A DNA stretch of 64,000 bases from Diphasiastrum complanatum (taxonomy: Eukaryota; Streptophyta; Lycopodiopsida; Lycopodiales; Lycopodiaceae): the NCBI GenBank assembly GCA_029204225.1, contig CM055099.1, forward strand, positions 42,028,597-42,092,596, in the 5' to 3' direction. The position numbers and the translations under genes are program-made. Shown here in pieces: positions 1-64,000 of the stretch. Position 1 is the first letter of the stretch; every line of letters starts with the position of its first letter. The notes under the pieces were generated by a model, which saw only the letters and a program-made list of their open reading frames with translations, was not told where the DNA came from and did no database searches.

Positions 1-250
1 TGCACTATCTTGGTGATTGCTTGCAATTCTATGTGTAGAATGATCTATATTTGCTATTTTTGGATCCACACGTGTGAAATACAGTAGCTTGCTGGTTTTG
101 TATGGACAGCAACAGTACATAATCATTTCATTCAAGTTTGATCAAGTTCTATTAGTGTTTGCATCTCAAATTGTGTGTAGATGCTGATTTTTCTAAATTG
201 GTGAGATTGGTATTGTATTTCTCTTTCTAACCAAAGATCATTCAAGTAGA

Positions 251-1211
251 TTGGATCTTAAGGATCTGAAATCTTTCACAATCCATTCGGATGTTCATAG
301 CTTTTCACATGATTCTAATGGTGGTGCCAAATACTATGTAATCTTCATTGATGACTATTCTAGATATTGTTGGATGTACCTCTTGTCTAGAAAATATATG
401 GTGTTTGATTCTTTTGTAAAGTTCAAAACTTTGGTAGAAAATCAACTTAGTACCAAGATCAAGGTATTAAGAAGTGATAATGAAGGTGAATATATCTCCA
501 ATAAGTTGCTTGACTTTTGTAATTCTAATGGCATAAAGACGAAGTTGTCATGTCCATACACCCCTCAACATAATGGAGTGATTGAGAGGAGAAATATATC
601 CCTTTGTGAGTGTGCTAAGGTCTTAAGACTAGATGCTTCTCTACTCGGAACCATTTTGGGGTGAGGCAATAACTTGTGCTAATTATTTGTGCAATAGATT
701 GCCTAACCAAGCTATTGGAGGAATCACACCATTTGAAGCTCTATTTGGAGAGAAGCCTAATCTCAAGGATCTCAAAGTTTTTGGATCCACTTGCTATGTA
801 CACCAATCCTTGGATACAAGGAAGAAGGATAATGCAACCTCCATCAAAGACATCTTTGTGGGATATGGTGAGAATAGCAAAGGTTATAGAGTCTTCAATC
901 CCATCACTAGCAAGGTGATAGTGAGTAGGGATGTTATTTTTTATGAAAGACATGCTTGTGATTTGGATGATAATGCTACTAATCATCTTGATGCCAAGGA
1001 TCATGCTAGGATGGAGGAGAAGCTTCCAAGTGATGAAGAATTTGAGGATCCACCTCGAGATACAAGAACTCCAAGAAGATCCACAAGGGCAAGGACCGAG
1101 CCATTGAGGCTCACCTATGATGGTCAAGGTGATCACAGGGAAGGCTCATCTGAAGAAACATTTTGTTTCTAATGCCAAAGCTTTGATAGCTTTCAATTCT
1201 GAACCCTTGAC
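251..1211 (+). pseudogene. Ty1/copia integrase fragment, frameshifted
   Basis: This is the integrase core of a Ty1/copia polyprotein, which inserts retrotransposon cDNA into the genome. The reading frame 251-664 carries HSDV, then VLRSDNEGEY, then GVIERRN. Counted from the first codon these give D14, D76 and E112, the D-D-35-E spacing of copia integrases, so the catalytic triad is still present. A frameshift at about 635-665 moves the reading into the frame of 633-1172, which continues with the integrase C-terminal part (NRLPNQAIGGITPFEALFGE, then KVFGSTCYVH). A further shift near 1140 leads into SNAKALIAFNSEPL, which resembles the stretch just before reverse transcriptase. Coding similarity stops at about 1211, where another copia LTR begins. 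Gag, protease and reverse transcriptase are absent. The family assignment is firm; loss of function is seen directly. Confidence 0.9.
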
Positions 1212-2373
1212 AAAAGGCGACATGACACGACACGACACGAAATCAGTCGTGCTCTAAAACAACAAAGAAGGTCAGCCAAATACCAAGGGGTACAAATATT
1301 TGATCTGATTTCATGACGTCATCAAAAGTATTCTAGATCGTGGCTAATCTGCCACTCTTGTAATTCGTGATTAGTTGTAGATGTTTAATCTTTTATAATC
1401 TGTAAGTTACATGACGCGACACGAAATTGTTCACAAACTATATAATTTTTGTTTTGATGCATAATGTTGTATGTCTAATGCTAGTAGGCAAGACAAGAAG
1501 TCAGAACACAAAATATACAGAATACAAGTCGGCCTGCGTGCGAGACAATTTTGCATAGGATCTATAGATCCAGAAGTCCGCTAGTAAGCGAGACACGAAT
1601 TTGTGAGAGAACTGTATTTCTCTCATGCCAATGCACTGCGTGGATTTGTCATGTAGTGCTTGAAGAATAAAAAAAATCAATAGATGATATTGTAGCTATT
1701 GTGCACATTATTAATCTGTATGATTGTATGATCTTGAATGTAAATTTGTCTGCTACTATTCGTGTGTCTGATTCACTTGCCCATTTTAATTTCGCACTTT
1801 GGCTAATCTTGTTGAATGCTACATTAATTTGTTAATGTAGATTAGCAGTGTCTGACTGCTCTTTGAAGGATTGGAGTGATATAGATGGCAGTGACCAGCG
1901 ATCACATCTGAATTCTTGACGAACTGATATTGTTCGCGAATCCTTTCGCTTCGTGTTTTGCCTCATTTTGCTTCATGATCACTTGGCTATAAGGATAAAT
2001 CATTACAGAGCTCATCTAAGTCTTATTTTGTTTTGTTTTGTTTTGTTTTGTCTCGTCTCGTTGTAGACCTTGATTGATCTTGTCACAAATTATTTCGCTT
2101 CGTTTCATGTCATTTCATGATCTCTTTGCTTTCAGCATGAATCAATGTCAAAGCTCATTTAAGTTTTGCTTAGCTTTGCTTCATTTCAGTTTCTTCCAGA
2201 TTTCATATGTTTCGTTTCGTTGTGTTATAGGGCCTGATTGATCCAACTCGAATAGAAATAATTCGAGTGTCATGAAAAGTTTCGTGAATTGTTCGTGATT
2301 TTATTTTATCAGTTTGTCACCAGAGTTTTGGCTAGAATTTGTATTTTTTCTGAGTGCATTCTCTAAGCATCAG
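1208..2373 (+). repeat. Long terminal repeat of a second copia element, inserted in the first
   Basis: This 1.17-kb non-coding stretch ends immediately before a tRNA-iMet primer site and starts where the neighbouring integrase reading breaks off (TGACAAAAGGCG). It is rich in CGACACGA and TTCGTGA-type words. Its length is close to the 1170-bp LTR at 53.8 kb, which suggests a related family, though I see no long shared sequence. The right-hand LTR of this element is not found, so the left boundary is inferred from the coding break. Confidence 0.6.
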
Positions 2374-2385
2374 TGGTATCAGAGC
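2374..2385 (+). other. Primer binding site, tRNA-iMet
   Basis: TGGTATCAGAGC is the complement of the 3' end of plant initiator tRNA-Met and the usual copia primer site. It lies one base after the LTR end (...AAGCATCA) and about 80 bases before the gag start codon at 2465. Confidence 0.88.
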
Positions 2386-2464
2386 CTACCTTGTCATAGT
2401 CTGACATAGCCGAAAAGCTATCAGAAAAAAGGGGCTAAGCATTCAAACAATCAGCCATCAACAA

Positions 2465-3985
2465 ATGAACACGAATTCAGAAGCAATGGCTTCAATCAAC
2501 AACATACAATCCAAAATCTGTACAATCATGGATTCGTCAGAATCTAACTTTCTAGCATGGAAAGTGAAGACCTTGTTGATACTAAAGGGTGAAGGTTGAT
2601 TCCCCTAGGTGGATGGCACAGAGGAGATGCCTACAACAATTGGCAAAGAGCTACGTAAATGGAGGGAGAAAAATGACAAGGCAGTAGCCTTGCTATCATC
2701 ATCCATCAATGATAGTCTCACACTTGACCTGGCTACACTCTCCAAGGCAAAGGAGATGTGGGATACACTACTCATGAGATTTCAAACGAAATCACGCAGT
2801 CAAATAATGATGCTGGAAGATTAGCTGACAAACTTGCAATGGGATGGCAAAGATCTCACTTCTTTTGTAAGAAAGATGAAGGATCTATTCCTTTCCCTAC
2901 ACAATTCTGAAGCAAAAAATGTAGTGTCAACAGAGAACCAGCTCACTTACTTGTTGAGAGCCTTATCTAGATCTTTCCGGACAACCAGAACCCTGCTCGC
3001 AAAAGATCCTACAATGACCCTCGAAAAGACAATTGTCGAGATTCGAGAGGAAGTCGAGGCTATAGAGCACCTTGAACACAAGGATGCTTCTGACCAAGCC
3101 CTCTACAACAACAAAGAAAAGACAAAGAAACAATTCAATCCTAAGAGGGAGTCGAATCAAAGGTAGGATCGTGATCAGCAAGCAGAGGGGACCAGCAAAA
3201 CAAAGGGAGGTCGAAACATCAAGGTGGAGAAAAGAAGACTTGTGTGAGATGCAGACGAGAAGGGCACACAGTCGATACATACTGGCTCAATCCAAAAATT
3301 GAGTGTATCCACTGCCACAAGAAAGGTCATGCAGCCATGGACTATCGCCTGAACCCAAGAAACAAATCAGCACAAAATAGACAGGAGAACAGTAATAGCT
3401 CATCCTATGTTGAGAGCCTGAGAGCTCAAAAATGCTTCTTGGTTTCCAAGGGAAGGCTCGAACTTGAGACCAAAGAAACTTTGGATGTCAAGCTAACCAA
3501 TTGAGCCAACTCCCTTGGGTACTAGAGAGAGCTCAAAAATGGATGAAGAGAGATCGAATAGAAATTATTCGACCACCTACATTTGTGCAGATGTGTGTGC
3601 AGCGTCAACACCTGACACACAGCAGATGATCCTAGATTTAGGAGCTACCTCACACTTCGTGACATCAAGATGAATTATGTCTGATTTTCGAAGTGCTGAT
3701 CCATCAAGATTCATTGTTCTTGGAGATGGATCCAGACATCAAGTGAACGATATTGGTTCACTGTGGCTCAACACGAATGGCAGAGACAGACGACTCGAAG
3801 ATGTTTTGTTCGTGCCTACACTGTAGCTGGACTTGCTTTTTGTGGCAAGGATAGTTGATGCAGGGATGTGTGTGACGTTCTCGGATGAAGCATGCAATGT
3901 TATTGATGCCAGTACCAGTACCCTGATCACTCAAGGCAGAAGAAAAAGTAATCTCCCAAGCCTCTTTGATACTTGTACATGATGA
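2465..3985 (+). pseudogene. Copia gag and protease remnant
   Basis: A gag-protease region begins at ATG 2465. The first frame reads SSESNFLAWKVKTLLILKGE, then stops at 2597, about 2609 and 2822, but continues in the same frame through the UBN2-type capsid (LSKAKEMWDTLLMRF; NQLTYLLRALSRSFRT) to about 3166. After a frameshift, 3244-3350 encodes a zinc knuckle, CIHCHKKGHAAMDY, whose last metal ligand has become Tyr. A short SINE then interrupts the frame at 3435-3526. From about 3590 the protease follows: ILDLGATSHF replaces the usual D-S-G catalytic triplet with D-L-G, and FVPTL-stop-LDLLFVARIVDAG matches the protease C-terminal part. Nothing of integrase or reverse transcriptase follows. The element is non-functional. 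Confidence 0.86.
3435..3526 (-). mobile_element. 92-bp tRNA-derived SINE with 15-bp target duplication
   Basis: The insert is flanked by perfect copies of GAGAGCTCAAAAATG at 3420-3434 and 3527-3541. Read on the minus strand it contains GTTGGCTCAATTGGTTAGC, which fits a polymerase III A box, and CAAGTTCGAGCC, which fits a B box, about 30 bases apart. It ends in CCTTGGAAACCAAGAAG, with no poly(A) tail. A close relative sits at 14810-14896 on the plus strand. It interrupts the copia gag-protease reading frame, so it is younger than that copia insertion. The tRNA origin is inferred from the boxes. Confidence 0.78.
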
Positions 3986-4780
3986 TACTTCCCTACAGTG
4001 AAGTGCAAGCCTAGATCTCTTCTCGTGCCTTACTTATTCTTGTGCACCTAGAGGTTCATCTTCATCTTCAATCAAAAACTTGAAAGGTCTTGGAGCACCA
4101 TGAGTGACTCCATTCTAACCCTCCAAATTGAATAATTAGTAGAATCTAATCTCTCACTAGCTTACATCCATTAACACTAGATCCACAATAAAGATAGCTT
4201 ACTCTTTCTCTCTCATAAAAAGTATAAAAACATGCAATCCCAATAACAATCAGATCTAACAATTAGCAAAGCTCAATAAAAGCATGAGAGATGGAGGAAA
4301 AGTGATAGAGAGCAAGGACATTCATAAATCCATTTCACAAGAGAACCAATCTGCTTTATTGAATGAAAGTATGTACATGTGTAGGAAACTCGAGTTGGTC
4401 CCTTTTTATAGTAGAGAGGAGGACCCTCAGCCTCTGAATCCTATTGGTCCATTTCTGCCTCCCTAATTATTCAAATTTAAAAAAGAGTGGGAACCATCCA
4501 AATTGGAGAGAAATCCAACTTTATTCACTAACTTGACATTTAGGCCCTGCGACATTAAAAGTCCCGCAAAAAGGCTAAAGTCCTTTTATTGACTTGTAAC
4601 AAATCAAATAACTATGTGATCATCGGGTTGGACTTACACACGCAGGGTGCCAAATCCCTCTCACTTATTAATTAGGGTTAGGGTTGCCTGGGGATCCGCA
4701 AACCCTCCAATGGTATCCCCCACCAAAACTGGTGGCGGTCTCACGACACCTACGAGATGCAGTTATTGTGGGCTTTTATT
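3986..4780 (-). repeat. LTR-like sequence on the minus strand
   Basis: No coding region is seen. Read on the minus strand, a TATA box (CTATAAAAAGGGACC, complement of 4401-4415) is followed about 55 bases later by CAATAAAG (complement of 4354-4361). This is the order of promoter and polyadenylation signal in a plant LTR. No second copy or primer site was found, so it may be a solo LTR or a truncated one. The plus strand at about 4670 has two tandem TTAGGG words. Confidence 0.38.
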
Positions 4781-4818
4781 TGCTTCACGTCGAATCTTTA
4801 TTAAATGATACTGCAACT

Positions 4819-5439
4819 TCTCCATGAAGTCGAGTCAGGCAATGTTGAAATCTAAATTGTGTGGCAATGCAGCAAAAAACAATGGTGGGCTCCAGCAATC
4901 CACATTGAAGTTGTCTGGCAATCCATTGGCTTATTTGGATCGAATCCAAAGGAGGAAGGCAATCATCCCATCTCATTGCCATGGATGCCAACAGAGTCAA
5001 GTCTTTCACAAAAAGCGCCGATTGTCTCACTACCTCAAGTTGAAGCCGCACCAGCCACACTTCGGGTCGGACAAGTTGCCAAATCACCAAAGGAATTCGA
5101 CGCCACAGTGCCTGAGGGCTATGAAGAAGAAGACCTCTTTGAAGAAGAGGAATTACAGGCACCTGCTCCACGCCAACCAGGGACAATACCACTAGGTCCT
5201 TTTGTTGGTACCACCTCCACAACAGTAGATTCTGGTGATGCTCTCGGTTTGGTCTCAAGCCTTGCGCAAGTGATCTAGTCTATGCTGGATAAGAAAAAAG
5301 AAATGGAGCAGCGAATCTCAGATATGGGATTTGAAAATACTCTCATCAGCCAGAAAGTTGTTTAGCTGGACAAAGAGTTGAAGATCGCCAAGCAGCATAA
5401 AGCTAAATCTGAAGCTGAAGACAACACAACAATTGGCTG
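4819..5439 (+). pseudogene. Unrecognised broken coding stretch with acidic and coiled-coil parts
   Basis: A reading frame at 4859-5278 encodes an acidic, Pro-rich segment (VPEGYEEEDLFEEEELQA). After a stop at about 5276 the same frame continues with MLDKKKEMEQRISDMGFE and LDKELKIAKQHKAKSEAE, which look like a heptad-rich coiled coil, up to about 5439 with one more stop. I do not recognise a family. It could be a captured exon or part of a retroelement. The continuity of sensible composition across stops suggests decayed coding sequence rather than chance. Confidence 0.3.
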
Positions 5440-6540
5440 AATTATCTAACATGCTTCAGATAAATGCGTTTTGGGCCAGAAATGATATATGATAGTAGCG
5501 CAGTGTTTCGCTCAGTTTTAGCTGGGGTAGTGGGTAGCAAGCTCTGCTCGTTCCGCCAGCTAGCCAAATAGTTTGACCCCATTACTTTCCGTGCGGGAAA
5601 GAGCTCTATCGCATTTCCCAATCTCAACTTTTGCTTTGCCCTATCAAACTCGCCAAAAATCTTGACCTACCTCCTTACCTAGCAGACTACCCTTGCCCAA
5701 GACCTTGGAGAGTTCATAGCTTCATATATAGTGCCTTTCAAACATTTGGGCAAATGAGTTTTAAACCTTTCAAGACATGTTCAGAGAGTTTATAGAGGTT
5801 TGCAATTTTAAAACATGTCCACACAATTTTACAAGGAGGTTTACAGATTTTAATGCCTCGATGAAATTTAACCTATTCATTTCACCTTTTTTACTTGAAG
5901 GCATGTTTTCCTTTCCTCTCACATTTGGCAAAGGTTTTTTTCCCCTTTGAAAGGCAAGGAAGAAGGAGGGGAGGAAAAGGCACTGGAATGGCATTGATGA
6001 TTAAATTCTAATAAGACTGCAAGTTACTAGACTAGTCACTAGATAGAGAGCCTTAGATTGGAATTTGGGATCTCCAGTTCTTACTTCTTACATCTGAGTG
6101 AGTCCAGGACTCCAGAGTCCAGAGTGCACACTGCAGGACAGGCTACAGGGACAATTTGTAGCTCATCTTTTTCCGTGCTGCCCAACACCATTAGATGAGT
6201 TAGAAGTAATGACATTTCTATTTCTTCCGGCTTTTTGTGGAGTTGATGCTGCGATGGCGGAATGTAAAACCCAGTTTCCAACTTCCCAGATCCAACCACA
6301 TCACGTATCATATATATATATTAATAGAAGGATTCTCGTGACTCATCGGTGCGTAGTAGTAAGTACGCATTGTTTGTTTCTGAATCTTTTTCACTTTCTT
6401 TCTTTTGTCGATTGCCCAAATAAATATGTTGGATTTCTCGTTTCCATTGTCTCTCCCCTCCACATTGGATCCTTTTACACTGGCCTGCTTCAAATCCAGC
6501 GACCCCTCTTCCGCTTTGCTACGGGCCGTTGGATTCTATT
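5440..6540. other. Intergenic stretch, no gene seen
   Basis: About 1.1 kb upstream of the QWRF promoter. I see no coding family, RNA gene or long repeat. A TA-rich run (ATATATATATTA) lies at about 6310-6322. Confidence 0.5.
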
Positions 6541-6660
6541 ATGGACGTTCAGATTTGGCCACGTGTTCACGATTGGCTATTGGGATTGGCCCAGGTGGCA
6601 GGATTCCACGTGGCAAAAATCGAAGTGGTCTCGCTTTCTGCACGTTTACACGTTCATGTG
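6541..6660 (+). promoter_or_regulatory. Likely QWRF promoter: two G-boxes and two CCAAT boxes
   Basis: Two CACGTG G-boxes (6560-6565 and 6607-6612) bracket two ATTGG words (6572-6576 and 6585-6589, CCAAT boxes on the other strand) within 55 bases, just upstream of the CT-rich leader. G-boxes are bound by bZIP and bHLH factors. Use as the promoter of the downstream gene is inferred from position. Confidence 0.5.
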
Positions 6661-6666
6661 TTCTTA

Positions 6667-6711
<45 letters not shown>
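6667..6711 (+). repeat. (TC)n microsatellite, probable pyrimidine-rich 5' leader
   Basis: An almost pure TC dinucleotide run, of the kind often found at or just after plant transcription starts. Long antisense reading frames over it are products of the repeat. Confidence 0.85.
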
Positions 6712-6715
<4 letters not shown>

Positions 6716-8181
6716 CTGGGGATGGGGATGGGGACGGGGATGGATGCAGCTACGAGGGAGCAGAGCAGAGGTCTGTTCTCTCATGCAGAATATTCGTGTT
6801 GCTTTTCTCTGTGTCTTGTGCATCTCTCTCTGGCCTGCATCTGTCTTTCTCTCTTGGCACCCGCATCTCCCCTCCCTTTCTCATGTCCGCTTTTGCAGAT
6901 TTCAGCAGCACCCTCCCTTTTGCTGCTGCTTCCTCGTTTGAGAGTGTGAGAGTTGCGAAAAGTTTGCTGGAACTCGCGCACTATCGCTTTCTTCTTCCTC
7001 ACTGTCATTTTCGAGTGACGATCTTCGGCTCTGTTCAATTTTCTTCTACTTACGACCTTCTTCTTCAGTCATGCAAGGACGTTGATTGAGTGAGTCTAGC
7101 TCAGGTGCCAGGTCTATTGATCCTTTTCCTTGTTGGGCTTTTGTTTACCCTCCTGATTATCATTTTTCTTCCTGACATCTCTTTATCTATATGCTTTACT
7201 TTATTGCTACATGCGCTTCTAGAGCACCGGAAGCACCTGTACTGCGTTTATCAATCTGCACATCTTATGGGTGTCAATCTTGGTTTCTGTCAGCACGCAA
7301 ATGCATAACATGAAATGCTTCTGCCGTGCTGATCTTGCTTTCATTGTTTGATCAGATAGGTGGATTCCGCCTTGGATCTATCTCGGGTTGCAAGGTTACG
7401 AGTTTCTACCTGGTTTCACTAAGAAGTTCATCTGCAAGTGACTTTCTAGCAGATCTGTCTTTCTCTGTATTGCATTCGAGATTGTGTTCTCGAACACTCT
7501 CTTACAACAGGGCCTTTGAATTGAGGCAGTTCTATAGTCTGCGTCTGCAAAGCTTTATGGATACCGATATGAATCGTGCAAACCAAGTTCTGTCAGTCGA
7601 AAAGTTTCCATTACTCTAATCAACACTCTTCAAGTGCTACATTCTTTGCTCTTCAACGTTCTATTTGTACTCAATAGGTTGCTTGGCGTTGGATTTTCTT
7701 GACAGTGTCATGTCAGCATTGCAGATACCATAAGAAACATAGAATCTGAAGCGGTCAAATGTACCTATCGTGTGCCGTTAACTTGCCAACCGTCTTGATT
7801 TGATTGAAAAGCAGCAAGCTGCTTATATCTAGGGCTGCCTTCCGCTTTTAGTCAACGGTGTTCCGATAGGAATCTGGTAGCTGTTCTGCATTGGTCGCAG
7901 CTTCTGTTCAAGAAAAGGACATGCAGTCTTGGTAAAAGCTCTGTAGCAGTTTGTATTTACTCGCGAATGGTGGCTCCTTGAAGAAATTTTGAACGAAAAC
8001 TATACTAGTCGCAGCTCCTGCATTTACACGAACAAACTGAAAGTTAGGATAGAAGGACAAGTAACTATGGAGATGGAAGATCATCATACTTGGCGAGGGA
8101 TGTAAGTTTGTAGCAATTTCGTGTGAAGAAAGGGAGGGATTTTAGCAGGAAACATTGCAGCAAGATTATTTGAGGTTGATC
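6712..8181 (+). other. Probable 5' untranslated region of the QWRF gene, possibly spliced
   Basis: No conserved coding sequence is seen between the CT run and the start codon at 8182. A possible leader intron could use a GTGAGT donor at about 7091 and the TTGCAG acceptor at 8155-8160, which would leave a short leader (CAAGATTATTTGAGG) before the start codon. A GTAAGT word at 8102 is another candidate donor. In-frame TAG at 8143-8145 closes the reading frame upstream of the start. The splice choice is inference. Confidence 0.4.
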
Positions 8182-10092
8182 ATGATCGCTGCCTCAATGT
8201 TCCCCGCGTCTCCACGGCATCAATCGTTGCACCAGCGAGGAAAATCATCTGACCTCGACAATGGGAGGCTTTCGGTGGCGCCTTCAGACAGGAACATGGG
8301 AGATTACAAATTTCGGAACAAAGAGGTCAATTTCAGGTCCAAATCCATCACAACATCCACGCCTCCTCAAGCAGCAACAGCTGCTGTTTCACGCCGTTTT
8401 CCCTCTCCAAACCTCGGCCGAGCCCCAAACATCCAGGATTCTTCTAAACGAGCAACGTCTGCAGAACGCAGGAGACCTGGGGGATCTCCGTCCAGAGCTC
8501 CAAACAACCCTGTGGATGCAACATTGGTCTCCAAGCGACTGTGGCCATCAAGCCAAAACATATCTTCCTCAATGCAGAGTGATTCTTCCTCCATATCTTC
8601 AAGTAGTCTGGGTAGTGGTCGGGTCGGCGTAAAGGAAAAGCCTGAGCCTCAAGCATCGTCTGATCATACATTGAAACCTGCAGCAAATGGTGTGCGCAGA
8701 TCAACAGAGCAAAGCCCAAATCGCAAACCAACTCCAGAGAGGAAGGGGACTCTAGAGAGGAAGGGGACTCCTGAGAGAAAGGGGACTCCTGAGAGGAAGG
8801 GGACTCCTGAGAAAAAGGTTACTCCCGAGAGAAAGTGTTCTCCGGAGAGAAAGGGGGAGACTCCGGAGAGAAAGGGGGAGACTCCAGAGAGAAAAAGGAC
8901 ACCATTGAGGCGTCAGATTACCGATCAAGCTGAAAACGCAAGGCCTTCTGAGAGTAACCATTATCGACCAGACGTACAAAGGTGGCCAGGCACTAGCAGT
9001 GTTAAAGTGCCTGCTTCAGCGTTGAGTAGCAGAGCGGAATCAAGTGTGGAGAAGCAGAAGGCTTCGCCTGAAGCTACATCATTGCTGGTGCAAGAAAGAT
9101 CCGTCAAAACTGTTTCTCGTACAACAATACCTGCTCCCTTCGTGCGTAGCGTTCCCAAACAGTCTAACGAGAGCCTTGTTCAACCCGCCTTACAGATTAT
9201 TACCCGACGGCTGGTTTTAGAGAGCAGAGGAAAAGAGAGGTTTGATTCTGACGACGAGAAAATTTCTGACAAGGACAAAGAAACTAGCGGCAAGGACAAA
9301 GTCTCCAATTCCAGCTTCAAGCTGACTGAGTACACCATTCATGTGAGGCAATCAACAGAGGAAGCGCAATTGGCGAGCTCAGACGCCACTCCCGCTAATC
9401 TGGATAGTATATCTGACTCAGACAGTGTTTCATCTGGGAGTTCAGGTGCTCTCATGACATCTGGGTTGGGTTCAGGGGCACCAGCAACTGGAAACAAAAT
9501 AATAATCGGTGGAACTACTGTGCCTGCTCGCTTTTGGCAAGAGTTAGGAAGCAGGGTTAGAAACGTGTCTGAAGGAAACCGAATGAAACCATCTATGTCT
9601 GAGTCAGACTTCTCATCACCGGCCGCAGGGAAGGGATTGCGAAGAACAAAGGCTGCATCTTTGGGGCCTCTATCCTCTATAAATACTGTATCCAATAGTG
9701 TGGGAAGCCCTTTCACTAGCTCATGGGCTTTTTCACCACGTAGGATGGCGCCAATATCTGTCTTAAATTCACAACCACCAGCTACCCCCCCAGCTACACC
9801 TGCAGTACCAAACAAGCCGATACAACCATCCTCACCTTCACGACGAATGCCAAGTCCTACAAGGCCAAGAGGAGCAATCATCCAGTCGCCTTCTAGTGGG
9901 ATGCAGATTAATCGTGTGGGCTCTGCACCAGGCCTGTTGAGTTTTAAGTCAGAAAGCTTTAAAGGAAGGCAAGCTTTTGGTCAATTTGAAGAAGTCCTGT
10001 TACTTCGAATGTTACATAATCGATGGTTGCAATGGCGCTTTGTGAATGCTTGGACTGAAGTTTCTATGAATGTTCAAACTGAACAAGCTGAG
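8182..10092 (+). CDS. QWRF gene exon 1
   Basis: Encodes residues 1-637, all of the disordered basic region and the QWRF motif. It ends ...EQAE at the donor GAG|GTAAAT. The open frame runs 63 bases further into the intron and stops at 10155, so a retained intron would give a product lacking the core helices. Confidence 0.93.
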
Positions 10093-13000
10093 GTAAATGT
10101 GGGCATGCATGGACGTTGTTATGTCAATGACACTATTTTTGTTCACTGTATCTGACAGCTCTGGATCTGCAACTTATTGATGTTCGTACTCTAATATAGG
10201 AGTTGCCTCAATAAGTTGCTTTCCATGCCAGCATTCATCACAGTCGAGTCTTGCCCTTTGCCAATTCAAACTTATAAATGACAAGCCTCAACTTTGCAAA
10301 CTTTATGATTTATAGCAGTTTTATGTGTCGTAACAGTTTGTAATCTGGATACATGTGGTTTTCATCTAGATAAACTTCACTCATTTTAGGATGGATGCCA
10401 AATCATACATCAATTATTGTTAAAATCTACATCTCTTGATGCATCTGGTTTTTTTTGTCTATAGACACTGATGATGTGATAAGGGATATGAAAGCATACA
10501 AAAATTGTGTGCCTTCAGCTCTCTGCAAAGCACTGCTCCCTGCTTTGATCTTTGATTGTTATCCTCGAATGAACCTTGCTGGCTGGTTGTTTTTGATTCT
10601 CTTATTGAGCTCTGTTTATCATTATTTTTCTTACATCCATGTCGCCCTGATGGCCTAGCACTTTCCACACCATGGGTATAGTGCTAGAGCAGTTTTTGGA
10701 ATAACTTTATTTCATCATATTTCAATATATATAAAAAATGCCTAGGAGCACTTGAATTTGAATTTGGAGTTGCACAATTTAAGATTTTCCTTCTTGCTGT
10801 GCTATAAAGCTGAAGTCTGCTCAAATTTTTTGTTTCCTGCCAAGCTCTATCACACACTCTTGCCTGGGAGCTTCTGAGATCCTGAAGCTGTGAATGCTTT
10901 GATCCATAACCGAGATGAAATGACAAAAAAAGTATACATGTATCACATCTAAATGTATGTTTCTTTTAGGTATTGATAATCTTCAATCTAATGAAATAAT
11001 TTTCAGCCTATAGGTGCATGAGGGTTTGGTGGAACTCCTTATCAGGGATTGTTTTTTATCCAATCCTTCGTGAATCATGCTAGTATTAGAACAAAACTCT
11101 ATTTTACTAAGTGTGTAACTCCATATAGAGAGAGCATCCTTTGTTTTGCACCTCCACTGTGCAGAGCCAGAAACTGTTAGACAAACTTCTACTATAGGGC
11201 CATACAGCAATAGTGTTAGGATTCATTGGGTAAAGGGGTAAACCCAGTTCATCCTGATTAGAAAAGTTATAGTAAAGTCAGGGCTGATACAATATCCCAT
11301 TTTCAATCAAATTATGAAGAAAATTTGCATTCGATGTAACTTAGCCTGTTATAAATGATAGCAACATCACTGCAAAATTTTATAGAAAATCGCTTGAAGC
11401 TGTTATGATAGATGAAAAGAAAGTAACATGAACAAGGAACATAGAAAATTACACCGTGAGGTTGTTGTTAGACACTAATGGACCTATTGGACCAAGTATG
11501 GCTGGTTCTTGGGTCATTGATGTTGATTGGTCAAAGCCTTTGACCGAAAAAACTCTAATTAAGGAGGTGAGTAGGGAATAAATTAGGTTTATTGCGAGGT
11601 GCCTAGCTCTGCAAGCACCTCAAGAAACCAACTAGCATTTGAAAAAATGAATCTCCTCCCAACCATAAGCAAACTCTTATGCTAGTTACTTGTGATCTTT
11701 GTTCCGGAGCACGTGGCGTCCATGCATGGGTAGCTACTCCATGGAGGCTGGCCAAAATTAGTTCAAAGATGCTAGATAGGTGTAACGGCTAAGATGGATT
11801 GCCATCCCCATGTTTCGTTGTAACTTGCGGCTAAGTGGCTCTTGGTTCCACTCTAGTAGCCTGTAGCCAGCTGGCTAAACCTAATCATTGGCTGTTTCTT
11901 CTCCTCTAGTGAGACCAAGCTTTCAACAAGGGTGTCACCTTAATGTAAGTACTTCTTCAAGCGGCTGACATGGAAAACTGGACGCACTTTATATCCTGAT
12001 ATAACTTTAACTTATAGACCACCTCACCAATTTTGTAAAGAGTTTCCATGGTTCATAGTACCTTGGTGATAGTTTCTTACACTTACTCCTAAACATTTTG
12101 AAGTGGGACTCCATGAGTAGAAAGGTTGCAGCATATAGTTTTGTGAAGCGTAATGAAGGGATGACATACATTGATGATTGTATAGCTTATGTTACCAAAT
12201 GTCGATTCAGTAGATTTGTGCTTTCATCATAAGGGCAACAACTTTCATGGAAGATTCTCTTTCATCTATAGCATAACATTATAAAATAGATGAAATCTTT
12301 TGGTTGCATTTTTTACACTTTCATATGCTTGTAGCATTTTATTATTTTAGCTAACACATACTCAGCTTTGAAAGATATGTTACTTTAGAAGAGATACCTG
12401 GATACCTCTTTCAGGTTTATGCAGTTTGGGAACAATTTGAATGTCTCGAATTATTTCTTTATTTGGCAGTTAACATAGATTAACGTCCTTACGCTTTATA
12501 ACAATCAACTTGAAGATATCTATTTTAGGACTGGTGAGTAGTTTTCATTACAAAATGTCTTCAATATTTGATTCAAAAAACACACATTATTAAATGTTAG
12601 AAACAAAATATTTCAAATGCATAAAACACTTTTTCATGAAAATTAAAGCAAATTTTGCTCTTTATTATATACCAGCTTCTAACTTGCATTGAATCTTCTT
12701 ACAGAAGCTATTATGTAATGCGTGGATGCAAATATCTGACCTGCAAACATCTGTCTCGATGAAAAAAATCCAGCTGCAACAAGCGAGACAGGAAGCCAAA
12801 CTTGATTCGCTACTTTCTTCTCATGTACGCAATCAAAAAATTCCTTCATTGCTTTGTTGTTTTCTAGGTTATATAATCGCCATCGTCATGGGTAGATTGC
12901 TGATTAGAGTAGATCCTAAATGCTGCAAAGGGATAGTATTATGAAACTGGAATGTCATGAAGTAGGCTATGATTGTCAGTCCCCATGATAGATTAAAATT

Positions 13001-16000
13001 GGGGCTAGCATATGCCCCTTGTAACTTGTCACTAGCTTCCATGTGTAAGTATCAGCTTGAAACTAAGGAATGTACTTTTCCTGATGAACAAAAGTTATCC
13101 TAATCGTTACATCACAAAGAAGGTTGAATAATATACATTTTATCCTTTCAATCATAACCATTATGCTCTGCAAGTAACATACTTACGAGTAACATAGACA
13201 TGTTAAAATTGTGATTACCCATAGGTTTGCCACTACAAACATTCTTTGCGAATAATTTAAATCTAATATAATGTGTTCAAGGTTTTTGGCAAAATTTTAA
13301 GGCTTTCCTTTCTTTCACGTACTGATGTATTGAGCTCGACATGGTCACTTGTGCTATTCTTGTCAGTCTTGCCAACTTATCCCTATTTCTTTGAGAAAGT
13401 AAAGGTTCAAGCTTGTTTGACTCTCTTTCTTGGTTACTTAAAACTTTCAGCTTCAAACTAGGAACAAAAGCTGGTACGTAGTAATCTTATGTGCTTGCTA
13501 TAATTTACAGGGTGAGCACTTAGAAGAGTGTGATTTACTACAACAAGAGCACGCGACTGCTCTCTTTGGAGCAAGGGAAGCTTTATCAGCTACGATTTTA
13601 AGAGTACCTGTTACCGGAGGTGCAAGGGTAAGGCCCATACTTGTGATTGGACCCAATCAGTGTGAACAAGTTCAATGTTATTATGGGATGCAAAGAAACC
13701 TATTTAAACCAAAATTTCTTGCCGTTTGATGTCTTGCTATGCTAGCATATATACTACTAAAGTTGAATTGAGATTTGAAGTTTTAAAAATCTTCTGAAAG
13801 ATTTGAATTGAGCAAAGTACAACAGAAATATATAAGTCATATGAACCGTAGCAATGATCATGTGGGTTCAATATGTACTTGCTAAGACACCAATGTTAAC
13901 TCATACTCTTTCCCAGCTTCCAACACAGTAGGAATAAATGCTAGTTCTAATACTTACGTACAAATGGTTCAAAATCCATGTAGGAGTACAGCAAGGCTTT
14001 GAAAAAATTCGAAATCCCTAGAATCAATATTGCTCATAACTATTCTTACTCGTACTTTGCTCTATTTACTTGTTTCACATTATGTTTCAAAAGTAAAGTA
14101 AACTTGTCATGCGAAAGCCATGTTTGCAGTAGAGCTTTATGGAAATCTTTTGGGTCGTTTTAGGACACCATAGCTTCAAAATATGACTCAGAATATATAG
14201 TTCATAATATCACATTTGACAATCATCAAATTTCCATATATATTATAATTGATGATTATCTACACAGATTTCTTATCATGAGTACTAGATTTTTTAACAG
14301 GTTTGCATCGCATTTGTAGTGAGCATGCTTGGAAGTTTCCAATCCAATGCAAACCACAGTTGCTTGTAGCAGTGTTGTCATTACTAGAGTGAACAAGTTT
14401 TTCAAGTTCCAACTTCCTGTGTTTGATGTTAAAGGAAAGGAAGATCAACCTCTTGTATTTGATGTGAAAAGAACGCAAGGCAAGAAGGAATATAGCAAGT
14501 AGAACTGTGCTCTGCTCTCTCTCTCTCTCTCTCTCTCTGCACTCAGTCAACTGTTTTGGAGAAGTTGGTCATGCTTCCTTGTGGTTGGAGGCCATGTTTT
14601 GTTTGTTCATATAGTTTCTGAGTGTCATGGCACGTGGTGACATAAATGAGGGCAAGCAACGGTATTGACAGATTGCCCTCTCTTTTTCCAAGGTTCTTCA
14701 TGAGCAAAGACATCTTTGATCTTGGTACGGTCAGGCTATTCTTCTTCTAGACTGTGTAGACAAATCCTGCATGTGTCTTTTGGAGAAGAGTCATCATTAT
14801 ATCAGACAATGAAGAAGGGTGTTGGCTCAATTGGTTATCTTGACATCCAAAGTCTCTTTGGTCTCAAGTTCGAGCCTCCCCTTGGAAACCAAGAAGCATT
14901 ATATCAGACAACATATTTATCACTCGAGCATGTCACAAGGCACCCATGTACTGGATGACATTCAGTGGGTCTGGTTGCTGGTACCTTTTGATTTTTTCCT
15001 AGGTTGAATTGGAATCTTTAGATCACCGTCTATGACATTTTCTGTCTGAATCTCACTTTATGTTAGTCATCAAGTGTGCAAATACAATGTCATGGACATG
15101 TGTGTGGAAACTAGTTGAGCATCTTGCTGTTCAAGCTAGGTGCTAATGATGCTTGTGCAAATATGATGTCATGGACATGCGTGTGGAAACTAGTTGAGCA
15201 TCTTGCTGTTCAAGCTAGGTGCTAATGATGCCCATTAGTCATTTTCAGATACTACACAAAGCTGATCTGTATAGGCCATGAAAAATTTGAGGAAGGCTGG
15301 TTGATGATTGATGTAAAAATAGACAGTGGTAATATCTGTAGGTCTTGACAAGTATGTTATCTGAACACACAATGCTCCTCACGCTGTCTTTACTTTGGTA
15401 AATATCTGATGTTTGGTGGTCCTCACAAGGAGCCCTGCATAAAGATCCGATCTCAATCTCTAAATATTTTGTCCCATTCCAAGGAGCAAGCTACATGATA
15501 TACAAAGATTAAGGTTGCCTTACATCGTAATTGTTTTCTCTCAGCTTGGGGACTGATGAGACATAAGCAATGCTGTTTGGCTTAGATGTTTCATTTATGG
15601 AATTCTTACCTTACGACATCACTGACTTCTCTATATAAATTTGTGAAATTGGATATATTCTAATTTCACAAATGGATATTCTCTCATTCCCTAGGCTTGT
15701 GGCATGTGCATGGAAGAGTGCTTTTCTTGAACTTATTGTAGAAGTAGGTCTTTAGTGCATCATTCTGTTGTGGCTGAATGATACTCTGGCCATATGTTTG
15801 AGCTAGTGATGGATGAAAGTGTTGCTGGTGGTATGGGACACTAGTATTACCTAAGTCCTGATCGCACATTGTCGGTGTGGCTTTTGATACCTCCATTGCT
15901 TGAGGGTGATTTCGATTGGTGGATTCTATAATTGGGTGGAAATTCATCAATGAAATCTTTTGCTATGTGCAGAACTTAATATGGGGATAGTGATCTAGGG

Positions 16001-19000
16001 AATGATGGTATCGTTTCCTCCCTCTTAAAGTTTGACTTTTTTCAGGAGTGAATGATGTATGGCACTGGAGACCGACTGTGGTATATAGGTCTTGGTAGGC
16101 ACTCTCTCATGCACATGTCAACATCACATGTGGCAGCTGTACATACTGTTGTAAAGCTACCTTTACAAGCTTTACTTCCGGCGCCACTATGTCCCGGCGC
16201 AGCGCCCCTGCTGCTACCGGCGCCAACGGCGCCGGCGCTGCTCCCGGCGCCACTGTGACCAGAATCCAGCCGACGCCAAGTTCCTATGGCTGAAAATCTT
16301 TGATCGGTTCTAGCGGAGTCCAGAGAGCTCAGATCGATGTGCAATCACCTCACACGATCTAGGCATGATTAAAGGAAGCCTGGGGATGAATAAAATCTAG
16401 AGAGAGAAAATGACTTTCTAGAAAGAGAAAATCCTAGAGAAAAACGTGCTTTACCAGCTTGGGTAGAGTGCTTGGTATGAGGGGGGGTGCCGAATCACAC
16501 CAATACTATAGGGGAGTGCGGGTTGCGACTCAGGGCGAGCTCCAACCAAGTCTTAGCCTCCCTTGCTGGAATGTTGTCATGGCTCTCGCCTTGGCATGCT
16601 AGCGCCCCGGAGACTAGGGTCGGTCACACACTTGAAATGTAACCTTCTCAGATTTATCAATAAAGTGGGATTTTCCTCAAACTGACTCTGATTACCTTCT
16701 GGGTTTCAGTGTTCGGTAAAAGCGCCAGTTGTAAGGCCGCTTTCAAAATTTTTAACTTGGCACATAGTTGAGGGTCGTATCCCGGGACGCCAGCGGTATG
16801 CCGTCGGGACCATTCGGTCCATGGCGCCAGCGGTATGCTGTCGGGACCATTTGGTCCAGGAACTGGTTGTTTCCATATTTGTCACGGCTTGTGGTTCTGA
16901 GTGTTCCTTCAATGAACGTGAATGGGTTAAGCTCTTGGGGAACGGGCTCTAACCTGTCGACTGAGTTGGATGGCTTGCTTGGGTGGATGTTACCTGTTTA
17001 TGGCTGTCCAGTCTGGCGTGGCGCCAGGTTGGCTTCCAGTGCTCGTGACGAAGCTTTCAGTTGGTTAAGTCATGTGGGCTGATTCCATGATCGATTCGTA
17101 TGGGCGCGGCCAGGCAAAGGTCCGTTGGCAGGACCATCTCAAAGGGGGACCTTGTCTTTGTTACTTGTTAGTAAACCTGCCTGAGTGTCTTACTTGTATG
17201 TATTCGTGGTGAGTCTTAGTACTCGTGCTTTGCTTGGTTTGCATGATTGCTTGTGATACAAGGAGCTGATGGCTCGAGAAGGAACCTTTTCTTTTGAAGG
17301 CTGATACCATCAAACAAAGAGGACTATAGAATCTGTGGGGCGGTTTGCAGTTCAAGTACTCACACGTGAACGACAACGAAACGACTCAATGTTTGCAAAG
17401 GATGGATGGCTAGCCTATTTCTTGGGTTAGTTTCATTTGCGACAACGCCCACCAGACGCAAGCAGGAAGTCAAAAGTTGGAAAGGGCCATTTCAGGGGAG
17501 ATCTTCTATGGAGCAGTTGGTCTTCATTTTGGGACGGCCACCTTCGGAACTGAAACTCACTGAGCATGGGCGATATCCAGAATCTGTGCGGCGGATTTGC
17601 AGTTCAAGTACTCGTACGTGAACGACAACGAAATGACTCAATGTTTGCAAAGGATGGATGGCTAGCCTGTTTCTTGGGTTAGTTTCATTTGCGACAACGC
17701 CCACCAGACGCAAGCAGGAAGTCAAAAGTTGGAAAGGGCAATTTCAGGGGAGATCTTCTATAGCAGTTGGTCTTCATTTTGGGACGGCCACCTTCGGAAC
17801 TGAAACTCACTGAGCATGGGTGATATCCAGTATCAGTTGGGTTTTTCCTCAAAAGGGGAAAAGACTAGGATCCTCTTCAGAGATTGGCAACAAGTTGGAT
17901 CGAGCCATAATCCTAGCAGATGGGAAGCAAAGTGTTGGAAAGGCTTTTTGTCCGAAGAACTCTACTCTAAGTCCGATCAGCTGATTTTATAAGTGGAGGG
18001 GAACTATCACACACACCTCTCTCTTGGGGCAAATTTTGCATGAAAGTTGATCAAAATGGGGGCAAATTCAAGATGACCTAGCCATACTCACACGAGGAGA
18101 CTGGCGAACTTTGGACCTAATAAGTTGACAAGTTTTTGTTGTGGAAAGGAAAGTTTGTTATAGGCTTTCTCTGGACCAGCAATGATGAGGAAACATATGA
18201 GTACGCTGGACGCTGGCTTGTGTTACGTGTAAGGCAGCTGATCAATGAAGGAACTGTGAAAGTTGAGTCTTGCATGAGAGACTTGGTATTTCGAACGGAC
18301 GCTAAGGGACAGTTCGCGTTGAGATCGGATTAGTGCAAACTCTGGGTGCATGTTTTTGATTCAAAGAGAGCTACTTGAAGCCAAGCTCGATGTACACTTC
18401 TTGTTTTGACTGTGAGGCAACTGACCAGTGATGGAATTGTGAAAGTCAAGTTTTGCGCGACGGACATGGTGCTTCAAACAAACGCGAAGAGATAGTTCGG
18501 ATGCGGATCAAACTGGTGCGACCCTTTGGCTTTCCACGAGGTCAATGGTTACATTTGGGCTGATTCAAAGAGCTACTTCAAGCTAAGTGAGAGGTGCATT
18601 GCGGAGTACTCAATCTTTGCCTACCTTAAAGAGCCAAGATGGAAAAGTATCAAGATCAGGCTGGGACAAGGAGAGAAATCAAGGTGCAGAAGCAACAAGG
18701 CACGAAGTGGACCATAAAGTGGGCAATCAAACGATAAATCCTTCGGCTCAGGGAGCCTTGATACCTGTGCGAAACTGAACAAATCTGGAGCTCAGGGGAG
18801 TCCAGAGAGCTCAGATCGATGTGCAATCACCTCACACGATCTAGGCATGATTAAAGGAAGCCTGGGGATCAATAAAATCTAGAGAGAGAAAATGACTTTC
18901 TAGAAAGAGAAAATCCTAGAGAGAGAAAAACGTGCTTTACCAGCTTGGGTAGAGTGCTTGGTATGAGGGGGGGGTGCCGAATCACACCAATACTATAGAG

Positions 19001-20760
19001 GAGTGCGGGTTGCGACGCAGGGTGAGCTCCAACCAAGTCTCAGCCTCCCTTGTTGGAATGTTGTCATGGCTCTCGCCTTGGCATGCTAGCGCCCCGGAGA
19101 CTAGGGTCGGTCACACACTTGAAATGTAACCTTTTCAGATTTATCAGTAAAGTGGGATTTTCCTCAAACTGACTCTGATTACCTTCTGGGTTTCAGTGTT
19201 CGGTAAAAGCGCCAGTTGTAAGGCCACTTTCAAAATTTTTAACTTGGCACATAGTTGAGGGTCGTATCCCGGGACGCCAGCGGTATGCCGTCGGGACCAT
19301 TCGGTCCGTGGCGCCAGCGGTTTGTGGTTCTGAGTGTTCCTTGCATGAACGTGAATGGGTTAAGCTCTTGGGGAACGGGCTCTAACCTGTCGGCTGAGTT
19401 GGATGGCTTGCTTGGGTGGATGTTGACCGCTTGCTTGGAATGGATGTTACTCGTTTGTAACGAAGCTTCGAGTTGGTTAAGTTTGATGTATGTCGGGTGG
19501 CTTGCTTGGAGGGAAGTCACCCACATCGGGACCCCCGATCTGGCACGGCGCCAGGTTGGATCTCAATGTTGGTTTTCGGAACTTCAAGTTGGTTAAGTCT
19601 GATCGTTGTTGGCGAGTTGGCTGCTTGTATGTCAAGTGGGTTTGGATGGCAAGAGTTGAAGGCTGGGAAGCTAAGTCGTGGTTCCCGGCTCCCTTTGGGA
19701 TGCCTACGCTACACATACTGACACATGTCATAGATCTAGATATCAATAACTCCATGTTCAACAGTCCATCTCCTAGAGCGGTGTTGGAACCATGGATTAC
19801 TCAATATGTAAAGATATTTGTTAGTTTTACTCATGGCAAAAGATGTTTATAATTTCATTCGGTACACCTAATTGTCCTGTCTACTAAATGTGAGCTGAGA
19901 GTAGAATTTTCTTTTGAAGAAAGATGTCAGCTTTACCTGAACTTGTCTCTGGTCATGCCTCTTCTTATTTTAACATGTCATATGTATCTTGCTGCCATAT
20001 ACCAAAGAATATATGTGCTACATTTTTGTTGTTCTGGTGCTGGTTTCTACCATGCTCCCAGGCAGTAATGCACAGGTCATGAACTTCAATAATGACAATA
20101 GCTCATGGACATTTCTTTACCCTCGATCAATGCTTGTAAGATGTGTTTCTAGTGTGCTCACATAAGTTTGTGATTGTGCAGGCGGATGTCCAAGTTATAA
20201 GGGAGACCTTGAGCTCCACCCTTGATGTCATGAATATACTGGACTCATCAGTAAGAAGGTTAGAGCCAAAGGTGCGTACATGCTAACCAGTACAGCGATT
20301 GTGTTCATAACTATACGCCAAATGATAGACGTATTTTGAGTCTTGATTGCTTAATGAGCACAAAGAGTTGCAACTTTAAGCCATTGTGCAGCATGTGGTG
20401 ATTGTAACATTTAAATCATGCACTTTGTTATACCAATGCAGTCAGGGGTAACAGGTGCCTTGACACGTGAGCTTGCTGAAACAGCTTTGCGAGAAATTTC
20501 ATTGCTGCGTGACTGTGGGTCCCTTCTAGAAAAATTAGCTGGATTAGAGGTAAGATACGAAAATTTGGTACTGCCCTACAATTATCTTCAAAGGAACACC
20601 CTGCATGGAGCTACTTAATATGTCTTCTAGTTTGTCTAACAAGTGATGGTAACTAGTCATATCTTGCAATTATGTGGAGCAGATAGAGGAGCGCAGCCTG
20701 AAGAATCATTGTATGCAACTTGATCTCCAGAAGAACTGTAGTCAAGTGACGGACAGCTGA
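8182..20760 (+). CDS. QWRF-motif (DUF566, AUGMIN subunit 8-like) microtubule-associated protein, six exons
   Basis: The coding exons are 8182-10092, 12705-12824, 13511-13627, 20182-20271, 20442-20549 and 20683-20760. All five introns are GT-AG and phase 0, and the joined product is 807 residues. Ser/Pro/Arg-rich disordered sequence fills the first 600 residues, with a PERKGTPERKGT repeat at residues 181-241, ARFWQELGSR near 450 and SSWAFSPRR near 513-521. The family core starts at LRMLHNRWLQWRFVNAW, with QWRF at residues 617-620, and continues across every splice junction (KLLCNAWMQISDL, EHATALFGAREALSAT, ADVQVIRETLSSTLDVMNIL, LRDCGSLLEKLAGLE), ending SQVTDS. Known plant relatives bind microtubules, one as augmin subunit 8, in spindle and cortical-array organisation. 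ATG 8182 is chosen as the first ATG after the in-frame stop at 8143. The protein is longer than I would expect for the family because of the N-terminal part. No breaks are seen. Confidence 0.93.
8719..8904 (+). repeat. In-frame PERKGT minisatellite within the QWRF gene
   Basis: About ten degenerate copies of an 18-base unit (ACTCCTGAGAGGAAGGGG) encode TPERKG-type repeats, with GETPERK variants of 21 bases at the end. The unit is basic and Pro-rich and every copy length is a multiple of three. Confidence 0.9.
10093..12704 (+). other. QWRF intron 1
   Basis: A 2.6-kb phase-0 intron (GTAAAT...TTACAG). Apart from a Ty3/gypsy scrap at 11942-12105 on the minus strand it is AT-rich non-coding sequence without recognisable genes. 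Confidence 0.9.
11942..12105 (-). pseudogene. Ty3/gypsy integrase C-terminal remnant
   Basis: On the minus strand, CKKLSPRYYEPWK is followed, after a one-base shift, by KIGEVVYKLKL and, after another shift, by HVSRLKKYLH. This is the order of conserved motifs in the region after the gypsy integrase core (LSPRYYGPY...IG.VAY.L.LP...FHVS.LKK). The rest of the element is not recognisable. Found inside QWRF intron 1. Confidence 0.72.
12705..13627 (+). CDS. QWRF gene exons 2 and 3 with intron 2
   Basis: Exon 2 (12705-12824, 40 codons) reads KLLCNAWMQISDLQTSVSMK...LLSSH between TTACAG and GTACGC. Exon 3 (13511-13627, 39 codons) reads GEHLEECDLLQQEHATAL...TGGAR between TTACAG and GTAAGG. Intron 2 is 686 bases with nothing recognisable in it. 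Confidence 0.9.
14810..14896 (+). mobile_element. 87-bp tRNA-derived SINE with 15-bp target duplication
   Basis: It is flanked by perfect copies of CATTATATCAGACAA at 14795-14809 and 14897-14911. It contains GTTGGCTCAATTGGTTATC (A-box-like) and CAAGTTCGAGCC (B-box-like) and ends CCTTGGAAACCAAGAAG. It is nearly identical, apart from the 5' end, to the minus-strand copy at 3435-3526. There is no poly(A) or poly(T) tail. It lies in QWRF intron 3, in the sense direction. Confidence 0.8.
15076..15232. repeat. 79-bp tandem duplication
   Basis: The unit 15076-15154 (GTGCAAATACAATGTCATGG...) is repeated at 15155-15232 with only a few changes, so the duplication is recent. Confidence 0.92.
16176..16258. 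repeat. GC-rich GGCGCC cluster
   Basis: Five or six CCGGCGCC-type words occur in about 80 bases of otherwise AT-rich intron. It ends 57 bases before the first LTR-like direct repeat. Confidence 0.75.
16315..17075. repeat. LTR-like direct repeat, left copy
   Basis: From GGAGTCCAGAGAGCTCAGAT onward this segment matches 18797-19475 in the same orientation, at first almost exactly and later with insertions and deletions. It contains AATAAAG at about 16660, as expected for an LTR polyadenylation signal. I do not find clean TG...CA ends or a primer site, so LTR identity is inference. Confidence 0.6.
17330..17830. repeat. 251-bp tandem duplication
   Basis: Unit 17330-17580 (AATCTGTGGGGCGGTTTGCA...GATATCCAG) is repeated at 17581-17830 with few differences. 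It lies between the two LTR-like direct repeats. Confidence 0.93.
18797..19475. repeat. LTR-like direct repeat, right copy
   Basis: Partner of 16315-17075. The region between (17076-18796) has no reverse transcriptase, integrase or gag that I recognise, only an unassigned frame at 18136-18333 whose parts recur in diverged form near 18411. This fits a non-autonomous element of the LARD or TRIM type, about 3.2 kb in all. Confidence 0.58.
20182..20760 (+). CDS. QWRF gene exons 4 to 6
   Basis: Exon 4 (20182-20271, ADVQVIRETLSS...VRRLEPK), exon 5 (20442-20549, SGVTGALTRELAE...KLAGLE) and exon 6 (20683-20760, IEERSLKNHCMQLDLQKN...SQVTDS then TGA). Introns are 170 and 133 bases. These encode the last helices of the family domain. 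Confidence 0.9.
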
Positions 20761-23700
20761 ACTAGGTGGAATCTGGATGCAACCTTTACCATCAAAGCTT
20801 AGTAGCTGTTTCTTGAATCCTGTTGGCCTTCTCAGAATATGGCTAAAGCTAGAAGGTCAAGCTTCAGGCAACGATATCTGTGATAAATGTAGCACATGCT
20901 CTCTTTACATTTGTAATATACAGCCGGGTGAAATTAGCTAAGCTGGAGGTGCAGTAAACCTCCCCAGCTAGATTCCAGGCCCCACCCATTACAGGCTCCC
21001 GTTGCAACAATGGGACAGAGTGCGCTGTATAATAGGTTAACAAGAAAGGCCTTCGGTGAGTAATCTTGATCCACCTCCTTACAGCACTTGTAAAGGAGTT
21101 TTGGCTGAGCACTCAGTGGTCATAGCATGGTTTGACAAGCTATGTTTCAATTTCTCTAGATGCGTGCAATTGTTCAGTTATGAGATCTCTAGACCTTCAT
21201 TTTAGCCAGTGAAGAGCTTTAGATCATTATTCACAACTTTTAGGTCGTGCTAATAGCAAGGACCTCATCTCATGCTGCTAGCAAGACCCTATTTATAAAT
21301 CAAGTGTAATTAAATCTGTTACCACTGGTGCTTCTTCTGAATCATTGTCAATATTTAAAGCTACAAATTTTATGTAGAAAATGTTGGAATTTTTCTCTGC
21401 CCTTACAACTACTTACATCAAATCAAGCACTATCTAAAGATCTGGTCCAGCACACTCCTGTACGTGCTGCAAACTGCTCTCCATAACTATTCCTATTCAC
21501 AAAACGAGCTATTTACTAATTCCTCTAGATAATTTGGCTCAATTCGGCACTACCTGTGACATGAATGGCCATAGCTGCTATTATCAGTGAACTCACTGAC
21601 TATATCTTTCCAAGTCATTTAAAAATAATTTTTTATTTCACCTTACATATCCGGAACAAAATGAACTATCCTAGTATATGCCGAGGATTCTCCCAACCTC
21701 CAGGTGTGCAGGTCTCCTAAGAATATGCCTTCACATTAAATGGCTTTGCATGCTCAATCTGTTCAAAATAGCCAAAGCAATTCCCTGTCAGAGCTCCCAA
21801 TCCACAAACAGATGCTCTATATATTCTTTGAATGATTACAAATCTCCCTTTGCAGCCTTAATTTCACCTCTAAGAATTCAAGAAAATCACCTGATTACAA
21901 TCAGGTTTCTATCTGGTAGAAACTTGCATCCATGCTCTATCATAGACCAAGTCGTGTAGTTTGAATTTTACACTCTGGGGCCCAGTCCCATTTTTCAGTT
22001 TTTGGAAAAGAGTATTCAGCTTCTTGCATCCTCATGAATATATTGTCACCTCTTCTAAGGACTACTTACCAGATTCTTGTTTCTCTGGAGGTATAGATTG
22101 CAATTCTCTTCAATGGAGTGAAGCTGGCTATATCTTTAATGAGATGGTTATGAGTTTGTTCTCACATCAAAAAACTCGCAACCACGTTGATGCTTTAATG
22201 ATCTAAGTGACACCCTAGAGATACCACCAAATTCTTGTACAACTTTGGAGTGCTATCTTCATAATGATGTATTTATTAGAAATTGGAAAACCAACTATTG
22301 TCATTTGATCAACCGAGTCTTGCAGCTTGTTGATGTAAGAGGTTTCATTATTTCCCATGAATTATATTTTATAATTCTTTATCAATTAAGATCATGCAAC
22401 ATGATCTATACTTCAAATTCTCTCTGATGGAAGCTACAACTTACTCATGTCAGGAACTTGTAGAACAAATATTTAGGCCTCTAGTACCATGTAGCATTCT
22501 AAGAATAGACACGTACAAGACACATGCAATAGAACAAATAGAAAAATAGAGAAGCTCATAGCTTAGCTCAAGGATGTAACAAACATGTCATTTACTAACA
22601 CAACTATGTGAAACATGGTGACTAAAAAAAAAGAAATGACATGGAAACCCAATTTTTTTATAGATTGTTAAACTTTAAAAAAAAAATTGCTAATATCCAA
22701 AATGCTCTACAAATATATATTATCATGTTGAAAAAATATCGTATTTCATAAAAAATTATAATCATGTTGAAAAATTAAGATATAATTTTTTAATAACATA
22801 TTCAAATTTGCACATATTCTAAATTAATTAATCTAAAACAAAATCATTACATACTAAAATCTTGTTTAGAAAAAATAATTTCTTACGAATGTAATATGAA
22901 TTAAGATCAATATTTTAAATAATAATAATAATTTGTAGAGATTTACAAAGATTGTTGTAACTAAGGTCTAAAAATTATAAATACTAATACAATTCAAGTT
23001 AATAATTATTAAAAAAAAATACTTTAAACATCTATAATTATATAACTTCTAAAAACATTTAAATATTTTATAAGAAGGATTCTATCATTTTTTAGTATCA
23101 TAATTAAGAATATGTCATTCTAATAATATATTTCAAAATTTTAGAATATCGAAAATATGATCTATTCTAATAATATTCATTAATTTTTGAAGAATGTGAT
23201 TTGAAATAAATATTAAATTGTCATTTCATAACAACATTTATAAAAAACAAAACATCATTTAATAAAAATATTATATTACTTTAAAGAGTAACATTTTAAA
23301 AAAACTCTTAAAAATTATCAAGATCATTAATGTCTTTTATCTTTTCTAGAAGAGCCTTAAGAGAGACTGTGGCATTTCTTGCATAATTTTTTCTACAGTC
23401 ACAATATTATACTTTTTTCTCATGTCAGCAAGAGAGAGTTGACCATCGACAACTCTTGAGAGGACACTTATTATTAGCTCTGAATAATTTATTCCTTGCA
23501 TGATCTTTCACTCAAAGATTTTCATATTTAGTGGTATGGGGATTTCAAAGCTCCTTGAGCTAGCTGGCCTTTTACTGTAAAATTTTCTCATTTGTCAACA
23601 CTTTTATCTACAAGGGCTCACACTTGAAAACAAAAAAAGAGAACAAAATATTATAATTCAATCATAAAATATTCTGAAATACACATTCTGTGCGGAGCAT

Positions 23701-23991
23701 AGCAAAGCAATTATCTAGCCATTATGAAATACAAGTTGATAAAAATTATCATAGCTGGTGAGGTTGTTGGATTTTTTGTATCATAAGACATACTTGTTTC
23801 TTGTGCACAAAGTTTCTTCAACTCCAACTGGTTAATATCTCCAGTCTTTGAAACTGTGACATACTCTTTATGAGAAAATCTTGTTCTTTGAATTACCGTC
23901 ATCTTCATCATGCAGTCCTTATGAATTTCATCTCTTATTTTGGAAGTTTCTTATGTATCATGGAGGGGGCGAATAGAAGCTCCAGACAAAA
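20761..23991. other. Downstream of QWRF: 3' region and AT-rich spacer, no gene seen
   Basis: The first few hundred bases hold the expected 3' untranslated region, including a small hairpin (AGCTGGAGG...CCTCCCCAGCT at about 20938-20970). 22600-23330 is extremely AT-rich with many runs of A or T. No coding family or RNA gene was recognised. Confidence 0.5.
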
Positions 23992-24555
23992 TTAGAGTAG
24001 GCTTGTGAATTTTTTTCTTGTTTTTTTTGGGGGGAAGGAAATAGTGCTAGGGCGTTTAGCCATCAATTTAGGTTGAGCTCTTGGCCTTTCTAGTGTGGTT
24101 TCAATAGGAGCAGCATGGGCAATTGATCGTTTTTTTCCTAGGGGGCCGATTCAGAAGGTGCAAATTTTTCTGTAGCATCTTTGGTGACCGGGACAGTGGA
24201 GGAAGCTATTTTGCCACATCCCAATGTCACATAGTTTGAACTATGAGAAGAAAAGACGACATCCTTTCTCTCAACAACAACATCAAAGTGTCACCCTCTT
24301 GGCATGTATCGAGCACATCATCAAATCCTCGAACATTTTTGTCTGGAAGTCCTCGTATGTAGTATGGAGTGCCTCCAATGCAGTGATATTCCACCTCACT
24401 GCATAGGGCAGATGAGTGGTCATATCTTGTGTAACCTCCCTCACAGCCCGGTAGAAGGCTGCTTTCGGGATCAAAAGTTTGGTGCTCCTCTGCAATGCCT
24501 TGATGTCCCTCAACCATGGTCGGCGAGGTCTTCCTCGTCTTTGCGCATTTCTCAA
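23992..24555 (-). pseudogene. Histone H3/CENH3-like gene or recent pseudogene, with C-terminal tail
   Basis: Minus-strand frame 24555-24283 encodes an almost complete histone H3 fold. LRDIKALQRSTKLLIPKAAF matches the alphaN/alpha1 start, YRAVREVTQDM alpha1, ITALEALHTTYEDF alpha2, and KMFEDLMMCSIHAKRVTL the very conserved end of alpha2. Loop 1 (TTHLPYAVRW) is four residues longer than in canonical H3 and ends in Trp, as in centromeric CENH3 rather than H3 (RF). A stop and frameshift right after RVTL remove the expected MPKD; reading on in other frames gives DVVVERKDVVFSSHS and then a basic tail, GKKRSIAHAAPIE...PPKKTRKKFTSLL, ending at 23992. The region is intronless. An N-terminal ARTK-type tail is not found, so an upstream exon is missing or out of sight. 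A second, more decayed relative is at 43712-44482. Confidence 0.8.
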
Positions 24556-24589
24556 ACATTTTTTTAAGCTCTACATTACAAAACATTTA

Positions 24590-25922
24590 AAATCAAGTTA
24601 GAATTGGAATAACTATACTATCAACATAGAATGAGATTATATTAAGAAATAATAAGGTTGTATGATTCCGAATGTATGTTGAGCATAGAAATTTATGAAA
24701 TATGTTTTTAATGTACTTACTAATGTTACAAGGGCTTTATCAAAGTAGTCCTTTATAGCTTCATGTCTTCAAAGTTGAATCTTCATCAGGCTCTCGTCCA
24801 CAATGAATATGGAGCGAGTTTTGTCAAGCTCTTTCACAAGAACATTGGCATATCCTTCTTGCTCTTCATCCTCATTAGGCTTGTCATTCATAACTCTTCC
24901 TTGAACGTTAAATTGTGTCTCCTCGACCGATCTTGTCAACTAGGTGGATAATTAGAGAGAAACATCTTGGGGTCGGCTTGAAATTCGAAAAGAAATCTTC
25001 AACATCCTTAAATTTTAGAAATCTCAATAGAAATTTGCAAAAAGATAGATATTGTGTTCTTTCATTAGAATTTTGCTCAAAAAAATATCATAAATCTCTT
25101 GTTTGATATGCAACACCATTGCGAGTTGAATGAGAAACATTGCGAGGTTCTCCTTGAGGAATCTTTGAAAATTGACAAAAAAGAGGTCACTTCACAAAAA
25201 CCTTGTTTTCTATACATACAAATTTTAAAGATGACGTGTTTATCATATATTTTTAAAATACAAAAATGTGAAAAGTTATAAACCTACAAAAATATGCTTT
25301 TTTTGTAAACCAAGAAGGTCAACAAAAAAAGTATGCTCAAAACCTCCCAAAAGCCTACATAATTTTTTACTTTTTTTTGTACTAAATTTTTGATTTGCTA
25401 TTTATATAATATGTATTTCCATTGCAATTACCTATACATATAAGTTTTTTAATTTCTTTTTAAAGTATATGTCTATTTTTTAGTTATATTTAAATCTACA
25501 AAAACAACAAAATAAAGTTACTAAACATTTGATCTATATGATCATGAGTATGACCAACAAGTAGAAAATTGAGTTTGACTTTTCAGAATATTTTTTTGGC
25601 TACAAGCATACTTAAGTATCCTAAAACTATTGGTTTTTATTCTCTCTAGCTGTATTGTCTAACAACAGATACATGGTAGGAGGCAAGTGTTCTGGCTGAT
25701 AGAATTTAATTACAAATATTTGCTAAATTGTTTGGTAATGATATATTTTAGAGTTTTGTTTTTGAAGTTTCCATTAGTTAGCTCTCACTCTGTCAATTTG
25801 ATACACTATATTGAGCCGTCGTGTAAATGTCGTTATTTCATTCATAAGGATTGTTATTTTAAAGCAATGTTAACCTAAATTTCTATGCATGGTATTGGGA
25901 TTTAGGTTAAGTTATGTTAACT
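24590..25922. other. AT-rich spacer, no gene seen
   Basis: I see no recognisable coding sequence, RNA gene or repeat in this interval. If the H3-like copy had an upstream exon it would lie here on the minus strand; I could not find one. Confidence 0.45.
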
Positions 25923-26448
25923 TAACTATTTTAACAGGGATTCCAATACGCCGTATCAAAATCCCTAATTAAAAATGGTTAAGTTAACGACTTTCTATTT
26001 TTTTTCCCCCATTCATTCCTTACGACATATTCAGTGTAGGATGAGAAAAAAAAAAGAATTGACTGAACAAAAAAATAGTAAACTTGATTGGAGGAAAATC
26101 ACTTCAAAATTCTCGAGATCTCCTTTTTTTTACACTAGGTAATGCAGAATCGAATGGGTGGGGAGAAAAGCTAGGAGAGTTCTCAATTGCCGCCAGGCTT
26201 TATTTTTTTTTATATTTCTCGCTCTATCTAAGATAGAATCTTCACATGAAAAACCAGTGAAGAGAGTGAAAGGGGTTAAACCAGTCAAAGTTTACTATTT
26301 TTTTGGTCAGTCAATTCTTTTTTTTTCTCACCCTAAACTGAATATGACATAAGAAATGAATGTGAAAAAAAATATAGAAAATCATTAACTTAACCATTCT
26401 TAATAGGGATTCAGATACGGCATATCGAGATCCCTGCTAAAATAGTTA
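25923..26448. mobile_element. Terminal-inverted-repeat element (MITE-like), 526 bp
   Basis: Left arm 25923-25988 (TAACTATTTTAACAGGGATT...GGTTAAGTTAACG) and right arm 26383-26448 are inverted copies of each other over about 66 bases with some mismatches. The interior has no open coding sequence. A target duplication is not clear. Confidence 0.75.
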
Positions 26449-26539
26449 GGGGGGAAGGCCCACGGGCGGGGGGCCTTCCCCTGCGTAAAACACCTCAGGT
26501 TTTTTTGTATAAATTATTTTTAAATTTTTTAGAAATAAC

Positions 26540-27070
26540 ACTTTCCGAAAATAGTAATTTCAAATTGTGTGACTGTAAATAGTAAGTAAATCTTACAACA
26601 TTGTAAGGTGTTTCTTAATATTTTTAAAAATAGCAAAGATACCTTACATATCTGTAAGGTATTTATTGCTCATAATTTCCAAAAGTAAAATATTATGCCA
26701 TTTAAGACAACTTTTAAATGAATTGCAAAAACACCTGCAGGTTTTTACGTAAGGGGGAAGGCCCCAGGGCGGGGGCCTTCCACGTTGTGAGGGGCCCGAG
26801 GGCACCTCACAACGCGGAAGGCTCCCCCGCCCGTGGGCCTTCCCCTCCGTAAATGTGCACATTTTTTTATTTTATTTTTCGAAAGTCGATTTCCGAAAAT
26901 AGCAAACTCAGATTGCATCTGACTTTCTAAAAATAGCAATGAAACATTACAAAAATGTAACGTGATTCTCAGACTTTTTAAAAATAGCAAAAGTACCTTA
27001 CAAATCTGTAAGGTATTTATTGCTCATACTTTTCAAAAGTACAAAATTATGCCATTTAAGTCAACTTTCA
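26540..27070. repeat. Direct repeat pair flanking a foldback
   Basis: 26540-26720 and 26880-27070 share diverged sequence, best over TACCTTACA-ATCTGTAAGG followed by TATTTATTGCTCATA and TTATGCCATTTAAG. Each unit contains the small palindrome CTTACA...TGTAAGG. The GC-rich foldback lies between them. Confidence 0.72.
26746..26852. repeat. GC-rich 107-bp near-perfect foldback
   Basis: TACGTAAGGGGGAAGGCC...GGGGGCCTTCC-CGTTGTGAGG folds on CCTCACAACG-GGAAGGC...GGGCCTTCCCCTCCGTA around a short loop near 26794-26800. A related half-copy is at 26449-26489, directly beside the end of the inverted-repeat element. The surroundings are strongly AT-rich. Confidence 0.85.
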
Positions 27071-27119
27071 AATAAATCTGTAGGTATTTACGTTAATTTA
27101 ACGAAATCCCAGGCTATTC

Positions 27120-27430
27120 AAGCTAGGCCAATTACGATGGACAATAGCCACTCCAATTGCGATGAACAGTAGCTCTTTGACTCTAATTGCGATGGACAAT
27201 AGCTCCCTGACTCAGATCGTTGATGAAGTATTCAATGGCAATTGTGATGCTCATTCTGACTTCAGCAATACGCGTAGTTGGCAATTGTGATGGATAGTAG
27301 CTCCCTGGCTCAGATCTTTGATGAAGTATTCAATGGCAATTGCGATGCCACAATGGTTACTCATTTTGACTTCAGTAATACGCGTTGTTGGCAATTTGAT
27401 GGGGACAATAGCTCCCTGACTTGCTATGTG
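27120..27430. repeat. Tandem repeat of about 98-111 bp
   Basis: Units 27203-27300 and 27301-27411, starting CTCCCTGACTCAGATC, are followed by a partial third. Both contain GATGAAGTATTCAATGGCAA and GACTTCAG-AATACGCGT. The CAATTGCGATGGACAATAGC word also recurs upstream from 27130. Confidence 0.85.
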
Positions 27431-29430
27431 TAATGCCCACAACGCTCGGTCTTGTCGGATTCAATGAAACCATCCAAGTTTTTGGTCTGCATTGTGTGAA
27501 CATGCTTTCCACCAGATTGCCTCCATCCGCCCGGAGAAGTTAAGGTGAACTTGGTCGAAGTTCTTCCTGTTTATAAGGCAGGGCACCTTTAATAGCCTTG
27601 GCAGTAGCCTTTACGGGAAATATCAAAATTTTAAACTTCTGTTTACGAACGATCCACAATTTAGGTTCGTTCCAGAAACCACGGCCTGTTTGCGATACAA
27701 TTTTGGGTCAAAACAGTCGAGCTTGATCACAACTTATCATTTCGAAATTAGAGGACAAAGTATTACTAGTGCTAATAAGGTAACTGCATAAGCACTCTGA
27801 ATACAGACATTTGAAGATGGTACTGCTTCGATCTTCTGATGCATGAATGGTAACTATCTATATCACCCTACCACCAAAGGGAGATCGTTATTAACTAGAG
27901 TATGGAAGCATATATAGCCACACATTTGTTTACTTCCAGTCTAGAACCATTCAGTTAACAGAAGGTTGATATTTCAATGTTCAATTTGCGAACCTTTGCA
28001 CCATCAGGCAGAATCGGCCTCATTTTGCAGAGACGCAGAAAATCAATTAAGGTAAATATGATATGGTAGGCATGACTTAAGCGTCCTAGAAATAACTTTT
28101 ATTTTTGGATCTTACAACATGTGTGACATGATGTAAGTACAGAGTGGAGTAAGGCTTGAATAGGCATTATCAAGATTCAATAAGATCAAAATTTACAAAT
28201 GGGCAACAAAATCGGATACGTCGTGAGAGTTCTAGTGAGAAAATTTCATGCATTTGACTTAAACCTGATCATCACAACAATATGAAAGGATCTCATAATG
28301 TATATCACCTTTGCGGAGATCTCAATAATGTTCTGACTTATCTCAAGCTGCATCTTGCCATCATCCCATACTATTAGAAGCAAATTGAGCTTTCATTTGG
28401 AAAGTAAACGCAAGCTCTATCTTCAGCTATCTGGTGCTTCAAATCATTTATTGGTCTTAGTTGTTGTTGATTCTTTTGACGCCCGATTACAAGCAATTGA
28501 TGTGATCATGCAAAAAAGAACCCGATCTCCAAAGCATCATTATTTGCATTCATATCGTTACCAACCTTTATTTGCATTTTGACTATTGCAGGGATATTAT
28601 CCATTTCATCAACCGGTCACTTCAGAGTAGGAGAAAGACGATATATAGTAGATCTAGACACTTATTGGTCCTAGTAATCGAACTCGTGCTAAAGTAAACA
28701 ATCTCGAAGCTTTTGGTCTTCATTTGGAGGAAGGTGGTATTCTTGTGAACAGTGAAGAAGAAGACGCTTCTACAACACCTTTAGGATCTTCTTCGTGGTT
28801 CACGTGGGATACAAATGGCTACGAGAGTCAAAGTACCATGTAATTTTTTTTTGTATGTATTGGTAACGCAAGAAGCATAAATATATTGACATTTTGCAAA
28901 AGGCTATTGTTTAATTTTGTAAAATACATAAGATCAAGACATTTTTGTGTATAATTTATTGTGTCGAAATGCATGTTTTTGAAAGTTGAGCAAATTTAAT
29001 GTTTCAATTTTTTGTGATTTTATTTTAAATTTCATTATGAAAAGTGACTTACAAACCAAATCCTTTTCAAAGTTCAAAAATCTTGAAAATGGCAAAGTCA
29101 CCCTTTTTTTGGTCATTTTTCAAACATGCTTTATACATGTGCAAGGTGTTTCTGAAAAACACCCCAATTTAAGAAACTTTTTGAGGAAATTTAGGGGAAT
29201 ATTCCAAAAGTGTCTCTTTTGGTCGCAAAGTTTTTCATTCGACTCGTTATGCACATTTTCTACACAAAACTTGATTTTAGAAGCAACATTTTCATGCAAA
29301 TTTGACTAGGTCATCACAAATATGTATTTTCAACAAAATATAATACGACGAGCATTGAAGAACATATCAAGTGAGACTCTTTGATACGCTCACCATAGTA
29401 GTGTATAAACAAAACATATAAGATCTATGT
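27431..29430. other. Mostly non-coding; short unassigned coding-like pieces
   Basis: 28355-28582 reads KLYLQLSGASNHLLVLVVVD followed by SFDARLQAIDVIMQKRT and ends before a TATTGCAG acceptor-like word; 28677-28842 reads LEAFGLHLEEGGILVNSEEE followed by a Ser/Thr-rich end and a stop. I do not recognise either family. They could be exon relics of one gene. Confidence 0.3.
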
Positions 29431-29860
29431 TGGGAATAGCATCTGTTGAGTTAAATAGAGTAGTGCCTATGCCCAACATAACGAACAGTAGTGAGCATAT
29501 ACCTTTTTCTATGCTCAACATAGGAAGAGCAAGAGTATGTAGATGTTTGCTATATTAGCATAACCTCAAAGACTTGAGAGAGATGCTATGCTCAACATAG
29601 AACATCGACGGCGATGAAAGTGGTTCCTATGTTGTGAGCATAACAAAGCTCCATTAAGTGGAGAGACTTGCTATGCTCAGGATAGGATTCAAGGGAAATT
29701 GGACTAATTTTCTATGCTGAGCATAGCATACTAAAGTCTTTATGCTATGCTCAACATAGCATAAACATTTAATTTGCAAGTCTTTGGAAACTTTGAAAGG
29801 CGAAATGCCGACATAAGAATAACCAACAATTGTTCTATGTTGAGTTAAAAGCATAAAAAG
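29431..29860. repeat. Cluster of CTATGCTCAACATAG palindromes
   Basis: Exact copies lie at 29509-29523, 29586-29600 and 29745-29759, with variants near 29465, 29625, 29671, 29712 and 29834. The word is a hyphenated palindrome (CTATG...CATAG), and 29713-29725 (CTATGCTGAGCATAG) is an almost perfect one. Spacing of the first exact pair is 77 bases. Confidence 0.8.
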
Positions 29861-30469
29861 TAGAAAATATCATCTCAATTAAAAAAGTTATGTTGGAAGC
29901 TATGTACGCGATTATAGGAAAATGCCAAATGTAAGCAACAATCGCTCTAGCAGCAAGCACTCACACAAGTTTACAAATGAGGTAACCTGTCCTACTCTTT
30001 GGGTTCTTAAATAAAATTTCTTCTCAGTCCTGAAAATTAAAGGGCACCTTTTTCACCCTTGAAATCCATCACTACCTAGATTTAGGCTACAGGCTATTGC
30101 AACCAACCTTACCAGCTATTGCTACCAATCCTACCATGACGGTCATCCAAACCAACCCTACATTACAAAGCCTACACCCTACCCACCTGACCCTAGCTTA
30201 ATACGAACTCTAATCATAGGCACCCTCTAGTATTTAAGGAATAGCCTTTGCAAATTGAAAATATCTCTTTTTTTTTTTAACTATTTGCTGAACATTTTTT
30301 TTTATCATTATCAATGTTTATTTCTATTGATGTTGGCATAGGCCTCTTAACTCTTTCATGACTAGCATACCACAACGTTAAAATTCTGTTTGCTAAATTT
30401 TCACATTCGTATCTTTATTAATGTCTACGCTCTGTATATGATTTCAATTAGAACTTTTAAGTTTTTAAG

Positions 30470-31420
<951 letters not shown>

Positions 31421-33781
31421 TTTGATATTTTTGAGATATTTTTGATGTACAAGGAGTTCGCCAAGACAAGAAATGTTGCCTATTTAAGTTACTCATAGTT
31501 TTTCAAAATTTGGAAGATAGATTTTGGTTTGGTGAAGATTTCTAAAAAGCCCATGAATGATAGTACGTTCTACTCGTGCCTTGCTAAAATTTGCCAAACA
31601 ACTTGCAAGGACCAACAATGAGAAGTTTAAAAATTAAATTTCAATACTTTTAGACCTTTTTGTTATCTAATTATTATGTTAAATTTTAGAATTATTAATG
31701 TTATGATATCATTATATTTTTATTGAATATTTTAATTGTATTTTTAGTGGATGCTGCAAAAGCGCTTCAAGAGCATAGAGATCAACAAACAATTGAAAGA
31801 CAAAACTTGGCCAAACATCGAAAAAAATGTTTGGAATGTTTGCAAAAGTATCTCGTCCATGTCATTGATGGCATAGATAAATAAAATATGATGTTATCTT
31901 ATTTTGTTAGAGCGCCAAAAAATTTGAATGAGGTAGATTTTATTCAAGTTCATCTCATTGGAGCACTTGTGTTTAATTGCACATTGGAGTTGAAGGTGTT
32001 TTTTGAGTATCCCAATGTTCAAAACGATCCAAATTTGACAATCACCAAAGATAATTTGTAAATTTGGTGATAATATTCTAGAAATACTCTATTTGCACTA
32101 AGGAAAATAAAAATCATATTGTCTTGGCTTACTTGTCCATGCTGATAGAGAGATTTTTTTTCAAGAAAACAAAAAAAGGATTTTTGTTGGTAGGCCACAC
32201 CCATGATCAAATTGATCAGATGTTTAGTTTTCTTTCCAAAAGACTGGGATGCAAGAAGGCATTTTCTTTACTAGTGCTTTAAAACATTATCGAAGAATCA
32301 TACATGCCAAAGCCAAATGTGTTGTTAATCAAACAAACACATGAGTTTCATGATTTAGATTAAGGCGTCCAATGAAACAATTCCCATGTTAAAGAATCCA
32401 TTTTGGTCTACAGTTTTCAGCAAGCCATTTTGTACCCACATGCCTCATCTTAGCCATTCCTTGGCACCCAAAGGACTCCAAATAGCCAAACCACAAGTTT
32501 TTGGTCCTCGCTTGCCAATTGGTATATGGTGTCTTGGTGACCAGCAATAACCGTACTTTACTTATTGAATTTTCTCTTTCTATTGTTATACTAAATTGAA
32601 TTTTTCCTTTCTATTGTTATACTAAATCTTCTCCCTTGCTACTAAGTTGACCTTTCATGTTGATCCCTAATCATTTCTTAGACCCTTTTCACCTATCCCA
32701 TATTGCACACTCAATCGCACCTCGACCCTCCACTTTTTTTCTTGTTTCCATCAATCGTCAATGTGGTAAACATGATCCATCGCCATTTACTTGGCCTAAT
32801 GAACTTTTTTTGTCATTTGTTCAATAACCCTAAAGGTTGGCTCATATACCTTGCATATAGAATTGTCACAAGGTCAACTAATGGTCATTTCCTACTACTA
32901 GATTGTGTCCCCCACTCAATGGCCTCCACCATATATTTCTCACAAGCCTTGACACAGTCACCAAAATTAATGCTCCCAGTACTAGAGCCAAACAGTACAG
33001 AAGCATCTTACAATTTTTTCTAGCCGAGCAAGTGTATCTATCTGCTACAGACTAAAAGGGCATGAAAGGATAGTTCAACACTAGGATTAGAGATTTGTAA
33101 GGAATCTGATTGTACTGGGAAAAACCATTCCTCTCAACAAACATGAACTTTGATGTTGCCGAAGCTTCTTCAGGATCAAGGTCTTACACTTCATTCCATT
33201 AGGCCATGAGGCTTATTACTGTAGTTTTTATGCTTTAGGCAAAATATATTGCTCAAAGTTTGTTAGTTTGTAGATTTGATGCCAGCCTACACCTTACCTA
33301 AACCCTTGTCATATGATCCTTGAATGCAAAAAAATACCTCCTAGCTTAGGATGTGTGTGTGTGTTGGAAACCCTAGAAGTTTACATTCTCCTTGCTCACC
33401 CTTGCCCTATCTTCAATCTAGGTCAATGTTATCCTTTCATATACAAATAATGTCTTGTGTCTGGAGAGTCACATGAAGTTGAATGGAGTGGAGAGATGCT
33501 ATGAAAATTTCTATTAAAAACAATGCATAGGTTTCTACTATAGCTATTAGGATACCAAAAGTATCATGACAACTTTTTCATGAGGGTTTTTTGACGGTTA
33601 TTCAAGAAAAATAAATGGCAAAAAATGAAATTTACAACTAATCTTCGATTAATAACATTTAATTGTGTTTTTTTTTTTTTTCATAATCACATTCCTAATA
33701 ATCACATTTCTAACTTATCTTTGATTAATAACATTTAATAGTGTTTTTGTTTTTTTAGTTTAAATGCTTGAAGGTCTTCCC
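31421..33781. other. AT-rich spacer with an unassigned exon-like remnant
   Basis: 31747-32060 follows a TTTTTAG acceptor-like word and reads MDAAKALQEHRDQQTIERQN, then a stop, then VDFIQVHLIGALVFNCTLEL. I cannot place it. The rest shows no feature apart from poly(T) runs and a short (TG)n at about 33352. Confidence 0.3.
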
Positions 33782-34136
33782 CATTAGGGCCCTTTTTGGA
33801 CTCAAAAAGGGCCTCTTCACTAATTATAATTAGTATTAATGATGACATGTGTACCAATAAGAGAGTGACAACTGAGATGGAATGGTCCATATGACATGGC
33901 ACATCCAATGGTGTAAATTAGATCTCCAATTCTAACCCACCCACTAACTCTCTTCTAACTCTACTTCCTCAACCCATAATAATGATGATAGGACATGGCT
34001 CAAGTTCAAATTTAAATTGAAAATATAGCTATTTTTTCACGGCCTTCGAAAGTTGTTTTTAATAACTCAGAATGTCAAAAAAGGGGGCCCAATATTTCAT
34101 TGGGCCCCCATATTGAAAAGAAATTCAAAAAAAAAG

Positions 34137-34172
<36 letters not shown>

Positions 34173-34412
34173 GGGGGATTGAGGTACAATCCCCCCCCCC
34201 CCCGCTCCCCCTTGTGTACCCTCTCCTAGCCCCCTCTGCTCGCTGACTGCGTTGTCCAGCGGGCCCCCCACCTTCCTCCCTCCGGGCCGCTGGCATGAGT
34301 GAGGGCGCAAGACCTGCCCACTTCGAGGCATCGGCTCCCCTGGGCACGCATGGGCTGGTGGCGCGACGTCTCCCCCTCCCCTCCTCAATGGCCGTGCAAG
34401 AGGATGTGGGGG

Positions 34413-34449
<37 letters not shown>

Positions 34450-34933
34450 GTGGATCCCTCCGGGTCTTGCGCCCTCACTCATGCCAGTGGCCCGGAGGGA
34501 GGAAGGTGGGGGGCCCGCTGGACAGCGCAGCTAGCGGGTAGAGGGGGCTGGGAGAGGGTACACAAGGGGGAGCGGGGGGAATTGTACCTCAATCCCCCCT
34601 CCCCCCAACTTTTTTTTTGAATTTTTTTTTCAATATGGGGGCCCAATGAAATATTGGGCCCCCTTTTTTGACATTCTGAGTTATTAAAAACGACTTTTGA
34701 AGGCCGTGAAAATTGAAAGTCATATTGGATTCAAGATTTTAAATAACATTAAAATCATTTGTCCTTGTTATACTACACTAGGCCCTAAGTGAAGCCTATT
34801 GAAATGTGAGTTAACCCATGATAAACCCATGGTGAACTGCCGCATAGGACAATTAGCGGGTTAATTAATCATAATTAGCAAACACGTTTAGGCAAGGAAG
34901 AGGCCCTTTTTGAGTCCAAAAAGGGCCCTAATG
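33782..34933. mobile_element. Foldback element with identical 37-bp inverted termini
   Basis: The termini 33782-33818 and 34897-34933 are identical inverted repeats, beginning CATTAGGGCCCTTTTTGGAC. Inside, a second and longer foldback has arms 34039-34311 and 34463-34708 (CACGGCCTT..., GGGGGCCCAATATTTCATTG, GCATGAGTGAGGGCGCAAG), separated by a 150-base spacer. No transposase is encoded. The flanking sequence (CTTCCC and AATGGAGATAATG) rejoins to resemble CTCCCCAATGGAGATAATG at about 39635, which marks the pre-insertion site. No clear target duplication is seen. Confidence 0.88.
34139..34446. repeat. Two 33-nt G runs and a C run inside the foldback
   Basis: G33 at 34139-34171 and G33 at 34414-34446, with about 13 C at 34191-34203. 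Such runs can form G-quadruplexes. Exact lengths may be sequencing or assembly estimates. Confidence 0.85.
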
Positions 34934-34986
34934 AATGGAGATAATGCACTTCAGGAAGGAGACCATAAAACTTGATATCGAAAATT

Positions 34987-35470
34987 AGTTGAAATTTTGA
35001 TAGGATCTACTGCAATATGCAGATCACATCACACAATCACCATAGCCACTCCTCACAAGCTCTCATAGCCACTCCTCACAGGCTCTCATAGATGGCACAA
35101 CAAAATTACAAAGAGAAACTGTACATATAGCAAAAGCCCCAACATGCATGGGCTCGACAAGTGTCAACTCACTGAAATAGGGACGTGTCTAACTAATAGG
35201 CCCAACATGGGCTAAAAGACTGATAAACTCAGGACATGCCCCTGAGTATAGCAAGTGTCGTAAAAAATATACAGGACAAGCTAATTTCTCTACGTGTGGC
35301 TACCCGGCTAACCCAAGTAGTCATCTACGAGATCAGTGCCCGATTAATATATGGTAACGGGTCACGTCCCGATCACAACCATATACTATAAACCAAATAA
35401 ACTGTACAGTAATTACATCATCACATTTAGAGCTTATACTAATGAATCAGATTAGAACTGATTTCTAACT
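34987..35470 (-). repeat. 3' LTR of the minus-strand element
   Basis: 484 bp. It contains an internal 27-bp duplication (CATAGCCACTCCTCACAAGC twice, near 35040-35090) that the other LTR lacks, so this arose after insertion. Confidence 0.85.
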
Positions 35471-38400
35471 CTCTCCCTTAAGCTCAAATGTGATAAGAGT
35501 GAAAAACAGTCTCAAGCACACCAACAAACCACTAGGTTTGACTCACAAACTATCATGTAAACACAATGCTCATACAGAGAGTCTACCACACTCTCGGCCA
35601 ACTGACTCATCCCCATCCAACTTGAAACACAAGTGGACCACATGAGCAACATGGCTCAATTGAGGAAATCCCACTGCCACCATGAGAATTACATCCTCCA
35701 TCTAGCTAGGCTGACATCCTATCAGACACTTACAAGCACAGACCTATAAAGTTGACATACATGAGCGATTGAGGCTCAACTTGAGGAAATCTTACTGCCA
35801 CCATAAGACTAAACCCTCACTGGATAAACAGCTAGTAGACATAATGACAAGTCAAAGAGCATATCAAATGAGTACTTTGTTCCTGACGTAGCAAATGCAC
35901 AACCACATACAACTCCGACTCAAATCTAGACCCTGGTGACAAGGTAAGATGCAAGCCCACACACACTCATGCAAACCAACATGAATGATAAAGCGTCAAA
36001 TACATGACCAAGGCCTGCCCATAAGTGGTATATTGTCGTACCAACACCTGTCACTTGTAAATCTGCTGCTACACCACTTGTCATCAAATCAGGTCTCCAA
36101 CCATGGCCTGCACCTATAACAAGATGCCCTCACGTCCAAGCATATCCAACTATCCAATAAGTCCTGAAAGCTGATCCCCATTCATTTTCCATGCTTCAAG
36201 CACAAGAGTCTACCAAGGACTTAATGAATGAATGTACACAAACTCACCATAGGCTATACTTGAGTAGCTTGCCATCTCCCAGAGATACTGATGATGATTT
36301 GCCTCTCCTACACCTCATGCAGGCTCAACTTCCCATGCTTGACATTGCCAACTCTGATTTGACCAGTATATAGGCCTCCCACCAAAGGAGCCTATCTCCC
36401 CAACACATCCATCATGTCAATCCAAACCAAAGCAAATGCAAACTGGATCCACTATCGTGATGAACAACTCACCCACGATCCATAGCATATAAGGTCGGAT
36501 AGCTCCTGAACCCTGTACCCTATACCATCTGATTACCAAGTATCCATTATCCACTGATAGCTCCCCAAGAATCTGTCCACCTGTAGTGCAACTAGACTAG
36601 AACTGGATCTAACCAAAAGCTACATCTTGCTTACCAAATAATGATGGATAGAAACAACATGTGATGCCAACCTGGAGATCACTGTGCATATAACCATGCA
36701 GCTCACCTGATACTCGCCAAAGTATTAGCTGTCACTCCTTGAGCAACCATCTCCATCCTTGCTGGCTCACAACCATGGGCATGTTGGACCCACATCATCC
36801 TGTAATGCACTCCATGCCCTCAGGATATTTACCACCCCAGGTACACTCCATGGCCACCTATCTCCAAGTAGGCTTGACTCGTCCCTAGGTCACCACACAT
36901 GATGCACCAGCTAAAGAACATCATCTATACATCAAATGACATATCATACCTAAGCAACTGTAGCATCTCCTTGAGTGCCACCCCAATGGACTCGTCATCC
37001 ACATACTATGCTCACCTGATGTCTTTGATCTTGGTCACCATCCTGCTAGACAAGCCGAACTCCAAAGCCTCACTAGCTCCACCTAACTCCTAGCATATGC
37101 TTCTCCCTGGCTATGTGCCACTCGACACCATGCCAATGCAAGCTCATCCATTTGTCACCGTTCATGGGATCCCGAGACCACCATCTCCCTAATCGTACTG
37201 AGGTATATGGCTCTGAGTGACTTCCTCTAGGCTTATCCCTGATCTCACCATCTGAGAATCTGCACCATGTAAATTCTAACACGTGTGTCAAGCTAGACTC
37301 TTGTAAATATAGCCAAATGCATGAAAGCTATAGATAGATTATCCACGCTCGTGATGTAGATGCCTCCCCATCGATGCCAATGTCCAAAACTGCCCCCCTG
37401 CTGTAATGCCAGCCTGTACTCCCAAATGAGCACACCGTGAAGTCCTCGCCATTAGTGTCTCATGTAGTAGATCGCTAGCAAAACACTCACCATAGTGTTT
37501 GCCCTCCGATCACACCCCGTGCGATTATCATCAACTGGCTCTCAAAGCTTCATGCTTTGCCCATTTGCTTTTGCAGTGTTCTGATTCCATCATGAATTCC
37601 ACCTGTAAGTCCTGTCCATCAAATGACTCTAAGTCCAATATGAAATAGCTACCCCCTGATGATCATCCCATGTCATCCTATAGTCCTATCCCTATCAGGT
37701 ATCCCAATGCCATCCCTGATCACAAAGATCTAAGGATCTACCCTATAGTGCCCCACCTGTATTCACCCAAGCTAGCTCCAAAGCTGCTCTTGTGAATGAT
37801 TCCAAACAACTCCCTTAGAATACACTAAGATGTGAACTCCAAAGCCACCATCAAGTCCCTCACATGATGTGACATGCCGATATCCCTCCAAGAGAACCTG
37901 TGAGATCTTTCAAGGCCCAAACCAAATGATCTACACCCTGTCATCATTGGAATCTTCATCCCTGATGCAATACTGATACGACAAATTGACTTGACTTACT
38001 CAGAACATGCAGTTGAAGTGTATCTCCTCGATGACAAACCTGATACACTGCCCCACAACTAATTTTATTTGATCAAAATTGACTTACCTACTACAAAACC
38101 GCAAAATCATCACACTTACCACTCTCCAAGAGTTTCCAAAGTGTGATCCTTGACCCTTTCTTCATCCTCTGCATGTCCCACACACAGCTCATCCAATGCA
38201 AGTCCGCTATCTTGCCCAATGGCTTCCAACTGGCACCACCTCACACTTCCATCACCCGTGACCGTCAAAATGTGTGTAGCTCCAAGCTAGCCCATATTTC
38301 CCTCCGAACAAAAAATTTCCAGGCTACCGATGCGTGTGTCGATGCAACTCTCACCTGACTAGACAATGTCACTGCTGATCATACCTGTGAGAGCGTTCCT

Positions 38401-38648
38401 CCAAAATGCCACTCAACCCACCGTTTTGAGAAATTTCTTCATGAATTCTCCACGCAATCCACCTACGACGATCGTTCTGATCTTCCCCGAAGCTCCAATT
38501 GAAGGAACTTTGCTGTCTCTAGCCATACGGACTACCGATACCCCCCGTACGAGGTCCTCTCTCCTGAGACACTTTGAGTGTTATTTTTCCTAGTGAAAGA
38601 CACTATCCCATAGCTTCACCAGATCATACATTCCTGAATTACTCTAAC

Positions 38649-38660
38649 GCTCTGATATCA
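38649..38660 (-). other. Primer binding site of the minus-strand element
   Basis: The minus strand reads TGATATCAGAGC, one base different from the tRNA-iMet complement, and it touches the 5' LTR without a gap. Confidence 0.82.
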
Positions 38661-39130
38661 AGTTGAAATTTTGATAGGATCTAGTGCAATATGCAAATCA
38701 CATCACACAATCACCATAGCCACTCCTCACAAGCTCTCATAGACAACACAACAAAAGTTAATGATTACAAAGAGAAAACTGTACATATAGCAAAAGCTCC
38801 AACATGCATGGGCTCGACAAGTGTCAACTCACTGAAATAGGGACTTGTCTAACCAATAGGCCCAACATGGGCTAAAAGACTGACAAACTCAAGACATGCC
38901 CTTGAGTATAGCAAGTGCCGTCAAAAATATATTGTACAGGCTAATTTCTCTACGTGTGGCTACTCGGCTAATCCAAGTAGCCGTCTACGGGATCAGTGCC
39001 CGATCAATATATCCTAACGGGTCACGTCCCAATCACAACCATATACAGTAAACCAAATAAACTGTACAATAATTACATCATCATATTTAGAGCTTATACT
39101 AATGAATCCGATTAGAATTGATTTCTAACT
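38661..39130 (-). repeat. 5' LTR of the minus-strand element
   Basis: 470 bp, matching 34987-35470. Confidence 0.85.
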
Positions 39131-40827
39131 AATTTCATATTTAGTTGCAGTGGCAGAGTGTTCTCCACCCAAGCTACTTCCAACTGGAGAAATGGACTTA
39201 GAAATCATAGATTAGCATGACTCACAACTTGAGAAATGATTCTCAAGTTGATATTGATAAAAAATTGGTCTCCCTTGATGTGGATGAGACACATGTACAA
39301 ATTTTTTTAATGGAAATATATTTATAGTTTTCTATGGTTGTTCTTACATGTTTTTTTTCCTATTATTAATCCAGGTTATTATTGATTCATTTTCAATTGC
39401 TATGGTGTTCCTACATGTTTGTTTTTCATAGCCTTGGTCTGCCTTGCCTTTACCTTGGTTTTTTGAATAGGTTTAGAAGGTGATCTCAGTGAATCTTTGC
39501 CACAACCAATCCAAACATGCGACATATGTTCACACAGATTTGCTATAGTAAAGCTTTATTGAGATCATCTTCTAAACAAGGGCAAGCGTCAATTCGATAT
39601 CTAATTGTAGTGGTCACTGAAGTTCAAGTGCCCGAAGATCTCCCCAATGGAGATAATGAATTTCCTGCAGGAGACAATGAATCTTGTTATCGAAAACTCA
39701 TGTTATCTAGTTGCAATTACATTGTGTTCTACACCATGGAAATGGAGATCATAGAAATGAAAGAGCCTCATAGAAAAAGTGGTTCATATATTTTTAAAAA
39801 TGATGTATACAAAAAATTGTATTACATAATACAAAATTCCATTGTTCATAATCTATGGATCTTCAATTTCGATGGATGTTCCAATGTCTTTGCACTTTAT
39901 ATGCTCTTCCTGCCTTACTCTTACATGCACAAGAAAAATTGTTTTAGTTAATATATATTTTAAAACTGATTCACTTAGAATAAGAAAAGAAGGAATATTT
40001 TCATATGGCATAACGTACCTTTACACCATTCAATTGAAATTGATAGTATTGAGGTAGATCGAATTACAACATGTCTAGTTCTGATCGAATGTGATTGAGA
40101 CACCAATGATCTTCCTCAACCTCAACCATTGCAAGAATGTTGTCATTCCTTTTCACTGTTATTTGAAGTTGCTCTTGAGGGTTTATACCAAAATCTTGAT
40201 CAAGTGGCTTCCAAACATTTTTGCATTTAATCCATCTTCTATAATACAGCAGCAAAGTGAGCATTTGTTTTTTGATGTGATATCTAAATGTCATTGATGA
40301 GTAACATACTCTGCACTCAACTTGCTGATTTTGCTTTGTATCCCAATCATCTATAAAAGAAACAATTTAGAATGGAAATGAGCACAAAGGAATTGCGGAT
40401 CAAAGCCACGTGTTATGAGCTATCTCTGAGTAACTGTAACTCTGCCTGAATCAAACACTTCTGCTAATAAGCAGTAAGCACAATAGCAAACTCTAAATCA
40501 ATCCTAACGAACTGAGCTAGAATGCTCAAGAGTGTTCAAGCTTGAAAGCTTTAGAGAGATGCTAACTATGCTTCAATACTTGATCATTCAAAAACGATCT
40601 AAGATGATCTAAGATGATAACAACCTAGAAATATGAGCAACTATTTATACTAAGCAAATGCGGCAATGTCCAATTAGTGGGACAACTAATTAGGTCATAG
40701 ATCATAATGGCCAGTGGACCATAGTGAGCTGACATCCATCCAGTTAGTAATTCCTGGAAATTTACTTGTTATAAGAGTAGGGCAAGTCTTTAGCTTCAAG
40801 ACGAGTGGAACGCTAACTATCAATCAA
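39131..40827. other. Spacer with an unassigned open frame
   Basis: 39640-39715 is a diverged copy of the sequence flanking the foldback element (CCCCAATGGAGATAATGAAT, GTTATCGAAAA). The frame at 39517-39951 overlaps it and has no family that I recognise. 40380-40700 is non-coding. Confidence 0.35.
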
Positions 40828-40925
40828 TCGACGTGGCCGAAGTTGCCGAAGTCGTTGAAGTGGCCAAAGTGGCTGCAGTCACCAAAGTGGCCGAATTCTT
40901 CAAAGTCACTGAAGTCCTAAAATCT
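40828..40925. repeat. 9-18 bp minisatellite, GAAGTGGCCAAAGTGGC type
   Basis: Degenerate units GTGGCCGAAGTTGCCGAAGT follow one another over about 100 bases. Translated they give PKWPK- or VAEVAKV-type repeats. I see no protein context, so I call only the repeat. Confidence 0.75.
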
Positions 40926-41109
40926 TCGAAAATTTGGCGATGATGCCAATAAATGTTGGAGCCACCTGCGAGCCATTTCCAAGTAGTTCTGCAGAATGTG
41001 TAAAAACACAAAGAAAACTATAGGTTAAAAATGAAGTTGGATGAAGATTAAAACTTGATTAGTTGATTAGTAGTAGAATTTACTTCTAATAAGTTATTAC
41101 TAAAGGTAC

Positions 41110-41404
41110 TAGACTTAGAAAACTTCAAAAGTTAGATGCTTTTGTTGACACCAATGTTGTGATGCTAGCCAAGGAGGACAAATTGTCAAACTTGGATTTT
41201 TGGCACAAAAGGCTTGGACACATCTATCCAATGGAGGCTATGGGCAAGGAGGAGCTTGCTTTAGGCCTTCCAAGGTCCTTAGCAAAGGAGGAAAAGTTTT
41301 GTGAAGCATGTGCACTATCCAAGGCACATAAGAAGGCTTTTCCAAGTTCTAATTCAAAGACATCTCATCCTCTTGAGCTAATACATTCGAATGTTCCCAA
41401 TTAA
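41110..41404 (+). pseudogene. Copia gag-pre-integrase fragment
   Basis: The frame reads LDAFVDTNVVMLAKEDKLSN, then LDFWHKRLGHIYPMEAMGKE and FCEACALSKAHKKAFPSSNS, ending HPLELIHSNVPN and a stop. The WHKRLGH and CEAC...H motifs define the zinc-binding gag-pre-integrase domain of Ty1/copia polyproteins. The sequence stops exactly where the integrase core (HSDV) would begin. It is an isolated scrap. Confidence 0.88.
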
Positions 41405-42847
41405 TGAGACAATTTCCAATCATAAATATTGCCTTGAAGGGCATATTTTTCTAGCCACCCTAAAAACTTCTGGCTTGGTTTCTTTTGTTCTTAGATCATG
41501 GTTCCCAAGGGGTAGGCCGTGTAACGCACTATGGTCTGAACCCACTCCTCACCATGGCACCAACCCATAGCCCATGAGATATTTAAGTGCGGATCACCTT
41601 TCCATGGAACCAACCCACACCCCAAACAATATTTAAGGGTGGATCACCTAGTAGAAGTCACCTTTGCTTGTTTGTTTTCCCAGATTGCACTCTAGAGCTC
41701 TCTTTGTTCATAACCTTCGCTCGAATGGTCCTTGAAAGGTAATCCATTTGATAATGAAACTGTAGTATTGAAAGCATTCAAGTGTTGCATGGAATTCTCA
41801 TATTAGTTTGAAAACTGATAACACAATACTAAAATCATAGAAACTATTGCATGGATACTTGACTTTATTCAGCATGTCTCTATTTGGCTAATGGGTATGA
41901 TTACATATATTTTATGCACCATTCTCATTTAAATCTTATTAGTATGATATGACTCTATACATGTATAAATATGGAGTATCATTTGTTTGGAAATTATAAT
42001 TGTTGTAGGATAAGTACTTGATACTAAAGGTGGTAATTTGATGTACCAGCTCTGACTTGTTTCATTTTGTACAAGCACCAATAGATATTTGACATAGAAA
42101 TTTGATCAAATATAGGTGCATATCATGGCATACATGAGAGATCCAATGGTTGAGTAAAATAGATACTCCTTTATTTGTTCTCTTTCTACATCTATCTGAG
42201 GGCAATGATCTATAGACAATTTAAAATTCGGATCCGTTGGAAGATTTACAAGTTTATAGTTCTGAAAATTATAGTCATGCTATTATAGATTATCAAAATA
42301 TCTTTACTGGCTTATATAATTAGTCTATTGCTCATGTTTCCATTCAAAAGTTGCATGAGACAAACTAAAAAAATTTATTTTATTAATTTATAGATATATT
42401 TGTTGGAATATCAAGGTGTTGTAGTCCATAGTCCATCACATCTGGATGAGTCTAGTTAGCGTGACCTTGAGCTTATTAAAAGTACCCTTAGTAGTTCAAG
42501 TTTCACAAAATATCCATTTCATGACACCCATTTCATAGTACTACAAGTGCAAAACAATCTAACTCATGAATTCTGCTCTGTTGGTGTCAAACAAAACACA
42601 CTTGTGTTTCTTGTGTTTGTTGACATTAGGAATTTAGTTACCATTACTAGGGTTGCAACAATTTTGGCATCATCAAGAATAGATTACCTCTTCCAAATTA
42701 GGAAGTTCATTTTGTAATGCAAGCCAATTGAAAAAGAATCTGGCATTGCATATCATATACCAACCACAGTTGACAGAATCAACCTGTTTGGAGGATTGTA
42801 GTATTCAAATATAAACGAAAGTTAGTAATAAAATTTTAACATTATGT
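41405..42847. other. AT-rich spacer, no gene seen
   Basis: I find no coding family, RNA gene or long repeat here. Confidence 0.45.
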
Positions 42848-43078
42848 AATATCGGATCAATGCGCAGGTGGTTTTAATAAAATCTACAACGGAAACAAGC
42901 GCGCAAACCGATATCCAAAAAATATTGTTTGAATATCGAATCAGCGTGCACGATATGAAAAGAAACCAAGCAATAATGATAAATTTTTACCTCTGCATCA
43001 ACCATTTTTAGCTTCGTATATGCTATTGCATGTGGTACTAAAAAGAGTTCCGATATTTTCTGGATATGGCTCCTGGCA

Positions 43079-43082
<4 letters not shown>

Positions 43083-43109
<27 letters not shown>
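43083..43109. repeat. (TG)n microsatellite
   Basis: About 13 TG units. Confidence 0.95.
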
Positions 43110-43113
<4 letters not shown>

Positions 43114-43711
43114 GAGTTCATCTTTAAACAAACTGGATTACACACACCCTCAGGACATCACATATAAGCTCTAATGATCACTGCAATCAGAAAACAATAA
43201 ATTTATGAGAATGAATGTGAAATTAAAATTCATATAAAAAACCTTATAAAATTTGATAAAAATACACTTATTTTGTTATGTATGGGAGCACAAGAATTGG
43301 AGTCCCCACTCTGACGTATCAAAGCATATCATCGTGCAGACTTTTAAAATCAGGAAAATCAAAAGTAGCCATGAATTGAAGCGGAAACAATGCTACATCT
43401 ATAAACAGTGGGGTCTGGCAAAACTCCATCCAGTACTGAATTGCCTCCCCTCCTACATTGTCACCTAGCATTTTATCCCTACTTTTCAATTCACCTGCAT
43501 TAATCTAGAAAGGGGAAGACCAGCATTGGTCTTCGGCATCTTAAAACTTTATAGAGGACCTAGAGCTTTAAGATATGTGTTTAACAATTGGTCATACTGT
43601 ACATATTCAGGAGTATTTACAAAAGCATGTGCAGGGGGTAAAGGAAGTAATACAGATAAGCCACTCAAAGAATTGTCATTCAAAATTGATTCGACCTTTA
43701 AATTTACAAAA

Positions 43712-44482
43712 TCATCTAAATCTTTTATGAAATTGGAGGGGGGAATTAATATTTGTGAGGGTAGGAGGAGACTGAGATTTTGATGGAGGAGGAGATTTAT
43801 TAGGAGAGGAAGATTTAGGAGGAGAAGATGGAGATTGAGATCTAGGAGGAGAAGAAGGATACTTAGGAGGAGATTGTCGAGCAGTTAGAATCTCATGCGA
43901 GGGAGAAGGCTTTGAAAAATTTCTCACTTTATAAGGAGGGTCATGAGACCTCTTCTTTGAAATACTCTTGCTCTGTACTCGAAAAACAAGCTGGGATGGT
44001 TGAGATTGCTTTTTTTTTTTTCTCTGCATCTTGTTTATGAGGAGATGATGGAGCTAGTCTGAAGTACTCAGCAAATTTGTCACATGTGTCCTGTAGCCTG
44101 AATACAACGTTGAAATCCTTGGGCATGATGGTCATCCTCTTGGCATGGATAGCTGCAACAACACTATTTGAAAAAATTTCACTCGAAAATTCTCATATGT
44201 AGTGTGCAACACCTCAACTGCCATTATAGTCCATTTCACATCTGTAGATAGACTTCTTGTAACTTGTCTGATGGATCTCTGTATGTGAGCTTTCAGAATC
44301 AGAAGATTATTGGTCTTTTGTAGCTTCTGAATATCCTTCAGCTAGGGAGGGAATCTTCGTCTGCCCCTTGGCCTAGGAGGAGCTGGTGGTGGATGAGGCG
44401 GTGGTGGAGGATTTTCCTGACCTCCTCATGTGATTGGGATTCCACTAGGGTGGATTTGTGCTATTTTCTTAGTCCGCGTCAT
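43712..44482 (-). pseudogene. Histone H3/CENH3-like pseudogene with long Ser/Pro tail
   Basis: On the minus strand, ATG at 44482 opens MTRTKKIAQIHPSG, like the ARTK start of H3. After a TGA a Pro-rich spacer leads to RPRGRRRFPP, a TAG, and then the histone fold: LKDIQKLQKTNNLLILKAHI, QRSIRQVTRSLSTDVKW, TIMAVEVLHTTYENFRVKFF. One frameshift near 44160 is followed by AIHAKRMTIMPKDFNVVFRL, matching the highly conserved H3 C-terminus. Loop 1 ends in Trp, as in CENH3. Instead of stopping, the frame continues with QDTCDKFAEYFRLAPSS; after a shift at a poly(A) run comes an Arg/Ser/Pro-rich tail of about 100 residues (KSISKKRSHDPPYK, SPPRSQSPSSPPKSSSP). Two nonsense codons and at least two frameshifts make this copy a pseudogene. 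No introns are seen. Confidence 0.82.
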
Positions 44483-45150
44483 TACTATCCAATATCAGAT
44501 CAGCGCGCGAGCAAGGAGACCTGGGATTAGAATTTAGGTTGAGCATGTCGAATCGATACCTGAATTGAAACCAAACCGATATTTAAGAGCGGATGGGCAC
44601 ATGCGAGTAAAAATGGAAAGCAGATAGGCTACTTCGGACGTGTTAAATCGCGCCACATGGAAGTAGAGAACGATAGGAACTTTAAGCAAATTTTTTTTAA
44701 GCGTCGTCCATCTATATATAATATAGTACAAATCTGAAATGATTGCATATGTGGTGGTTTTGAATTTCGAGGCTCAGATTATAGTAATCATTACTTCAAA
44801 ATATTCAGAGACTTGTCAATCAAATCCAATTAAATATCCATCGGTCATCAAAATTATTAGTCGATATGGCTAATGACGATCGTAATGATGGAAACGCATG
44901 GTAATGTAAATATGAAAAAGTATGGTCACATCTACGATTAATTTCTGAAATCGACAAGGTTATGCTATTAATATCTAACCTTTTTTGATATCCAATCATA
45001 ATAATTTCAAAAAACTACAACGACCATTATTTCATCCAATAGCAAATCGACATGCATGTACTGCATGTGTAAACCAGAGAGGCTATTCTTGCATGCTGAA
45101 CCGATATTAGTGGCACTATGAATGATCAAAGCTGTCTCAATAGATTCTAT

Positions 45151-45575
45151 TTAGCTTTGGATTGTATGAAGAATCTTTCGAAGCAAGCTTTGATCATTCA
45201 AAATGCAATCCAATAATTTTGACAATTTTCAAATTTTTTTTTCCTACAATACGAGTCCAAGTGGAAAATCTCTTTCTTCTCCCAGGCGCGCTGATCCGAT
45301 ATCTGAGACGCACTGAAAATATATTGGAATGCAATATAAACCATCAAAGTTTGTTTCGGAAATTTTTTTTAGCTTTGGATGTATGACGAATCTCCCGAAG
45401 CAATCTTCGATGATTCATAATGCATTCCAATAGCGAATCACTGTGCGAGGTCCAAGTTGAAAAATCTTTTTTTTGTGACAGACGTGCTGATCTGATATCT
45501 GATTTGCCATATCGAAGTATTGCATCAACGCATGTCTATTTGATTAGTTTCGATGAAACACTTATCCTCTTGCGT
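45151..45575. repeat. 218-bp tandem duplication
   Basis: Unit 45151-45368 (TTAGCTTTGGATTGTATGAA...) recurs at 45369 in diverged form, including GCATTCCAATA, GTCCAAGT-GAAAA and GCTGAT-CGATATCTGA in the same order. Confidence 0.72.
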
Positions 45576-46117
45576 GGAATTGATATCGGCTCTTTCAAAA
45601 TGCTTCGCCTTATGAAAATGTTCTAAATGAACAATTATCTCAAAAGAAAAAATTTCGTCTTTACGGTGCCTAAATAGGGTAGTATAATGGTCGTTTACTA
45701 CCATGTAAACCATGTGAAATGATATTAGCCTCTTCTGACATGTGCTTGTCCAGAAAATTTCAGTCTCGTCAAGATGATATCAAATCAATGTGCACACTGT
45801 TGTTCAGTCCTCGACCAAAATCATTCAATTGCATTGAACCGATATCATGTTCAATTTGGCTAGTTCCTAGCATGTCCTCAGATAACAAACTTTTGGATTT
45901 TTTGAATGCCAGTGATATTCCATCTGAGAAATTAGAGTATTTTTTCAATATTTTTTTTTGCACCCTTCGATATCGATAAGCTAGTTTATGGAAATCGTTA
46001 TAATCTACTTTCTCTTCTTGATATTCTCAGATTATTAGTAATTTTATTCAAAATATAAATAGTTTTTGTTTTGTTTATTTTTAGGACCTTGCGTATTCTC
46101 AACCATTCTCTAAGCAT

Positions 46118-49100
46118 ATGTCTTTTGTCTATTACATATCTGCTGAAATTCTAGATAATGAGTCTATTGAATCTTCTACTGTTTCAATGAATGAAGCATC
46201 TGCATCTGCTCCAGTTGATGTAGATGATGCAGATACTGATATAGGGGTTGAAGCTGAAGCATCTATGGCCTCAGATTATCAGAAAACTCTCCCTCGTTCT
46301 ATAATCCTCTATGATTCTCATCCATCTACATCTCCTGTTAATCAATTAACTCTACTCAATATTCTCATGTATTTTATAAATAATGGGAGTTTTAATGACA
46401 TACGAGATGTTTTGAATTTGAGAGAGGATGAAATCCTCTCAATTTTTGCACAAGATTTATCAGAATTTTCTGACATTGTTGATTACACATATGATGACCT
46501 TGAAAGTGAGATAGATTATGATAAAGATGGCAATTAAAAATTTGGCAATGAGGCCTTGGAGGCCATGATTGAAAAATCTAAAGCCTATGAGAAAACTTTG
46601 CCTACAGAGGAGGATTTTTTTTTTTAAATTCCAAAAAAAATATCCCCCAAGGAGATTTACAAGGAGCGACCATACCCGCCAAGGTGGTACGACATTTTTC
46701 CATCATACCCAGAATACGCCACATTTTAAGTGCAATTCCATCGCAGAGCTAATGACATGGCATTTGAGCAATTGTTCATTCAACGATACTATGAGGATCC
46801 CTGCCGATTCTCCAGCATGGAAGCACGTGGATGCTACCTGGCACGAGTTTAGGGATGAGTCTCGTCATTTGCATTTGGGGTTGGCCATGGATGGTGTGAA
46901 TCCATTCGGTTTGCACTCCACATCATGGTCCACTTGGCCGGTTGTCCTTATAAGCTACAACATCCCCCCTTGGCTAAGTATAAAGAAGGGGCACCTAATG
47001 CTCGCCCTTCTTATCCCCTGAAAATACAAGGCAAAAAATATGGACGTGTATATGGCTCCCTTGATAGATGAGCTAAATATTCTATGGCAAGGAGTTCAAG
47101 TGAGCGATATATCAAGGCCAGTGAGAAAAAGAGATTTTGTGATAAAGGGGATCTTGATGTGGACGATGCATGACTTTCCTGGCTATGGGGAATGTTCAGG
47201 TGAGATATCCTTGCTATTGGTTTGATTCATGATATTATATTAAATTTTATGTGCATTCACAAATTTTCTTTCAATTTGAACATTGGACTCATGATTAAGT
47301 TGGTTGTTTTGTAACAATGTAGGGCTACAAACTAGTGGTTATAATGCGTGCCCCGTTTGTGGCGAGTATTTGCAAGCACGTCCCTCACAACATCTGCCAA
47401 AGATGATTTATGAGGGCTACACTCGATACCTTCCACCCGATCACCCTATGCATGATGGCCTTGTTGGCCAATGTCCGCATTCCATGAAGGTACAATACAT
47501 ATTTGGGCCAATTAATGATACATGTCATTTATTTATTTTATGATTACTCTCTTTATGTTTCTTCTAACGATATATATTATGCATTAAATGTGTGTGCTTG
47601 TTTGTTAATATTGTAGGCAAGTGATTGGCTTCGGATTTGGAGATCCAATCAAGATCTAGGGTGACTACCTCCCGACATGAAGAGGTTATCAATATTTCAC
47701 GAACTCCCATATTGGAGAGAATTGTTGATAAACCATCTTTTGGGCCTGATGCACATATTCAAGAATGTCGGGAGAGCAGTTGACCAGGTCGAAAGATAAA
47801 AAAGATGCACAATATGACCTAAAAGAAGTGGGAAAGATGGCCGATTTATGGCCACAAATGGTGGGGATTTCGATTGTCCTACCAAAGCGGCCCCATGGAC
47901 CTTATCAAGTAGAGAAGAGACAATTGTAAAGAGGGCAATAGCCTCTTTTTGAACTCCGACAGGACACATGCGATGCCTAAAGGGTGCCTTCACAAGAGAC
48001 AACAAGCTAAGTGGATGAAAGTCTCATGACTGGCATATCATATTTTTTGACTTTTTCTCCATATCAACATTGTCGCTTACATTTTATAGAATGTCTTGTG
48101 ATTTCGTGATGATCTCATTGCGCATATATGTATCTCAATGATCATGACCAAATTGTGTTTGTGCATGCAGTTTGTGCTTCCCTTGGTGTTGAGAGGGTTC
48201 TTGAAAGAGGAGTTAAGGAGTGCAATCTACAAAATCAGTGGTTTGGTGAGGTACAATGAATGCGCATGCGATTCACATCATTTTTTCTTGGGGTGATTCA
48301 AGATGATGATCTTACTAACATGTATGTCATTGCTGTTTCTCTTTCTTATGAAGATACATCTCATCCAAAGAGATACCGCTGGCATCCATTGAGGCGGCAA
48401 GACAAAGCTCCATCGAGGCAGCGTGTTTGATTGAGAAGCACTTTCCCACATCCATTCTCACCATTCAATATTGTGCACTTTGTAGATGAGGTGGCCATTG
48501 CAGGTACATCATCTACTTGCGTCATTTGCCTATTCTTAGTCCATCCTAGACTATTGCTATTGTGGTAATTCCCATGTTCCTTCACGAACATTGATTCATT
48601 TTTTTTAATTTAGGCACTGTCCATAGCTATTGGATGTTTTAATTGGAACGATTCATGAAAACATTGAAGGGCTTCATAAGACAAAGGGCAAGGCCTGAGG
48701 GTAGCATGGTGGAAGGATGGCTAGTGCAAGAGTCCATGGTTTACATCATGGAGTTTCTTGCTCATAGCGATCCTTCTATTCCTCATCTTTGGGATAAGAA
48801 GGACAATGAGCGTGTTGTTGGAGAGGTCCCTCAAGAAAAAGGAGCGATCATGAGAATGAGTGAGTCCTTCAGGGAGAAGCTAAATAAGTTTTGCATTCTT
48901 AATAGTGAGGAAATGCAAAAGTGAATTTCGCTATACGAAGAGACCAAGGCTTGTAGACAAACCACTCGAGCCACTTTTAGGAGAAGGCAAAGAAGACAAC
49001 CATACCCACCTGGCCTCGCCCTTCTACCCAAGGACATGACGCTTGATTGGCTAGTGATGCACCTAGAGAAGCCTCCGCAAACAACCAAGAAGTAATAGAG

Positions 49101-50190
49101 AGAGAGCGGGAATATGCAAGGGGGTGCGATTTATATGTAAGCTATGATGATCAACCTTCACATGTTTATTAATACGTGCAATTTTGTACATGTTTGTTGT
49201 ATCCCTTACCCATTTACTTCCATTTTGTTCAATACAAAAAATACAATGCACTATGGACGCATGGATGACACTTTCGTATGGAGTGCATTGACAAAAATAG
49301 AAACATGTACAATTATGGAGTCATGGAAAATTTTACCCAAGAGATTTGAGCAAGCAGGGCGGACACCAATTTACTCTCTTCTCAACTTGATTATTGTGGG
49401 ACAATCAATGACATCCTTGAAGCTGGATTTAGGCAATTCAGCTTTTTCATATTTGATGTCAAATGGTTCAAAGTTATTTGCAATGGTCCCAATGCAACTG
49501 TCAGGAAAGATGAGAGTGCTTATTTTGCCATTGACTCCACCAAGCTTTGGACAGATCAAAGCGACACATTTGTTTTTCTACAACAATGTGAGCAAGTACA
49601 TTTCTTCTATGTCTTCAAGATGTCTATGTTCTTTTGTTTTCAATCAATCGATTTTCAGTGTACTGCAAAAATGTATATTGTGTATAGTAATACACAAGCA
49701 ACTGTAGCATAGCTATGGATACTAACTATGAGTCAACGTTTATGGTAACATCGATCAATTGCAGGTGGTCTTTCACCCCGATCGTTCAGATCCCAGATGG
49801 TGGTACATGATTCAAGTCGCTCCTCGAAGTAAAGGAATTTTTGAAGATAGAGATGTCATGGAGGACATGGTGCTACCAGCTGATGCAACTCATGAACAAG
49901 ATCATGATGACAGATTCAATGACACAATTTTGGAAGATGATCATGTGCAAGCTTCACAAGCTAATGATGACATTGAGCGTGATGCATCACCGTCGGATGG
50001 TTCGACGACACACGACACACTTTCACGATCTCACTCATCGTCACTGTCGCCATTAGCTTTTGAAGATCAGCTTATTAATGATGAAGCTATAGGAGATATT
50101 CGGGTAGAATTAGAGATAGACTCATTTGATTTGGCGGATTTGTCGCATGATGATGCGACAAATGATAACGGTGAACCACCAAATGAATGA
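46118..50190 (+). pseudogene. CACTA (En/Spm) transposase, tnp2-type, decayed
   Basis: This is the transposase that cuts and pastes CACTA elements. The region 46681-47199 reads VVRHFSIIPRIRHIL, then (next frame) IAELMTWHLSNCSF, RIPADSPAWKHVDATWHEFR, HLGLAMDGVNPFG, STWPVVLISYNIPPWL, a TGA at 47019, then NMDVYMAPLIDEL and MWTMHDFPGYGECSG, the order of the tnp2 family. Likely introns are 47200-47322 and 47490-47616; between them lies GYNACPVCGEYLQARPSQHL. 47617-48040 reads PYWRELLINHLLGLMHIFKN and KSHDWHI. From 48171, LPLVLRGFLKEELRSAIYKI and MERFMKTLKGFIRQRARPEG match the DUF4218 part. 49388-49605 and 49766-50190 form the DUF4216 part (LDYCGTINDILEAGF; VVFHPDRSDPRWWYMIQVAP). The N-terminal frame 46118-46537 is acidic and unassigned. 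Several stops and shifts make it inactive. Confidence 0.87.
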
Positions 50191-50469
50191 GTGAGATAGT
50201 ACGATGTATTTCAATTCATTGTAATATAAATCACATTGCTCACAGACACAATTACACTTTATTGATTGACTAGTTGACATCGAACAAGAAGTTGATGCAT
50301 GTGTGTACACAATTTGTGATCATCATCTGTTTGTGATACATAAATTTCTTTATTCACTTGTGCATATGGCAACCAAAGTTGATAGAAAATGGAATTCAAT
50401 GTGTTGATAGGTAACAAATTCCAAAAGTGAGATCCATTTACATTTTGTTTATACTGTAAATTTATACCG

Positions 50470-50866
50470 AGGGGCCTTTTTTCATTAGTCTTGGTATTCC
50501 CCTCAGTTAGCAGAGTGTCCTGGAATGCCTCTGGCCACCTGGACCCTCTTTATAACCCTCTCTATAAATGTCTCAAAAACAAGTGCAAATTTGGTGGGCA
50601 TCTACCAACGTCAACCTCGGTATACCCCTCAAATTAACTTCAGTGTTCCAATGTATTTTCCGAGGCCCTCTAGTGAATTTATAACCCTCTCTATATCCCT
50701 CTCTATAAATGTTTCAAAACCAAGTTCAAACTTGGTAGGCTTATTCCGAGGCCAAATATTGGGCCCGAGGCTCGAGCATTCCGCTCCCCGCGCGACTCAT
50801 TTCAAAAACTATCTTTCAAAGAAACGCTAAAAAAAGGTCTTCGAAATCGACCGTCCTCTTGTAGTG
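50470..50866 (+). mobile_element. 3' subterminal region and terminus of the CACTA element
   Basis: The sequence ends CCTCTTGTAGTG at 50855-50866, the complement of a CACTACAAGAGG terminus. Before it, TATAACCCTCTCTATAAATG with TCAAAA-CAAGT-CAAA-TTGGT occurs twice (about 50550 and 50690), a subterminal repeat. A matching 5' CACTACAAG terminus was not found upstream, so the left end is deleted, altered or further away. Confidence 0.78.
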
Positions 50867-52524
50867 TATATATAATAATTTACCACTTTTGCACGCATTT
50901 GCAAAATACAAGTTAGTATAAAAGTATCTATATATAGTGTTTTTTGAGAGACTAGGAAAAAGTGAGATTTGCACGAGTCTCTTTTTTATTAAACATGTGC
51001 TAAAGGATAAATATAAAATTAGCTCGTCCAAAAAATTCTGAGTATTATCATGGAACTAAGACACATTGAAAACATGATTGCTTCATTAACTAAGAAGGAC
51101 GATACAATGTTACAACGCATGAAAGTATTTATGCTATCCAATTTGTCAATCATGTAAAATTTATGAAATTAACTTCTTAATGAGAGAGAGTTAACTAAAA
51201 GAAGCACTTTTGTTGCAACTAAATGAGTGGGACTCTCACTTCCCATGTAAGACTAGCAAGGCTAGCTCAGTGTGCGTACTTCAAATATTAATGAACTTAG
51301 AGGATCTATGTCAAAATTATATATATAGATACATACATACATACATACATACATGACAGTGTGTGTGTGTGTACAATCGCGCGCCGTGACTGTGTTGTAT
51401 ATATAGCTTGAATGCAATTTATGGTGGATCAGGTTGACTGTGTAATACATTACATAGGTTTTGCACGTTATGCATGGCTTAGCATATAAATGCTACAGCT
51501 CTCCACAATAACTATTCATGTAGTTTGTATGAAATTTAGATTGATATCAATTCTCGTGTAAAAAGCAAATTTTAGACTTGTTTTCACGGTTTAGCATCAC
51601 ATAGAAATTATATGAGTCGCTTGCTTGAGTTTAATCTGAGTTTAATCTCATTAGTTGGCAGCAAAATGGATTTATATTTGTACTATTTTACTTCACAACA
51701 ATGCTCGTAAAAAATGACTTTTAAAAAACCATTTCAATTCTATTGTGGTAGGTGTTTTCTCAAAAAGCCTAAAATAAATGCATTCCTTAGGAGTCCTACC
51801 TCCTTGAGTCATTGAGTCATAGCTTGATGCTAAGTAGTAAATAGGTCACCACAACTAGTTACTATTATTACAACTTCTAAAACTTAACTTTCAACTTGCA
51901 ACTAGTTGTAACTTGTATTGTGCAACCTAAATCTTCATAGACTTAATTCTATAGATTTTAGTTACTATAAAAGTTTTTGGTTTACATATTTTTCCTAGGT
52001 AAGAAGCTTACATGGTACTTACCAACAATTTAGAAAAATTATTGAGCTTAAATTTAGCCAAATTCATAAACCTACAAATCTAAAACACTGAGGCGAAGCG
52101 CTAAATTTATCAATTGGTACGTTCCTGTTTATGGGTTCTGATTGAAAGCACTGCTTTTCACAACAGTTTAATATCAACTAAAGCTGCAAGAGATTGCTTT
52201 GTAACCTAAGTTCATCACAGTTTTTCCTGATATAGGAACAAACTTCCTGGCACCCATTCAGCTGATGAGCGGTCTATCATGTTGTGTGACAGTATGTACT
52301 CAGCTGTACTTATTTAGTGATGTGCGGCTAAAAAAATATATGGTTATGCTGCATGTATGGTAGAGAGGTCGCCTTAAGATGTGTTATTGCACGCTGCAGA
52401 GTTGCATGGACTGGGTTTCTGCTTACCCAGATTTGAGCCATTTGAGGATCCAGAAGTAAGGACTAGTGACTACGCTATTATCAATTTACGTGATATTGTG
52501 CTCTGACCGACATTAATCAATTTA
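50867..52524. other. Spacer, no gene seen
   Basis: Non-coding AT-rich sequence. It contains an (ACAT)n/(GT)n compound microsatellite at 51329-51372 and is downstream of the phytocyanin gene on the minus strand. Confidence 0.5.
51329..51372. repeat. (ACAT)n and (GT)n compound microsatellite
   Basis: Six or seven ACAT units followed after GACA by about six GT units. Confidence 0.93.
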
Positions 52525-53261
52525 TCACAAATCAGTGCGAACAGTATCCAGAAGTTTACTTCCTCCACAGGCCGGCCGCACGCCAAACTTCATCATCCCA
52601 AGTGTACAATGCAGCCCAGCTCTTGCGGCACATCCAAAATAGTATGGCCTAGGCTTTCTCAACACAAATTTGAATCCACGTTTTCCTTTGGATGGATCGC
52701 CAACTTCTATGGCTGTTGAAAAGTTGCAATTTTGAAAGTCCTTATGGTGCTTGAAAAGATACACGTTATGCTCAATTGTAAGGTTTCCTACGTGATCAGG
52801 CTTGTAGTAGAACACTGATCATGAGACACCACACCAGAAATATCTCACTCATGTTAACACAAAATGTACATCAGGCATGCATATTTTAGCAAAGGCATAT
52901 ATCGACAAGCTACATGTTATTTTGTACAGAAAGAGATAAGAGATAAATTAACCAATACGAATGGTTGTTTAAATAATGAAATCACAGTGCAGATAAATTT
53001 CTGAAATTACATAGAACTAGAACGCGCTGAAGCATAGTAAAGCTCAGAAAACACACCAAGCGTGTCTCCCACATGGAAAGGACCGGTTTGCAATGCCCAG
53101 TTACTGTAGTTGAATCCGAACTTCCAGTGGGAATTCCCTCCAACAATGATTTTGCGGTAGCAGCTGGGCCAGCCTTGAGCCATTAATGCTGAAGAAGCAA
53201 GCGCTATAATAACAAGGAGCATTAAAAGGGTTCGACGACAGGTGCAAAAAGATAAATCCAT
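52525..53261 (-). CDS. Phytocyanin-like secreted cupredoxin, two exons
   Basis: Exon 1 is 53261-53057 and exon 2 is 52814-52525 on the minus strand, joined by a phase-1 GT-AG intron (CTTG|GTGTGT...GATCAG|TG). The product has 164 residues. Residues 1-30 form a signal peptide with a hydrophobic core (LLMLLVIIALASSALMAQG). The mature part begins KIIVGGNSHWKFGFNYSNWA and carries the type 1 copper site: His in EHNVYLF, and CAARAGLHCTLGM supplying Cys, His and Met; the Cys in QNCNFS and the one after the second His probably form the disulfide. Family members are plant apoplastic or membrane-anchored blue copper proteins; the electron-transfer partner is unknown. This subgroup, with WKFGFNYSNWALQTGPF and RPYYFGC, has six residues between Cys and His. 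There is no obvious GPI-type tail. A TATA-like CTCTATATAC lies about 295 bases upstream. No defects seen. Confidence 0.9.
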
Positions 53262-53816
53262 GTCTTGAGATGAGGGAGCAAGGCACTGCAAGCCCAGAGG
53301 AAGCTAACAAACGAGCTGGATAAACGAGGTGGGAGAGACGAGAGATGACTCATGAGGTGGAGAGACTGCAAGTAAAATATTATGGTGAAGATGGAGTAGA
53401 GTGAACTCGTTGAAATTTGAAGGTAGATGGTAAGATGTGTAAGCAAAAAGGAAGTACAAGTGGTTCTCATTATTGTTCATTGGTAGGCAAGCAAATTGCA
53501 ATGTAGGCCCTCAATGAGAGTCTTTTTGAAGTAATATATCATGCTAGGCTTTTGTATATAGAGTAAAAAGCCTTGTTTTGATGGTTGAGTCTTATCTTCT
53601 CCTAATCCAACATATAAAATGCCCCTAAAAAATCTAAATATGCACAAGTTCATGAATTACTATGTTCATGCACTAGTACACATGCTTCTTGCCAACCAAG
53701 ACTTCATAGTTTTGTCCTCATCCCCTAAGATTATGGTTGTTTGGTGGGTGAAACCAAAATCTCTTTCACATTCACCAAAATTCCTCTACCCTTTTAAGTT
53801 AGGGTGTGTTGGATTT

Positions 53817-54986
53817 ATCTCCTCTACTCTCCTAATCCCATTTTAATCTGCCTCCTTTCATACTGCTTTTTTAATCACGTTGTCGCCCAGTTTGCATATT
53901 TACATGTAAATTCTCATAGGCGAAGAAAAGACGAACAAAACATGACACTGTGTTTTTACACGTGTTTTCGTGACAGGCGAAAAAGGCGACACTGCTTTAC
54001 AAAATGCCAAAGGTGCCCTAGGAAGCAAAGGCACCTTGTAAATCAAAACCTATGGCATTTCGTTAGAGTGACGCATTTTTCGCATCTTCATCATCGTTCA
54101 CTTCAGCAAAGGCTGATGTCGCACCCTTTTCACGCTCACCCCATCCAACTGCGCTAATAGACTTGACAACAACTGCAGCCACCCACGATCTCCTACAGAC
54201 AACACATCCACTTTGTACTTTCTTCATCTGCACACCCGTAACATTGTGTACATATACTGAATACCATTTGCTTATTCAGATCAATTAAGAGATTGAAGAT
54301 CAAGTGTGTGTAAATTTAGCATCAGAAGCTTATCAGAGATAGACGAAGTAGATGCCTTGTGCATTGATTCTTTATTGTTAGTAATAGGTTTCATTCCTTA
54401 ACAGATTGAATTAGCTTTGTAGAACACGCAGTGTCGTTTGCTATTGTCTTGTGCTCTACAGCATTATTGACATGTATATTTTGCTATACTTAATCTGATA
54501 ACAGCTCCCTTGTTCTACGTTCAGGTTTGCGTCAATATTGCTATGCTTAGTTTTCATTCTGTCTAACTTTCTAGTTGATCAATCTGGTAATATGTTTTAG
54601 CGAGTTAATATTAGTCTAGCTGTTGACGACTAATATTTAGTCTTGTTTTTCACGAATCATTCGCGACTGATTATCAGTCGAACTCGGTTTAGCTCTTCGT
54701 GAATCATTTGCTACAGATAATTTGTCTAGCCGTTCACGAAAAATCATTCTTCTGGTGTTTTATTAACGTTTGGCTATGTAATCAGAACGACCGTGATTGC
54801 TATCACTAACGTTCTGTTCGTTTCTGATAGACATAGTCATGCTTAGGGAAAGAGTCATATAGCTCATTCCACTGTGCACGAACACTTTCCGTTCGAGTTC
54901 ATTTCTCGTTCGCTTCTTTTGCGTGTTCATTTTCTTTTCGAGCTATTTTTTATTTCTCACACACGACACACCCTCTTTCTCCGTCA
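53817..54986 (+). repeat. 5' LTR of copia element
   Basis: 1170 bp, TGTTGGATTTATCTC...TTTCTCCGTCA. Its first 150 bases match 59094-59240. It ends directly at the primer site. Confidence 0.85.
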
Positions 54987-54998
54987 TGGTATCAAAGC
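54987..54998 (+). other. Primer binding site, tRNA-iMet (one mismatch)
   Basis: TGGTATCAAAGC, one transition from TGGTATCAGAGC, with no gap to the LTR. Confidence 0.85.
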
Positions 54999-55141
54999 TA
55001 TTTTTGTAGCCTGATAAGCTTCCACAGTACAAGACTCTACTAGACGATAGAGTAATTGTCTTCTTGTTCTGTAATTCTGTATCAGATTTTCATACTTAAG
55101 CCACTGATGGTTTTTCCTATCACTTAGACTAATCTTCCACA

Positions 55142-58100
55142 TGAATTCCCAAGGGAAAGTGAGTCCTATCATGGACAAGCTTGATGGAGTCAATTACCAT
55201 CTGTGGAAATTTAAGATGAAACTATACTAATGGCTAAAGAATTGTATGATGTTGTTACAGGTGCAGAAGGAAAACCCGAAGCAGAAGATGCAGCAATCGC
55301 CAAATGGAGGCTGAAGGATTGAATGGCCATGTATCCAAGACTCAGACATCGAAAGAAGTCTGGGACATCTTGAGCACACTATACAAAGTGCGAGATATAG
55401 CTTCCAAGCTACATCTTAGGAAGAAATTTTACTTCCTCAAGATAGCGAATGGTAATTCCTTGCAAACTCACATCAATCAATTTAAGAACCTGCTAAGGCA
55501 AATGGCTGCTATCGGGTCTGTCATAGATGATCAAGACGCAGTGATGCAACTGCTTACAAGCTTGCCAAGATCATACGACAACTGGGTGATGATCATCACG
55601 ATACATCTAGAACTGACTCTTTCGAGAGTCATTAGTATGTTGTTACAGGAAGACATGCAAAGGAACGAAGCCTCAAGTTTCTTAGCTGATTCTCACACCT
55701 TATACACCAACAAGAGCATGACTAAGCAGAAGAAGAAGACAAGCCCGAAGCAATCAAAGCCAAACTAGAAACCAGCTCAGCATAAAGAACAATCGAATCC
55801 GTAGATGAAGAAAAAGCTGTTCTGCAGATGCTGCAAGCGAAACAACCACGAAATTCAAGACTGTCGGATACTTCAAGCAAAGATCAACAACAAGAGGTAG
55901 TCGAATCAAGTGGCAAATGCAACTGCAGAAGCTCCACAGCCTAGTCAAGAAGAGAATCATGATGTCTTCATGACCAACCATCAAGGAGCATCTGACGACA
56001 ATTCTTGGTTCCTGGATTCCAGAGCCACTCAGCACATGACCAGTCTCATTGGCTATTTTGAGTCCTATACACCTTACAATACCCAAAAATTTGTTCATCT
56101 TGGCGACAATAGCACACAAGCTATTAAAGGTGAAGGTACTGTAAGATTAAGCTTTGCAAATGATCAGTCTAAGCTACTCTCTAAAGTCCTGTATATACCA
56201 AATTTATCTATGAATCTGCTCTTTGTAAGCAGAATCAAAGATCTAGGATATAGAGTAGAATTCAAATGTGATTAGTAGTTGATAGGATAGGCAAGATCCT
56301 AGCACTTGAAAAGAGGCATGGATACTTGTATAAATTAAGTCATTGCTTTTCTACCTCTAGTCAGGCACTCAGTACTTCTATTCATGCAAATAAAAATATA
56401 CTTTGGCATTACAAACTTGGTCACTTGAATCATGCTGCTGTGCAACAAATGTCTAGACAATCTATTATTCTTGATCTCGACTATCCTTGTGATAAAGTCG
56501 AGTTACCTGTCTGTCAAGACTGTTTAGTTGGTAAACAGACTAGGAAACCATTTAAATCAAGCCATCAGCATATTGCTAGAGGATTGTTAGACATTCTACA
56601 TTCAGACATTTGTGGCCCGATGAAAAATCCTTCGTTGAAGGATGAAAATTATTTGATAACTTCTATTGATGAATTTTCCAGAAGGACTATGGTGTATTTT
56701 ATAAAGAAGAAATCAGAAGCCTTCAACTACTTCAAAATTTTAAAGGAGCATACAGAAAAGGAGACTGGACGGACGATCAAGGCTCTAAGGTCAGACAACG
56801 GTGGAGAATGTATCTCTATCGAGTTTAAGGAGTACTGCCAAAGCCAAGTCATTGAGTAGCAATTCATCACTCCTTACAGTCCTCAGTCTAATGGTTTAGT
56901 TGAGAGGAAGAACCGTATCCTGGTTGAATCAGCCAAATGTATGCCAGCGCATGCATCACTGCCCAAGAGATTCTAGGCTGAAGCTGTCTCCACTGCAGCT
57001 TACATCCAGAGCAGATGTTCGACTAAGGCCCTCTTAAGAAAGACACCCCATGAGGTGTGGACAGGCTCTAAGAGTGTTTGGGTGTGTTGCCTACGCGCAG
57101 ATCCCAAAAGACATGAGGAAGAAATTAGACTTCCAAGTTCTCAAGACCATCCTGATTGGATATACTTCATCTGATTATACATACAAGCTGTATGACCCTG
57201 ATACCCATCAAATCTTGTATAGCCGAGATACAGTCTTTATTGAGGATCAGTTCATTGACCTCAAAGGTAAGGATATTGCTCCAGGAGAAATCACCTGCAT
57301 TGACACGACAGTCCGAGCTTTTGGCTCAGGCATGTCTATTGTTGACCCACTTCGTGACAGCGAATCAAACGAAGACGTTGCTGTTGACAAGCAACAAGTC
57401 CCAGGAGTGGTTCATCAGTTGAATCCTCCCAGAAGATCAAGCCGAGTGCGCACATAGCCCACAAGGTATACTCTTGAGTCTGCATGTCTCTTGATACAGG
57501 AATCGACTACAGTTGAAGAGGCACTCAGCCAACCAGACTCCGATATCTGGAGAGAAGCTATGGACAAAGAGTATTCCTCTCTGATCAAGAACCATACATG
57601 GTCATTAGTCGAAGCTCCTATTGGCTGCAGTATCATTGATTGAAAATGGATCTTTAAGATCAAATACAATGCCAACAGAGCAATTGACTGAAGGAAGGCA
57701 ACACTAGTAGCATGAGGATTCACTCAGATCTCGAACGTCGACTACAACAAGACTTTCAATCCAATAGTCAAACATTCGTCGATCCGAATGCTCTTGTCTT
57801 ATGCTACAGTTGCCGACCTCGAAGTTCCACAACTTGATGTACAAACAACTTATCTGAATGGAATTATACAGGAAGGTATCTATATGATGTAGCTCAAAGG
57901 ATACATTCTGGAAGATATGAAGAATCATGTCTATAAACTCCACAAGGCACTATACGACTTGAAACAATTTGCCAGAGCTTGGTTTCAGAGGATCAACAAA
58001 TTCCTCATCGAAAAAGAATTTAAATCAAGCACTGTTGATTGCAATGTCTATTCCAAGTCAGTACAACAATCCTTCATTACCATCATCTTATACATGGAGG

Positions 58101-59086
58101 ATACGTTGCTCTTCAGCAACAATACCAATTTGGTCAAGGATTCCAAGCAAATGTTGTTTTCAGAGTTCGACATGACTGATATGGGCGAAGCTCATTTTTG
58201 TTTGGGCATTCAAATCCACAGAGATAAAGCAAAATGACTGATTTACATCACTCAAAAAAGGTATCTTCACAATGTTCTTAACATATACAATCTAATGAAT
58301 TGTAAATTAGCTCACTCACCAATGGACCCAGACCTGCATTTGTCAAAGGACCAATGTCTCCAGACCAAGCAGGAAGAGGAGTAGATGAGAGACTATTTTT
58401 ATCGATCGATACTTGGATCTCTCATGTATGCAATGGTCTGTACAAGACCAAATATCTCTTTTGCAGTAAGCTCACTCAGCCAATATATGGCTAATCCTAG
58501 CATCACCCATTGCAAGGCTCTCATAAGAGTCATGAGGTATATTCGAGCTACCATGGACCAGCGTATCTGCTATGGAGATGTCAGCAACGACAATCTTCAT
58601 TAGCTCAGTGGATATTCTGATGCAAGCTGGGGAGGAGATGTAGACAATCGTAAGTCCACATCTGGATTTACATTCTTCTTCAACGACGGTCCTATCTCAT
58701 GGAATAATCGTAAGTAAACCTCTATTGCTTTTTCTACAGAAGCAGAATACATTGCTGCTTCTCAATCTATTAAGAAAACATTTTGGTTGAGGAATTTACT
58801 GTCAGACATTAATCTGTATCAATATAGCCCTAAAATTTCATTTTGTGATAATCAAAGTGCTATTGCCTTATCGGCCAACCCTATATTTCACTCTAGGAGT
58901 AAGCAAATTGAAATCAGATATCACTACATCAGGGGCAAGGTTCTCAACAAGGAGGTAAACTTAACGTACTACAGAACGCATGATATGGTTGCAGATGTAT
59001 TCACAAAAGCATTAAGTGTTAATGCACACAACAGATTTTGTGCATTGCTTAGTTTGAAGATCAAGGCATTCACGGATTTAGATTAA
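55142..59086 (+). pseudogene. Copia gag-pol, full domain order, inactivated mainly by stop codons
   Basis: The order is gag, protease, integrase, reverse transcriptase, RNase H. Gag: MDKLDGVNYHLWKFKMKLY, SKEVWDILSTLYKVRDIASK, then the intact zinc knuckle CRCCKRNNHEIQDC. Protease: NSWFLDSRATQHMTS, in which D-S-G has become D-S-R. Integrase: LWHYKLGHLN and CQDCLVGKQTRKPF, then HSDICGPM, LRSDNGGE and NGLVERKNR. Reverse transcriptase: VPQLDVQTTYLNG, LYDLKQFARAW, and LYMEDTLLF where the catalytic YVDD has become YMED. RNase H: SGYSDASWGGD, STEAEYIAAS, FCDNQSAIAL, ADVFTKAL. From about 57050 to 59086 one frame persists with nine in-frame stops (57455, 57641, 57689, 57713, 57890, 58235, 58382, 58601, 58715) and no frameshift. 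Frameshifts lie near 55200-55300, 56275-56326 and 56980-57050. Confidence 0.92.
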
Positions 59087-59093
59087 GGAGGGG
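59081..59093 (+). other. Polypurine tract
   Basis: ATTAAGGAGGGG lies directly before the 3' LTR start TGTTGGATTT and primes plus-strand DNA synthesis in LTR elements. Confidence 0.8.
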
Positions 59094-59240
59094 TGTTGGA
59101 TTTATCTCTTATACTCTCCTAAATCCCCTTTTAATCTACCTCCATTCATGCTGCAAAGTTTACTCACGTTGTCGCGCAGTCTGCAGATTTACATGTAAAT
59201 TCTCACAGGCGAAAAAAAGACGAACAAAACGCGACATTGT
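59094..59240 (+). repeat. 3' LTR of the copia element, truncated
   Basis: 147 bp similar to the start of the 5' LTR (TGTTGGATTTATCTC...GACGAACAAAACGCGACATT). Similarity ends at about 59240, where TGTTGACAGATCCCC starts another sequence, so the LTR was cut by a later insertion or rearrangement. Confidence 0.82.
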
Positions 59241-59696
59241 GTGTTGACAGATCCCCTGCTCCAGAGGATCTGTTGGTTTTTTACTTCTTTTACTTACTTC
59301 TTCTTCTGCCTGTCAACAGAGGCAGTGGGCTCTTGCTTAAGTTATTCGTTCTTGTTGAAAGCCCAAAATCAGGCAGAAGAGAATAGATCAACGTTGTAGT
59401 ATTTTGTCCTACCTATTAAAGGACAACTCAGGGTCGTTCTCTCTTGAAAGCACTCACATTCAAACAGAGATGCAAGCCATGAATATTCATTTACAGATTA
59501 GCATGCAGCCCAAATGAGCATTCAATAGTTTCTACAGCTACCTACTCAAAAAATGAATTGAATCAGATCCTACACATTACTTAAACTGAGCTACACCTGG
59601 ATTAGTCCACAAAGTTGAAACCAGAAATTAATCTACAACATTTTAGAAGTCCATCAAGAAACCAACCAGTCTTTTGATTTTGGACATCCCAAGAAC

Positions 59697-61440
59697 ATCA
59701 AGAATAGGGATGTAAGGAGATATGCAAGACCTACACCACAAACCCAGCCTATTTAGTTTACTTGAATGCTGACCTTAATTAACAAACAAGAAATGAAAAC
59801 TAGTCCACTCTAGGAAAGCAGGAAATCTAATCCACTCTACAATCCACAACCACACTCATAGGATGGAAGGGCAAGATCATGAATGCATTCACTCAAGAAA
59901 CAATCATAATCAAGGAGCTCAATGGATGCACCAAACCCCGTGGAGGCTCTTCTCATTTCAGCATGGAGTAGGTACATGTCACAAAAAGCTCCTCTTCACA
60001 AAGAGGGAGTCTTAAATAAGCAAGAGAGCTCCTTAGGTGGCATCCTAGTGGCATTTCCACATTACACAAATTACAAGTGGAATAATGCTCTCCACTAGAA
60101 GTCACCATCAGAAGGTGGCTCACTCTACTTTCTATAAGAGAGATCTACTTGCATTTATTACTTTAGCCTAGAAATACTAGTTCCTATATGGTCATTCCAT
60201 CTTTCAGGATTTACCACGAGGCTTACACAGTTCTTGCTTGTCATTACTACTAGTACTCCTCGACTCTCATACTCGCTCTCAGTCTTCATTCATCTCGTCT
60301 TCTCAGAGACCTCCTCGATCTCAGGTGAGAGGTGCTCTTGGGTAGCTCTATCCGAGTATCTTGGGGATTTGTTAGAATCAGCCAACATCATCCCACCCCT
60401 AATGTGTTACAGGACCCACTGCAACTCATATTGGATGATGTCACTTCGCTTCTGCATTGGCGTCTTCAATCGGCACTTGGAAAAGCGTAGATCCTCGTTC
60501 GCTTACATAAAACCAAGTGCTTATTGTCGCCAGTCTTTATCACAAAAAGTGTTTTTCACAAATTGCCGCAATTTAACCAGAATGTCTTATTGCTGCAATT
60601 GGTTGACATTTTCAAAATTTGGAGAGCTCCTAGCATCTTCACAACTTGCATGCTTGAGTGCTTCCCAAGTGTCTTCTTTCTTATCACTTGTATCTGTCAT
60701 TGACGGGTTCATCTCTGGATTCTTGGCAGGTACAAATTTTTGGGAGGACTATGTCCTCTTGTTAGCAGATTCCAGAGAATCCCCAGATGCCGAGCCAAGC
60801 CGAAGACACAGAATACCTCCCAACCATGACCGAGGAGGTCTCAGAAGGAGGATAACAGAAGAAGCTGAGAGCTGAGAAATTACTAGCTAGGATGACAGTG
60901 AAATATCTATGTGAGCCTACATGGTGTATCCCAGAGAAGGAACGACCATGTAGGAGCTAGTCATATTTCCTAGGCTTTGTAAATAAATGTAAAACTCCCT
61001 TAAATTAGTTAGAGTGAGCCACCTTTTGATGGTGACCTTTAGTGGAAGGGCAAATTCCATATGTAGTTTCTAATTTGGTAGAATTGCCACTTGGGCTCCA
61101 CATGGGCAGCCTTTTTGATTATTTCAGGGCTCTCCTCTCTTGTGAGGGAGCTTTGAATGTATTGTTAAGTTCTCTTGAGCAAAAAAAGAATATCTTCCAT
61201 GAGTTCTTGATAATTTCTAAGCTCCTTGTTCATGGCAATGTTCTTGAGTGAAGTTTCTATGAGCATGCTTGATTTTCTTGCATTGTGGATTAACTAGTTT
61301 CTTGTTTCCTTGTTTCTTGCTTAGTTGCGGATTAGGATTCATTTCTTGTTTGTGGAATAAGGTAGAAATCAGCACTCAAGTAAACTAAATAGGCTGGAAT
61401 AGTGGTGTAGATCTTGCATATTTTCTTACACTTGTTGAAA
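59697..61440. repeat. Long divergent inverted repeat
   Basis: Left arm about 59697-60320 and right arm about 60800-61440 match in inverted orientation, for example CCAGCCTATTTAGTTTACTT (59751) against AAGTAAACTAAATAGGCTGG (61375), and AGGTGGCTCACTCTA (60114) against TAGAGTGAGCCACCT (61009). They are clearly diverged and contain indels. The arm ends nearest the centre look coding on opposite strands: EEVSEKTR on minus and EEVSEGG on plus. The 480-base centre is unassigned. It may be two related retroelement ends joined head to head. Confidence 0.7.
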
Positions 61441-61449
61441 ACTCCTACG

Positions 61450-62664
61450 ATCAGTCCTATCATCAAGGTACAACACTTCCATCTGTTAGTTCTCAACATT
61501 ATCAAACCGACAACTCATGCTCGTGCAAACAAGATGAGTATTCAACACCACCAGAAAATCCAGCACAACTAGCCATCCAAGATGGTTATGCTATTGCCAC
61601 AGGCCCAATGAGAAACCGCTACTCTATTTGTGGTGAAACGGGACATTTCATGGTTGATTGTAAAGTTAAAAACCAATACTATGTGGAATGTCCCGACTGT
61701 GTCCGTAAACACAGTTTCAAGGACTGTCCTAAACAACCTAACAAGATTCTTTCAGCACGTCATATCTCATCCAAACCTGTTAGAGTTCTCACTAGAGCAC
61801 AACGCCAACAACAAGAACAACATCAAAACTATGGAAAATCAGCTGACCCCCAGGGAAGCCACTTGAAGGCTTCCACATTACCAAAAGATTACCCAGACCC
61901 AAAAGTGAAACAACGGCAATACAATGAGTTTCGAGATGAGTTTTTGCGTCCCATTGAGCTAGTTAGTGATCGCGACACACATTTTTTAAATGTTGTCATT
62001 GATAACCTCCTACACCATCACCTTGTTGTTCATAGAAAAAGTACACCGTACTACCCTAGATGTAATGGCCAGGCTGAACCAACTAACAAGACGATATGTA
62101 AAATTTTGACGAAGATAGTTAAAACCAGTCGCTCTGATTGGGAAACAAAACTTTTCTCAACTGTTTGGGCTTACCGCACCACCCCGAAGAAAGCCACTGG
62201 GTGGGTTACCCCTTTCCACTTAGTATATGGTCAAGAGGCGGTAATGCCAGTAGAATTCTTAGTCCCATCATTACGAGTCATGGAAGCTTTTTCAACATAT
62301 CTCTGTGAAAAAGCTGCAATCGAACAACAACTCAAAACCAGGCTATTTACGTCAACCCAGTTATGCGAGACAAGACTTATATCTTACCACACACAACTGG
62401 TTAACAAACGACGCCAAAAGGCGTGGCATGACCATCACCTACGCAATAAAGATCTACATTTAGGTGACCAGGTGCTTTTTTACATCCAAGAAGCACCCCG
62501 ACAAATTGAAATTCAGAAGTGAGGGGCCGTATGTTATTAATAAAATCTTTCCTAATGGTGCAGTCCAGTTGCAAACACCTGACGAAATCCTCCTAGACAC
62601 TGTCGTAAACGGTGGTCGTCTAAGGCGGTATTACGAAGAGTTGTTTTTTGTTGACCCAAATTAA
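61450..62664 (+). pseudogene. Ty3/gypsy element with internal deletion: zinc knuckle fused to half an integrase
   Basis: The frame is open from before the ATG at 61608. It carries a gag zinc knuckle, CGETGHFMVDC, then CPDCVRKHSFKDC. At about 61860-61960 it jumps to the integrase core of a Ty3/gypsy polyprotein: ELVSDRDTHFLN, STPYYPRCNGQAEPTNK, DWETKLFSTVWAYRTTPKKA, FHLVYGQEAVMPVEFLVPSL. The second Asp and the Glu are 35 residues apart, as in D-D-35-E, but the first Asp is missing, as are protease, reverse transcriptase and RNase H. A frameshift at about 62475-62520 moves the end into a frame reading FRSEGPYVINKIFPNGAVQL and GGRLRRYYEELFFVDPN, the usual integrase C-terminus. The missing middle is a clean deletion that kept the frame open. 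It cannot be active. Confidence 0.88.
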
Positions 62665-63057
62665 CATCTTTTCCCTAGTATATATTTTAATTTTTTTATT
62701 CTTTCTTTCTATTTTTCTTATGTTCTTGCTTGTAGTTCTAGTTTTGCATGCCTATTTTTCACCTCGTTCCTTGTTTATACTTCATACCATTACTTATGTA
62801 CTTTCTATGCATTCTCTTCTTCCTGTACATACTCATGGGTCATGGATGTTCTAGATCAACAAATGATAGGCTACACCATCGGAAATGATTCTCACATTGT
62901 AGCCACCTCATCTCTGTCTAACTGGTATCTCAGGCATACAAGCATTCCTGGGGATACATTCTTTTCATAAGAACTTCTACTCTGGGCCACAGTCATATTT
63001 TTCCCTTGAAGTTCTTTACTTGCATCACATGATCCATTCCTTCATATTGGGATTTTG

Positions 63058-63412
63058 TCAAATCTCAACCGACAGGATCCATTCAAATCTCAACCGACAG
63101 GATCCGCTCAAATCTCAACCGATGGAATCCACTCAAATCTCAACCGACGGGATCCGCTCAAATCTCAACTGACGGGATCCACTCAAATCTCAACCGACGG
63201 GATCTACTCAAATCTTCTACCGACAAGATCCGCTCAAATCTCAACCGACGGGATCTGCTCAGATCTCAACCAATGGATTTTTATCAGATCTTGACCGACG
63301 CGACTCTCTCAGATCTCGACCGACGCGACTCTCTCAGATTTCGACCGACGCGATTCTCTCAGATTTCGACCGACGTGACTCCATCAAATCTCGACTGACG
63401 CTTCTCATTCAA
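63058..63412. repeat. 25-bp minisatellite downstream of the gypsy coding region
   Basis: About fourteen copies of AAATCTCAACCGACGGGATC plus CGCTC, the later ones drifting to CAGATCTCGACCGACGCGAC. Tandem arrays between the end of integrase and the 3' LTR are known in some gypsy lineages. The translated frame SNLNRRDPLKSQ is a by-product. Confidence 0.93.
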
Positions 63413-63720
63413 AATCCAACGAACAGACACGTCCCATCATGTCTGAACCCAGCCGACGTTGTCCATAAATGCCATCCCCTCGATGCCATTCGCACCTCAA
63501 CGAAGTGCGAACTTTGGAGCTCTCTGGCGACGATCTACTGGCAATTTCTAGCTCTCCTACACGATCCTGGCGCTCTCTCGTTCTGTGCATCAGTGGTTGC
63601 TTCCACACCATCTCCACCCAATATCAGCCATCCTAGTGTGTTTCCCATTGAGAACGCCACCACAAACAGTCTCCAAACCTTATATCGCCAGTGGAGAACA
63701 AAGCATTTGAAACATTTCGC

Positions 63721-64000
63721 ATGCTGAGGGGTAGTGTCATGCAAGCATTCCATATGCTTCCATTACAATATTGAGTATCACCTTTTAATCATACACACTT
63801 TTCTTTCATCATCTCCAAACACCCATTTTCACCAAAAGCTACTTCCTTTACATCTCCCAATATCTTCATTCTTTCCACTTAGTCACAAACATATACCGAC
63901 ATCTTTTTTTTTGAAACTTCTACCTTCCATTGTTCACATCATACTTCGTTTACCACACATCCTCCATACCCTTCTATCCACAACACCTCCACTTTCACAC
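63721..64000 (+). other. Possible purine tract and start of gypsy 3' LTR
   Basis: GCTGAGGGGTAG at about 63723-63734 is followed by TGTCATGCAAGC, which would fit a polypurine tract and LTR start. The window ends before this can be confirmed by a second LTR. Confidence 0.3.

Follow-up and report, generated by a model that had tools for sequence, protein, structure and literature searches.

The question raised by positions 43,712 to 44,482 of the window (a 64,000-nucleotide stretch of contig CM055099.1 from Diphasiastrum complanatum, analysed at its full length) was whether the broken H3-like gene copy found there is a single damaged gene or one member of something larger, and what kind of unit carries it. 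Translation of the minus strand from 44482 gave MTRTKKIAQIHPSGIPIT up to a stop codon and then an H3 fold with LHTTYENF, followed by a frame change into AIHAKRMTIMPKDF and a second frame change into a Ser/Pro/Lys/Arg tail that runs to 43712. When the window was searched by tblastn with a typed H3.1 sequence, this copy (copy B) was recovered in two pieces at E = 3e-11, and a 58-aa piece of it matched the Pfam histone family PF00125 at E = 7.2e-7, scoring 29.9 bits against a cut-off of 26.4. The MTRTKK start, the LHTTYENF-containing fold and the Ser/Pro tail on the minus strand that the initial annotation had described are confirmed by translation, and the fold also by tblastn and PF00125.

The reading frame of copy B is interrupted by in-frame stops and frameshifts, so that no such protein can come from it. 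Its DNA is 88.7% identical to locus L070 over 1,251 bp, where the frame of the relative is 311 aa, and 81% identical to locus L072 over 1,233 bp, and identity over such lengths places the resemblance beyond chance. Copy B continues beyond 43712 to about 43343, as its relatives also continue into a C-terminal domain. The tail region is skewed in composition and a further frame is open there too; as an open frame in skewed sequence is weak by itself, the evidence for the tail is taken from the aligned tails of relatives. A copy identical to copy B, found on contig C419 by the genome search with the copy B fold, is probably a haplotig.

The other H3-like sequence of the window, copy A, was matched by the typed H3.1 sequence at 24.3-24.5 kb (tblastn, E = 2e-16) and by PF00125 at E = 8.7e-17 (62 bits, cut-off 26.4). 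It shows 92.7% DNA identity over 259 bp (24287-24545) to a subfamily A (famA) element on contig C4, and the match ends there. Both copies had been proposed to extend past the end point of H3, which holds for copy B (to about 43343) but fails for copy A, a 259-bp piece of the fold in which the tail is absent. The features of the window are collected in Table 1.

Table 1. Features located in the window, with positions counted from its first nucleotide.
Feature	Position	Strand	Basis
H3-like gene copy of subfamily B, pseudogene (copy B)	43343..44482	minus	tblastn, PF00125, DNA identity to L070/L072
Copy B, N-terminus MTRTKK, then Pro-rich linker	44482	minus	
Copy B, H3 fold	about 44341-44090	minus	
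Copy B, Ser/Pro/Lys tail	about 44029-43760	minus	
Copy B, C-terminal domain, conserved in relatives, here in remains	down to about 43343	minus	
Copy A, a fold-only fragment of the H3 of a subfamily A element	24286-24545	minus	DNA identity, PF00125
Remains of gene P2, 'LREDE' motif	46085..46618	plus	tblastn to fam2 and famA P2, E 1e-9 to 1e-13
Remains of gene P3	40025..40366	minus	46% aa identity to fam2 P3, E 2e-27
1.15-kb element without H3 gene, fam1-type inverted termini CATTAGGGCCC...GGGCCCTAATG	33782..34933		
Inverted repeat with long runs of G/C, about 250-280 bp, within the 1.15-kb element	34034-34712		
Transposase_21 match adjoining the P2 remains	46569-47018	plus	PF02992, 1.6e-28
669-aa open frame with PERKG-type repeats	8146-10155	plus	
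Frames like retrotransposon integrase and gag	197-1172 and 55250-56859		judged by eye

Some of these features stand apart from the H3-like copies. The inverted repeat in the small element could form a large hairpin, and the Transposase_21 match probably belongs to a separate nested element. The 669-aa frame, which we take to resemble a QWRF-motif microtubule protein, is perhaps a real host gene.

To gauge the family, the 1.74-Gb genome was searched with PF00125, the best 150 of 6,325 first-look candidates being scored, and at least 153 matches were obtained. In that list, the 13 genes of canonical H3 score 163.7-165 bits and the H3-like remainder 95-110 bits, apart from three rows of exon size at 83-84 bits, among which L063 and L064 read as H3 genes with introns; all 20 of the H3-like loci that were read proved to be of a new type. 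At least 150 further places were found with the copy A region, and at least 150 more, from 3,977 candidates, with the copy B fold, the latter at 77-88% identity when the window itself and the identical C419 copy are left out. The PF00125 and copy A-region lists had zero places in common on C3 or C8, the two contigs compared by eye. Overall, H3-like relatives, many of which keep a long open frame, number in the hundreds and divide into no fewer than five diverged subfamilies, although all family counts are lower bounds with haplotigs counted in. The searches with PF00125 and with the copy B fold rule out a one-off pseudogene, and the dispersed family predicted from the window alone was found: rather than two broken copies with tails that cannot be aligned, the genome holds an intact frame at L072, and the tails of intact relatives align with copy B. 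In genomes of this kind, transposon copies may inflate the number of histone or CENH3 genes counted.

The famA places were gathered with the copy A peptide in the wrong frame (24287-24568, not 24286-24567), which still reports the same DNA and strand and makes stop flags uninformative on the H3 frame. Among the 150 subfamily A H3 places listed, 54 lie on C3, 47 of them within 3.3 Mb (C3:18528884-21798148) at a median gap of 49 kb, with others at C3:29979111-30154088; local amplification or a centromere-like region may account for the cluster. A shortened, different 3' end is common to the three C3 loci read (L034, L038 and L039) and to L041 on C14. A typed CENH3 query ranked the 13 canonical H3 places at the top (98 bits at 60% identity), with later rows at 77 bits or less; no CENH3 host gene stood out, a minority of these rows having been read and an intron-split gene being liable to score low.

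The family travels with a recurring set of neighbours. Within a subfamily, DNA is 79-99% alike across kilobases, often with sharp ends, and in 20 element-type loci (L009-L028), each read with 4 kb on either side, gene P2 was found in 18, P3 in 15 and pieces of a third gene, Tnp, in 15. None of the three was present at eight canonical H3 loci, each read over just 3.4 kb. The famA locus on C4 reads Tnp(+) P2(-) H3(+) P3(-) over 8.5 kb, and the same gene order is seen in the fam2 loci L021 and L025, with Tnp reversed in L024. Between fam1 and fam2/famA the P2-H3 pair is flipped as a unit, the order Tnp-P2-H3-P3 being constant (L010:1944-4264 compared with L025:3971-6537). A genome search with famA P2 gave at least 150 places from 4,916 candidates. 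Of the 150 listed, 34 have a listed famA H3 place (150 in all) no more than 4 kb away, where about 0.1 would be expected for uniform places; 32 of these pairs are on opposite strands, all head to head, and the two same-strand pairs represent a single locus that is repeated on a small contig.

Tnp codes for a transposase-like protein, a putative transposase. The pieces of fam1 and famA Tnp that were scanned had no Pfam match, no sequence relative was found in the PDB, and the AlphaFold model is poor (mean pLDDT 39). A viral origin was also considered and found no support: searches of viral contigs with Tnp, H3 and P2 as single-protein queries, by which only close relatives can be reached, confirmed no relatives.

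The same neighbours surround copy B. P2 and copy B stand head to head in the window, as in famA, and the P3 remains (an open reading frame at 40067-40366 on the minus strand, with one stop inside 40025-40345) are on the H3 strand, like fam1 and unlike fam2 and famA. Given this difference from fam2 and famA, it is likely rather than certain that P3 and copy B belong to one element; should P2, P3 and copy B form a single unit, that decayed element would measure at least 6.6 kb, with copy B as its H3 gene. Very probably, copy B is what remains of the H3 gene of an ancient element, one of a large family of multi-gene DNA transposons, a setting that the initial annotation had not recognised.

The best-seen subfamily, fam1, supplies one whole element of about 8.8 kb with 39-bp terminal inverted repeats, and insertion without target-site duplication. 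The repeats were recognised on contig C21 as a 39-bp inverted match starting CATTAGGGCCC (CATTAG) between the left end of L010 and the right end of L049, about 8.8 kb apart; L011 is a second case, at 6.4 kb, and an H3-bearing unit between inverted termini was seen in fam1 only. With at most one mismatch allowed, the fam1 terminus has 1,150 matches in the genome (588 and 562 by strand), compared with 0 for a reversed-pattern control. In fam2, one sharp end, CTCTARTG, is present in six of six loci. Both inverted termini were seen just for fam1 and the small elements, and were not found for famA, famB or the copy B element. Nine elements were recovered with both ends; none has a target-site duplication, and eight of them are about 0.5-1.2 kb long, with the same ends and without H3. 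The Tnp gene of L021 contains a 1.09-kb element whose empty site is preserved in L025 and L017 with 0 gaps and 0 added bases, and L018 shows one gap over this stretch, not within 30 bases of the junction.

The superfamilies that duplicate their target site (CACTA, hAT, MULE, PIF and others) do not agree with these insertions, at which no duplication was found. CACTA/EnSpm had been suggested by the CAYTAG ends and by the Transposase_21 match in the window, and was rejected because the scanned Tnp pieces lack PF02992 and no target-site duplication was seen. An LTR retrotransposon was considered on account of 322-bp direct repeats in L024; these are absent from the other fam2 loci compared, and the L024 frames scanned with Pfam contain no retroviral genes.

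Histone frames are intact or nearly so in four subfamilies (fam1, fam2, famA and famB), with PF00125 scores of 105 bits for fam1, 99.6 for fam2 and 83.1 for famA (cut-off 26.4). The fam1 protein (L009, 412 aa from ATG) begins MARTKQTARDPR..., runs through SR-, Q- and Pro-rich stretches and carries the fold at its extreme C-terminus, whereas fam2 (L024) begins MDRRKQTRTDFF... and has about 170 aa behind the fold. The famA frame (L048, 240 aa stop to stop) consists of MARTKRTVRL..., the fold and a KR/SP tail, with the C-terminal domain directly behind in a different frame. In famB (L072), MVQTKQTARGHS... (start MVQTKQTARG) is followed by a Pro linker, the H3 fold, an SP tail and the C-terminal domain, the frame being open across the 380 aa fetched from ATG and 417 aa stop to stop. 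The C-terminal domains of fam2, famA and famB align with one another, whereas the fam1 frame stops with the fold. A fifth type, fam3 (L012), has the N-end MARTKQTAREPQ and stops ahead of the fold; two distinct element H3 folds, one of them this fifth type, lie within 2.5 kb at L012:4040-4294 and L012:6194-6549. Among the copy B-fold matches listed, the longest frame is that of L069 (558 aa), which runs into a retrotransposon-like stretch. At L069:71-1249 the subfamily B H3 frame continues unbroken into what by eye is a polyprotein-like stretch, a possible H3-polyprotein fusion. The AlphaFold model of the famB H3 has four helices in histone order at low confidence (mean pLDDT 36).

Among the 39 copies whose N-terminus could be read, 38 retain K4 and none retains K9. 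Residue 9 is D in 12 of 14 fam1 copies and G in the other two, L in 15 of 15 famA copies, G in two and I in two of four famB copies (window copy included), D in five of five fam2 copies and E in the single fam3 copy, counts that stand for five subfamilies and not for 39 independent events. They leave out, because the N-end did not align, five famA rows out of 20 (including copy A), one of six fam2 rows and the famB locus L071, and also the fam1 locus L022, which yielded no row. The peptide of H3 residues 1-8 is largely kept in fam1, famA, famB and fam3, and the remaining tail differs; by eye, the N-tail beyond residue 8 is unlike H3, with no K27 region recognised. These are accordingly not canonical H3 proteins with K9, K14, K27 and about 135 residues, given the loss of K9 throughout and frames of 240 aa (L048) to 412 aa (L009). 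All four main subfamilies retain H.KR.T..KD, a stretch through which H3 pairs with H3' and contacts DNA. The traits of CENH3 loop 1 are unevenly spread: subfamily A has a longer loop 1 and RW, subfamily B has RW alone, fam1 has neither, and fam2 lacks the Trp and has a loop 1 one residue longer. The description 'CENH3-like' therefore fits the family in part: the Trp of A and B sits at the position of the canonical H3 Phe, and A has the longer loop, whereas fam1 and fam2 have no Trp there.

The element H3 fold is under constraint. The ratio pN/pS in the fold is 0.37 in fam1 (13 copies, one with a stop), 0.24 in fam2 (six copies), 0.48 in famB (four copies) and 0.49 in famA (14 of 20 copies, five of the 14 with stops, the other six having failed the cover or identity filter), so that the dN/dS check proposed with the initial annotation gave values below one in all four subfamilies tested. 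For the C-terminal domain it is 0.41 in famB (three copies) and 0.35 in fam2 (four copies). P2 gave 0.38 in fam2 (four copies) and 0.67 in fam1 (eight copies), and fam1 Tnp gave 1.66 (six copies, of which L014 and L019 are near-identical); the two fam1 values indicate little or no constraint on these genes in the copies read. Histone-HMM score guided the choice of the fam1 and fam2 copies, and long frames in part that of the famB copies, which favours low pN/pS, whereas the famA copies were picked with the wrong-frame peptide, a bias that works against it. Between subfamilies, which share 35-49% aa identity, third positions differ by 0.54-0.72 per site and second positions by 0.25-0.37. The H3 variant therefore looks like a core gene of the element, constrained through deep subfamily divergence. 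In the tree, fam1, fam2 and famB are supported as groups, A joins B at 99/96 and famA itself is supported at 83/79; element H3s are not all grouped with the one CENH3 row. The deeper forks of the tree lack support, and the parent of the element H3 may have been either H3 or CENH3.

A mechanism can be proposed for the retention of such a gene. The element H3 would pair with host H4 and form nucleosomes on element DNA, or wherever P2, P3 or the putative transposase might bring it. Plants silence transposons by a loop between H3K9 methylation and DNA methylation. As the element H3 keeps most of ARTKQTAR with K4, and has L, D, G, I or E in place of K9, H3K9 methylation would be impossible on these nucleosomes, which would break the loop and let the element escape silencing; recruitment of element proteins would fall to the long linkers and the C-terminal domain. 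Entry into nucleosomes is suggested by the retained fold and signature residues, and escape from silencing by the absence of K9 together with established plant silencing biology. Plant CENH3s keep the ARTK start and lose the remainder of the tail, so the loss of K9 may instead mark a CENH3-like origin. Weighed jointly, the identity of the element and its anti-silencing mechanism are slightly favoured; the anti-silencing mechanism by itself is possible, at somewhat less than an even chance.

Among the alternatives, the element H3 might be a working part of transposition that, with host H4 or alone, wraps or bends the ends or opens target chromatin, the loss of K9 being incidental. The company of the same P2, P3 and Tnp genes in fam1, fam2 and famA agrees with this, as do the long extra domains, including the C-terminal domain common to fam2, famA and famB. 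A plain DNA-bending subunit would have no need of the largely kept 1-8 peptide, however, and we consider this reading unlikely, if a serious candidate. Quite unlikely is a mimic of centromeric H3, derived from or imitating CENH3, that targets or builds centromere chromatin and thereby gains a transmission advantage or an insertion niche. The closest PDB relative of copy A is the fission-yeast CENP-A cnp1 (3e-16), ahead of H3.3 (2e-15), and the loop 1 Trp of A and B, the longer loop of A, the ARTK start with diverged tail that is also usual in plant CENH3, and the dense subfamily A cluster at 18.5-21.8 Mb of C3 among the places listed all point the same way. Yet fam1-type terminus sites among those listed on C1-C3 (29, 26 and 25) show no departure from uniformity (KS p 0.24, 0.82 and 0.56), the CENH3 loop traits are missing in part from fam2 and altogether from fam1, the fam1 and fam2 folds resemble host H3 (56%) more than one another (48%), and the tree leaves some element H3s apart from the one CENH3 row.

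It is more improbable still that transposons picked up a host H3 gene in Pack-type fashion and that this gene multiplies as passive cargo without function. Broken copies such as copy B are numerous, small same-ended elements without H3 are common (eight of the nine two-ended elements), and Tnp and P2 of fam1 are little constrained. Against this, the same neighbour genes recur in subfamilies with highly diverged folds, the N-terminal peptide is kept, and the lack of constraint expected of a Pack-type passenger was not seen: with biased sampling, pN/pS is 0.24-0.49 within subfamilies, below one even in famA despite its adverse wrong-frame sample, and third positions are in excess between them. 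An expanded host family of histone-variant genes that hitchhikes in other transposons would be in line with the known tendency of histone variants to multiply and with the local clustering of subfamily A; it is very improbable, as DNA identity spans several kilobases including P2, P3 and Tnp, and as the inverted termini and the empty site give an element structure that already contradicts it for fam1. The element-borne H3 is thus retained as the reading of the locus, with its anti-silencing role conditional. In its fullest form, this reading would make the family a new class of DNA transposon with its own H3 (K4 kept, K9 and a recognisable K27 region gone), building element-specific nucleosomes that H3K9 silencing cannot mark and that are steered by P2, P3 and the C-terminal domain, a proposal that we regard as tentative and rather doubtful.

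To our knowledge, no transposon that carries a histone among its regular genes has been described, and none was found in the open-access literature searched. The novelty rests on this and on the lack of a match, in the families tested, for the termini and the transposase-like protein. If the reading is true, mobile DNA can supply its own nucleosome part. The many H3 copies with K4 kept and K9 gone constitute a natural test of the role of H3K9 in transposon silencing, and they bear on the origin of histone variants with odd tails.

Four known systems invite comparison. VANDALs belong to a known superfamily. VANC of the Arabidopsis VANDAL Mutator-like elements removes DNA methylation from the element experimentally (PMC5735166). 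Both are multi-gene plant DNA transposons, but the anti-silencing of VANC has experimental backing whereas here it is proposed, and VANC is no histone. Fungal DNA transposons with a captured TET/JBP dioxygenase, thought to aid escape from silencing, are likewise DNA transposons that carry a gene acting on chromatin or DNA marks (PMC12730594); there, an enzyme directed against DNA methylation sits in several unrelated transposon lineages, whereas here a structural histone sits in a recurring gene neighbourhood. Histones within selfish elements, some with extended tails, are also found in viruses, including bracovirus H4 and the single H3 genes of large DNA viruses; the six single viral H3s are reported to be 73-87% identical to the H3 of a possible host (PMC9145170). 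The present sequences, by contrast, are carried by transposons, and share only 40-56% identity with the host H3 encoded in the same genome. With CENH3/CENP-A they share the H3 fold, the diverged tail and, in part of the family, the Trp and the longer loop 1, but differ in being hundreds of transposon-borne copies, three subfamilies having in addition a long extension at the C-terminus.
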